DNA of 64,000 nt from Melastoma dodecandrum (lineage: Eukaryota > Streptophyta > Magnoliopsida > Myrtales > Melastomataceae). The position numbers were made by a program, and so were the translations under genes. The notes beneath the pieces were generated by a model that saw nothing but the letters and a program-made list of their open reading frames with translations, made no database searches and was not told the origin of the DNA. Below, in pieces: positions 1 to 64,000 of the stretch; within the stretch, counting starts at the first letter, position 1; each line of letters begins with the position of its first letter. The stretch lies in NCBI GenBank assembly GCA_029817715.1, contig JARUPY010000606.1, forward strand, positions 7,626,001-7,690,000. The letters are read 5' to 3'.

Positions 1-1104
1 TTTTCCACCATATACGCCGATATTGAAGGACCCGGTGCGAACCTTTTTCATTGTTTTCCCTTAAGCAGAATGCTAAGGATGCCAGCTGGTTTTCATAATT
101 ATTAAACGTCTTAATATTCTCCTTTCAGCCGGGACACCATATGAGAACGGGTTATTTCGAATGAAGTTGATATTGTCTCAGGACTTCCCACAATCTCCTC
201 CTAAAGGTAATACTGTAAGTTTGATGAGAACTGTGAGTATTGGGACCCTTGTGGTTCTGTGAATGTGGCTTTGACTAAGTCCCGCGATTCCTTTTCATAG
301 GTTACTTCCTAACCAAGATCTTCCATCCCAATATTGCTTTGAACGGTGAGATATGTGTCAACACATTGAAGAAGGACTGGAATCCTAGTCTGGGTCTCCG
401 CCATGTTCTTATTGTAAGTTTCTTCATCTTTTCCCGTTCTCCGTTGGTAACATCCCTGTGGAGCTTTTTGGGATGCCTTTATTGAGGATTTCTCTGTTTC
501 CCCAATTAACAACCCTTGTCATGTTCATTTTAGGTGGTCAGGTGCTTACTGATCGAGCCATTTCCGGAGTCAGCTCTGAACGAACAGGCTGGGAAGATGC
601 TACTTGAGAATTATGACGAGTATGCCAGGCACGCCAGGTGATGACAAGTGATTAACTGTTTTTCTTCTCGTATTGTTCATGGGTCCAGCTCCGGAGACCA
701 TGTGTTCCTTTGGATGAAATTGCCATCAGGATATATCTGTCCCTCAGGACCTTGAACATTTCCTCATTCCATTCTTACCTTGCCACAGACTTCTAACGGG
801 CATTCATGCAAAGCCGAAGCCAAAGATCAAGTCTGCCAAAGCTTTGATTAGCGATCAAAGTAATGGCGTCGTCCAAGGTCAAAAGAACTCGGCCCCTCCG
901 TTGCCTCTGGCCTCAAACATGGCTCCTGTGACAACCAAAGCCTCGACCGGGCCAGAGCAGCCAATACCGACAACCGAGGCTGCTATCTGCGGGACGACCA
1001 CTCTTATTAGTTCTGGTCTGAAGAAGGTGAGCGGGTTGTCACAAGTTCAGCAGAACGATAAAAAGAAGATCGATGCCAGGAAGAAGAGCTTAAAGAGACT
1101 ATAG
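1..1104 (+). CDS. UBC22: Ubiquitin-conjugating enzyme E2 22 (UBE2S type), 3' part
   Basis: This is the last 214 residues of a class E2 ubiquitin-conjugating enzyme; the 5' end lies outside the window. Inferred exons are 1-34, 129-206, 301-413, 534-637 and 789-1104 (stop TAG), all with GT-AG introns and a continuous frame. The UBC fold is evident: the HPN motif ([11 protein letters not shown]) is followed by the catalytic Cys in [12 protein letters not shown], then the conserved [14 protein letters not shown] and [11 protein letters not shown] segments. It matches Arabidopsis UBC22, the plant counterpart of human UBE2S, as I remember it. UBE2S extends K11-linked chains with the anaphase-promoting complex. 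After the core there is a low-complexity Ser/Thr/Pro tail and a basic C-terminus ending KKSLKRL, which resembles the UBE2S tail. The function is inferred from family similarity. Confidence 0.93.
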
Positions 1105-1649
1105 AAGATGCCCCATAAAAATGGGGTTCTGCTACTGCCTGTTTAAGTTATTATTGATAGTAACCATTGGTGGAAGGGGAGGGGCCAACTTTGTCGAAGA
1201 GAACAACAGGAAACTCCATTTGCCTCTCTGATCATAGCAGTAGACTTGTTTGGGAGGACATCAAATGGCTCATCTTCAATCATCCTGGGTCTTGTTGCAG
1301 AGACATCTTTTCTGGGCAATGATCACCCACATAATTAATGTCCAGGAAAGAAAAGGCCCCCCCAAAAAGCAAGACCAACCAAAAGGACATGGTGAGGGCA
1401 CCACCATCATCATGTGACCCAGAAGCATGGTCTCTAAATAGATAATTCCAGACTCTCAAAGTCGTTCCCATAATGACAGGACAGGACTTCTTCTTTGCAG
1501 AGATCTAAAAGTACCCAGAAACAAAGAGAGAAACAACAGGAGGCAGCCACATCCCCATTACAAGAAATGCAGGAAGAGATGACAACAAGGACCAAATCCT
1601 AAAACACTCCCCTAATTCTCCCTCCCTTCCTCCGACACAGACCCAAAAA

Positions 1650-2190
<541 letters not shown>

Positions 2191-2870
2191 TTTCTTTTTC
2201 ACTTTCTTGTCATTCCTCCTCACACCACGAGATCTCAAGGAAAGGATTTTTTTTTTTTGTTGGGGGGGAGGGGGGGGTCGGGACTGCTGCTGGCCCACCT
2301 TCTCTCTGTCCAGCTCCTGTGCTTTGACCTTTTTACCCCTGCATTATTACATCACCCTGATAGTAATCGCTAATGTTTATTTGGATGATTATTACGCCGC
2401 CAACACCGACCCAAAACTAAGGCCTTCTTGTCGGATTGTGTTTGATTGGAACTGAATTCGGAAGGTGATCCCACCCACCCACGCAAACCATAATAAGTGA
2501 ACCAAGTTTGGTCCACGTGTCTCCTTATTAGACTGCCACGTCCTGAGACCCGCCTGGAGAAGAAGGTGACTTTCCTATCACTACCCATTTTACTGATTTG
2601 CCCTTATTGGGCCCGTTTACCGGACCACAACACAAACACAACTCGCGAGAGGCCCAATACACTCTTATGTTTTCCTGTGTGATTAGTTTAGTCGGGCTGG
2701 TTAGTACTTAGTATGTTGATTAGTGATAGATAGGGACTGTTTCTTTGGTCAATTTTGGTTATTAGCTCAGGAATCGCGAAAGACTCGCGCATCAACGGGA
2801 AACGTGAAAGGTTAAACTGTTTATCTAGTGTGATTTGAAGAGCGCAGACGATCGTGGTACTGTCGATGTT
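2191..2870. other. Intergenic, calmodulin promoter side
   Basis: This gap lies between the calmodulin start and the 3' end of the next minus-strand gene, so it should carry the calmodulin leader and promoter. It contains a T10/G-rich run near 2246-2278 that lies in the calmodulin leader. No convincing gene was seen. Confidence 0.5.
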
Positions 2871-4097
2871 TCAGAAAACCAGCCTCCTCCTGCATGCTTC
2901 GAACAGCAGCTGCCCCCGATCGCTCTGGCCGGACGACCCCATCTCGTGGATTGTCTCCTCGATCAACTCCCTACAGATGTGGTCGTGTAAGGCCACCCCG
3001 ATCCTTCCCACCTCCCTCCTCTCCCCCAGTGTGACGTCCCGGCACACTTGCTCCACGCTCTCTGTCATCGCCTTGCTGGGACGCGATGATGTGGACGTGC
3101 CTGCCGCGGCGACAGCCAACTTGTCCCTGTTGCTCAAACGCGATGCCGAATGAGAATGGCTCGTTGGTTATCCTCTCGAGGAGACGTACGCTGTGGCAGG
3201 GGGTGCCGTTGGTTGCAGATGTGTCCTCTTGGTCTGTGCCGCCTCGTTTCTTGCGTAATTGATGTGCTGCGTTGGTGGAGTTGCAACATCAGAATAGTCG
3301 GTTTTCATGATATGGAATTGGACATATCAAGTCCGGACCTTTACCTTTAGCTTTGGCGATGTCGATGGAGCTACGGATATTTTTCTCTGAACTGATCCTT
3401 GGCCAATCCAATACCGACAATGGGCACGGACTCTCCTCGCCCACCAGCTTACGGTCCCCCACCTCCGACGACGTCTTTGATCCTCTTCAATGCCTTGAGG
3501 TCCTCATCGCACTTCTCCAAAGCTCCCAACAGCTTCCTCCTCTTCTCCGCAGCAGTCTCCGACGCTCCCTTTGCCTCCTCACCATCGGCCTCACAGCTCA
3601 GCCCCATCAGCGTGCCACCAATGTCAGAGGCGACGTGACAGCACGAGGTGAGCTGAGGGAGCCTGAGTGGAGGCGTATCTCAGGCTGAATAGTCGGGCTT
3701 CGCGGCGTTTCATGATCCATGACACGACATCGTTTATCACGGTTCGTGGATTTAGCATCACTGATGCTGCCAGCTTTCTCAGGCACTGCGGCAGTGGCTC
3801 GAGGTGGTTTGGCTACCGTCACTGGGACTGCGATGATCTTCTCATGCTTTTTTCCTGAAAAAAACACCAAATTAGGCATCAAAACTCCTCCCATCCAGCA
3901 CGATCAACAGATTATGTCGAGAGACTACCATATGTAAGGGACTTGCGCTTGTTTTGATACTCGAAGACAATGTGAAAGAAACCTGACATGCAACCTACAC
4001 CCTTGACTTGCAAGTCCTTGCTACTTTCCGCACGGCCATTGCGCTCGCGATAAGAGGAGGACGAGGAGAGAAGGGCACTCTGCTGTTGTCTCTTCAT
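2871..4097 (-). pseudogene. VARLMGL-motif / DUF4378-like protein with two frameshifts
   Basis: A minus-strand gene of the plant family that carries the VARLMGL motif (DUF3741/DUF4378, related to TRM/LONGIFOLIA proteins). Exon 1 (3929-4097) gives a start MKRQQQSALL and the family segment GCMSGFFHIV. Exon 2 starts at 3854 after a clean acceptor. In exon 2 the frame reads SPRAVTSPLTLVAR and hits a stop at 3607-3609; a one-base shift continues as LMGLSCEADGEE and then KCDEDLKALKRI. A second, opposite shift between about 3440 and 3495 restores the original frame (GDRKLVGEESPCPLSVLDW), ending near a good donor (AAAG|GTAAAG). The last exon ends at 2871 and carries SVEQVCRDVTLGERREVGRIG, typical of the family C-terminus; its 5' boundary is unclear. 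The two indels may be real decay or assembly errors. The molecular function of this subfamily is not established here. Confidence 0.6.
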
Positions 4098-5294
4098 GTC
4101 ATCGACTACTCTATTCTACTCAGATCCCTTCTCTTCGACTAATCTTGTGCGTGGTATGCGAGATGTCCGCCGCCTTCCAAAGAAGCAAAAGCAGAGTGAG
4201 GATAAAGAAAAAATCAGGGGAAGGTAAGGAGTGCCTTTTGCTGTTGATATGGGAGACCACAAACACCCCCTCAATTAAGCAAAAAACACCCGTTAAATAG
4301 AAGCATACAACTTTATCATCGAGTGAGAGGAGTCTTGAGCCAAACGATGCTGTCTGACACACTAAAAACATAAAACATATTTATTGAGGGGAGGAGAGAG
4401 GAGAGGGGGACCTTGATAACCTGTTGTTATTGCATGTTCCACACACCATTGGGTGGTCACTTTTCCACCCACCCACCACCACCAGCAGTGCAGTCCCTCC
4501 CTCCCCTTTTTTCCATTTGGGTGAACCACTACGACGACTAAGTCCACCGACAGCTAGGGATCAGAATCTCATATTTTGGCTTTACTGGGTACAATGCTGT
4601 TCCTCTGCAAGGTTCAGTGCACCCACATCTTTTACTTCTTTGCAAAGATATCCTATGGATCAGCACAGTTGTAAACATGTTCTAGTTGTGTTCTACTGTC
4701 TCTCCCCACGGCAGTGGCTTGGCCTTAAAATGCTGTCCAGAAAACTACTATTTTCTGCTGAAGAATCTCATAATGCAAAACGAGTTTACCATGGGCCATG
4801 AGGTCGTGTCAAGTTGAGACATGGAACATTATGAGCCTTCTTCTACTGCGGCAAAAGAGAAAATGAGTCAAGACAAATTATGAAGCGCACTGATCAGAGG
4901 ACAACATCAATGTAACTGGGGAGGGGAAAAAAGGTATAAAGAGGAAGGTGAAGAGAAAAGCAAAAGAAGGGGAAAAAAGAATCATGAGAAATCATTCTCA
5001 ACATGCCGTTTGGACCAGACAACACTTTCCTCACCTTGCTTGCACTTTTAGGTGCCACCACCGGTCAAGAAAGAAGGCTCTGATAGAGAGGACATTTGCA
5101 GTGATTGGAAGCAATTGAAATGAATAATATTTGATGAAAGATTAGGATTATATACATATAATCATCGGTAGATCATTGCCCTCAATGCAAATCGCCCAGC
5201 AACTAATTCATTTACAATCAGATTTACATGGCATCGGGTTATAAGGAAACCACCATTGAAAGAAAGAAAGAAAGAACAAGAGCAGAGCTGATAT
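4098..5294. other. Intergenic with purine-rich and simple stretches
   Basis: This gap lies upstream of the VARLMGL gene and downstream of the cupin gene. It has GA-rich stretches near 4385-4410 and 4910-4980. Several short open frames occur here, but none resembles a known protein or has plausible splice partners. It probably holds a promoter and 3' UTR. Confidence 0.4.
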
Positions 5295-6333
5295 CTAGAG
5301 GTCATTCCAGACATTAAAATCAGTAGTGGAGTTCTTGTAATCTAGGATGCTATCCTGGCAACCGATGAAATATGCGCTTTTAACCCTGTCAATGTTTACC
5401 AAGGCATGAGCGGTCCCACTTGGACTGGCTGCGACTGCAACTTCGTCACCTCCTATCACCACCTCAACATAACCATTTTCACCCATCTCCTGGTTCTCCA
5501 ACTGCAGAATGTCCAGAAGCCGCAACATTAGCGAGTAATCACAATCCAACTCGAAGTTATGCAAATGAAACTTCAGAAGCGACATTTTGGTTTCTTCTCG
5601 AATAGACTCGAGATTTCATCTAGTTCGCCTGAATTTAGCATCATAATCACACAGCAGATCACCTTGATGATATAATGCATGTATGACGAAGCTCCTTCCT
5701 ACACATTCCTCACCATTGTGATTGATACCTACCCTGAATTTCATTCTCGCACCCCAGATGACGAACGTCTCGTTGCAATCGTGATGCCGATGATTCCCCC
5801 TCATAACACCCGGCCGAATTTCTCCGACGTGAGTAGAGATGCAATTTACGGCCCCTCCTGCAATCCAAGGGAAGGATATCCTCCTCAATAAAATTGAAAT
5901 GGCTGCTGCGTCAACATTGACACCGTAACCGACACCAACGCCAACTCAATTCGCCGCATAATAGCATACCACTGATTCCGGAATCCACTGCCACCGTCAC
6001 GGGGTTAACCATCCACCCACGCTTGTCGCGGACGATCCTGGACACTCCTTCGGCGGAGAACCTAACGAGGTTGGCCTTGAGGTCATCCTCCCGGCTGAAC
6101 CTATCCATGAACAGAGGAGAAGACGAGGAGGAGGAGGAGGAGGTCTGCAAGCGGAGGGAGATCCAGGTGAGTAGGAGGAAGACGGAGAGGAGGAAGGGGA
6201 AGGCGTGGGGCTTCTTGAGGAAGTGGAGGAGCGAGGAAGACGACAGGGCGTTGCGGTGGAGCTGGACATGGACTGGCAGTAGTGGGCCGCCGGAGTCCGC
6301 CGACACGGAGGAGCTCCGCCTAGGGTTCGCCAT
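5295..6333 (-). CDS. Membrane-anchored RmlC-like cupin protein
   Basis: Three exons (5970-6333, 5733-5857, 5295-5501) join in frame to a 231-residue protein. The start was chosen at ATG 6333 (MANPRRSSS) because it opens the conserved frame; an in-frame ATG at 6375 would add 14 residues. After a Ser-rich N-terminus there is one hydrophobic segment at about residues 44-62 (FPFLLSVFLLLTWISL), suggesting a type II membrane anchor. A single cupin domain follows, with the metal-binding motif GNHRHHDCNETFVIWG (His-x-His-x3-Glu) and a second motif in SPSGTAHALVN. I recall plant proteins of this layout annotated only as cupin or unknown proteins, so the substrate is unknown. Intron phases are consistent throughout. 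Confidence 0.85.
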
Positions 6334-7258
6334 TTTTTCTTCTTCTTTATCGACGATTCTCGCTCGCGACGCCACTCGCTTATCTCATCGTAACTTTGCA
6401 CGGGCCAATTGGGAAAATAATCTAACTCTCGTAATGATTTTATTGAAGAGGTTGATTAACTCGATAAGTTAGTTCTGTTCTGTTCTATGTACGAGGTTGT
6501 CGAAATTCTACGTAGTCCTCCGGCACCGCCCGCAGCTGCCCTTCAAAAGCGTTGAAGTCGAAGGTCATGGATCCACGGCCGGGTCTAATAACCTAGTGGC
6601 GTGGCGGGAGGAAAGGCCTGAAGGTCTGCAAAAGCCGAGGGATTCGATGCAACACGGGATGAAGAAAACTATGCTGTCGCCTGCAAAACATTCCCAGCAC
6701 ATAAGCGTAGAGTCCCCCGAGACTAGGTAGGGCACTCCCGGCCGGTGGACTACGGCCTTCTTTACCTGGTGAAAAGGATGCATCCTGTTGTCCTCGAGGC
6801 CAGAAAAGCTGCGTTAAGAAAATACGACTAGTCTTTTAAAACGGACTCATCACACACAGTCTAACATGATTTCGCCTCGACGCGGCTAATGATCTGTTGT
6901 TCAACGTAAACCTTCGCATCGGCAGGCTTAATAGAAAGAGTGCATGCTTACATTACGCCTGCTGTTGCCGGAGCGACTGAATTGAAGAGAGACATGGAGG
7001 TTAGCGAGATGCAGTTCGCGGCTCCCGTCTGCTCTTGTTTCTTAAAACGGAATCATATGAAGCAATCGGCAAATACAAACGGACGATCACACAGAACAAT
7101 TGAGAACCGAGGAAACAATTTTCACCTTACCACTGCTTGGTTTTGCAGAAGCAGCAGACTGGATGCCTACATTTTCCCGAAGAACATCAGTCAACATTGG
7201 GAAAGAGCGCATGCTTGCATATAAGGCTGGCATGCAAAAATCATCAGAACAACATAAC
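6334..7258. other. Unassigned region downstream of the ZIFL remnant
   Basis: No recognisable gene. A frame on the minus strand near 7110-7227 looks exon-like: it lies between an acceptor-like site and a GTAAGG donor and reads FPMLTDVLRENVGIQS. I could not match it to the ZIFL family or any other. The remaining C-terminal two thirds of the ZIFL transporter should lie here if the gene were intact, but I do not see it. Confidence 0.35.
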
Positions 7259-8098
7259 CTTGTGGAGATCGCCATCCAGTAATTACTCTTAAGACCGAAA
7301 ATTATCTTGAGGACTATCCTGGTTATCTCAATCAGAAAAGTAACACTCTGGTTAATGTCAATGTCATTTAAGAACATGTCGTTCGGCCCTGTTAAATTGC
7401 ACAAACCATCAAAAGAGAAGAAAAACTTTAACAGGCTTCTGACCTATTCTATCTGCTATTGCTCCCCAAGCGACGGAAGGCATTGCCCTTCCAAGCATAA
7501 ATGCAGCAGCACCTTCTGGGGAAACACGATCATGCTCTAGATAGTAGGAAGCTATAAAAGAGCTGAAGATGCTCAAAGCTTCGATGTGAAAGACCCAGTG
7601 ACATTCTTACCCGCGAAACCAGCATAAAATCCAACATCCTTCTCGCCAACACCAAAATCCCGCATCTCCGAATATGTTACGGAACAGTTAGCACATAATG
7701 CCAGGTGATAACAGCTTTAAGGAAATCCAAGAGAAAAAGGCATGTGTACCATGTAGGAAGGGAAACAGGGATGATATCGGCAGTGCTGGAAAAAGAAAAC
7801 CCAAAGAAAACGATATCGGCATATGCATACATCTTTCAATGCGTGAAATCACAAGCGTCATGTTATCCTCGACAGTTTCAGCTGATTGCTCAGCATCATG
7901 CACACCTGCCATGGGAACAAAACCCAGATTATCAACATTCCTGAAAAGCGAAAGACACCGAGTTCTTCTGCGAAGCTGATTGCCATCCCGAGGATGGTGG
8001 TTTCTGACATAAACGTCAGAGGAAGAGCACATCGTTTCAACATATTCATCCAAACAAGTACTCCATCACGAATTCAAAATCCTCCCATTCTACTTATC

Positions 8099-8103
8099 CG
8101 AAA
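8099..8103. repeat. Target-site duplication CGAAA (left)
   Basis: The five bases immediately outside the left LTR are identical to 10149-10153, outside the right LTR. This is the length expected of retroviral-type integrase. Confidence 0.9.
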
Positions 8104-8611
8104 TGTTGGGGCGGGAACCACCGACGCCGATGACAAAAGCGGAAAGAATAACGGGGACAATGTCCGACGAACGGATTTACGCTGTTCGGCCCAAACTGGC
8201 CTACCACGGGGAGGTCCTACTTAATATTCCACTATAACCAATGAGTTACACGATTATAAGCCCCGAGAAAGTTTTACCCCGAGTCTTCGTAGAAAACCCT
8301 CTACCCGACTCTCCGAACATTCTCATCGCTCACCGCGTATCACTCGTTCCCAGTACAACGACTCACCAGAGACCTCTGAGCGCGATAACCCGTCGCCTCC
8401 CTTACCCTAGTTACAGAGTCTACATCGCACTAACCCGTGGATCTCACCTATCCGACTCTCCTATTCGAAGCTCTGGACAATCCATCTATTTATAATAGAT
8501 AATAGAATCTAGGACAATATCTTTCCGATATCTCATAATATCATAAGAAATCTTATGCGATATTACTTACCAAATTCTCTAAGATTTCAACTTCGGATCA
8601 CATTCCTAACA
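8104..8611 (-). repeat. LTR, 3' copy in element orientation (508 bp)
   Basis: Left direct repeat of the retrotransposon. It aligns along its length with 9532-10148 but lacks about 100 bp found in that copy and has scattered substitutions. A TATA-like sequence (ATTATAAATAGA on the minus strand) lies near 8486-8502. Confidence 0.92.
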
Positions 8612-9531
8612 ATCTCCACCTTGAGCCGAAGTCCCTGAAATCTTCGAGATCTCCTTTCTAGGTCTCTCAGGCTCCGAAAGGCTCCCCTTTCATCAGTCGC
8701 GTTTCCCTAAACGTGTCGTCACCAACACGTGACAATGGCTCTACATTCCACGCGATCGCAGCACTTGCGCTCCCGAGCAACCACTATGCACCGTGGCTCC
8801 AGCTCTCTTTTGCGCTCAACACTCAGTACCTTCTTGGTACACTGAGAAGTCCCACCCGTCGATCATTGCCAGACTTCTCCACCTGGAACTTTAATCCGTT
8901 CCACCTCACTATTGACTTCACCGTCAATGCGAGCATCATCGCCAAACTACCTTATCGGCTGTACCTGCTTGGCACCCTCAAGCCCGTACACACAGCCCGT
9001 GTACCCGCGTTGCTAGCTAACGCTATACCTGAAACTAGAAACCCGCTTCAGATAACCTGATCAAATTCTCATGCCCTTAAGAGCCTTGCCAACTCCCTTG
9101 ACTCCGACCCCACATTCCGCATGAACCTACACTTGCGCCTTAATACCCACGTGGCTTTCACTATCCGCGTTCCGCACATCTGATCATTAACCGGTGAACT
9201 CCACCTCATCGTAAGAAGTTCAATCCTCAAACTTCTCCACCTGGAACTAAAAAATCGTTCCCCCTTGCTCTCAATGCGTCCGTCGATCCCGTAAGTATCC
9301 ATGTCGAACCCAATGTACTAACTCCCATCGACGTTCTTTCTTGGCTCAAAATCCATGATCCCATGCACACCTCTATGTATCTATGCTTCTTCCAAGCACT
9401 CTTTTTACCAATCTGCATTTTTGTCGACATCTCGCCCACTGCATCATCATGGTTCACCTTATCAAGGATCGCCGCTCTGAACTTCCGTCAAGAAAATCCA
9501 CTGATTTTCACGACCTCGCTCTGATACCAAT

Positions 9532-10148
9532 TGTTGGGGCGGGAACCACCGGCGCCGATGAAGAAAGTGGAAAGAATAACGTGACGATGTCCGGTGCACA
9601 GATTTACGTGGTTCGGCCCAAACTGGCATACGTCCACGGGGAGGTCCTCCTTGATATTCCACTATAACCAACGAGTTACACGATTACAAGCCCCGAGAAA
9701 GTTTCACCCCGAGTCCTCGTAGAAAACCCTCTACCCGACTCTCTGAACATTCTCACCGCTCACCGTGTATCATCCGTTCCCAGTACAACGACTCACGAGA
9801 AACCCCGGAGGCAACGAGTTGTCGCGACACTTAGCTACATTCGCACGCAAAAAGGAATGTGGTTATGATTGGGACTTTCTTTCCGTAAAGGGGGCGCGGG
9901 ACGTCGCGGAGTCAGCGCGCGAAAACCTGTCGCCTCCCTTATCCTAGTTACAGAGTCTACATCGTACTAACACGTGGATCTCACCTATCCGAATCTCCTA
10001 TTCGAAGCTCTGGACAATCCGTCTATTTATAATAGACAATTTAATCTAGGACAATATCTTTCCGATATATCATAATATCATAAGAAATCTTATGTGATAT
10101 TACTTACCAGATTATCTAAGATTTCAACTTTGGATCACGTTACTAACA
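9532..10148 (-). repeat. LTR, 5' copy in element orientation (617 bp)
   Basis: Right direct repeat of the retrotransposon. It contains an extra block of roughly 100 bp around 9797-9925, relative to the other LTR, just before the shared segment CTGTCGCCTCCCTTA. As the copy next to the primer-binding site, it would have driven transcription on the minus strand. Confidence 0.92.
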
Positions 10149-10153
10149 CGAAA
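10149..10153. repeat. Target-site duplication CGAAA (right)
   Basis: Matches 8099-8103 exactly, confirming both ends of the LTR element. Confidence 0.9.
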
Positions 10154-10511
10154 CAACAAAATCACTTGACATCATCTTCCACATGCGAACCAAGAACACT
10201 GACTAACTAAAGTTTTCTCCTTTCTTCGCACCCATTACAACATTTGCATGTCGCTGCAGGACCCAAGCGACAGAACCCCAAGAGAAAACAAAAAACACCG
10301 TACGGACGGGAAAGGACCGTGAGAGTCACCTGCGCAGAGGGCGACAACGAACACGTAGAAGAGGAGCTTGTAAGGGACCCGAGGGCAAGTCGCCCCGAGC
10401 TCATCGGTCTTGCAACCGGGGCACCTCCAAAAACGCTCTTCCTCCACCTCCTCCTCCTCCTCGCCGGACAGCCGCGGTACCAACGGCTCCCTTCCCCATG
10501 TATCGCGTCCG

Positions 10512-11305
10512 CCCGAGCAGCCAAACAACCGGAAACAAGAACAGACAACAGCCTAAGAAGGAAACCAAGAAAAACCCAGTGGATGATGATTCCCGAGTGC
10601 AACTTCTCTCTTACTCTATTTTTTTTCCCATGCGTGTCTGCGTCGATGTTGGCTTGAGATGGACGAGAAAGGGAACAAAATAACACAACAGTCGTCAAGG
10701 AATCAAAGGGAAAGGACAGTTGGGGCCAGGCCAACTACCGCGGCTTGAGCTAACTGTTCACGAGTCAAAAGGCAAGAAAAGGTATAATTTGTTTTTTTAT
10801 CTCATGATTAAATACCAAACTCTTGTAATCACCCAATTGTTACTACACAATTACATGTCAAGCATTAAGCATAAAGTAAGACATTTGTGCATTTCCCTCC
10901 ATTGTCAATAATGGTGTGTCCATTGCAGTTTGAGTATCCCACCATCTGGGTTGGCCTGCCTTTGGGTCGGCAGGGCTCTCGACACGTGTCTTCCCTGTCA
11001 GCCGGACAAGAGGATCCCGACGACGTCGTTTTGTCGGGCCCAAGACGGACGGCTGAGGTCGAAGTCGGGACAACGTTGGGAAAATGGGTGGGACCCCCCT
11101 CACTTACTACCTACGACAGCGACTCCGCCGAATCCAGTTGTCCGAAGACGACTCCGCGGGCCCCATACCCCACCCCCGTCCGTCCAATGGGTCCTCCTGA
11201 ATGGGAACGCAAACGGACCAAGTTCCGATTTTTATTCCTCGAAGCTCGATCGAGGGTTTCTGGGTTCCTCCTGTTGTTTGCCCCAACCTTTGCTGTGTTC
11301 TAGTC
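10512..11305. other. Divergent gap between ZIFL remnant and PHL7-like gene
   Basis: Holds the former ZIFL promoter and the promoter and leader of the PHL7-like gene. Several long antisense open frames run through the GC-rich parts but have no family resemblance. Confidence 0.4.
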
Positions 11306-12945
11306 ATGTATCACGCCAAGAAGATTACTACCACCAGCTTGGTTCCCCACAAGTCGCCGGGTCCTGATCAGCTGCCCGGCCACGAGGATCTGGCCGATTC
11401 CCCCGGCAAGACCACGGCCGTTTCTTCCCCTTCTCCCGCCGGGAACTCCAAGCCGCGGCTGAGGTGGACTGCCGATCTCCATGACCGGTTCGTCGATGCG
11501 ATTGCTCAACTCGGCGGGCCCGACCGTGAGTGAAATACCTAATGTCTTTCGAAAGTTAGGGTCTTCCTCTGTCGTGGTTGAGAGTCTGTCCTGGCACCTG
11601 GATTCGAGTTCAGATGGGGGTGCGGAACGATTAGATTGGCTTCTGAGGGAGTTGCGGTTTCGGAGAAGAATCGGGGATGGAGTTCCCGCTCGCTGAATTT
11701 CCAGGCTATGATAATTGGATTAGCTGAATTTTAGGCGGTTTGACTTGCAGGGAATTAATAAGAGTATGTCCACTGATGAAGTTCAGGAGCGAGATTCTTT
11801 CTTAGGGAGGGTATCTCTGGTTTGCTTCGGGATGATAATGGCATACGAGACCAACCCGGGATTGAGTGTTAGACAAAGCCCTTATGGTGTTATTAGGTTG
11901 ATATATTCAGCTGGCCAAAGTGTGAACATCTGTCTATATAAGCATTGGTAGGATGTTTAAAAGTTTTTCGGAAAGTCTTTTTGGACCTTGTTTCAAGGTT
12001 CGACTTGTCAGTAGGTGAATTCTAGGACTGTGCAAGGAAGTAGAGAACAGAGTGAATTCTTTAACGTTAGGTGCTTTGAAATGTTTGATGAATTGCCTAT
12101 TCACCTACCAGCTTCATGTTGTTTACTCCTGTCCTTGAAATTTGCATCAGGGGCTACGCCCAAAGGGGTCCTCAGAGTGATGGGCGTATCTGGGTTGACT
12201 ATATATCATGTGAAAAGCCATTTGCAGGTGCGCCTGATCTTAATGGCTAATAATTATTGGACAGCTACACTCTGAACCATGATTATATCAAAGTTTCTTT
12301 TCCCATACTTATTAACTGATTACATGTCTTTTGTGTTCCTAGAAATATCGGCTCGCAAAGTACTTGCCAGAAGCTGGTGCGGAAGGTGAGTCACAACAAG
12401 CCTGACTCTGTGTCCTGGTTTTCTTTTCTTAGGTTCTTCTTAATGTTCTTCTTTCAGGTCCTAAGAGTGACAAAAAATCAGCAAGTGACAACGAAGCTCC
12501 TTCTGATGATTCATCCTCGTGAGTGATCTCTTATGATTTTGTACATATTCATTTCTAATGTCGATCTTCCTGATATTTTGTTTACCTTTTCCAGTGGATT
12601 CCAAATTGATGAAGCACTGAAGATGCAAATGGAAGTTCAAAAGCGACTCCAAGAACAACTTGAGGTGGATAGTTAGATTGTCATATTTCCATTTCTAGCA
12701 GATCAAGTTGAAGTATCCTGTCGCCTCACTACCTTTCTAATCTCTCCCTTGTTCAGGTACAAAGACAGTTGCAGCTAAGGATAGAAGCGCAAGGAAAGTA
12801 CTTGCAGAAGATTATAGAGGAACAGCAAAAGATCAGTGGTGTGCTTATAGCATCCGGGTTGGATCAGGAGGAGAAAAGACAAGATTCAGGATCATCGGCT
12901 GAAGGACCATCGACACCCAAGAAGAAACTTAAGATTGACAAGTGA
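11306..12945 (+). CDS. PHL7: MYB-CC transcription factor, PHL7-like
   Basis: Six exons (11306-11525, 12151-12227, 12343-12385, 12458-12518, 12595-12664, 12757-12945) join in frame to 219 residues. Residues about 54-110 form a single-repeat GARP/MYB DNA-binding domain (KPRLRWTADLHDRFVDAI, then ATPKGVLRVMGVSGLTIYHV and KSHLQKYRLAKYLPE with the SHLQKYR signature). An acidic Ser-rich spacer follows, then the MYB-CC coiled coil (EALKMQMEVQKRLQEQLEVQ, then RQLQLRIEAQGKYLQKIIEE), which mediates dimerisation. This is the PHR1-LIKE family that binds the P1BS site and acts in phosphate-starvation and developmental control. It best resembles PHL7. It is shorter than the roughly 290-residue Arabidopsis protein because the region after the coiled coil is cut short, ending KKKLKIDK. 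Confidence 0.9.
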
Positions 12946-13737
12946 GAGTCATGAAAGGTATACAGTTTGCCCCCCACAGCTTCAGTTCAATCAAGGAGAC
13001 ATGCAGGAGGACAATGGAATTTGGCTCAGACTACAACTCAGAAATCTTGAACACGAATATGCAGCACCACAGAAGAACTGGTGTGGAGTGACTGTTCATA
13101 GCAATAGCTGTCTCGTAGACCACTCGTTTTATTTGCATCTTAGTTTCAGTGATCAATCCCACAGTTTCTTTGTTTGCGACCACTTGCATCCATCCGCGAC
13201 TATGTCTTGCTGTAATCTTAAGTTCCAGTCTGGGGCTAATTGATGAGGCTTTCCTGTGACATAGCAATTCCAAGCCATGTACATGAAATGTTGAATGTTA
13301 TGTCCCAAAAGCAATTTAAATTGTCAGCCAGAACTTCACCATGTCTGGAGAATGTGACGAACACGGGGGCATTTGATCAATTCACAGCATCAGGGCAAGT
13401 AAACGTTGCAATGCTTAAAGTTGAATGGAGCAAAAATGCAAAGAACTTCCCAGCAACAGTTCAATTCGAAGCATAAATGAACTCGCACTGGGAAATTCAT
13501 CAGAGACTACATTACATAAATCAACTGCACAGATACTTCCCTTATAAGGAAGTAAAAAGTACAAGACATATACATGAATTTCAAAATGATGCTACAGATA
13601 AATCCAAGCAGCACGAGAAATCAATTCAGCTACACAAGTCATTTTCATCCGAGGAGATTTAGGATGGTTAAATTTGATTTTGACACACATAACAAAAAGT
13701 ATATAACAGATGGCTGAAATACCGATGCTGCACTGAG
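12946..13737. other. 3' gap between convergent PHL7-like and bZIP genes
   Basis: Convergent 3' ends. Nothing gene-like is seen; it presumably holds both 3' UTRs. Confidence 0.5.
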
Positions 13738-15034
13738 TCATAAAGGTTCGGGAGCTGAGCTTGTTCTACGGAGCTTTTTCTTTGTCTCTTTAGTTGGAGG
13801 CAATGCCTTATCAAGATCCTGGGAGAGAATCGTGGGAAACAATAAAGGGATGACCATATGATGACTTTGGCAGAAAAAGCATAACCAAAGAAGGTATAAT
13901 GATAATCAGTTAAAAGGGTATCCCTGGCCTATGGTGCTTCAGCTTTAAATAAACTACTTATGGAAGCTTGTTATACATTGACCGGACTTCAGTACTTTGT
14001 AAACATCCAACTAGGCGGTATAATCCATACCCGCTGTTTTCTGAGACATGCATTTTCTTCTTCCAAACAAGCAACCTTGTTCTCCAGCTCTTGAGCATAT
14101 GCCTATCCATATTGAGTCGATCTTTAAAAGCTACTAAGAAAGGTTCAGACACTCGCATGGACACATAAAAAACTGTTAAGATCGATCGACTGACCTGCTT
14201 TCTCGCTCTTGACCGAGCGGCGGATTCCCTATTCTTAATCATCCTCTTGTGTCTTCTCTCAACTGTCTTCTCAACCACTGTCCCTTCAGGTGCAAGCTTT
14301 TTATGACCAGGTGTCCTCATATCCGATAAACCTCCCAATAACGATGTTGATGACAAGGAAATCTGGGCGTCAGTAAGTCCAGTGTCCAGAAAGGGAGCAG
14401 CAGCAGAAACAACTGAAAGAGGTGGACGGATAACATGGTTGGTGGACATAAACAACGGCAAAACACTCTGCTGCCGTGGAACCGAAGGGAGCTGGTAATG
14501 CGACCCCTGGCCAAGATGCAAAGTTTTCTCCTGCCAGTCCGTCACTGCAGCAGGAACAATCCCTGATTCAGGCCATACTTTACAGGATGACTCAGCCATC
14601 AAGCCAGCCATCAACAAGAAATCTTCAAGGGTAATTTCACCAAGTGTAGGTTGTCTATCTTGATTCGCTCTTCCTCGGTTATCATCACTAGCTGTCGTCG
14701 CAGCATTCAAGTTCTTTCCCAGTTGAATATCCTTCCAGACCTCATCAATCGTCTTCTTGCTCATAGCCCTGGAAAGCGTGAAGCTCGGCTGCTTCTGCAA
14801 CGAATTCCCTGGCCCGTAATGACCACTCATATTCTCGAACCCTTCGCCATTATCTGCGCCCCAAACCCTCTTCAGCAGCTCGTCTAGGTTCATGCTACCC
14901 AGCGGCTTCCTCGGGCTGCCTATCTGATTATGCACCTCATCAAGGGTCAAACTATATAGAGACCCCTGCCTAGACAGGGAACTCGTGCTCTGATCCCCCA
15001 TCCCGCCACCACCGCTTACACCATCAGATCCCAT
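13738..15034 (-). CDS. Group A bZIP transcription factor (AREB3/DPBF-like)
   Basis: Three exons (14195-15034, 14031-14102, 13738-13818) give a 330-residue protein starting at ATG 15034 (MGSDGVSGG). All hallmarks of ABA-responsive group A bZIPs are present. C1 is SLSRQGSLYSLTLDEVHNQI, C2 is SFTLSRAMSKKTIDEVWKDI and C3 is PTLGEITLEDFLLMAGLM; each contains or lies beside an R-x-x-S/T SnRK2 phosphorylation-type site. The basic region is KRMIKNRESAARSRARKQ, followed by heptad leucines in AYAQELENKVACLEEENACL. C4 is LRRTSSAPEPL at the C-terminus. Such factors bind ABRE (ACGTG) elements downstream of ABA receptors and SnRK2 kinases. The short length and the C1-C4 wording point to the AREB3/DPBF3 branch rather than the longer ABF1-4 or ABI5; the branch assignment is from memory. 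Confidence 0.93.
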
Positions 15035-17652
15035 CCTCGGGTTCAATATAACAAACACCTCGCAACGATCATGAAATCATTGTGGCCGGTCCATTACAAC
15101 ATCATTCCATCGCTGAGAAACATCCCAAAAGACGCCACCCAGAAAAGGTAAACAACTTGGGTTCAATGGAATCCAACCTCAGTCAAAACCTGCTTGAGAA
15201 AGATCAAAGCTTTTTTTTTTGAACTTTTCTTTAACTTTGGTTTTTCTGATCAGATGCGGCCGCATTGGAAGCCGGTCCGTAACCCAACTAAAAGAACCAA
15301 AAACCCAACAAGCAAATCAAGAAGCCAGACGAGTGAGTTTAGCTCGTTACATACATCCATAAAAAGAAATGGAGGCGAAAAGGAGAAACAGGACAACCTC
15401 GTACCGATACGCGAGTCTGGTCCCCACCGGGCAAACTTAACCCTCTTCAGTTCAGGGTTAAAAGAACAAAAAGCGAAGGAAAGCAGGGGATGTAAAGGGT
15501 AAGAAGATGAAGACGAAAAGAAAGAGCAAGGAAAGTGGGACTGTCAGTGGATCGATGACATCAGATCTCCCAACCAACAAACACACACTACCCAACTCGA
15601 AAAAGGGCACGAGTTTCATGATCAACAGTGGAACCCACGCACCAGACAGACAGCCATGCTGCATAAACTGACGACAATAATGTAATATTTAGTATTATAA
15701 TTGTCTGATCTAAAGTTACGTGGTAAAAAAAGCAAGTGAAAAATAGAGGGACGATGGAAGGTGGGCGTCGTGGGACTCTCATTCTTCGCTCCTGTCCGAC
15801 AGCCGAAAGCGAATGCCTACTTCTTACTTTCCTTGCCGGAGGGATGCTGTTACTTGTTTGTCCGTCTGATTTGCCGCCGTACCACCTCTGTATCCACTTC
15901 CTTCCGCCGGATGCCAAATCCACTAAAGCGTGCGATGCAGGTCCCTCACGACTGTTTCTACGCCTACTCGTCTTTCTACTTGTTATCATACGCAAGCCTA
16001 GCGACGTTATTTCTTTCAATGGGGCGGGGGTGGGTCGTTTCTATACTCGTGCCCACCGAATAAGCAACGTTATCGATTCCTCCCTATTAGAAATCGTGTC
16101 GGGATTCCCCTTCACCTAAAAGCTAACAATTATGTGAAGTGTCCCAACTCTATTTAAGGTGTTGGCCCAGGCCTTTTCTATCCGGTGTGTTGACTATCCC
16201 AATACTCCCGGGTAGCCCTACTGCTTTGGCCGTGTCCTTGTCGTGCGTTCGTGGACATGAGCGAGTACGCACTTATCTCGCCAACTCGGCACGGGTGTTA
16301 TCGACGTATATAAGGGTTTGAGCCCCCAATTTGAAGAGATAAAGGAATCGAAGGGGGGAAGAAGTTTTCTTACGTGCCTTGACAGTTGACTTGCAAGAGG
16401 GAGTGAAATATTTTGATATATGACGGCCCCCCCTCCCCAAAGACTGACAGGGATGTCTGTGCTGTTTGTGTTACGTGCGGGTTGCACTTTCAGGCATTCT
16501 ATGACTTGTGTAAGGAGCTAACGCGGATGCCCATCTCGAAAAGGCATCGACAAATGCAAGACTGCTTTATGTATACGATTGACTTTGATGCATAATCGAT
16601 CTATCACCCCTTGATTCAATTTGTTTGTTTTACAAGGATCAAGGATCATATGAGAGATACGGATCTTGGGGTTTTGCGTAAGACAAAGGATGCATTGATC
16701 AAGGGCACGACAGCGCGTAAGTTGATAAAAGCTATGGTCGAGCTAATTCCTCCATGCTTGCAAGAAATGAAGCTATCTTATAGAAATATGCATGAAACCC
16801 AGATTGATTATATTCCCGATTCTCGGATTTACTTTTGGTCACGAATTGGGTGGATGGTTGCACAAACTGAGTGGAGAAAGTCGATTCTTAAACCGTCATG
16901 CCTTAGGCGCTGTCTTAAATTCGGATAGTAGCTGGGACAAGGTCTCTTTGTTCACCTATGGCGAAGGAAAGGAGGAGGGCAAGGCATTCATATAGGCGGG
17001 GCCGAAGCTTGAAAGACGCCGGTTGGGAAAAACTTCGGAGCTGGCAGAGAACTTGTCCGACGATGGAGGAGCTCGCTTATTTCTATCATGTTCGGTTGGT
17101 TGTCCTGTAAGAAGAAAATGCACGATACAACACGTCCTTGAAACGGCCGATGCCAGAAGGCTTCAATTATTTGAGAAGATATTCATTATTCTTCTCGATG
17201 CTCGCGGGTGTTGGCCGTGGGGGGCCAGATCAAGGAGCTTCTGGTGCACATGGATTGCGAAGGTTGCCGGAAAAGAGTTGAACCATCCTCCTGGTCCACG
17301 ACAACGTCCATGCTTGCACCATCATGTGATGTGATCCTACACTAAATCCCAAAGGTTAATTTTGTAAATTAAACCGGACAGGCTAATCTCAAGGCCCGGC
17401 CCGGCCCAAATTGCGAATCTCAATATTAGGCCTTCTCTTTACCAAACAAACAAACATGGATTACAGCCTAAACTAATCTTCTGGAAGGGCGGGGAGGCCG
17501 CCTATGCTGACGAAATGGCTGACGCCACCATTTGTCACGACGGACGTCGGTGAAACAAGGACTAGAGCAACACCGCTTCCCGTCGATAAAAGGCGGCACC
17601 GATCGCCCTCCCCGACTCATCGCGGCACTTGTCTGACTCGACGCACTTTGCA
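15035..17652. other. Large gap, mostly unassigned
   Basis: This 2.6-kb gap lies between the bZIP start and the MAPR gene. Open frames at 16413-16595 and 16611-16928 (+) read in tandem and look weakly protein-like (KDHMRDTDLGVLRKTKDALI), but I cannot assign them to any family. A TATA-like TATATAAGG lies at about 16310. The only recognised piece is the HMA fragment listed separately. Confidence 0.4.
17223..17282 (+). pseudogene. Orphan heavy-metal-associated (HMA) domain fragment
   Basis: One frame reads GQIKELLVHMDCEGCRKRVE, a close match to the start of plant HMA/HIPP domains, including the metal-binding C-x-x-C of MDCEGC. There is no in-frame start nearby, and the rest of the ferredoxin-like fold is absent. 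It is probably a captured or decayed exon, though an exon of an unrecognised spliced gene is possible. Confidence 0.45.
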
Positions 17653-18990
17653 ATGGCGATTCATTCGACGATAGCGGAAGCGATAACGGTCTACACAGGC
17701 CTGTCGCCGGCGGCGTTCTTCACTGTCGCCGCGTTGATGGTGGTGGTGTACAAGGTGGTGTGCGGGATGTTTGTTGACCCCGGACAGAAGGCTGTCCCAT
17801 CCGTGGCGCCAGCGTACGTGCCGGCAAAGCCGACGGAGATAGGAGAGGTAACGGAGGAGGAGCTGCGAGGTTACGACGGGTCGGATTCGAGTAAGCCTCT
17901 CCTGATGGCGATCAAGGGCCAGATCTATGATGTGTCGCCTTCCAGGTTAGGTTCATCTTTTGATTTTGAAATGTAGTTGTTTTTCGATTTTGCTGTGGAT
18001 CTTTGGGCTGTGGTGAGTTAGGTCCGAGTGAAAGATTGTGACTATGATCAAATGTTGGTGATGATCGCTAAGGTTTGAGGTAGTGGTTGAGGGTCGATGC
18101 TGTATGCTTAGTGACGCATAGTTTAGTATTGTCTAGGGATAGTCGTGTTTTGTTATAGCTATGGTAATTGTAGAAAGTGAGAAAATTATTCAGGATGCAC
18201 CTGGATTCTTGGAGTTTGAGAGGCTAGAGTTGAGTGCTTCATGTGGCATATGAATGATTCTTGTGGTTCGGGCCATGGAAAACCAGTGAAATTCCCTGAT
18301 GATAAACCTCCTTTGTTGGTGGAGTTGCCAATTGATTGATTGAGAGGACGTCATCAGACGAACTGACAGTAATAGTCATAGTTAATTTAGTAATGAAGTT
18401 TCATCAAGCTATTACCTTGTGGTTGACATGGTATTTGTTTGCCATGGCTGGTCATTATAGATTAGGTCTGCTTGGTTCATTTGTAGCACCAGGATGAGAG
18501 ATCATTTCACTCCTTTAGTTTGTTTGTGATGGCTTTTGAATTGCACATCAAGTTGTTCGTTGGTCCCCGTCAATTACAGACTTAGACAACGTTATTTTTC
18601 GAAGTTCATAGAATAAACTGTCTGATGTTTCCCATGATGTAATGCCGTGTTATTTCGTCCTCATTTTAATTTGGATTTCCTGCCAATGATGTCTAGTCCT
18701 CAACCTTGCCAAGCAGGATGTTTTACGGACCAGGGGGGCCTTATGCCCTTTTCGCTGGAAGAGACGCAAGCCGGGCCCTGGCTCTGATGTCGTTCGACCC
18801 GAAAGATCTTACTGGGAATATCGAAGGCCTGAGCCCGTCTGAGCTCGAGGTACTGCAGGACTGGGAATATAAGTTCATGGAGAAGTATGTGAAGGTTGGG
18901 CAAATCGTCGCCAAAGGGACGCCATCCTACAGCCATGTCGCGAATCCAGAATCCCATGATGATTCCGTCGAAAACAAGAAAAACGAGTAG
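17653..18990 (+). CDS. MSBP1: Membrane-associated progesterone-binding (MAPR/MSBP) protein
   Basis: Two exons (17653-17945 and 18717-18990) around a 771-bp intron give 188 residues. The start is ATG 17653 (MAIHSTIAEA). A single N-terminal transmembrane helix sits at about residues 22-42 (FFTVAALMVVVYKVVCGMF). A cytochrome-b5-like MAPR domain follows, opening EVTEEELRGYDGSDSSKPLL and continuing AIKGQIYDVSPSRMFYGPGG and PYALFAGRDASRALA. The Tyr in MFYGPGGPY corresponds to the haem-ligating Tyr of mammalian PGRMC1. The domain ends in LQDWEYKFMEKY. Arabidopsis MSBP1 binds steroids, negatively affects brassinosteroid signalling and organises lignin P450s in the ER. The C-terminal acidic tail is shorter than in MSBP1. 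Family identity is clear; the precise role is inferred. Confidence 0.95.
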
Positions 18991-20308
18991 TTCTGCCCCA
19001 GGACATCTTGTCGAAGGTGCATCCGCATTAGGTTAGTTGAATCTGTGTTGGATATTCTGGTGGAATTGTTATACCAGTAGCTTTCTTTCTGCATGTTTGT
19101 TGGTATAGACTAGAGCATGTAATCAAGGATGAATGATTCATGTTGTTTACCCTGGGAAAATGCGGCTGCTTGTCCTAAAATACCTTGACATTGTGTAAGG
19201 TTGGATCTAAAACTAGATAGCCTCACTCACCACCTCATGTCTCTGGCTTCAAGAATATTAATTTCACTAGAAAAATGAACTGTCCGAACTTATCATCGTA
19301 TATGGAAAAGTGAATTCAAAGTCAACATGAACCGGCCATAGAAGAATTATCGAGGGAGACAATCTTGCCTTGCCCCACAATTTCCCTCCCGAGGAATTCG
19401 TGGAATTAGGAACAGAACATGACGCCACGCGTCTTCCTCCCCCTTGTAGACCCGGCAGAAGGTCAAAAGGAAGCTTTTTTTTTTTTCTGACATATTATTA
19501 CATGTTAAGATCTTTACCAATCTTACACTCAGTTAGATTATTCCATGGGTATGTTATAGACATTGTTAGGAAAAAAAACAACACCACGTCATGGGTGATG
19601 GTTATCTTTTTCTGTCTGTTTCAATGTCTGTCGTACCTATTTTTCCCCCATCATCTCTGAATTTTACTCCTCGACGTCTCCGCCTCGCCGGCCATGTAAT
19701 AATTTCTCTCGTCTGCAGTCTGTGAATTTCCTTTTCGGTTATAAAGAGATTTGAGGGATGCGCCTCTACGCGCATGCACGTGGTGGGGTGTGTTTGTGCA
19801 CAGCAGATTCTTGCTTTGGATTCACGAATCCTTCAGTTGAGGATTTCTGGGAATTTCCAGAAGGGTGTTGTATATTAATTACTTCGTTGTCAGAGGTTGG
19901 AATTGGGTTTTCATTGGATTGGATTTCTGTAAGAGTTTTGGTTTTCCCTCTCGATTCTGTGAATTTCTGGGTATCCTTGATTTGTCTGCATTTTGGGTTG
20001 GAAAGAATCCGCGCATCCTTGTTTGCTGATATGATCGATGGGAGGTCCTTTCCAGGTTGCATCAATCATGATCGTACATTAGTTGAAGATCATTGGCATT
20101 AATCTTTGTGTTGCATACAAAATCCAGAATTTTATTTGTTGGATTTCCTGGCAAATTAAACGCTTCTCTCGAGATTCGTTGTCTTGAGCCGGGTTTTTCC
20201 TTGTTACATAATCCATAGTTCTGGAGTTTTGATGCCGTTCTCACACTGAAAGCTGGCTCATTTGGATGGAACTGCAGATAACGATACCGCTGTATTTGAA
20301 TTCGAACT
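18991..20308. other. Gap with probable SEC14 leader
   Basis: This 1.3-kb gap lies between the MAPR stop and the SEC14 start. The T/G-rich stretch from about 19740 onward has a mature-leader-like composition and may include a 5' UTR intron. No protein-coding gene was identified. Confidence 0.4.
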
Positions 20309-21669
20309 ATGTATGGAGTTGGAAGATTCTCTTTCAAGAAAAGCAATGGGAACGATGAGGAGAAAGTGTTGTCAGCCGAAGAGCAACAGGCCAAGGTCCT
20401 GAGATTTTTATTCTCTTTCTTGTATTGCTCAATGATGCTTGTGAGACCCATCTTGTCTTAAAATGACTTAAGCCATGTTGGCTCCATAATCTTCAGGTCC
20501 AAGAAATAAAGAAGATCATTGGACCTCTGGCCGAGAAGCTCCCTAAACTATGCGACGATGCATCACTCGTAAGGTATCTCAAGGCCAGAAACTGGAGTAC
20601 TAAAAAAGCGACGAAGATGCTGAAAGATACTATAAAATGGAGGCTAGAGTTCAAGCCGGAAAAAATTCGATGGGTACATTGTCATATACAAAGTGATTCG
20701 CTTAAATAATGGCTTTTTTCATTTACTTAATGTCACTAAAATCGGTATTTCCCTGGGATACATTTCTGAAGGCAATGTGCTGTTGTTCTAGGATGATATT
20801 GCTTCGGAAGGCAAGACAGGTAAGATCTACAAGGCTAGCTACTCGGACAAGAAAGGTAGAACCGTCCTTGTAATGAGACCCGGATTTCAGGTACATGAAT
20901 TCGTGGAACAAAAGAACATGAATGGGACATAATCGAAGTTTCTGTAGCAGTTAATCCTCGCTTTTTTTATGACAGAATACAAATTCGAGTAAAGGACAGA
21001 TAAGGTACTTGGTTTATTGCATGGAGAGCGCGATCACTAGTTTGCCTCCGGAGCTGGACCAGATGGTGTGGTTGATAGATTTTCAGGGATGGAATATGTC
21101 AAGCATATCGGTATCTGTCACCAGAGAGACAACTCACATATTGCAGGATCATTATCCAGAGAGGCTAGGTCTCGGAATCCTCTACAATCCGCCGAAAATA
21201 TTCGAATCCTTCTGGAAGGTAACTTTCACAGTCTAAGTGTCCTAGTCTTATGGGAAAAGGATTTCACAAAAGTCTCAGAATTGCGTGAACTGCTGTGTCG
21301 AGATGCATATTGCAGATGATAAGACCCTTCATAGAGCCCAAGACATACAAGAAAGTCCGGTTCGTCTATTCCGATGATCTGCAAAGCCAGCAAACAATGG
21401 AGGACCTGTTCGACATGGACAATCTGGAATGTGCATTCGGGGGTAGGAATCTGAAAGGGTTCAACTACGAGGAATATGGGAGAGTCATGGTAGAGGAGGA
21501 CAGAAAGAAGGACGAGTTTATCTCCCAGGATGTCTTATCGCCGGCTGACCTGGGTTTCGAAACTGAATCAACCATGACAGACTTATCAGTACCGGAATGC
21601 GAGGAATACGAGGTCACTGATGATATCGGATCGCCATTCCGTGAGGAGGCAGCGTTGGCTCATTTATAG
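20309..21669 (+). CDS. SEC14-like phosphatidylinositol transfer protein
   Basis: Five exons (20309-20395, 20497-20673, 20792-20890, 20976-21218, 21316-21669) give 319 residues, all in frame. The CRAL-TRIO N-terminal domain includes DDASLVRYLKARNWSTKKA and MLKDTIKWRLEFKPE. The lipid-binding CRAL-TRIO domain includes GRTVLVMRPGFQ, VWLIDFQGWNMSS and LQDHYPERLGLGILYNPPKI, then a C-terminal IEPKTYKKVRFVY segment. This is the short single-domain plant SEC14 type, without GOLD or nodulin domains. An acidic C-terminal tail (about 90 residues) follows. Such proteins exchange phosphatidylinositol and another lipid between membranes to support PIP synthesis. The exact ligand cannot be told from sequence. 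The start is inferred as the first ATG before the conserved frame. Confidence 0.9.
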
Positions 21670-23482
21670 CTGCAAAACCCATCCGAAGAAAAACCCAACC
21701 AGCCAGTCGACATTATGAAAGATCCGGCTCTCGAGGCGTCGAAAGTCGCCGAAGAGGTACAAACATGAGTAATGTCAGCATAGATATATTGGTGAAAAGA
21801 TATAAAAGCGTGCGTTCACAGTCGATTACTTCAGTTTAGAGTAAATTTTCGAATTCAAAAATGATGGAACGAGATAAGTATACCATGCATTCCCATTGTA
21901 GTTGAAACTGAGGATCATAAGAGAAAGGCATCCATCTTTGTTTTAAGAAGCAGAAAACATGTTCTATTGCTCGAGAACACGAGGCAGAACATAAGTCCGA
22001 CTGGTTGCGTCATGATCGTTATTCCTTCACGTCTCCGCGTTGAAACATAAGGTCCAGTCGAGTGTGACCGGAGCGGCATCGAGCATGTCGATGCATGAAA
22101 AACGCCACGAAAACGCAAAGATCGCGAGGGAAACGAGAAATTTCGCCAACAGAGGGCCATATGGATAAATGAAGAACAGATTTGGACGAAATATGTAATA
22201 AAGATCTGCTGAACGTTGTCTGTCCGTAAAACAGTAATGCATCAGTCAGACCGACACCTGGCTTTCGATCCACACCAGCAGCTTGTCCGATTACGTACAT
22301 CCGTCCGTTCCGATGGCCACGGACGGTGAGTTGGGTTTGAGTTGATTGCTCGACTTGTCTTCGAATTCCAACGGCAGCGGAAGTTCCTGCTAGGGATTGC
22401 GACGACGCCCTCTTTTGTTTAACTATATAATATATAATCAAGTCTTTACGTAATGATTTAAGCTTTTAGGTCATCAGAGCGTGGTTCAAACCCGTGAACG
22501 CAACAACCCAAAATAATGGGGGCGTCTTCTCCTTCTGTTGGCTATCTTATTATTGCGAGCACTGGGTGATTAAGTGAGTTCTTAGAGTTAGATGTTGTGT
22601 TTCTGATCTGCTACGAGACGAGATTTAGCAGGGAATGTGTCTTGAAAGTAAGAAAAGATCCGGGTCCCGAGAAAGTTTCTACCTTGAAGACATTTGCAGC
22701 AGACGATGGCATAGTTTTGGCAAAGAAAAGGTGAAGCTACAAGGTTCAAGAAGAAGAGGAAGCTGAGAAAGAAGAAGAGCAGAGAAGAAGACGAAGGCGG
22801 AGGAAAAATATCTCTTTCTGTTTTTCCTTTCTATCCTACTGTCAATTCTGTTTAATCCTTCAGTACGCCAATCCCATAAATAACAACCACCGAGGTGCAT
22901 AACAGACTGTGGTTTTACTTCCAAAACCACACAATGCTAACTTATTACACGCCTATGCCATTTCCTCCTCCTTGGGCTTCGTTTTTATGTTTTCTGGGTT
23001 ACTTTCCAACATACCTTGTGTGTTTTCTGGAACTGAGGGCTAATGGGCTGTGGAGTGCCCTTTTCTCGGTGTCAAAGGGAAGTCATTTTCGGCGAGAATC
23101 TTTGCGTAAGTCGGTCTAGTGCCTGTAGGTGTTGGGTGTGACTTCCAGTGGGTGGTGACTGCCAGAATGCCGCTAAAAGCAATGCTTGATTTGTGTCTGT
23201 GTTTGGGCTGTGGCTGGGAGGAAGGGTGATGCTCTTAGCTCGTCTTGGGGTTGTGTATGTTGTTTCATGAGATTTCTGTGTAGTTAATCGTAGTGTTGTT
23301 CTAATGTGTGAATTACATGGATTTGATATTAACAGGTGTTAGAGATTTATATTGTGATGCTATCGCTACCATTCAGTCTGAAAATTCGTTCACTACCTGG
23401 GGCCTTTAACTTCGCTTTCCCTTTGCTATAGCTTGAACCACCTTACACTGTTATGGAGATCATCTCCCTTTGACTAAAGCAA
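21670..23482. other. Intergenic gap, no gene recognised
   Basis: About 1.8 kb with AT-rich and simple stretches, including GAAGAAG-type runs near 22745-22800. Short antisense frames were seen but none resembles a known family. Nothing else was identified. Confidence 0.4.
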
Positions 23483-24116
23483 ATGAAATCTTTACTTCGT
23501 GCCCGAACCACTTATTCCCAATTCCTTCAATAATCACGTCTCATTTATCCCCGTGCTCTTGCCGCTTGTTGCTCCTCTTCACAATTCTCCCTCGTTCTAC
23601 TGTTATATACACAGAAACAAGGCATTCCCATCTTTCACGACAGTGTCATCATTGGAGAAGCAGTTTGAGGAGCTTAGATCACAGTTGGAGGAGTCTGTAG
23701 CCTTCCGCGAGATGATAAGGAGTGTCGTCATGGAGATTGAGTCAACTGCAAGGCTGATGCACTCCAACTTACTTGTGGTCCATCAGTCTCGTCCTCTGCC
23801 CGGTAAAACCCAAACTGAAATCAGAAGTTTTTTCTTTTGTTTGTTTTTCATATGGCTTGCCTAAAATGACCAAGAGTTATTGGGTTACCTTGAGGAACAG
23901 AGGTTCTGGAGAAAGCACGTTTTTTGGGAAAGTCGTGGCCAGTATTACAGATACCATGGTGATTGGGGAAGTGAGACACAAAACGTGGTATTCCTCGTTA
24001 CTTTTATGCACTGGTTGGAGACAGGGGACCTTATTCTTGACGACGAAGCTGCTGACTTGCTTGGTTGTATGGACAGGCATTTTCTTCGTTCTGCAGAGTG
24101 TTTAGCTTTGGGTTAG
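23483..24116 (+). pseudogene. Truncated translin copy
   Basis: Part of a translin gene (single-stranded nucleic-acid-binding octamer, partner of TRAX). The best segment, at about 23640-23800, reads SSLEKQFEELRSQLEESVAF and then EIESTARLMHSNLLVVHQSR, matching the plant translin N-terminal helices. A second piece at about 23940-24070 reads GQYYRYHGDWGSETQNV and FMHWLETGDLILDDEA, the conserved translin core. The stop at 24114-24116 ends the frame, and the remaining conserved half (the CFMSNELPRYV and DYDCPRKV region) is not found before the GrpE gene. The region between the two pieces is degraded. A plausible start MKSLLRARTTYSQFLQ at 23483 runs into a stop and is one frame off the rest. Decay is therefore inferred from three independent lesions. 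Confidence 0.75.
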
Positions 24117-24447
24117 GAATGTCTGTTTCTTCTGATCCTATAAAACAATTGAAATCTTTCTACAGAGAGGCCTTCTTCCTGATTAATCTCATAGACAGCC
24201 CCATCAAAAACCCCATCTAAAACAATCAACTTCCCAACAATGTTGGAAACATTCCAAGGAAACTTCAGCCCTGTGATGAAAACGATCATACAATCAAAAC
24301 TGTCTGCTCAACTTCTTAAAATAATATAACTAGGAGTATATCAGCGCCACTGGCAGGAATTATATTCATTTTGGCCAAAAAATAGTGGAGATCTCAGCCC
24401 TTCTCTCCCAAAATTGAATGCGACCAGGTAGATGACTCCCGGTAGAC

Positions 24448-26366
24448 TTAATTCTCCGTGGCACTCTCTTCAGAAGTTTCTTTGTCACTGTCTGTTTCTT
24501 GGGCAGGTTCATCGGATTCTTTCTTTGCAGGTCCAGGACCAGCTGATACCTTCACCATTGATGGACGTAATAGTCTGTCTCCAAGTTTGAATCCCTTACG
24601 GTATTCTTCGAGTATGATACCTTCTTCGAATTCTGTGGACTCCTCCCGCATTATTGCTTCATGCAGCTAAAACGATAAAAAAGGCAGGAAGTTAGGAAAA
24701 CAAAGTTCAGTATTTTCAAAATGCTAGAAGAACCGGGCCACCATTTTATGTGAAGCGAAGTGCAGAAGTTATTTCAGAGACAGAGCTAGTCTGACAGATA
24801 TTAGATGGCGATGAAAGTTCCCAGTTCTTCCTATACCTCTCTCAGACCAAGATAATGATCACATCCCAACTACTGCAACTCACCGAGTTGGCCCGAATCA
24901 ATCAAGCATTACCGAGCTACAGGCGAATCCAGGTCTTCAGGAAACCTGGACATAGGCCACCGAGTGCTCGAGTAATACCATCAACAACTCGACTGAATTT
25001 CGAGCCAACTCGGTTGCGTGCCTGCATATGTTTAGAGGCTCAATGGTTTGATTACTGTACTGATTACAGAGGCTGATCCCGCATGACTACATCATAGATA
25101 TTTGACAATGTGATCTAAGGTAGCTAGGCATGGGTGAAGGTGTCAACCATAGAACCCACAACACAATGGCTAGTTATTGGCATGCTAATGTCGATATAAA
25201 GACTCTTTACTCCACATAACTCACCAGAGGGTCGAAGGGATTCCCAATTGTCTCCACTGGAACAACGCCGAGTGAGCTAAGAATTTCTGTGAATTGCTTG
25301 TATATGCTCTGGTAGCTATTGTTTATCTTCTCCTCTCCCTCAGACTCAACCTTAATCTGTGTTTTCGCTCTCTCAAAATTGTCCAACACTGAAAAGAAGT
25401 TCTCAACAACTTCCCCCTGAGCATTTGCGACCAGAGAGGACCGCTCCCTCTCAGTTCTCTTCCTAAAGTTATCAAAGTCCGCACTGATCCGAAGGACCCG
25501 ATCCTTCTCTATGGACATCTCAGCAGACAGCGCTGTCACTTTGAGCTCAAGGGCATTCTTCTCGTCTTCAATGGAATTCAAGAAACTTTCTATTTCCATG
25601 ATTTTTGATCTGTCATCGATGGCTAAAGCCTCCTTATATATTTGAAGTGAAGTTAAAACAGCCGAAGCGGATTCTTCCTCAGCATCAGAAACTTCATCAT
25701 GATCATCATCATCATCATCTTCCCCTTTAAATTCTGTGGCAACAGCACCATCAACAACATCCTGTCAAAAGATTCCATTAGATGTCAGAACAACCTCCAC
25801 TTCTACCGAACCCATCGAAAACAGCTCCGCCAACTAGTATTTGTGTACACAGAGATTGAGCATCTAAAAACATCATACATGCTTAGAATCCAAAACCAGA
25901 TACCATCTACGAATTGAATCCGGAACCTTAGATAGTTTCCCAACCACTCTACATTCAAAAACCATAACAGACAAATTCAATCTCAACCTCGTTGGCCAAA
26001 AGATCCCCAATTTCTCACCGCCCACAATCCCAAATCTCGAACCTAGTTTCGAAAACCCACAGGAATCTAGAAAAAGGCAAAAGGAAGCCATGGGCCTACC
26101 TCCAGTCGGGTCTCCACCGAATCCCCGTCAGTCTCGACGGCCTCCGCGTCACCGGAGGCTCTGAAACGCCCCAACCTCCTCCAGAAGGGGGAGCTCGGGA
26201 CTCTGTCCGAGCAAGCGGATCTTACAAAAGCGCGTGTGGGCATAACGAAGCTCCTCGCCGCGAAAGCTACGCGGTTGGCAGGAAGAGCTGAGGAGGGGTA
26301 GCAACGGATTCGCGCCGGGGGAGGAGGTGCGGCACCGATGGACGGATGCCTGAGGAAGGTCGCCAT
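24448..26366 (-). CDS. CGE1: Chloroplast GrpE nucleotide-exchange factor
   Basis: Three exons (26100-26366, 25225-25761, 24448-24666) join in frame to 340 residues. The N-terminus from ATG 26366 (MATFLRHPSI) is rich in Ser, Arg and Ala, as in plastid transit peptides. An acidic region (GEDDDDDDHDEVSDAEEE) precedes the GrpE long coiled coil, then the core (RISADFDNFRKRTERERSSL and YKQFTEILSSLGVVPVE). The final beta domain includes LHEAIMREES and EYRKGFKLGDRLLRPSMVKV, the signature that contacts Hsp70. GrpE releases ADP from DnaK-type Hsp70, here most likely stromal cpHsc70. A Glu/Ser-rich tail follows the domain. The upstream region contains a phased heat-shock-element-like array. Confidence 0.94.
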
Positions 26367-26543
26367 AGGGATCGAAGAGAGAGAGGCAATGGTGGAAGCT
26401 CGAGATAGCCAAGGGGTTTAGTTCTTATTACATGAAACGGACGGGGGGAAGAGAGGATTTTGTTCGTCTTGTCGGATTGCTCTTTTTGTCTCTCTCGTAC
26501 GCGGTTCCGAAGGGCCGGGCCGGGCCGGGTCGGGCAGAAACGG

Positions 26544-26566
26544 GAAGGTTCTACATCTTTCTAGAA
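26544..26566. promoter_or_regulatory. Heat-shock element, gap type
   Basis: GAA at 26544, TTC at 26549, TTC at 26559 and GAA at 26564 lie exactly in 5-bp phase; the middle unit at 26554 is CAT instead of GAA. Four of five alternating nGAAn/nTTCn units are therefore perfect. It sits 178-200 bp upstream of the GrpE start codon. Heat-shock factor regulation of this chaperone gene is inferred from the motif and its position. Confidence 0.6.
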
Positions 26567-28364
26567 AATGGGCCGAACCATTAGGCCCAACCCAAACAGT
26601 AAACGGATTGGGTTGGATACGTGGATGGGCCTTAAAGTTTTGCGGCCTTATGTCTGAACGACCGGAAACGTCCCAGGGCGACAGACGGCGGAGGCCTTAA
26701 CTCCCCAGTAGTCGACACGAGATCGCAGCCGGATCCATAAACCGGCCGTGTCGCTTAATCGTTCGGCTCAGGGATGGGCTGCCATTCCTGCCTAGAAGAG
26801 AAAAACTGGTCGCGCAACAAGCAGTCATTGTGACGGTCCGTGCTCTCGTGCCGTCTCATGGCGACACACCGACTCGTCGTCGGCACAAACCAAAAATGAG
26901 TCCCGCGGATATGATATGTCCTCAGATGACTCCTCCAATGGGATCGGATTGGACAGTCATAAGGAACAAAAGTTAGGAGAAACTTAAAAGAAGGTGGGGG
27001 CCATTTTGAGGTCGAATCATCTCTCGACTTAAAAAAGAAGATGATCAAAGGAATCAAACTACAGTAACTAAAGAGTAATTATCCTCAACCATCTCCAACC
27101 GATGGCTGCTCTCTCTTTGTATTTAATAACCCCAACAGTTGGATTAATCTTAACCACTGGCATCATCGCCACCCACCTCACCACACAACTTAATCCACCC
27201 ACAAACCCCCTAAAACAAGAAAAGCCGGTTCCTAGACTTACAAGTATCGAAGTTAAGCAAAAGAGTAAGCCTAAAAGCTACTCAATAATCTAGTCGCGTC
27301 ATTGGGATCTTCGAGTCCGCGTACTCCCTGCCGGAGTAGGTTAAAACCCGGGTTTCGTGGACTCCGGAAGCGTAAGTTGTCGGGGTCATTACAGTAAGGT
27401 TCCTGTTTTTTTCCTTTTAATGACCCCTAGTCGCCTCTGATTCTTCATTTGATGTTAACCTAAGTCTCGTCTGAATTTGAGTGTGTTGTCCGGTGGTTGT
27501 ATATGCGTATCTTTTGTGTTGTTCCTTGTCATCGTATTCGTCCACGAGTCCATCCGAGTTATTATTTCACAATGATACATTCGTATCCATTGAATCTGAA
27601 TTTTAACATACCTTTTTATCTTACCCTAGTTCTTATTTCACAATGATATATACCATCATAGTTTCTTAGTTAGTCAGCGATCCATAACACTGTCCCGACC
27701 AAAACCCATCATCCATTTCCGCACCATACCCGCGTAATTTCTCTTCTCTACGATAAAACCAAATTTATATTGATACCCAGTTTTTAGGAATGACACGAGA
27801 TTATCACAAGTGAAGAGAAACGTACTACTACGATCACGTTGTTGGGTGCATAGCTGTGTGGACAGCCAGCCAAAATGGCAACATGCACGTGATCCCCCAG
27901 ACTGACTTCCCCCCCCTATTCATCTCCATCTTCATCTTCTGCCGAGGATTAAGTAATACAACATGGGCAATTTCCTACTTACCTCTATATCTATATCGCA
28001 CCATGTAATGGACCAAATATTTAAACGAAAACCGAGTGACTCAGCCCGGTAGATTTTATATATTAAATGGAGAGTAATAACATCAAAAGAGAGAAATCAA
28101 AAGAATCATGTCATTTATATATATATATATAAGATAAGCAGACTTTATCGTCGTCGTCGTCGTGATGGTCGTACGAACTCATTGACGAAAACACACACGC
28201 CTTCCTTTTCTATCCTTTTCAAGCGACAACGTGAAAAGGAGACATCACAAAGAGGGGGAGGAAAAAGTCGTCTGCATCGGCCGCCGCGGACAGCAACAGA
28301 TTAGGGAGAGTGAAGTTGCTCCCCCCATCTTATACTTTGAGAGGGGAGGGGAGGGGGTTTATTC
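26567..28364. other. Divergent promoter region between GrpE and MYB
   Basis: About 1.8 kb holding both promoters. A TA microsatellite lies at about 28116-28134 and a CGT repeat at about 28149-28164. No gene was recognised. Confidence 0.45.
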
Positions 28365-29660
28365 ATGGGGAGACCGCCTTGTTGCGATCAGGTCGGGATC
28401 AAGAAAGGTCCGTGGACACCCGAGGAGGACATCGTCCTCGTCTCTTACATCCAGGAGCACGGCCCCGGGAACTGGAGATCCGTCCCCACAAACACCGGTA
28501 AGTCCTCCCCCGATCCGAGCATCCGGGCGTCGATCACTCGCTTCTCTTCTTGCACCGCTGTATTCATCTTTCCTGAACCGATTCGTTTGTGTTTGTTCTG
28601 CGCTTTGTGGTTTGCTCCAAGGGTTGTTGAGGTGCAGCAAGAGTTGCAGGCTTAGATGGACGAACTACCTTAGGCCCGGGATCAAGCGAGGCAACTTCAC
28701 CCCTCACGAAGAAGGGATGATAATTCACCTACAAGGCTTACTGGGAAACAGGTAACCACATTCTCGCTTGCTGCTCGAGAATATTTCGGCTTGTTCCTCC
28801 ATTGAAGAGGAGGAAATAAGGACGTGATAGTTTGAGAGGTGTTGATTTCATGTTATTTTTGTAGATGGGCGGCCATAGCTTCGTACCTTCCTCAGCGCAC
28901 GGATAATGACATAAAGAACTACTGGAACACGCACTTGAAGAAGAAGCTAAAGAAGTCGCAGTCTGGATCACCCGTGGTAGCCATGGACCTCGAACCGAGC
29001 TCAAACACAACCAATTCCCAAGGATGCTTTAATGACAACGACGATGAGAGGACGTTGCCCCGGATTGCAAGAAAAGCAAGCCCTCCTACTTCTTCCTCCG
29101 CAGCTTCCAGCAGCGGTGGTAGGCTTCCCCGTTCCTCCTCAACCACTTATGCATCAAGCACCGGGAACATCTCAAGGCTTCTAGAAGGCTGGATGAGATC
29201 CTCCCCAAGATCTAACCCTAGAAGTCTTAAAAAGAACGACGATGCCACCCACAACGACAATACTCATCCCGTCAAGAAGGGGAGCAATCCCGTCGCACCA
29301 GCTGCTTCCTCTTCCACGGCGCAGCCCTCCAGGCCAAAGGCAAAGTCAGATTACAAAACCGGAGTCGACCTGGTGGGCCGCGAAGAGTATGAGTCCATGC
29401 TTTCATTTGAGAACGTCGACGACATCTCGTGGCCAGAGAAGTCACTCCGCGATTCCATCCAGAGGAACGGCGGAGACCATGACACGACAAAAGGTGCAGA
29501 ACAGAAGGAGGAGAAGGTCATGGTGGTCGACAGGGGAGGGCAGAAGGTCGAGAGCGGGGTGCCGGCGCCGCTGCCGCTGACCTTCCTTGAGAAGTGGCTA
29601 CTGGATGAAACGGTGACTGGACAAGTGGAGGAGATGATGGAGTTGCCCTCCATTTTCTGA
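28365..29660 (+). CDS. R2R3-MYB transcription factor, subgroup 1 (MYB30/60/94/96 type)
   Basis: Three exons (28365-28497, 28622-28751, 28865-29660) give 352 residues. It starts [20 protein letters not shown], the R2 start, with repeat Trp residues and the intron positions shared by most R2R3-MYBs. R3 continues with [34 protein letters not shown] and [18 protein letters not shown]. The C-terminal half is Ser-rich and carries the subgroup-1 motifs [10 protein letters not shown] and FLEKWLLDE. Family members control cuticular wax synthesis, ABA/drought responses, guard-cell behaviour and the hypersensitive response. I cannot separate MYB60 from MYB94/96 without alignment. Confidence 0.93.
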
Positions 29661-29785
29661 TGATGGTGTTGAAAAAAAAACTTCATAATTGATTAAATTA
29701 ATTAATTACAGGGTGGTGGATGTGGAATTAAATAGAGGTAATAATAGATAAAAGAGAGGAGGAGGAAGAAGAAGAAGAAGTTGAA

Positions 29786-29863
29786 GTAGTAGTAGTAGTA
29801 GTAGTGAATTGCTTTTGGCTATTTGTTAGTACCACAAAATGTATGTATGTATGTATGTATGTA
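29786..29863 (+). repeat. Tri- and tetranucleotide repeats downstream of MYB
   Basis: A GTA/AGT repeat (about 29786-29806) and a GTAT repeat (about 29838-29863) lie 125-200 bp after the MYB stop, probably in the 3' UTR. They are likely length-variable. Confidence 0.8.
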
Positions 29864-31870
29864 GCTCATTACCTTCCCATCACGATGATGATGATAATGC
29901 TCATCATATCATATCATCAAGAGGCCTTAAAATCTCAGGCCAAAAAACTTGAAAGCCAACAACAATGTAGCTCTTGGAGATATAAGGATCATATTTTCAT
30001 ATGTTCCTCGGGGACAAATACGTAAAGAAGAGATGGAAAAATAAATAAATAAAAAAGGGGACCCACCATCTTGGTTTTCATGTGGACATACATGATCACA
30101 AGTTCAAGATCAAATATAAATGCACCCTCCTATCCTACGAGTTGCATCACTAAATTGATGGAGACAGGAAGACAAAGAGAGAAAGAACGGTACACTACCC
30201 AGAAATCTTAAACTGATATACCGAGAAACTTGTAATTTGTACGATGAAAATAGAAATGAATTGAAACAATAATTTTTGACCGACCACACTAAAAGTTTGC
30301 CCGTCTGCAAGGTTCTTCCAATAAAAAGGGTATCGGCAAATTGAAGATGCAAAAAAATGATTTGTTGGGTTGTGGGTTTTTATTGTATTTGTATAGGGGA
30401 GAATAATGGCCATAAAAAAAAAAGTGTCACGAAATCCTTGCATACTTGAAAGAAGGGTCGACCTGATCATGATGAAGAAGGTGGGGGAAGGAGGAGCAAA
30501 ACATGTGATCTCCTCAAATTCAACTTTCGGTATCATCCCCCGGAAATATGCTTCTGACGACTTCCCTTCCCTTCCCTACACCCCTCCCCCTCAAAAGCAC
30601 AAAACACACACACACACACTAAAACACTAAAATAGAAAAGCTTCATACACTCACTCACTACTCACATGTTCAATCCAGGATTCAAAGTCAGTGTTTTCCA
30701 TCGGCAAAAAAGAAGGAAATTAAAATAAAAAAAAAGGGTTCCACCTCAATAGATCCCACAGCTTCGGTAAGACTAACTGTGGCACACGTGGTGATCCCAT
30801 TCAAAAATCTTGCTTTAAAAAAGTTACTAGAATATATAGACAAAGCAAGGAAGGAGTGAAATATTCCCACAGCATCATGCAATATCTGATGATGTTTTGG
30901 GGGGTGGAGTATCTCAGCCAGGGGGTGTTACATTTGTCCTGGCTTTTTAAGCTACATACCAATTCAATTCCACCACCCCAACAAAATATGGACCAAAAGT
31001 CCCTTTTTATATTGTAGGAGGTCAACGACAAAAAATGGTAGTGACCCCCCCCCCCCCCCTACCATACAGCATTTCATCTCGACTTTGAACCTCAATCGTG
31101 CAAATTCTAATCGTTAGCTATATAAAGAAAAAAACAAACAAAAGCTACACGACTACTATGACGTTGATGACAAAGATGAAAAAAAAAACAAAGGTTAATA
31201 GGAAAAGGAGGATAGACATTAAAAAAACAAAGCCAGAAAAATCAGGTTAGGCTGCTTTTTTAATTATGGGGGGGCATCCACCTAGAAGACGCACACTAAG
31301 AAAATCTCAAGCAGAAAATCAAGGCATAGCTAAAACAATCGATGAACCTTTCCATCCATTGCGTCCTTGTGTTTAAACTCCCCTCCCCCTCCCCCTCTAA
31401 AAAGATATAAAAAGGACAATTCAATGTGATGTGTACTTATCGTACGTGGACCAACTTAAGACTCATTTGTCAATATAGACTTTTAACTTAATAGCTGTTA
31501 TGATCCTTACCTAACGTCTCTTTGCATTCGAAGATGGCATTGTGGGATCAAATCTTTAACTGCATTGCCCCCCAAAGCATTTAAAGTGTTCTCCTTCATG
31601 GCCTCCAAAATTAGGCCAAGACTGTGTGGCCCATTAGTGAAACACCGAGTGAGAGGCCATGGAGGAGAAAAGGGGACAAAGTAGAATCACCATCAGCAAT
31701 AACTTTGGGGGAGGAGGAGGGGTGCTCTATCCAAAGCGAGAAAGTTATGCTCATAAAGTCGTGTCAGGTACTGTCACGAATCAGACCCCCCAGAATAGGG
31801 GAGGCTCTTTAATTTCGAGCCTCAAAACCCACAGCCTAATAAACTCTAGTGCAGTGGTCAGTACCTCCCC

Positions 31871-31902
<32 letters not shown>

Positions 31903-32786
31903 TTTATACATTAAGGAAAACATTGCCAGGTTTTATGAACACAGTGAAAAAAGATACTGAGCCAAAGGTCCTGCCAAATATGTCCGAGATTCAACTCTCC
32001 TAACTAAAAAGCTTTCACAGGTCACACAAATATAAGATATGATACGACAACTTCAGGACATATATAAAAGAGTAATGCCTCAAGAACAACTAACTGCCTC
32101 ATGGCCTAAGTATTTAGAATTATGAATGTCTGTAGACTACAGCATGCAAAATTATGGATTGCTATCCCTCCAAATCATATGCAAGAAATGAATTCAGCAC
32201 ACTGCTATCAACCGACGCATGACACACCCACTGATTTTACAACAATGCACGAGGTAATGGGACCCCAAGGTCAGCATGCCTTGCATACTATTCACGCATT
32301 CCAACAACCTAGTGTGACAACTACGATGCTGAAACATGAAATTTCAAGAGGTAACCGGGATACCCATCCGAGAAAACAGGTGACGATGAAGATGCAAAAT
32401 GGGCTTGCCTTAAGTGCTTATTGTCCTCTGTCTGAAAAAGCCTATGCCAATTATTCTCCTGCAGTGGACACCACCTGCTTCTCCCTAAAAAACTCCCACC
32501 CATAGTAAATTTTTACGAATAAGTTAGAGAAACGATATGATATCTCCATGACTTGAAAGAATATATACATCACAAACCAAAGGAAAGGCCAGGAGCAACA
32601 AAATATTTAACTACCTCAAACTGAAATTTAGTAACAAAAAAGCTACCAAAGAATTTGCAAATGCACACTATCAGGCAGTTTGAGAGATTTCATACCATGG
32701 GACAGTCGCACTATTGCTCTTTCTCATATACAGGAAAAATCATCCATTGTTCTTCCGAACAGTCCAAAGTTTTAACTGGGACACTT
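29864..32786. other. Long gap with homopolymer tracts
   Basis: About 2.9 kb between the MYB 3' end and the CS26 3' end (convergent). It contains several mononucleotide tracts, including C15 at 31045-31059 and C31 at 31872-31902, plus CA and A-rich runs. Open frames here (for example 32122-32505) look random. Confidence 0.5.
31872..31902 (+). repeat. Poly-C tract of 31 bases
   Basis: An uninterrupted C31 run. It could form i-motif/G-quadruplex structures and is a likely assembly-length error spot. Confidence 0.9.
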
Positions 32787-35700
32787 CTACAATTGCTTCA
32801 CTTCCTCGTAAATGGATTTGAATAAAACCGTCGGAATGTACCTCTCACCAAAACTAGGAAAAATAACCTGCAACCACATGAATTAGAAGAACTAACTCAG
32901 TTCAAGAAAAGCAGGTGTCATAGATTGTGATGCAGACAACTTGATCAAACTTTAAAGTTAATAAAACAGCCTTAAATTGCTTTATCAGCTTCTATTTTAT
33001 GGATGAATCGGACTATCCCCCGGGAAGAACATATTTGGGCACAGAAATTACCACAATAAGCTTTCCAGCATTTTCCTGCCTTCTTGCTAAGCTTATGGCC
33101 GCGGCCGCGGCGGCTCCACTCGAAATTCCGACCTATATGCACCCATTCATAAAAGTCGGGATCAAGATAAACTTCTGTAGAACATCTTCCAGGAAATCAG
33201 GCCATATTACATTTCTAGTGCTTCCAATACCCATATGAATAGAAGATGAGGATACATCATCATCTTAGTTCAAGACATCCAGGTGAAAGCAGATTAACAT
33301 AACATTACCAGCAAACCTTCCTCCAATGCCAATCTTCTTGCCATCATGACAGCCTCATCATTGGTAACCTGCACTCCATAAACATAAGTTTGATAATCTA
33401 TTGAGCATATAAACAGCCAGAAATTATTACCCAGGTTTAAAAAGTTGTTCGTAACCTCTACAATTGACAGATTTCTGTGCACGATATATTAAATGCAATG
33501 AAAAATTCTATCAATGCACTATCACGACCTCAATTCCAGACCATGAATCTAATTCTTAGTGAACCTAAAATCATAAAAATGCTTTTACTTGCAGAAGGAA
33601 ACCAAAATGCATGAGGTTAACCTTAACTATACTCGAAACCTTCAGAAGAAGAAAGGAGTGAGCAGCTTTCACAATGTGCGAGGCACGCAAAGAAGGCAAA
33701 TCCAAACTAGCTGCAAGGACAAAGGATAGCTTACACGTTACCTTGATAACTTCATCAAGTATCTTGACATCCAAAATGCTCGGCATGTAACCTGTATTTA
33801 AATATGAATAAATTATATACTTCAAAATAATGACATTACTTCATAAAGGAAATTAATTACTATAATGAATTTGTCAGACCAGGATTATCGCCAGAGATAA
33901 TACTCCTATCAGCAGGTTCAACGCCAATTACCTAAACAGGGAAAAGCTTGGGTTACAATCCAGTCAAGTCAAGACTCACAGAACATACGGCACAGCAACT
34001 ACCAAGTACTTACTTACCAACAGCCAAAACTAATTCATGGCAAAGTTAAGTTACTTATATGAGTCTTCCTGCTTCGCATTACAATAATAAAAAGTTTGGC
34101 AAAGGAAAACTTTCTCAGTTCATCCAAATTGAATATCTTAGAATGGAAAATAGAAGTGGAATTTAAGATTACTGTGGAAAAATATGACCACTAAATAACG
34201 TGAACTCTAAATATCACAAAACATGAAGGCCAAAATCAGAAAAAGATAAAACAGATATCTATCTTTTTGACATAGTCAACGGTAATCGTAGCCTCCAAGG
34301 ATCATACTGTCAGAAAACATCGACACTTTAGCAAGAAGCTAACCTTCACTTCTTTGTTCATCATTTTCAGATAGCGTCCGGTACCTGTAATTGTCCCCCC
34401 AGTTCCCATTCCAGCAACTAACATGTCCACATTGCCCAATGTATCTTCCCAAATTTCAGGCCCCGTTGTTTCAAAATGAATCTGCCATTCGATGTCAATG
34501 AGAACATCAGATGAATAGTTTTTTATTACCCAGAATCAGCACATAAGGAAAACAAAAAAGACAGCACAGTTATGGGACTGACATCAATGAAAACCTACTT
34601 CAGTGTTTGAAACATTATCAAATTGCTGAAACATGTAGGCATTTGGCGTTCTCAAAACAATTTCTTCGGCTTTTTCCACGGCACCTTGCAGACCTCTCTC
34701 GGGGTCAGTCAAAACAATCTCAGCGCCAAAAGCACGCAATAGCATCCGCCTTTCAACATTGATTGATGCAGGCATGGTGATGATCAGTTTGTAACCCTTA
34801 GTGGCAGCAACAAGGGCAATTCCGAGCCCTGTGTTTCCAGAGGTTGGTTCAACTAGTACATTCTGCACACGAAGATAAGAAATGACCATTAGGCAGTCTC
34901 AATTATGCAACTCTATAAGAGAGACGCTTGATTACTTTTCAATACTGACAAGATAGAATCTGAACCTTTCCAGGAGAGATATCTCCTCTCTCCTCCGCAT
35001 CGGTGATCATGCTATATCCAATTCTAGCAAGCCAACAGGAATTGAACAGGTAAATCAGCAAATCATGCCGCAAACTTAATTAAATCTTAAGTCAGGCTAC
35101 AGAATCATGATGTTTCATATTCCCTGCAGAAGTTAGTTATCAAACAGCCATTTCCCCATCATAGTTTCCAAGCACACGACAACAATGAATGCATTTCTCG
35201 TAGATAGAGATTCATCCTCAAGGTCAAGGAGCTAACAAGTTAAAGCATCACAAATCAAGATGGAAGGGAGACGGATTACCTGTCCTTGACACTCCGACAT
35301 GGTTCCATGGACTCTAGTTTAGCAGCAATATTAGCCACACAACCAACTGCAACTTTGTTCAGATACACCATCGGTGTCCTCCCAATCAACTGCGTCCATT
35401 TCTACTCATGAGATTGAGAACAGTTTCTAAAACAGGAACTGTAAAAAAATCCAATGTCTGCGCATAATAAACATGCTCAACTAACCCTAGTTTCCATTGC
35501 ATTGCAACCTATCATCAAAAAACGACACAAAGTTTCAGCCTCCCAAAAGCAAACACTGAGTTATTATCAGGAATCTTTATTTTCTACGTGTACGTAAAAA
35601 TGCCAGAATCCATCTAAAAAACAAGAGTCCCATCCCATTCCGTCCAAAACGCGGCATCTTTAAGGCTACGGCAACTCAAGGCTTCAGAATTACACTTGTC

Positions 35701-36074
35701 AACCAACCAAGCCGAGAAAAGGAACCTAAAGGACGATCAACCTGAGTAACGTCTTCCGCAATGTTGACGCCATCAAAATCCTCGTCCTCCTCCGAGAACT
35801 CCCCCTCAACGTCCACGCCACCGATTTCCTCCAAGAACTCGTCCTCCACCTCTTCTCGATCCACTCTCACGGTGTTAACCGCCCGCACGACGGCCCTAAC
35901 CCCTCCCCGCGACAAAGAAGAAGAAGAAGAAGAAGAACCGCACGCCTCATTCACCGCCGGAAAGTTATCCTTCCATCGGCATTCGGATACCCGTCGCAGG
36001 GCGAGAGCAAAGAAGCCGACGCGAGGAAGGCCAACGGAACGATTCGGAAGGAAGGACGGCAGCAACACCGCCAT
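32787..36074 (-). CDS. CS26: S-sulfocysteine synthase, chloroplast (CS26-like)
   Basis: Ten exons (35742-36074, 35280-35389, 34966-35023, 34599-34862, 34344-34481, 33880-33931, 33742-33791, 33309-33368, 33052-33132, 32787-32867) splice in frame to 408 residues. This is a PLP-dependent cysteine-synthase fold. [16 protein letters not shown] opens the catalytic domain; the PLP lysine is in [21 protein letters not shown] binds substrate; [10 protein letters not shown] holds the PLP phosphate; SSGAAAAAA and [10 protein letters not shown] close the site. Within the O-acetylserine(thiol)lyase family, [20 protein letters not shown] and [18 protein letters not shown] match Arabidopsis CS26, which makes S-sulfocysteine from thiosulfate in the stroma. 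The N-terminus is a transit peptide followed by a strongly acidic stretch (about residues 72-100) ahead of NIAEDVTQ. Confidence 0.93.
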
Positions 36075-36465
36075 GGGGGGGAAGTGGAGGGTTCAAGAAA
36101 CAGGAGCGGATAAGCGAAGGGGTTTTACTCAGAGGGCGCCAAGGAAGTTTGGGCCGGGACTGCATTTTGGGCTTTTGGGCCTATCTTTGGGCTCTTATTC
36201 GACATAAAATAAGTACTAGGAGCAAGCACCCCATAGCAAAACCCTTTCTTGAGTTACATGAGAATGAAATTTTCCGGATACTTCTAGGCTTCAAATTACT
36301 TTTGAATCCAGAGACTACCTACCCAAGCCAGACCGGACGACACAAACATTTTTTATTAAACTTCCATGGCAGAAAGAAGTTGAACCAGTTGCAGGCTCGT
36401 ATCCAGGCTCGCCGGGTGAGTAGAATTCGAAATCGGAGAATCCCCATGACACCTAGCGGTGCGAC

Positions 36466-38478
36466 TCAGAACTGGAACTGCATCTCGGGGGCATACCCAA
36501 GAACCTCAAGGTGAGCCGCCATGGCCTTGTTCATCGGAGGTGGACCACATCTCAGGATCTATAAGATGATTTGACAGAAATTAACAATGGTAGCTAGACA
36601 TTGACGCAGGACGAGTGCGCGGAAACATAGGTGATTACACGAGTGTTATATGCTAACCTGAATGCCGGGTCCTGGAGCAGGGCAGTGACTCTCGATCATC
36701 TCCTTGGACACGAATCCTACCCCGCCATTCCAAACCTCTGGGGGCTGTGAGGAATGAAAAACTCGGTAATTAAAGAGACGGTGGAAGGAGGAGGAGGAGA
36801 AAAAAGACATAATATGGCAGCACATACCTGGTTTAAGACGTAGTAGATTTTGAAGCGGTCAGGATAACCGGAAGCTAAGCCATCCAGTTCTTCCTGTTGT
36901 TAAGTTAAACAAGCGAATTAGAAAGGAGTAACAAATTCATGTCCCGTCTGGTTCAGTGACATGCTGCATAATGGGCATGGAAGATCACACGGTCTTCTTA
37001 CTTTCAAAAGAATGTCATCTTGGGTAACATTGGCATATATAAGGTGGACCTTGGTTTTATCTTTGGGATTCTCCAATATTGCCCTGGCAACCTATGATAG
37101 CGGCGAAGGATGGCAACATAAGTAAACTCTCGCTTAGGGAAAGAACCTTCCATTATTTATTGATTTTAGACTTGGGAAACAAAGTAGGTCACCTGAAACA
37201 TGGGGGTGATGCCAGAGCCACCAGCAAGCATTCCAAAAGCTCTTACTTGGCCTGGTTGGTACCTAAAACGTCCCTACACAAGAAAAGTCAATAGTTTACT
37301 CAAAGGCTAGGTGGGATTGAGACATGATTGATTGCCATTTCAATTGGATGGAAGAAGAAAAATCTACCACTATTTCTCGGCCAAAATGTTCCTGAGGTAA
37401 TAGAGTACCTTTGGTCCCTTTACAGCAAGGTAATCACCCACACGCAGTTCACGGAAATGGTGAGACATCCTTCCTTGTGGATACATCTAATTGAGGACAA
37501 CAAAAATGTGAGAGAATAATGGTAAACACTATTGGCCTACACGAAGGCGATGCATGGAAAATTGGCTTCGAACGGATACCTTTATAACGAGCTCAAAGTA
37601 CCCAACGTCAGAGTCCAAGGTGGTCGGAGTGTATGGCTTTATAATCTCCTCCCCTTGGCCATCTTTGCCCCTGTTAGGACACGAAGCTAGTTTAAGGAAG
37701 CAGCCTTGGATGAAGCACATATGAAGGCTTCCACATACGTAAATCTTATCTACCGAAATCCAAAACCAGTCTGCTTTAAGTGAGAATTGTGCCAACAGGT
37801 CAATCGACATTGTCCAAATAGGTCACATCGTTGGGATGCACAGAAAAGTGACGATTTACGCAATCAGCAGCATTCAAAGAGGACAATAATACGAACTTGC
37901 AACTTATGTGCTGTCCAATTGGAAGGCCCAGCACCAAAGTAGGAGTGGGTAGCTCAAACGTGAACTTGGCAACATTATGGCTTAGCTGCGTGCGCTTGAC
38001 GAGTTTAAAGTTCTTGAAGTTTTCTGGATCCAAGCAGCCTGCATGAGGTACACAAATAACACACCAGATTAAGCTGCTTATCATTGCCCGGACATCAAAC
38101 ATCCCGATAGCATATTCATCAAAACCCAAACTCCCTCAGGAGATAAACGGCAAAACAAATCTCATCGTATCACATCAAAGTTTTGTCATGCCATCCTATC
38201 AAAGCCCAAACATCAGCCACTGAGGGTTACAAGGAATCATGAACAGCCCACGTCCCGGAGAAATCCTCCACACCTCCAAGATCACCCGCCAGCTCCCCGA
38301 AACACAACCCAATCACTAGAACCTCCAAAGGGATGGAACAGAACGTGGGAATGGATAAAAAGATGGGACCTTTGGACTTGTTGGAAGACTTGAGGAAGGC
38401 GACGGCAGCTACGACGGCGAGGACGGCGACGGCCACCCCCAATACGATCTGGAAATCCGGCGACTGCAACAACTCCAT
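36466..38478 (-). CDS. CBR1: NADH-cytochrome b5 reductase 1
   Basis: Nine exons (38370-38478, 37897-38038, 37580-37670, 37409-37486, 37193-37273, 37002-37091, 36828-36893, 36658-36744, 36466-36558) give 278 residues, close to the usual 281. An N-terminal membrane helix (residues about 9-29, [20 protein letters not shown]) anchors it to the ER. The FAD domain contains [11 protein letters not shown]. The [20 protein letters not shown] segment follows. The NADH domain contains [14 protein letters not shown] and the C-terminal [14 protein letters not shown]. It transfers electrons from NADH to cytochrome b5 for fatty-acid desaturation and related reactions. All intron phases fit. The start is the first ATG before the anchor. 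Confidence 0.96.
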
Positions 38479-38970
38479 ATCCTTTGGGAAACTCAGAAAT
38501 GTCCCGATTAGGGAACCGGGTCGGGGGGACTACTAGTGTTGGGTTTGGTGTGGGAGTGGGGTTGGTGAGTATCTTCCGTGAGGGCAATCTTTGGCGGCTG
38601 TTGTACCTAACCAACCAATGTCCTTACTTCACTTCACTTCCCCCGACCCTTTGGGCTTGGTCCGAAACGCCCAACGGTTCGCCTCGTTCGGACACTAGCG
38701 AGCGAACTGACAAATCGGATATCAAATTGTCGGTAATTAGGGGGGGGGGGGGGATTAACCGCGTCTGAAATCACTGAGGCGGGGGATCAATAAGATTAGA
38801 TGATTCTTGGGCTTGATTTTGAGGCCCTGTTATATTTCAAAACCACAGCCCATCTATCTATTTGGAAGATGGCTGAGCTTCGATTCTATATTTACTATAT
38901 TTCATAAGTTGTGTCAGTAAGAAATAATATTATTGCAATTGAATCAAGTACAACGTTGGTGGGGGGGGAT

Positions 38971-39367
38971 TCAAATCCTGTGATGAGGAGGAGGGGGAGG
39001 AGGAAGATGACGAGGATTAGGACGAGGCTGGGGATAATCATTCTCCGACACCTTCTCCCTCTCCTCGAAGAACGACTCTTCCCCTTCCAAAAACTCTACC
39101 ACCGCTCCTGATCCATCCTCCTAGAGAAACACCAACCAGACAGATGTTATATTTACTACGTATTCAAGACTTCTTACAGCTAAAAGCCAATGAATGATAA
39201 ACAAGAAAACCAAACCTAACCTGAAAGGAGTCGACGGTGGTGGTGATGGGTTCTATATTTTCCACTGCCTCCACACTCCCCGCATCGGTAGCCAAAGCAC
39301 GGTCGGTCGAGGCCGACAAGATGAGAAGAGCTGAGACCCCCAGAACCGCCAAACCTATGCTTCTCAT
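38971..39367 (-). CDS. PSY-type sulfated-tyrosine peptide precursor
   Basis: Two exons (39221-39367 and 38971-39120, 147-bp and 150-bp) join at phase 0 to a 98-residue protein. It begins MRSIGLAVLGVSALLILSAS, a clear signal peptide. A variable acidic middle follows (EFLEGEESFFEE), then a C-terminal NDYPQPRPNPRHLPPPPP. That segment fits DY-x2-P-x2-N-x2-H-x-P, the PSY1/RaxX peptide consensus (PSY1 has Asp-Tyr, Pro5, Asn8, Pro9, basic10, His11 and Pro13 at the same positions). PSY peptides are Tyr-sulfated by TPST, released from a secreted precursor and perceived by PSY receptor kinases that balance growth and stress. The Asp-Tyr pair gives the sulfation site. Odd points are Leu rather than Asp before the last Pro, and a Pro/His-rich end. 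The assignment rests on motif and architecture; no homologue search was possible. Confidence 0.72.
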
Positions 39368-40460
39368 TTCTTCTTCTTCTTCTTCTTCTTCTTTTCTTGA
39401 CGAATGTGATTTTTATATATGAAAAGATCATCTGCCTTAAAATTACCATAAGATGGTTTTATCGTGATAATCCATGATTCCCCCGCCAACCCATTATTTA
39501 TTGCCTTTTTCTCCGAACCACAACACAATATTATACTAATGATCTTCTTCATTAATTCATTCCTAATAACGTCGGAAACAGAATCACATATTACTATTTC
39601 AGACGTAATTAATTAAATTAGTTTTACTAAGTAATCTGGGCCGAAAGAGGAGGCAGCCGGGTGGGTTGGGGGCTACTTTCTTCCCATAATAGGGCTTTTC
39701 TACGATACGTTTTCCAGAAAGGAAGAAAAAGAAGAAGTTACTCCACATACATAATGAGAGGGCGGTCGGTGAAGTGCCGTTGAGATCTGCAGCAGGCAAA
39801 ATCGGGTGGTGGTGGTGGTGGTAATAAAAAATAAAATGGTAACGGAACAGCAGTGTTTGTTCATGTCAGGTCATTTTTATCATGAATGATGATGATGATG
39901 ATTTACTGTACGATACGATCATTTTTTAAAATATATATCTTTTGCTGAGTGGGATGGGAGTCACACACCCTTTTTTTTTTTAACCGGCCAACGTTCGTTT
40001 TCCTCGTGAGTCTCCATTGCTAAAAACACAAGGAAGATATCAAAACGACAGACAGAGGAGCACCACCACCACCCGCATGAAAAATCCTTTTGGTTCGTCT
40101 TCTTCGTCGAAACAACATCCTCGTGACTCAACTGAACCCACCGCACCCATTCCACCTCTCCCCCTCATGAAATGTCCTACTTTAATTTAACCCAGCCAAC
40201 CGTTGCTGATTCCCCCGGACCAAATCCCAGCCGTCGGCACCAGACACGATCTGTCCCCTCCACGTGATCCCATCCGTCCACGTGTCACCCCGCTCCCCCC
40301 ACCACCTCCAACCCCCATTTTAAAACCCCCCGACTTCCACTTCCACTTCCACTTCCAGTTCTACAACCGACGATTACAATTCCCCTCCTCTCTCGTCGTT
40401 CAATTTCTCAAGCAGAAGAGACCGTCGCTGCTCCAGTTCGGACCACACGATCGGGTTTTA
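39368..40460. other. Divergent promoter region between PSY-type and MCTP genes
   Basis: About 1.1 kb with TTC/GAA repeats just upstream of the PSY start (39369-39392), a GGT run near 39807-39820 and GAT repeats near 39886-39900. No gene was seen; it holds both leaders. The MCTP leader is long and pyrimidine-rich. Confidence 0.45.
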
Positions 40461-43457
40461 ATGGCAGAGGCTTGCCCCGGGAAGCTCGTGGTTGAAGTCT
40501 GTAATGCGAAGAATCTAATGCCCAAGGATGGCCAGGGGACTGCCAGCGCCTACGCCGTCGTCGACTTTGACGGCCAGCGGCGTAGGACCAAGACTAAGTC
40601 CCGGGATCTCAACCCCCAATGGGACGAGGTGCTCGAGTTCTCGATCCATGGCGTGGAGTCCCTGGCCTCTCAGGTGCTTGAGCTGAACCTTTACAATGAC
40701 AAGAAGACGGGGAAGAAGGGCACGTTCTTGGGGAAGGTGAAGATTGCCGGGAGCGGATTCGCGAAGTCGGGTTCCGAGACTCTGGTTTACTATCCGCTGG
40801 AGAAGAGGAGCGTGTTTTCTCAGATCAAGGGGGAGATCGGGCTTAAGGTTTATTACGTGGACGTGGACCCACCTGCTGCCGCGGTTGCGGAGGAGAAGAA
40901 GGAGCCGGAAGCAGAAGGAGAAAAGCCGCCTCCGGATGGGGAGGCAAAGGCGGCTGAGGAAGCGAAGGGGGAGAAAGCCGTTGAGGAGAAGAAAGAGGAG
41001 GAGAAGTCTACGGAGGAGGAGAAGAAAGAAGAAGAGAAGCCGAGCCCCCCTGCTGAGGAAGCGAAGCCCAAGGAAGCTCCGGTGGAGCTGCCGGCTGAGG
41101 TCGAGGAAGGTCCAGTCCAATCTCCGCAGGAGTCGGCGGAACCATCCAAAATGGTGGCCGATAAGTCCAAGGTCTCTGTGAGCGATCTCGATCTCCGCTT
41201 GTCGTCGAACGATCGTGGCCGGGCGTCATACGATTTGGTGGACAGGATGACATTCCTCTTCGTTCGCGTGGTCAAATCGAAGCGTGGGGACGATGCCTCG
41301 AAGCTTCCGGCATATGCCAAGCTAACGATCGGCACGCACGTGGTGAAAACCAGGACGTGCGTCGACAACAAGGAGTGGGACCAGGTATTCGCGTTCAACA
41401 AGGAGGGACTGAACTCGACCAACCTGGAAGTGTCCGTTTGGGTGGAGGAGAAAAAGGAGAACGAGGAAGCCGCCGTCGAGAAATGTCTGGGGTCGGTCTC
41501 CTTCGACCTGCTGGAGATCCCGAAGCGAGTCCCACCCGACAGTCCTCTGGCCCCACAGTGGTACACCCTGGAGTCCGAGACTTCGCCGGGGAACGACGTC
41601 ATGCTCGCCACCTGGCTGGGATCCCAGGCGGACGAGGCGTTCCAGGAGGCGTGGCAGTCGGATTCCGGCGGGATGATACAGCAGACTCGAGCGAAGGTCT
41701 ACCTGGCACCGAAGCTGTGGTACTTGCGCCTAACGGTTATTCAAACCCAGGATTTGCAGCTAGGTTCGGGACCCGAACCTAAAGTTCAAAGTTCCTCCCC
41801 TCGCCCTGAGCTTTATGTCAAAGGTCAGCTTGGACCTCAGCTCTTCAAGACGAGCCGAACTTCGGCCGGGCCCAGGTCATCCGGCTCGGCGAATCCTTCG
41901 TGGAATGAGGATCTCGTGTTCGTTGCAGCTGAGCCGTTCGAGCCATTTCTTGTGATCACCGTCGAGGAGGCTAAGACTGGGAATCTGATCGGGCAGGCCA
42001 AAGTACACGTGCCTAGCATCGAGAAGCGGATAGACGGCAGCTCGGATCCGCCTTCGAGATGGTTCAACTTGGCCGGGGATGAGAATAAGCCGTACGCGGG
42101 AAGGATTCATGTGAGAGTTTGTTTGGAAGGTGGGTACCACGTGCTGGACGAGGCTGCTCATGTGACCAGTGATGTGCGTGCCTCGGCGAAGCAGCTGGCT
42201 GCGCCACCAATCGGCTTGCTGGAAGTTGGCATACGAGGGGCCACCAACCTGTTGCCAGTGAAGACGAAGGATGGGATGCGTGGCACCGTCGATGCCTATG
42301 TTGTTGCAAAGTACGGTCCGAAATGGGTCCGCACACGAACCATTTTGGATCGGTTCAACCCGAGATGGAACGAGCAGCATGCTTGGGATGTCTATGACCC
42401 GTGCACTGTGCTTACGATCGGAGTGTTCGATAACGGGAGGTACAAGCGGGAAGAATCGGGGAAACCAGGGATGGATATACGCGTCGGGAAATTACGGATC
42501 CGATTATCCACTCTCGATACAAACCGGGTTTACGTCAATACATACTCGCTGGTTGCTCTGTATCCAGGCGGGGCTAAGAAGATGGGCGAGATCGAGATCG
42601 CGGTTAGATTCTCGTGCTCGTCATGGCTCAGCTTAATCCAAGCCTACTCTGCGCCGCTGCTACCGAAGATGCACTACATGCGCCCGTTTGGTCCTGCCCA
42701 ACAAGAAATCCTCAGCCATACTGCAATGCGTATAGTGACTGCCCGGCTTGCCCGGTCAGAACCTCCGTTGGGGCAGGAGGTGGTGCAGTACATGTTGGAC
42801 TCGGACTCACACATCTGGAGCGTCAGAAGGAGCAAGGCGAACTGGTTCCGCATCATTGGTTGCCTCTCACGCACCGGATCCTTCCTCCGATTCCTCGACG
42901 GGATATGCACGTGGGCCCACCCTCCAACGACAGTCCTAGCACACGTGCTCTGGGCTGCAGCAGTGCTCTGTCCGCACCTGATCCTGCCGACCATCTTCAT
43001 GTACGTGTTCCTGGTGCTGGTCCTCAGATTCCGGTACCGTCGCGGTTCCGCCCCAGGCGGAATTGATCCGCGGCTGTCGTGCGTGGAAGCAGCAAGTAAG
43101 GACGAGGTCGATGAGGAGTTTGACGGTTTCCCGACGGGACGTGCCCCAGACGTGGTCCAAATAAGGTACGACAGGCTGAGGGCGCTTGCGGGGAGGGCGC
43201 AGGCAGTGATGGGGGACGTGGCGGGGCAGGGGGAGAGGCTGGAGGCGCTGCTAAACTGGAGGGATCCAAGGGCCACAGGGATATTGGTGGTGCTGTGCTT
43301 GATGGCGTCGCTGGTGTTCTACGTCGTCCAGTTCAAGGTTATAGTGATGGCTGGGGGCTTCTACTTCTTGAGGCACCCGAGGTTCCGCAACGACATGCCG
43401 TCGGTTCCCGTCAACTTCTTCAGGCGATTACCGTCGCTCTCTGATCAGATCTTGTAA
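40461..43457 (+). CDS. QKY: Multiple C2 domain and transmembrane protein, QUIRKY-like (MCTP)
   Basis: A single-exon 998-residue protein, start ATG 40461 (MAEACPGKLV); the frame is open upstream without supporting similarity. Four C2 domains are visible: C2A about 8-132 (KLVVEVCNAKNLMPKDGQGT), C2B from about 263 (LFVRVVKSKRGDD), C2C from about 419 (LWYLRLTVIQTQDLQLG) and C2D from about 583 (GLLEVGIRGATNLLPVKTKD). Between C2A and C2B, residues about 138-225 form a Lys/Glu/Pro-rich linker characteristic of QKY-type proteins. The phosphoribosyltransferase C-terminal region holds two hydrophobic hairpins (about 820-866 and 937-967) and ends VNFFRRLPSLSDQIL. QKY sits at plasmodesmata and ER-plasma-membrane contacts, tethers membranes through its C2 domains and works with the STRUBBELIG kinase in tissue patterning. 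Intronless structure is usual for this family. Confidence 0.95.
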   Translation: MAEACPGKLVVEVCNAKNLMPKDGQGTASAYAVVDFDGQRRRTKTKSRDLNPQWDEVLEFSIHGVESLASQVLELNLYNDKKTGKKGTFLGKVKIAGSGFAKSGSETLVYYPLEKRSVFSQIKGEIGLKVYYVDVDPPAAAVAEEKKEPEAEGEKPPPDGEAKAAEEAKGEKAVEEKKEEEKSTEEEKKEEEKPSPPAEEAKPKEAPVELPAEVEEGPVQSPQESAEPSKMVADKSKVSVSDLDLRLSSNDRGRASYDLVDRMTFLFVRVVKSKRGDDASKLPAYAKLTIGTHVVKTRTCVDNKEWDQVFAFNKEGLNSTNLEVSVWVEEKKENEEAAVEKCLGSVSFDLLEIPKRVPPDSPLAPQWYTLESETSPGNDVMLATWLGSQADEAFQEAWQSDSGGMIQQTRAKVYLAPKLWYLRLTVIQTQDLQLGSGPEPKVQSSSPRPELYVKGQLGPQLFKTSRTSAGPRSSGSANPSWNEDLVFVAAEPFEPFLVITVEEAKTGNLIGQAKVHVPSIEKRIDGSSDPPSRWFNLAGDENKPYAGRIHVRVCLEGGYHVLDEAAHVTSDVRASAKQLAAPPIGLLEVGIRGATNLLPVKTKDGMRGTVDAYVVAKYGPKWVRTRTILDRFNPRWNEQHAWDVYDPCTVLTIGVFDNGRYKREESGKPGMDIRVGKLRIRLSTLDTNRVYVNTYSLVALYPGGAKKMGEIEIAVRFSCSSWLSLIQAYSAPLLPKMHYMRPFGPAQQEILSHTAMRIVTARLARSEPPLGQEVVQYMLDSDSHIWSVRRSKANWFRIIGCLSRTGSFLRFLDGICTWAHPPTTVLAHVLWAAAVLCPHLILPTIFMYVFLVLVLRFRYRRGSAPGGIDPRLSCVEAASKDEVDEEFDGFPTGRAPDVVQIRYDRLRALAGRAQAVMGDVAGQGERLEALLNWRDPRATGILVVLCLMASLVFYVVQFKVIVMAGGFYFLRHPRFRNDMPSVPVNFFRRLPSLSDQIL

Positions 43458-43649
43458 AAATCTATTTAAAAACTGGTTGCCAATCTTTTTTTCTAGAATC
43501 AAAATTATTTGTTTTTTTATCTTTAAGTATTTATTTTGATTGGTGACTTTTTTTTTAATGTTTTCAAGTTTGTCTGTGACCGTTGTTTGTGTTATCAAAT
43601 TGGGATAAAAAGGAGGATGATTTTGGTGAGGCGAAATTGTATAAATTAA

Positions 43650-45863
43650 TACGAGCAAAACATTCGATAGTTCGAAATTCGAGTTTTTTTCAACTCAAAT
43701 TTGAATAATTTCGATACCAACCTCGGAATTGAACTTAACAAAAAATTAAAATTCAGATTCAAATTTTAAAAAAGTTATTTCGAAATATCCGAAATTTTGA
43801 TAAATTAATTTAATTAATTTTTCTAATTATTTATGATACCACTTCTCCGTCGTCGCCCACCCACCCGCTCGTCGCTACTCCATCGTCGCCCGCCCGCCCG
43901 CTGTGTGTAAGTTTGGCATTGAGAGTGAACCACATTAGTTAACTTTCTTATACCCATTTTTCTTGAATATTATTTTAAGTACACCATGTTTCTCATCTTT
44001 CCTACTGCAGGTTCCACCTTTTTTGGTTCGTAAGGTGTTTGTCCAAATATTTTCTTAGTTTTGGACCAATTGTAATACTTATCTTTGATTCTTTTGTGCC
44101 AAACAGGAATTTCACGGTTCACTTGTATCTCCAGCAGGGGACGAGGACTCTCTAGAAGTTTTTCAGCTCATAAAGAAGTTGAATATTGTGCCTCACAATA
44201 AGAAATACTCTAAATCATCATGTAAGAAATTCTAGCGTCAACCATCTTTGTTGGCATGTCCCACACTGTGGTAATAAGTCCCTGATAAGTTCGAGCAGTT
44301 GTTAAATACATTAAAAATTCATGTGGGCGGTATGCTTTATTCAAAAGAGCTGTGAATATGGAAGATATTACTTATAAAGGTTGGTTGAGTTTGGATGTAT
44401 CCACTAGATGGAACTCTACTTACAAGATGTTGGATGCAGCTCAAAAGTTACAAAAAGCTTTTATGTGATATGGGCAATTAGATCGTTTGATGAAGTTTAA
44501 GCTTAAAGATGATAATGGAAGTAAAATGTTGCCTGTTCACGAAGATTGGGAGACTGTGAAGAGGTTGATAAACATTTTAAAGAGATTTTACAACTTGACT
44601 TTGAAGGCTTCTGGATCTAAGTCCATGAGTGCTCATTCTTTCTTTCATGATATTGCAAATCTTCGTACCCTTTTTAGAAAAGAAATTATAGTTGTGATAT
44701 AGATTTGTCTATGATGGCATCACAAATGGCAGCCAAGTATAACAAATATTGGGGAGCATTTAGAAAAATGAACATGTTGTTGTACTTTGCAGTAGTTCTT
44801 GACCCAAGACAAAAGTTAAAGTTCTTGATATTTACTTTGCTAGACATGTATGAAGCTGAAAAAGGCAACTATTTGAAAATGCGAATAGTGTACTTTATGA
44901 ATTGTACAATGATTATAAATGTAAGTTTGCACCAACTCGTTGACAAACCATGACATCGGGAATAGTTAATAGCCAACTAGCTGATGATGTTGAAGATGAC
45001 GATGACTCTGACGAGAATATGATAAAACGAAGAAGATATCGTTTTAAGAAGACAGAACAAATAGATGGTGAAAGTAACAAGTCGGAGTTGGATAAGTATT
45101 TGGCTGAGGATTTATAGGATGATATCAATTCATTTGATAATTTAGCATGGTCGAAAGTGTTGAGTTATAGACTCCCCATTATCGGTCGAATGGCTCGTGA
45201 TAATTTATCAATTCCTATATCTACCGTCGTTTAACACTGGAGGTCGAGTGCTTAATTCATTTCGAAGTTCATTATCTCCTAGAGTTATGGAATCTCTCTT
45301 ATGCACTCAAGATTGGTTTCAACATTCTTATTCACCTATTGATATTGAAGAAGAAATAGAAGATAATGAGCAACTTGAACATGGTAATGTTGATATTTTT
45401 AATTTTATTTGTTATGTGAAAAAGTTAGAGTTTTCGAATTATTTTTTTGTATACTAACATTACGTAGTTTTAATTATAGATTTTGAGAAAATGAGATCGA
45501 AGCGTATTCACATTTTGTGTACATTTTAAGGATTCGGAATGAAGACATGGAGAAGGCTTTTTCAAGCATCGTTATTGTTATCGGCTTGCTCTTTTTTATC
45601 GATTTTGCAATTTTATTGTTGCGATACTTATTTTATGAGGGAATTGTTGTCATTCTTTTATGGACTTACAATTTTAGTCTGTCTTATGTTGCGGGTTCGG
45701 ATTTGCTTGAAATTTTAATGATTAAATTAAATTCTGAGTCTGAATTATCGTCGGATTCGGAAATTCGGACTTAATTAAAATCGGACTCGGATTTAAACTT
45801 CAAAAAATAAACTTCGGAAGTTCGGACTTGAATATCCGAGTCCGATCCGAATGTTCACCCCTA
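43650..45863 (+). mobile_element. Decayed hAT (Ac-like) transposon
   Basis: A degenerate transposase can be read in pieces between about 44113 and 45395: SLDVSTRWNSTYKMLDAAQK, MMASQMAAKYNKYWGAFRKM and YFAVVLDPRQKLKF, then the hAT dimerisation region (SELDKYLAEDL, DDINSFDNLAWSKVLSYR, PIIGRMARDNLSIPISTV, SFRSSLSPRVMESLL). The frame is broken by at least three stops (for example near 44466, 44700 and 45115) and by shifts. The right end carries CCGAATGTTCACCCCTA (45847-45863), typical of hAT termini. The left end is degenerate, with only ACATTCG shared near 43660, so the left boundary is approximate. Both flanks carry TCGGACT-type subterminal repeats. It belongs to the RICESLEEPER/Ac group and cannot be autonomous. 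Confidence 0.85.
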
Positions 45864-46098
45864 TGTACGGTTACTTTTGAATGCGAGATATTTTTAACAC
45901 TTGTATCAACCTGACTTCGGTGGATATATATCTTTGCTGACTTAATTATGCTAATCACAACGTATTGACGTCATCCTAACCTCAGCGAAAATAACGAACA
46001 TAACTGAACAGAATTAGAGAGCGAGAGAGAGAGAGAGAGTTGTTCCTCCCTATCCTCCGCCTGCCGCCGCCTCCCACCACCCGCTCTTCCTTCTGACC

Positions 46099-48007
46099 AT
46101 GAACGAGATCGAAGAAGTCATTGAAAAGGCCAAAGAGGTCAATGAAGAGACGAAGGTCAATGAAGAGACGAAGGTCAATGAAGAGACGAAGGTCAATGAA
46201 GAGACTGCAGAGGTCAACAAGACGCCAGAGGGGTCGTCGTCTTCTTCGACGTCCTACCGTAGCGCAAGGGCTGTCCGTCTTCCGGTAAGTTGTGGCGCCC
46301 TTTCTCTTAGTTTGCCTGACGGCTACTGAAAAATCAAAGAGTTTCGTGTCTTTTGCGCTGCATCTCGTGCCGCCGCATTTCCGTGAAGTGAGGAACAAGA
46401 ATACTCCCCGAGAAAGAAAGTCGTTCTCCTTTTAATGTGATTGTTCTGTGTCGTTGCATATAACCTGTGCTGGAATTTGAGAATGCGAGAGTTGATATCC
46501 TGTCCCTGCTATCTTGATCTTCGTTTCCCTTAGATGTTCGGCAATTTTCGGTTCGTTTTCTTGGATCGGGGCGATACTAATTGATTGCATTCCTCTGCTG
46601 ATATCAAGAGTCCACCACCGATACTTCGGGACCCGATCTTTCAGACAGGCAAGGAGGCCCGGCGAATCACCCGCAGGCTTTTTGAGATACTCTTCTACTT
46701 TCTTGTCTACACGGGAGTGATGCTAGGGGCTTATTTCATTACCCGAGGATACACTTCTGCCAAGTCTCGCCACTTTAACCCTTCGGGTTGGTACCCTCTG
46801 ATAATGACCGCGATAGGTTGTGGTGGCTTCATGGCGTTGGCGTGGCACTACGCAGTCCACTGGATTCCGGAAAGAGCCGTGTTGACTGTTTTCTGGCTCA
46901 GTCCCCTGATGACCTCTGTGGTTGGAATCCTGCTCATAACGGCGAAATCTTCCTTGGGTTTAGGAATCGGCATCGTGTTGACGGTTGTAGGCTTGGCACA
47001 AGCACTCTACTACTGCTGGGTGGCCTCTCGGTTGAGTTACGCCATGAAGATCGTGTCCGCTGCCACGGCTGTCCTCCCGGATCTCACTACGGCTGCAATA
47101 CTGCTTGGACTGGCAACTGCAGGCCTGCACTCGACTATACTGGGATTTGCTATCGCGGGTTGTGCAGCTATGGGATCTGGCTGGGACGCCCTCGCAATCT
47201 TCGGCTTTGTATTGAGCCTGCTGTGGACCCAGCACACCATCAAGAACATCGTGCAATCCATGATTGCCCGCATCAAGTATAATAATTTCGCGAAAGTTCA
47301 GAGCATCCCTTCTCGGTGGGCACTCGCAGATACTCTCAAGTACTTGGTAGGTAGCATCGCCCTTGGATCGATCCTGGTCCCTGTATTTACAGTACTTCGA
47401 GGTTCTGCTCTGGCCCTGCAGTCTGCATTCGGTGGATCAGACATGTTCATGTACTCATTTGGGTGGTGCTACTACCACGTCACTTCGACACTACCAATCC
47501 ACGGGAACCGTTACGGGTTCGTTTTCTCTGGGGGATATAACAGAGGGTTCTTGCGAGGATCAAGAAATGCATGGCAGTTACTCGAACGATCTGAGATCAA
47601 TGAACTTGTCGAGTCAGATCTTACGGGTTCATTCTGCTTCTTCTCTGGCATGACGGGAGGGGCAGCGTCTGCCATAGTCGTTGGATGGTGGATGCGAGCC
47701 ACTCACCAGGATCACGTCCCACAAGTTGTGACGCTTGCTCTATTGATCGGCTATCTGATGGTAAACAAGGTCTCTTCCCTTTTCCTTTTCCTACCTCGCT
47801 CAATTTATTGTGACATGCGTGATCGGTACTGTTCCTCAGTGTCAAATTGGAACAGTGTGGGCTCAAGCTTCTGTTTCCGCATACTACATAGCTTATGCAG
47901 AGAATCCGGATAGAACCCAGTTTGAGACAATCCGTGATCGCCTTCTGGAAATGCGTAGAGGCCAGGGGTTGCGTCGAGAACTGGAGTTGAGCGATCGGCA
48001 GACATAA
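46099..48007 (+). CDS. Choline transporter-like (CTL/PNS1) membrane protein
   Basis: Three exons (46099-46284, 46609-47769, 47840-48007) give 504 residues. The acidic N-terminus has an 18-bp tandem repeat encoding VNEETK units. Many membrane helices follow (ILFYFLVYTGVMLGAYFI, YPLIMTAIGCGGFMALAW, LSPLMTSVVGILLI, LGIGIVLTVVGLAQALYYC and more). Family landmarks are SFGWCYYHVTSTLPIHGNRY, GFLRGSRNAWQLLERSE, SFCFFSGMTGGAASAIVVGW and, in the last exon, TVWAQASVSAYYIAYAENPD, matching the SLC44/CTL conserved C-terminal region. Plant CTL1 affects choline homeostasis and membrane trafficking at the trans-Golgi network and cell plate, but this family member may differ. The exon-2 acceptor is pyrimidine-poor; an alternative at 46645 would drop 12 residues. 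Confidence 0.88.
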
Positions 48008-48256
48008 AACCGGAACTGAACCAGAAAAGGGTAAACCTGTTCCCACTGTTCTTTTCGAATGCAAGTGTAAAAAATGCCAGATGCAAGTAGACATAAGACG
48101 TACTAGTTGGATCCATCAATGAGAATTCAGGGAAAAAGAACTGCGTATGGATACGATTTTTCGATTTCATTACTTCCTAGGTGATAATAACTGGACAAAT
48201 TCAATTCAGCTTCATGCTGTGTAGCCATTACGACAATTGGACAATCGCAAGGAAAG

Positions 48257-49462
48257 TCAGAGATGACCTCGTCCACCACACTCCGAGCACATTATGTTGC
48301 CAGTTCCACCACAACCTGCAGATAACAGGAATAGCATCGGCATATCAAACAGATGGCCCTTAAGAGATAATCTAAAAGCGGAAATCTGAGTACAGAATAT
48401 AAGAGAGAACTTCACCAAGGCAGCGTATTTTGACTATGATCCCTTGGCTTTCCATTATAGCATCCACATATAAACCAGAACCGGCACAAGTTTTGCACAG
48501 AACTGCCCCTTTTGCCTTGCAATCCTCACATCTCGGATTATTTCCTATTGCCTTTTCTGCTATAGACACACCAACAGGCTTATCAATTCTTTCCTCGGGA
48601 ATAGCATTGTCGTAACAAAAGAGAGATTCAAGATGGCTTCTTCTGTGGTGTGCATCCTTAACAAAGGTCGAGTCACCCTGAAGCTTGAATGGGAAAATGG
48701 AAAGGAGAAAGTCAATATCTAACCACATGAAGATGCCAGATTTTGGGAGCTATGCAGACATCAATTCTCATCAACTTATCCTATCTCGAGATCAACTCTA
48801 ACCTAAGTAATGTGAAGGGATCCCAATGTCCCACCTTCAAACATTGGAAGTCTTCCTATATAAACATCCTCAGATCATGACAAATAACCTATAGAAAAGC
48901 CTGGAACGAACTACAGTCCGAGCCATGTTCATCTTGAGCCTCACAACTCAAAACTTACAGTGAGAAAAAGATAACTGCGAGCTAAATTCCGTCAGCAAAG
49001 CACATAATTTCTCAACAAAAGAACCAAAACAGAACCGCCAATTAATGCATAAATAATCCATATGACCATCCAATCCATTAACCCAAATGACAAAATCAGA
49101 TAATTTGTTCATACCACAAGTACAGGAACGGTAGGAAATTCCCATTGAAACAGGACATAAACAATAACCAACCACCAACATCCGACCCAAGTAAAGGAAA
49201 CAGAAACCCAACAGTCGACCAAGAAAAAAAAGGAACTGCAGAAGAAAAAGGGTTAGGTTTTCGATCAGACCTCATGGGAAGCACCCCCAGAAACGGACCC
49301 ATTAGGCACAAACGCCGCGGCTTTCCACGCGACACCTCCCCTTCCTTTCGCCCCCGACCCGAAGCGCAAGTTCCGTTCGAAACCTCCCAACCTGGGCGGC
49401 GGTGAGGATATGGCGTGAACAGCTGCCGTCGCCGACGGAATCCTCATAGTCCGCGAATCCAT
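48257..49462 (-). CDS. Plastid DnaJ-type zinc-finger protein (BSD2-like)
   Basis: Three exons (49271-49462, 48416-48677, 48257-48315) give 170 residues. The start is ATG 49462 (MDSRTMRIPS); the N-terminal 60 residues are rich in Ala, Gly, Ser and Arg without acidic residues until the end, as in plastid transit peptides. The C-terminal half carries four C-x-x-C-x-G-x-G units: CEDCKAKG, CKTCAGSG, CLGCGGTG and CSECGGRG. This is the DnaJ cysteine-rich zinc finger without a J domain, like BSD2, LQY1 and related plastid proteins that aid Rubisco or photosystem assembly. Preceding it is a distinct segment (NAIPEERIDKPVGVSIAEKA) that I recall in an uncharacterised BSD2-like group. Function is inferred from the domain only. 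The protein ends GRGHL. Confidence 0.85.
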
Positions 49463-50743
49463 CCGGAAATTCTTACGCCTGGTATCAGAGAATGATTTCC
49501 TACAATCGGATCCGAGATTGTTTAATAACGGCTGGAACGAGGGACGAGAGGAGAAGAGTCCCGGACAAACACTTTGGTCGGATCGCCGGTTGTAATAAGG
49601 TACGGTGGTTTCTCGTTGTTAACGTTGGGGGAAAATGGCATTTGGGACGGCAGTTAGTCGTCCGTCAAGGAACGGGATGAAAGAAAAGATTGAAATTACA
49701 TTTATGGCCTTCGAGAGAGAGAGAGAGAGAAGGAAATGCCGCGTCAGCCTGTTGTCGTTCTTCTTTCTCCCAGCCTTCCGTATCGAGGAACAGTGGCCGC
49801 ATGCATTGTCATTGCTGGCTGGTATACTTTAAATCTTACTGATGCAATTGCCGGTGTGGATTGACCACTCCTCCCTTCAATATGCTTCCAGCGGGATGTC
49901 CATTTTGAGCTGTATAGCCTTACTGCAAAAGGCAAGCTTCGTCAAATAACAATGGAGTTTAGTAGGAGGCTTGGCTTGTCCGAAAGAAAGATTAAAAATT
50001 GGAGAGCGGCACGAACGCAGGCCCCCGCTGCCACAAATTATGACGTAGGCTCTGCCACAATGGACGGACCTTAGGCGTGCACCCCTCCGCAAAGTGCAAT
50101 GGAGGTCACACCCCCTAGGCCATGGGCCTTATTGATCGCCCATCGACCCCGTCCAGGTAAGGTAAGTATGTTGTAACTGCGGCCGACCTCCCATTTTATA
50201 CTGTCCTGCCCTCCTTACCCACTTTTACCTTCGTTCAATTCCCTCCCTCGCCTTTGTAGTTTGACGCTGGAAGAAAGGAGACGGCGGCTTGGTTGGATCG
50301 GTGATTTAAAGTAGAGAAAGCCCTGCACTAATCTGCTGTGCTCGCACCGGAGCTATCTCGGATTGCAAGCACACGCACTGCCTGCTGTTGTGTTGCGGAG
50401 GCGTTAGGATCGACTAGGAGTGAAAACCTGTTGTTGCTGACTGAGGATGGAAGGTGGGTGGGTGGGTGGGTTTTGTTGGAAACTTCAGAGACTTCTTCCC
50501 ACTTGCTGCTTGCTAAACTGAAACATTCTATTGGTTTGGATTGGATCGAATCGGATCCAAACAACATCTTTTTGAGACGCCTATTCAGATGTTAAATTGT
50601 TTTCATCATTTCGTTGTAATAACCTCGGGGGGTAATAATACACCCCTGCTCAGCGGTTGTCACACACTAAATGGAGCCTCCTGATCACACCGAAGTATGG
50701 TTGTCAATGTCATGGCAAACAACTTGACCTGGCATTGCCCCCA
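49463..50743. other. Gap upstream of zinc-finger gene, no gene seen
   Basis: About 1.3 kb. A GA microsatellite lies at 49713-49728 and a GGTG repeat at about 50454-50470. Promoter of the zinc-finger gene and 3' flank of membrin. Nothing gene-like was identified. Confidence 0.45.
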
Positions 50744-52443
50744 TCACCCCGTCCATCTCCAGAAAGCGTACAGTATAATGATCGTCGAGATCATGCCGGC
50801 ATACTTGATCAACTTGTCAACGCGGTGCCGCCTTTCTATCAGTTTTAGGACCGAATTCGAGAGGCCGACGTTGTTCAGAACATCCAACGCTTTCCTCTGT
50901 GCTTTCTGAAAAACAACCAAAACAGAGAAAACATTCCAGCGCACGAGGTTAGATGTCCACTGTCCTGAGATTGGCAACACCAACCACAGCGATGAACAGG
51001 CAACGTATAAAAACGTGTCACAAGCCATGGAGACAGAAACCAAACTACAGGAATTCTGCTAAGTGTAGCTCCAAGAAGTCACATTAATGCATTAAAATGC
51101 CAGCAACAATGTCCAGAGGGTCTAAACTATTAACTTCCTATTCCACATGGATGACGACAAGAGGGGCCAACTCGACAGCTAAATCCAGGATCAATCTCTG
51201 CCTCGCTGTTTTAATCCCGTTTGAAATAACATAAGATAGCCTAAATGGACATGACCACGGTAGGGTATAAAACTGGTGGGGTTCACGATCAAACATATCT
51301 GATTGGAGCAAAGCGGGAGATATGTTGAATAAAACGTGTGTAGGAGATAACCCAAAATGACTTCTGGAGAAAACCGGTACTCATTCAAAGACCAAAACGT
51401 TGCGGTGAATAAAATAATTAGCCGTATTCCTCGCCAATTATCAATGTAGACCAAATACATTACAAGAAATTGGGGATACCTTTAATCGTTCTCTTTGCTC
51501 GGAATACTTTGAAAGGATAGCCACTCCGGTGGCAAAGGATTCTTCCAGCATCCTGGACGAGTTGCGAGCAGACTGCATTGCTTGCGCTTCATCATCAAAT
51601 ATCCTCAAAACATGGGCAGAGTCCCCGTTCTAGAACACAAAAATACAGCACATAAACATTTTCAAGCAGGATATTCTCGTGGGACAATAAAAGGGAAAGC
51701 TTCGAAGGGAAAGAGAAACTATCGCATACAGCTCTTCCAAGCAGTTCGGCTCTCTCCTTAGCTTCCATCATTCGCCTTTGATTTCTCAAAAAGTACTTAT
51801 CCAAGCTCTCCTTTAATGACTCGGCTTCCTCAGCGACTTGCTCCACTTTCCTGATTCACAAGCAGTAACAAAAAAACCGATTTTATATGGATTCAAATGT
51901 ATAAACCAGTGACTCAAACATCTGGATTCTAAAAAAGCCAGATCCCTGTCATCAGCAACCAGTAAATCGGCGCATGGCTCACCACGGTCGCGAAGAAAGT
52001 TACAACAGACAGCCAAAGCACCAAACACCCAGAACCCTTTCGATCCTACTGACACTAAACAATCAGCCGATTCCCTGCTACGATTATTCCACCATCCATA
52101 TATCACATGGAATCACCACAGACCTAGGAAATCCGCAATTCAGCAGACCAGGCCACCAAATCACTACGATTTACCTCCGCCAGAGATCGCGCTGGGACTT
52201 TGCGCCGATCGAGCGCCAAAGCCGGTCCATCTCCACGCAGAACGACTGCACCTGGATGATGTCCCTCTTGATCGACGTAGACAACTCCGGCGAGTCCAAT
52301 CCACCGCCGGTGGCCGCCGTGGTGGTGGACTCTAGCCTCTCCAACCTCTCCAGCGCATCCCTCGTCCGGAGCAGCAGCCGCCGGGAGCTCTGGTAGATCT
52401 CCGACAAAGTCCCGCCACTCGGTACTCCTTCCATCGCGGCCAT
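50744..52443 (-). CDS. MEMB11: Membrin, Golgi Qb-SNARE
   Basis: Four exons (52175-52443, 51730-51850, 51480-51629, 50744-50905) give 233 residues, the family length. The start was set at ATG 52443 (MAAMEGVPSG). It closely follows Arabidopsis MEMB11/12 as I remember it: SLSEIYQSS-like N-terminus, VEMDRLWRSIGAKSQRDLWR, KYFLRNQRRMMEAKERAELL, SNARE motif (SARNSSRMLEESFATGVAIL) and AQRKALDVLNNVGLSNSVLK. A single C-terminal anchor YAGMISTIIILYAFWRW ends the protein. Membrin is the Qb-SNARE for ER-Golgi fusion with SEC22, SYP31 and BET11. All intron phases fit. Confidence 0.96.
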
Positions 52444-53256
52444 CGGAAGCAATTTCTCCTCCGGCCTCCCGATCGTTTCAGTTGCCGTTTGGCGATTGGA
52501 GCCGACCGATCGGGGTTTCCTGCCTCCTCGTTGTTCGTCACGCGTTTCCCGATTATTAGTTATCAGACGGTTGCGGGTTCGATTTTGTTAAGCAAAAAGC
52601 TTCTTCCATCCATCATCCGCAGGTCCAATTGAGTCGGGTCGGGGAAGGCCCGACCCGAATTGAACTTTGCGTAATACCCCCGTTCAAAAAAGGCCGAGGG
52701 TTTTTGTCTTCTTGTTCCGCCATAAAAAACGCTCCATTTTCCTTCCCGGCAAACTGCCTTCGCGTTGTTCTTCCGCCGAAATGAGGTAAAAGCCTCGTCA
52801 TCGATGATCGGCTCCGTTTGTTTTCGTGCGTGTGATCCGTCCTCAGCTTCTCTTGAGTCGATCATTGCGGTGTCGATTTCTTGTTCTGCTGTGGCCGGAG
52901 TTTGGATTTCCTGTTTGAGTAATGGCTCTAGGGATGCTGATCGTGACGCTTTGTTGCGCGGTAGAGCGACTGGTTTTTAGTTTTTGGTCACGAAGAGTGC
53001 TGATCGTATGAGGATGCTTGGTAAAACCGAGATGCCGACACTTACACGTTGAGTTCTTGTTGCACGAGTAGTTGCCTGGTAGGGTTTGATGCCGAAAGAA
53101 CGAGAAATAGGTGCGTTGGAGTTGTCTCGGAGCACTGTGAGAGTGTCCCATCCAGCGTGATCGTGTCATTATTGGAATAGGACTGTGCTTTCTCGATTGC
53201 GTGCTGTTGGTTTTTTGTTAGAAGTTTGATCACGGTTTGGTTTGTGTATACGTCAG

Positions 53257-54771
53257 CTGTCGTCAGCCGGAGGTTCTCTGGGCTCAGAGGTCGGACAAGG
53301 TATATCTGACTGTCTCATTGCCAGATGCCCAGGATGTCTCTGTGAAATGTGAAAAGGAGGGTTTATTTGCCTTTTCTGCCATTGGGGCACAAGGTGAACC
53401 TGTCACTTTTAGCTTGGAACTATACGCAGCTGTAGCACCAGAGGTGGGCTTTTTACTATCTTGCCAATTGCCGTGAATGGATTTTGTGCTTGGTCTAACG
53501 ATTACCTTTCAAATCTGGTCGTATTTGCTTAGATTTTCTATTCTAAAGTTGGCATATTCTGGCAGGAGAAACCTCTGTTTTCTTGTAACTATGATTGTCA
53601 GCCCCTTTTTGAAAATTAAGCGTTATTTGACTTAAGAATCGGCTTCTCTTAATGTCAAAAAGAGTGTGATGAGTTACCATCAAAAGGTAAACAGTATCTA
53701 ATAACCGAGAAGGTCTTGTTGTTTGTATTTTATAATTGACCTGGTTCTGTTCTTGTTTATTAGGGATGTAAAACTAAAACTGGTTTAAGGAGTATAATCT
53801 GCTCGATCCAAAAGGAAGAGAAAGGATGGTGGAGAAGACTACTGAAGTCGGAAGAGAGGCCTGCCCCTTACCTGAAGGTGGACTGGAACAAATGGTGCGA
53901 CGAGGATGAGGAGCCAGCATGTAAGGATCACGTGGTCCATATGTGAACTTTGACTTTACACATCTTACACTTTATGTCTTCATCTACTGATCAAGGCAGG
54001 TCTGCTGGCATTGAGTAGTCAGATCGGACTATGATGCTCTAGTTTTCATGGTTAAATCATGTCTTTCCATTGACTTCTCTCCCCGTTGCTTTTTGTTCGA
54101 AACTTGGATACTCTATGCTCGTCCAACTTTAGTTTCTATGCATAACAAGTCTAACTGATTTGTGTCAGGAGTATGTGGAAGCAGTGGTTGCCATCTTGAT
54201 GCTGTTTCAATTTCACAAATATTTCGGCCACCTGTAGATCTATTATCTATTGAAAAATTATGTGTGCTTTGTCCTTGGTCTTTTTTTGTGTCGCATGCTC
54301 TCTAAGTCGCCCAAGCTCTCACTCCTATTTTCAAATGGTTTTGTTGTTCTGAAAGACTTCTCCTTTTTGTTTTCTGCAGCTGATCTTGGATCTGATGATG
54401 ATGAAGCCACGGTAAGACGAACGACTTCCTTGTCGACACTTTTTGGTATTTGGGCATGGTTTTAACTTCTCGACATCTAATTTGCAGTATGGCGACGGAG
54501 ATGATGAAAGTAGCGATGATGGAATGCTTTGTAAGTTTTACGTCGTTGCTCCTCTATTCGGAATCTGTGTTTCAACTCCTGTTTGTGGCAGTTTATGTGA
54601 ACCACATGTTTCCTTTTTCTCCCCCCACCCCATATTTCTACTTCACCCCTATGTTAATGTTTCTGAATGAATGATTAATCCATGGGCTCCCACAGAATGC
54701 TTGTCAACGACTGCTCTTTATGTATGTTGTAGATCTTCCGGACTTGGAGAAAGTGAGAGGAAACCGAGGGT
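53257..54771 (+). CDS. p23-2: p23-2-like Hsp90 co-chaperone, initiator exon not found
   Basis: Five exons are readable: 53257-53443, 53764-53920, 54380-54411, 54488-54530 and 54731-54771, giving 152 residues from [18 protein letters not shown] onward. The CS domain includes [20 protein letters not shown] and [11 protein letters not shown]. The p23 signature [13 protein letters not shown] is intact, followed by an acidic tail ([20 protein letters not shown]) ending [14 protein letters not shown]. This matches plant p23-2 rather than the Gly/Met-rich p23-1. p23 stabilises ATP-bound Hsp90. No ATG is in frame at the 5' end of exon 53257 (family proteins begin M-S-R-H/Q-P-E), so an upstream exon probably supplies the start. 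Confidence 0.88.
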
Positions 54772-55247
54772 AACTTAAAAAATCAGAGTAGGTGGCTGAC
54801 GGAGGAAGAGGAATGGGCCGTCTTGAGAGCAGGTTGTCTTGTCTTCACCAGCTTCGCATGACCTGCGAAAGCGCCGATGAATCCCTCTGTTTCCCTCTCT
54901 AAATTTGGAAGACCTGCCTGACATAATTTGGTTGGTGTATAAAAGTAGGATAGGCTTATGTAAGTCCATTTCAGGCAGTCACATGAAGGAGACCGTTTCT
55001 GGGTTGCGCTTCGGCCCCTTTGAAGTCTTTTGTTCTGATTATGGAATTTTATTGAAAGAGCTGTATTTCACTTATATTTACCGAAACAGGTCCGGACCGG
55101 GCCGGGATAGCTTTCGGGCCGGCCTTTTGACGGTTCGGGTTCAGTTAACGCCGGACCACCTCTTCGCGCATAGCCTGAGCATCGCGGGAGTCCAACCCCG
55201 ATCGCCTCGTCTGCTTTTCCTAGTTCTTCCCCGATCTCTCCCTTTCA

Positions 55248-57811
55248 ATGGCGTCCTCCCCGCTGCCCCAATCGCCGGCGTCCACCGACTCCTCCCCTCC
55301 TCCTCCGCCATCCGCCTCCCTCTCCATCGACCACATCCGCACCCTCACCGACGTCGGCACCATGACCCGCCTCCTCCACGAGTCCATCGCCCATCACCGC
55401 CAGCTCGATCTCCACCTCTCCTCCCTCCCCCCTGTCCCTTTCCTCCCTCCTCTCCATCACCTCCTCAACCTCCTCTCCTCGGACTCCTCCCTTCTTCTCG
55501 CAACTCTACTATCCACCTCCTCCCTCGCCGACTCCGTCTCCTTGAAGGTCCGCCAGCTTGACCTCGCCCAGTCTCGCGTGTCCTCCACGCTTCTCCACCT
55601 CAACGCCATCACCGATCGCTCTCGATGCCTCGAATTGATGAAGAATTCCCTCGCTGACGAGCTCAATCCGGACCTCTCCACCGCTGCCGATAGCTGCCAG
55701 AGGTTCCTCTCAATTGATGCGGAGTTTGGACGGGATAAGCGCATGTATGAGGAGATGATGGCGTTTAAGAAGCAGCTGGAAGGGATCGTGAGGAGGAGAC
55801 TCACCAGTGCCGTGGATCAGAGGAATCATGCGGAAGTGGTTAAGTTTGTCCGGCTCTTCTCGCCATTGGGGCTTGAAGTTGAAGGGCTTCAGGCTTATGT
55901 CAATTACTTGAGGAAGGTCGTTGGTATGAGATCGAGAGTTGCGTATGAGCAGTTACTTGAGACGATGCAACAGCAACTGCAGCAGCAACAACAATTAGGT
56001 GATAAGGAGGATGGCGCGTTTGGTGAAGATCGGAAGGTAATTAATTTTGTTGGATGCTTAACTGATCTATTTAAGGATATTGTGTTGGCAATTGAGGAGA
56101 ATGATGAGATATTGCGTGGACTGTGTGGGGATGATGGAGTTGCTTATGCCGTCTGTGAGCTTCAAGAAGAGAGTGATTCACGAGGGTCTGCTATTGTTAA
56201 GAAGTACATGGAGTATAGAAAGTTAGGCAAGGTCTCGTCGGAGATAAATGCACAGAATTCAAACTTGATCGGCATTGGATCAGTTTCTCAGGGTCCAGAT
56301 CCACGAGAGATTGAGGTGTACTTGGAGGAGATTTTGTCATTGATGCAGTTGGGGCAGGACTACACGGAGTTCATGATTTCAAAGATTAAAGGATTGAGTT
56401 CTGTGAAACCCGAGGTGCTGCAACAAGCCACCAAGTCGTTCAGGAGTAGTAGCTTTAGTAAGGCAGTGCAGGAGATCACTGGCTACTATGTGATTCTTGA
56501 AGGTTTCTTCATGGTAGAGAATGTGAGGAAGGCTATCAGGATTGATGAGCATGTTCCTGATAGTCTCACATCATCAATGGTGGACGACGTATTTTATGTA
56601 CTTCAGAGCTGTCTCCGGAGGGCGATTTCCACGTCAAACATTAGCTCTGTTATCGCCATTTTGAGCGGTGCAGGTAGTTTGTTGGGCAACGAATATCATG
56701 AGGCATTGCAGTTTAAGATGAGGGAGCCTAACTTGGGAGCTCGGCTTTTCTTGGGCGGTGTTGGGGTGCAGAAAACTGGTACAGAGATCGCGACGGCCTT
56801 GAACAATATGGATGTAAGTAGTGAGTATGTGCTCAAACTCAAACACGAGATCGAGGAGCAGTGTGCCGAGGTAATTACTCTGCAATTATGCTTATGTCTC
56901 TTCGGATAATATGCAGGGCCTAGAAATTGCCTGGTATTGTGGCCTTGGATGATAATAGTATTAGAGGAGCCGAGAAAGAGAAATACTAGCCAAATTTACC
57001 TGGGTTAGTGCATTGGTACAGCAAACTAGGCCAGATTTAAGAATTTTCTCTGAGTAATTGGTTCTATCTATCATTTCCTTGATGAAGGTGAGGTGCCTTT
57101 TTATCAAAATGCAGAAGCCTGAAAGGGGTTTCTGTGATGCCATTGTTAAATTCTTTTATTGATAGAACATGCTTCATGCAGGTCTTTCCTGTTCCAGCTG
57201 ATAGAGAGAGAGTGAAATCTTGTTTATCTGAATTGGTTGACATGAGTAACTCCTTTAAGCAAGCTCTGGAAGCTGGATTGGAGCAACTTGTGGCCACTAT
57301 AGCACCACGAATCCGTCCTGTGTTAGATGGGGTGGCAACCATCAGTTACGAATTGTCTGAGGCAGAATATGCAGATAATGAAATAAATGATCCATGGGTG
57401 CAGAGGCTGCTCCATGCTGTTGAGATGAATGTGGCATGGCTGCAGCCATTGATGACAGCAAACAATTATGACTCCTTCGTGCATTTGACTATCGATTTCA
57501 TCGTCAGGAGACTGGAAGTGATCATGATGCAGAAAAGGTTTAGTCAGCTGGGAGGACTTCAACTCGACAGAGACGTGAGGGCACTTGTGAGTCATTTCTC
57601 AAGTATGACCCAAAGAACTGTAAGGGATAAGTTCGCTCGCATCACACAGATGGCAACAATCCTCAATCTGGAGAAGGTCTCTGAAATTCTGGACTTCTGG
57701 GGTGAGAATTCTGGCCCAATGACTTGGAGACTAACTCCTGCTGAGGTCAGGAGAGTTCTGGGTCTGAGGGTGGATTTCAAGCTAGAAGCAATTTCTGCTC
57801 TCAAGTTGTAA
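55248..57811 (+). CDS. COG4: Conserved oligomeric Golgi complex subunit 4
   Basis: Two exons (55248-56870 and 57182-57811) around a 311-bp intron give 750 residues, near the 738 I recall for Arabidopsis COG4. The start ATG 55248 opens a Pro/Ser-rich N-terminus, then coiled-coil regions (SIDHIRTLTDVGTMTRLLHE, QLDLAQSRVSSTLLHLNAIT, MYEEMMAFKKQLEGIVRRRL). The COG4 core includes MQLGQDYTEFMISKI, SLLGNEYHEALQFKM and, in exon 2, NNYDSFVHLTIDFIVRRLEV. The C-terminus ends LTPAEVRRVLGLRVDFKLEA. COG4 is a lobe-A tether of the COG complex for retrograde intra-Golgi transport and interacts with SNAREs such as SYP31. A short CAG/CAA-rich run encodes polyglutamine (about residues 241-248). Confidence 0.96.
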
Positions 57812-58962
57812 CTCCGGCTGTCAATGATACGTGTTATCTCGATGCCAATTCTCTGAAAATACATGTTCTGTTTTGATTCATCTGTACATCCACATAGGAT
57901 TTTGTCAATTTGCTGAACTGGAGCATGGCAACTCTTTTGCTTAGATTGGCTGAGGCTGTTAATTCATTACAGGATCTTCACTCCCTGTTATATAATGATT
58001 ACGATGATGGTTCTCAAAGATTATTGAGTAGAGCAGATCTTAAGTTTTCATAGCCATATTGTTTTCACGCTGGTGGTCATGTTAAGGTGTTCCTTTTGTG
58101 GAGGCAATCATTTGAATCACTTGAGGTGATGATTCAGTTTATTCATTAAGCAATTTGTGTCGGTGGGCTATCGATGCGTTCGTAACTGTACTTATATTCC
58201 TTTCTTCCCGATGTTTGAGCATGCCTTTGTCCCACTGTCTTATATTGCAGCATTTGTTACTGGGTACTGTCAGAAGTTTGGGGAACCATACAGGTGGTTT
58301 TATTCATCAAGTTTGTATCTTGCTCTTGGTTGTTTATTCTGCTAAAGCTAAGTCTGGATCTAGAGTCGATGGCTAAATCCTTAGCATGCTAGAAAGCAAC
58401 AAAATGAGGAATGTTGTACTTATCCTTTCCTCTCTTACTACTTCAAAGCTCAAATTATGCTGGGTTGTGCTGTACGCTATATGTGTATTGCAGGTGTGCT
58501 GCATCGGAAATCGATCTAGCAGGACCAGGCACCAGCCTAATCTATTGCTTCGTCATGTTGCTTTTAACAATCGATGGCCGGGCGACCCCTTCGTCATCCC
58601 AGGTTCCAAACTCTCTACTTCCTTAAAATCATCGGGGTCAAAGAGTCTATTCGGGTAGTTCGACGTTGTGATATAAATCCCTAATGGTGGGTCAGATCCT
58701 TCAGTTGTCGGCATGGTGTTGCCATGTGAGCTAGTCGGTGCCGCATCTCTCTGAACTGTCGGATCTCCCTTGAAATAGCCACCAGTTTGTCTTTTCTTTT
58801 TAACTCCACCCATTTTTTATCCATGTTATAATAATATCCAGGTACTTGAAATGTAGTTAGTTATTCGTTCATGGTAGAACTGTCGATTGTCTCACAGGAC
58901 AGGAATCTCTCCGTCGGTGGATCCGTTGGATGGGGACTCGCCTGCCTGGCCCATTCATTCAT

Positions 58963-58974
58963 GTCACGTCGGTA
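58963..58974 (-). promoter_or_regulatory. Composite DRE/CRT and ABRE-core site upstream of dehydrin
   Basis: Reading the minus strand, TACCGACGTGAC combines ACCGAC (drought/cold DRE core) with an overlapping ACGTG (ABRE core). It sits about 395 bp upstream of the dehydrin start. Regulation by DREB and ABF factors is inferred from the motif only. Confidence 0.5.
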
Positions 58975-59265
58975 GGAAAAAAAAGGTACCATTACCAGGC
59001 CATTATTTAGTGTCGGCAAGACTTTGAGAATAGCACTCACTTGCTGGCCTTGAATGCTCTCTTACTCGTGAAAGGAAATTAAATATCCTGTGACTGGATA
59101 TCTTCCTGGCCGTACCACAGGGGAGGGAGATCTGCCGCGTTACGCGTACACCCTCATTTCCTATGTGACTGGGAACGCGTAATCCCAAAGATAAAGAAAA
59201 AGAGGGGAAAAGAAAAGATTCTGTGGATAAGGCTGGTCGGCTGGAGACTACTTTCTCCCCTGGCC

Positions 59266-59272
59266 TATAAAT
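59266..59272 (+). promoter_or_regulatory. TATA box of the dehydrin gene
   Basis: TATAAAT about 96-102 bp upstream of the start codon, which would put transcription start near 59295. Confidence 0.65.
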
Positions 59273-59367
59273 GAGGTTAGTCTCCTCAATCTTAACTCAA
59301 ACCCAACACCCATTTCACAGATATAGTAACCGAAGAAGAAGGACATCAACCTAAAGAGGAACTGAGG

Positions 59368-59646
59368 ATGTCGGGGATCATCCACAAGATCGAGGAGACC
59401 CTACACATGGGAGGAGGCCACAAGAAGGAGGAAGGGGAGCACCACCAGAAGGAGGAGGGGAAGCACCACAAGGAGGAAGGGGAGCATCACAAAAAGGAGG
59501 AGGGGAAGCATCACAAGGAGGAAGGGGAGCACCATAAGGAGAAGATCCACGGCGAGGAGAAGAAGAAGAAGGAGGAGAAGAAGAAGAAGAAACACGGCGG
59601 CCACCACGACGGACATAGCAGCAGCAGCGACAGCGACAGCGACTGA
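59368..59646 (+). CDS. HIRD11: Histidine-rich KS-type dehydrin (HIRD11-like)
   Basis: An intronless 92-residue protein, start ATG 59368 (MSGIIHKIEETLHMGGG). Most of it is Lys/Glu/His, with imperfect 6-7-residue units of the KKEEGEHH and KHHKEE type. The K-type segment (KIHGEEKKKKEEKKKKKHGG) is followed by HHDGHSSSSDSDSD, a Ser tract with acidic residues. This KS order and the His richness match Arabidopsis HIRD11. Such dehydrins are disordered, bind metals and membranes and protect proteins under cold and drought. The Ser tract is a likely CK2 target. Composition is extreme, so similarity searches will need compositional masking. A TATA box and a DRE/ABRE-like element lie upstream. Confidence 0.92.
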   Translation: MSGIIHKIEETLHMGGGHKKEEGEHHQKEEGKHHKEEGEHHKKEEGKHHKEEGEHHKEKIHGEEKKKKEEKKKKKHGGHHDGHSSSSDSDSD

Positions 59647-61933
59647 TGATCATTGGCAAGTGAACGGAACCCCATCCCTCCTTATGTCTATCTAAGTAAT
59701 GCAATAAAGACTAGGCCCTTGGTCGGATCTGATCAGATGCTGCGGCTCGGTGATGAACCGACGATGGTTGATGGGTCATTGACTCTGTCCTTGTTTGTCT
59801 TAAAAGGGACTCTCTTAATCGTAATTTTTTGTTTTTGGGTAAATGTTACTTTAGATCTGGAGCCCCTCCCTTTTAACCCTAAACTTGTAGGGAAAGTCGG
59901 GATAGCGTAGGATGACGATGATCACCCCTAATCAAACCCCCACATTTTCAGTACGATCACACAGTCCTCTTCTGACGCCCTCTTTGACGAGCTTAAGACA
60001 TCCAATCCTTGGGACATACACCTGTCCGAAAGCCCCGTCCCCGGATTTAAAACACTACTACGCTTCCATTGGGTTCAAGATTTAAAAAACTCCCATTGTC
60101 TCGTAAATTTTTTTCAAAACCAAAAGCATAATACTAACCTCAGTCGATGATGCGATTATCCATGAGATTTTCACGAAGGGGTCATTGTCACCGTGTTATA
60201 TCATTTTGTGGGGTGGGGGTTGGGGGGACAACTTGCCAAACTTTAACCAACCACCCAAAACCAAATTCGGGCAAAGCCCCCAATCGCCGGCCTTGACCTC
60301 CTTTGTAGTAAGTACACATGCAAAAACCTCATTGGTCCTCCACCCCGAGATCAAATGTCACACGAGTTAAGAAGGCTGATTAATTAATCTTTCGTGTTAC
60401 GTGACAATTACGCTATCAATTTCCCTGAGTGTCAAACCCGTTGTTGTTGAAGTAGACAATTTTCTGCTACCCTTTTAATTTTATTATAACATTGAAAGAC
60501 GAAAGGACAACATGCTTTTGTCCCCCATCTCACCTACTTCGCCCCCCAGCCGGAGCCGAGAAAATAATTCAATTAATTCAATTCATCACGTGATCATGTC
60601 TCATAATAAAATCAAGCGAAAAACATTTACAAGTATCGGGAAAACATTTTATTATAACAATTATTAATGTATGCTAAAGTTCATATGTAGGGTTTGTTGA
60701 TATCGGAGCTCAACTCAACATAAACCCCCCCACAAATGACAAATCCTGTTTTGATCGAATGAATAATCAAAAGGGGGGGGGGGGCGGTTTCGTAATCTTA
60801 CCTACTCCCCCAATGCCAAGTCGTGAATTCAACGTTACTTGAGATCCCCCACGAGATGACTTAGTTTAAAGTAGTAGGAAGTTGCCCCACCCCCACCAAC
60901 TCTCTTGTCTCCCCCCACCCAAGACTTGAGATCCAACCCCCACCACGACATTTTACTTCCACCTATCGTTTAGGTCGTGTATATATTTTTTATTTTTGCT
61001 TTGATGATGAGGAGCTGGGGGAGCCTGGAATGTGTACCTCACGCGCCGGTGGTTGCGTGGGAATGGAAGGGCATAACCGTCAGGGGATAAATGTGGAAGC
61101 ATTCTCTCAAGTACAAAATAAATTTCCCTGCCTTCATCAATACCGTTTTTTGACACCAAAAAAATTCCCGTATCATTAATGTCTGTTGAGTAAGAACGAG
61201 AGATTCCCGGGGCTTGAAATTACGTATACGCCCCGCACCAACCCCCCCGCATCCAGTAATGCAGAAGACCCCCATTTCTCTCCTCTCTCTCTCTCTCTAT
61301 AAATGGAGAGTCCCCTCCTCTTACATCCCCTGCGCCGTTCCCCCCTTCCCCTTCGTAGGTTGCCTTTCTTTGTTGATAAGAGCGGGAACCAACTCTCCCC
61401 CTTTCTTCTATCTTCTCCCTCGACCGAGGTCCGTCCCCCTTCTCCTTCTCCCGCCTCTGTCGTGTTTCTCCTCTTCAGTACTCCATGGTCCCGACCGACT
61501 GCCTCCTGATTCCGCTTAACCCTAATAATCTATGAGATTTTTTAGTTGGACTTGTCTCGGACCGTGTCTCAGATCTACTTGACTTTATTAGTCTTTTGAC
61601 TCTATTTTTTTTTTGGACTGTTGGTTCTGGTGGAGTGGATCTTCCTCTCCCACAAACATAGATCTGATTCCCCCATCGAATCCCTTTTTCTCGTTCGTGG
61701 TTGATTTGATGTTGACCGCCCCCCGTTTGAGTGTTGGGAATTAGTTCGTCCTATCGGATCTGCTTCCATTCTTTACCTGAGAGCCGGATCTGATTGTTGA
61801 TTTCTGAGGGTATCCTGTTGGGTCTGTCGGTTGATTCTTATCGTTGTCTGTGAAGAATGTGTGGGGTTTTGTGGTAGTGGGTTTTTTTTTTAAGTTAGAC
61901 GACTGAGCGTTGTTTGATGGTGGGTGCAGAGCA
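59647..61933. other. Gap between dehydrin and MetE
   Basis: About 2.3 kb with several G- and C-homopolymer tracts (for example near 60774-60783). TATAAAT at about 61298-61304 follows a CT microsatellite (about 61272-61297), and the MetE leader follows; a pre-ATG intron ending near 61930 is likely (GGTGCAG before AGCAATGG). No other gene was found. Confidence 0.5.
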
Positions 61934-63918
61934 ATGGCGTCCCACATCGTTGGATACCCCCGTATGGGCCCCAAGAGAGAGCTCAAGTTCGCCCTCGAGT
62001 CCTTCTGGGACGGCAAGAGCACCGCTGCGGACCTGCAGAAGGTGGCCGCCGAGCTTAGGTCATCCATCTGGAAGCAGATGGCCTCCGCCGGGATCAAGTA
62101 CATCCCCAGCAACACTTTCTCGTACTACGACCAGGTGCTCGACACCACCGCCATGCTCGGCGCAGTTCCCCCCAGGTACAACTGGAACGGCGGTGAGATC
62201 GGGTTCGATGTTTACTTCTCCATGGCCAGAGGAAATGCCTCTGTCCCTGCTATGGAGATGACCAAGTGGTTCGACACCAACTAGTGAGTGATCTGCTCTA
62301 TCTTTGCCAATTCTCTCGGAGGACGTGCCGTTCAAAATTTCCCTTGCTAATGTATGCCCGTGTCTGTTTTTGCAGCCACTTCATTGTGCCCGAGTTGGGT
62401 CCTGATGTCAAGTTCAGCTATGCTTCTCACAAGGCTGTCACCGAGTACAAGGAGGCTAAGGCGGTATGCACTTTATTCGTGATTTATCCTTATGAATCCT
62501 GACTTGATCCAGATTAATGGGTCATTTTCACTGTTATATATTTAGTTTATATCAATATTTGGATAATTATGCAGATCTAATGTTTATACGAGAAATTGAT
62601 AATTGATTAGTTTTGAAGAATTGAATTATGAGCAGTTGGCTATTTTTTCAATAACATTTTACTTCATTTTGACTTAAGAAAAATATAGCGTGCCGGCTTT
62701 TAAGGATGCCACATTCTCGAATGATTTATTAGATAGCAAGTCGCCAGCAAGTAAGAGTATGGTATTGTGTTACTCTGTGCGATAGTTCGAGGACTTACTG
62801 AAATTCGTTGGTGTATTCCAGCTCGGAGTCGACACCGTCCCCGTCCTTATCGGCCCGGTCTCCTACTTGCTTCTGTCAAAGCCTGCCAAGGGTGTTGAGA
62901 AGACCTTTTCTCTTCTCTCCCTCCTCGGAAAGATTCTTCCAATCTACAAGTAAACCTTGAATATGTTATGCTCCTGTATTTATGTGAGCACTCTTCTTCG
63001 ATTGGTTATAACCATCTTGTTCTGCATTGTTGCTCCAGGGAAGTCATTGCTGAATTGAAGGCAGCTGGTGCGACTTGGATCCAGATCGATGAGCCCACTC
63101 TTGTGATGGATCTCGAGGCCTACAAATTGCAGGCTTTCACCGAAGCTTATGCCGAGCTGGAATCATCCCTTTCTGGCTTGAATGTCCTGATTGAGACCTA
63201 CTTTGCGGATATTCCTGCGGAGGCATTCAAGGTCCTCACCTCCTTGAAAGGTGTTACTGGCTTTGGGTTCGATTTGGTTCGTGGTACTCAAACCATTGAG
63301 CTGATCAAGAGTGGATTCCCTGCTGGGAAGTATCTTTTTGCTGGTGTTGTTGATGGAAGGAACATCTGGGCCAATGACCTCGCTTCTTCTGTCGCTACCC
63401 TCACGACCCTTGAGGCCATCGTGGGCAAAGGTAACAAACTCTCCGCAATTCCAGGTCTCTTCATTTAATCTCAAATCATACAATGCTAATGTTAGTGTTC
63501 CAAAATGTTTCTGCAGACAAACTCGTTGTATCCACTTCCTGCTCCCTTTTGCACACTGCGGTTGACCTCGTCAACGAGACCAAGTTGGACAAGGAGCTGA
63601 AATCATGGCTTGCGTTTGCTGCTCAGAAGATTGTTGAAGTTGATGCCTTGGCAAAGGCTCTGGACGGAAAGAAGGATGAGGTATAAATCCCACTCCTTCT
63701 AGTTCCATTGCTAGGACGAACATTGACTCGAACAACTCCTCCCAACAAGAATGATGCAATCCATTCCTGTCCTTTCTTCACATTAATGATTGTTTGCTCC
63801 TTTTTGCGCATGTCCACTGATTCGATCTCCTCTACAGGCGTTCTTTGCTGCTAATGCAGCTGCTCAGGCTTCCAGGAAGAGCTCGCCGAGGGTGACAAAT
63901 GAAGCTGTTCAGAAGGCT
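61934..63918 (+). CDS. MS1: Cobalamin-independent methionine synthase (MetE), 5' part
   Basis: Six complete exons (61934-62283, 62376-62463, 62822-62949, 63039-63430, 63517-63680, 63838-63918) give the first 401 residues; the gene continues past the window. It starts [20 protein letters not shown] and runs through [56 protein letters not shown] and [20 protein letters not shown]. Further conserved parts are [29 protein letters not shown] and [14 protein letters not shown]. This is the N-terminal domain and the start of the linker; the zinc-binding catalytic half lies outside. The enzyme methylates homocysteine from methyl-tetrahydrofolate-polyglutamate, in cytosol for this N-terminus (no transit peptide). 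Confidence 0.97.
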
Positions 63919-64000
63919 GTATGTTCCTTCATTTCCCTCCCCAGTTGCGACTGCTAATTCAGCGAGTGTTCAGTGGTGGCTGACTCCTTTTCCATTATCT

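Follow-up and report, generated by a model that had tools for sequence, protein, structure and literature searches.

A two-exon gene of Melastoma dodecandrum very probably encodes a PSY-family signalling-peptide precursor

The stretch of Melastoma dodecandrum DNA analysed here, a window of 64,000 nucleotides, contains a small minus-strand gene composed of two exons (Table 1). Translation of the joined exons yields a protein of 98 residues with the C-terminus SENDYPQPRPNPRHLPPPPPPHHRI. A sequence-only reading of the window had proposed a gene of exactly this kind, namely a two-exon gene for a secreted-type protein of 98 residues with a C-terminal peptide motif, and this is confirmed by the exon translation, the hydrophobic N-terminus of the product and a counterpart in Melastoma candidum. 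The same reading had pointed to the interval 39120-39221 as the one that RNA reads should span. A splice junction is indeed located there, but these two positions still belong to the exons on either side, and the intron itself extends from 39220 to 39121.

The splice sites of the gene consist of the donor CAG/GTTAGG and the acceptor TTTCTCTAG/GAG (the slash marks the exon boundary), and the intron has a GC content of 0.34, compared with 0.56 and 0.53 in the exons. Reading exon 1 without splicing leads to an in-frame stop. A scan of the locus returned 64 frame-keeping GT/AG joins including the chosen one; the motif is kept by every one of the 40 joins examined out of these 64, and among the same 40 the 100-bp intron has, in our judgement, the most consensus-like pair of splice sites. 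The alignment with the M. candidum protein shows no gap at the join of the two exons. Codon usage favours the coding frame in exon 1 (0.26, versus 0.10 or less in the other five frames) and barely does so in exon 2, the one that encodes the domain (0.09, versus -0.01 and -0.15 in the other sense frames and up to 0.07 in the antisense frames). The GAA repeat region in front of the ATG is probably a short 5' leader.

Table 1. Features of the PSY-type gene and of selected neighbours, in window coordinates
Feature	Position	Strand	Remarks
TATA-like element	39410..39419	-	starts 52 nt upstream of the ATG
GAA triplet repeat	39368..39398	-	immediately upstream of the ATG, between the TATA-like box and the ATG; TRF
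Exon 1	39221..39367	-	147 nt; residues 1-49; contains the start codon, a secretory-type N-terminus at residues 1-26 and the first part of the pro-region
Intron	39121..39220	-	100 bp, GT-AG, phase 0, T-rich
Exon 2	38971..39120	-	150 nt including TGA; acidic pro-region (residues 50-76), PSY-type domain and Pro-rich tail
PSY-type domain DYPQPRPNPRHLP	39001..39039	-	residues 77-89; fits DYXXXX[AP]NXXHXP
Degenerate GAG/CTC triplet repeat	38985..39027	.	TRF; 70% matches; covers motif codons 5-13 and the poly-Pro block
Pro/His tail PPPPPPHHRI	38974..39003	-	first residue is the domain's final Pro; sequence
FAD-binding oxidoreductase exon	37803-38135	-	downstream of the PSY-type gene; Pfam
MCTP-type C2/PRT_C protein	40461-43457	+	single open frame without interruption, with PRT_C and four C2 stretches; Pfam, searched with 40461-43454
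Choline-transporter-like protein	46585-47910	+	one long open frame; Pfam

Nine of the ten open frames sent to Pfam matched a family. The MCTP-type gene is divergent from the PSY-type gene, at a distance of about 1.1 kb, and the oxidoreductase exon on the other side belongs to a protein that we take to be cytochrome b5 reductase-like. The choline-transporter-like frame has an EamA match below the cut-off in its N-terminal third. Further Pfam-matched neighbours in the window are GrpE, COG4, methionine synthase, MYB and an EF-hand protein, together with a bZIP neighbour whose match is below the cut-off; the minus-strand frame 52174-52587 gave no Pfam match. A candidate for synteny is a region of Arabidopsis chromosome 5 with GrpE, cytochrome b5 reductase, MetE and MCTP16, which, judging by the gene codes, is presumably free of the listed AtPSY1-9 genes.

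The 98-residue protein has the general organization of a small secreted precursor. Its best 12-residue hydropathy window (2.86) is found at residues 6-17, no window above 0.45 starts after residue 26, and the hydrophobic N-terminus ends with ALA at residues 24-26; an N-terminal signal peptide is predicted from hydropathy alone. The middle of the protein is acidic, with 15 Asp or Glu versus 2 Lys or Arg in residues 27-75, and 10 versus 2 in the portion of the pro-region encoded by exon 2 (residues 50-76). The precursor contains a single Tyr and no Cys, and a D-Y site is kept. The pro-region (residues 27-76) contains no RxxL/RxLx site, a pattern present in the precursor only as RALA at the end of the signal peptide and as RHLP inside the motif. 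A Pfam search with the protein returned no family, and a PDB search gave 36 weak matches, mostly of PTP1B to residues 58-98, with a best E value of 0.25. A PDB search with a PSY profile gave no match.

PSY peptides are defined by the motif DYXXXX[AP]NXXHXP in the second half of a precursor of 60-200 residues, according to Tost et al. (PMC7913133), who further list a BLAST match of the precursor to the PSY1 precursor at E ≤20, and a study in wheat applies the identical motif (PMC11641228). The sequence DYPQPRPNPRHLP satisfies this pattern at every position, and a length of 98 residues with the motif at residues 77-89 agrees with the limits of the definition. The narrower pattern given in the sequence-only reading, DY-x2-P-x2-N-x2-H-x-P, occurs once in the six frames of the window, at the PSY-type gene and with no second copy, and in 0 of 400 first-order Markov windows. 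We also built a matrix from 12 published PSY 13-mers (AtPSY1-9 and TaPSY4, 5 and 8; the shorter TaPSY7 was left out). Without the DY, DYPQPRPNPRHLP scores 23.3 bits on this matrix, within the range of 22.5-29.2 bits covered by the 12 members in leave-one-out scoring. The agreement with the definition, the matrix score, the hydrophobic N-terminus and the acidic pro-region uphold the earlier assignment to the PSY type, and the gene very probably encodes a PSY-family signalling-peptide precursor with an AtPSY7-like domain.

A comparison with the known peptides places the domain inside the family. It is identical to the 12 published PSY domains at 6-9 of 13 positions, while these share 5-12 positions among themselves (mean 7.5). 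The nearest published domain is that of AtPSY7 (At3g49305; DYPEPGPNPIHDP), with 9 of 13 positions and the same proline layout, DYPxPxPNPxHxP; the two differ by Q/E, R/G, R/I and L/D (here/PSY7). The domain of AtPSY9 (At3g49300; DYPEPGPDPKHDP) is identical at 8 of 13 positions, and so is that of AtPSY8 (At3g47510), which shares with the gene described here the RHLP sequence and the DYP start, but has Ala-Asn-Asn at the core in place of Pro-Asn-Pro. The PSY7 and PSY9 precursors comprise 78 and 86 residues; set against them, the Pro/His tail is a feature of the present gene, in a comparison made at the level of the domain. A poly-Pro end of AtPSY7 that had been guessed from a primer was dropped because its frame cannot be fixed. 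The protein had been described as an unusual member of the family on account of its Pro at the Ala position and its Leu before the last Pro, a view that does not survive this comparison: Pro at that position is part of the definition and is found in AtPSY5, 7 and 9, the HLP sequence occurs in AtPSY8, and the identities are typical. Because its variable positions fall within the known variation, the domain hardly changes the picture of the PSY family, and the gene probably represents one more ordinary member of an established group of hormones, not something new. RaxX of Xanthomonas is described in the literature as having the same kind of 13-residue domain. RaxX, however, is a bacterial mimic, whereas the present gene is spliced and has plant genes as neighbours, among them that of the MCTP-type C2 protein with its plant PRT_C domain, and membership in RaxX was rejected on this basis.

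When 5.8 billion proteins were searched at E values up to 1, 14 candidates came up, of which one is a relative, the hypothetical protein MLD38_020089 of M. candidum. This protein has 98 residues, is 95% identical and carries an identical PSY domain; it differs by substitutions only (G10V, P40D, I41T, G54A and R97W). Residues 55-96 are free of differences, which under uniform placement would occur by chance in about 6% of cases according to a hand estimate and is not significant. The motif is identical in the sole relative recovered, and no homologue outside Melastoma was found in this search. A protein search seeded with the published PSY domains returned two candidates, of which only MLD38_020089 passed, and no Arabidopsis PSY; a second search seeded in this way returned four candidates, none of them at E values up to 10, and missed both MLD38_020089 and the Arabidopsis PSYs. 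Since the seeded searches missed the Arabidopsis PSYs, words of which formed part of the seeds, and the second one MLD38_020089 as well, these results provide no evidence for the gene being confined to Melastoma. The annotation of M. candidum is described as combining RNA-seq, homology and ab initio prediction (PMC9911893), and we infer that MLD38_020089 forms part of it. The gene had been expected to escape annotation easily, yet the M. candidum annotation includes it, albeit without a name. Melastoma was not named in work on PSY or other plant signalling peptides among the literature matches listed.

The most serious alternative arises from the composition of the motif. Nine of its 13 codons lie inside a degenerate CCT triplet tract, and if all 18 codons between motif position 5 and the end of the protein are counted, CCT itself accounts for 8 and triplets one base away from it for 6 (14/18). 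A secreted acidic and proline-rich protein with a decaying CCT microsatellite at its C-terminus could therefore spell the Asn and His of a PSY motif by chance, and the recovery of relatives from Melastoma only, in the search at E values up to 1, is in keeping with such an origin. Against this, only 544 of 500,000 trials that resampled the codon positions of the tract, with the DY granted, reproduced the published pattern, as did 472 of 200,000 tail shuffles with both the DY and the tail composition granted. The whole pattern appeared in 0 of 200,000 exon-2 Markov sequences, and the observed PSY matrix score was reached or exceeded by 1 of 200,000 tail shuffles with the DY granted; the published AtPSY7 peptide, moreover, has the same layout of prolines. 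Because resampling and shuffling rarely produce the pattern, and a single shuffle in 200,000 reaches the observed score, a chance resemblance is unlikely. A related proposal accepts a working signal of independent plant origin: a secreted protein rich in proline would have contained a CCT repeat, out of which the PSY domain arose or was rebuilt in the Melastomataceae. We regard this as quite improbable; if true, it would show how PSY-like hormones and pathogen mimics of them can emerge from low-complexity sequence.

Other small peptide families and a loss of function were considered as well. The DYPQP start is common to the motif and to AtRGF6 in a published table, and would suit a precursor of the RGF/GLV/CLEL type. 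A matrix of 10 RGF-type 13-mers (RGF4, GLV8 and GLV9, whose peptides are not 13-mers, were left out) nevertheless gives 4.9 bits in an ungapped fit, versus 11.1-27.5 bits for its own members in leave-one-out scoring, and 37,852 of 200,000 tail shuffles match or beat this value. The motif also ends in H-L-P and lacks the H-N or N-N end at positions 12-13, and an RGF-type identity is hardly credible. A CIF/TWS1 identity was rejected, with a score of 1.2 on a matrix of five CIF/TWS1 sequences (leave-one-out, 10.5-14.1 for the four CIFs and -8.1 for TWS1). A pseudogene or an over-predicted small ORF, which is compatible with PSY ancestry, would agree with the weak codon-usage signal in exon 2, but the frame is intact across a GT-AG intron and accompanied by a TATA-like element, and the annotated M. 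candidum counterpart is likewise 98 residues long and differs by substitutions only. We consider a non-functional locus very improbable.

Taking the gene as a PSY-type precursor, a route for the peptide can be proposed by analogy with the family, in which TPST sulfates the Tyr of PSY peptides and subtilases are proposed to release them, and in which the receptors PSYR1-3 bind these peptides, with the result that stress signalling is repressed and growth allowed (PMC10519359, PMC11534595, PMC7913133). The signal peptide would be removed in the ER, and the acidic stretch before END-Y would present the only tyrosine of the precursor to TPST for sulfation; TPST is said to prefer acidic surroundings (PMC13074997), and an acidic run before D-Y would thus suit it. 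An SBT6.1 site (RxxL/RxLx) is reported for PSY1-5 and an SBT3.8 site for PSY1-8 (PMC7913133). With its pro-region devoid of the former and its D-Y kept, the precursor is in this regard similar to PSY6-8. Release of the peptide at D-Y may be the work of a subtilase, perhaps a phytaspase of the SBT3.8 kind with specificity for Asp. Once secreted, this peptide would be anticipated to bind PSYR-type LRR receptor kinases and to repress their stress signalling, permitting growth.

In plants, PSY peptides take part in balancing growth against stress responses. The precursors are short proteins that may go without a name, as in the M. candidum annotation. The naming of a PSY-type gene supplies the annotation of Melastoma with a testable hormone gene. 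The six-proline block of the tail is a candidate for proline hydroxylation and arabinosylation, and some of the C-terminal prolines of the peptide may be modified in this way. The GAG/CTC repeat that underlies this region is also a possible source of variation in the length of the peptide tail between related species.
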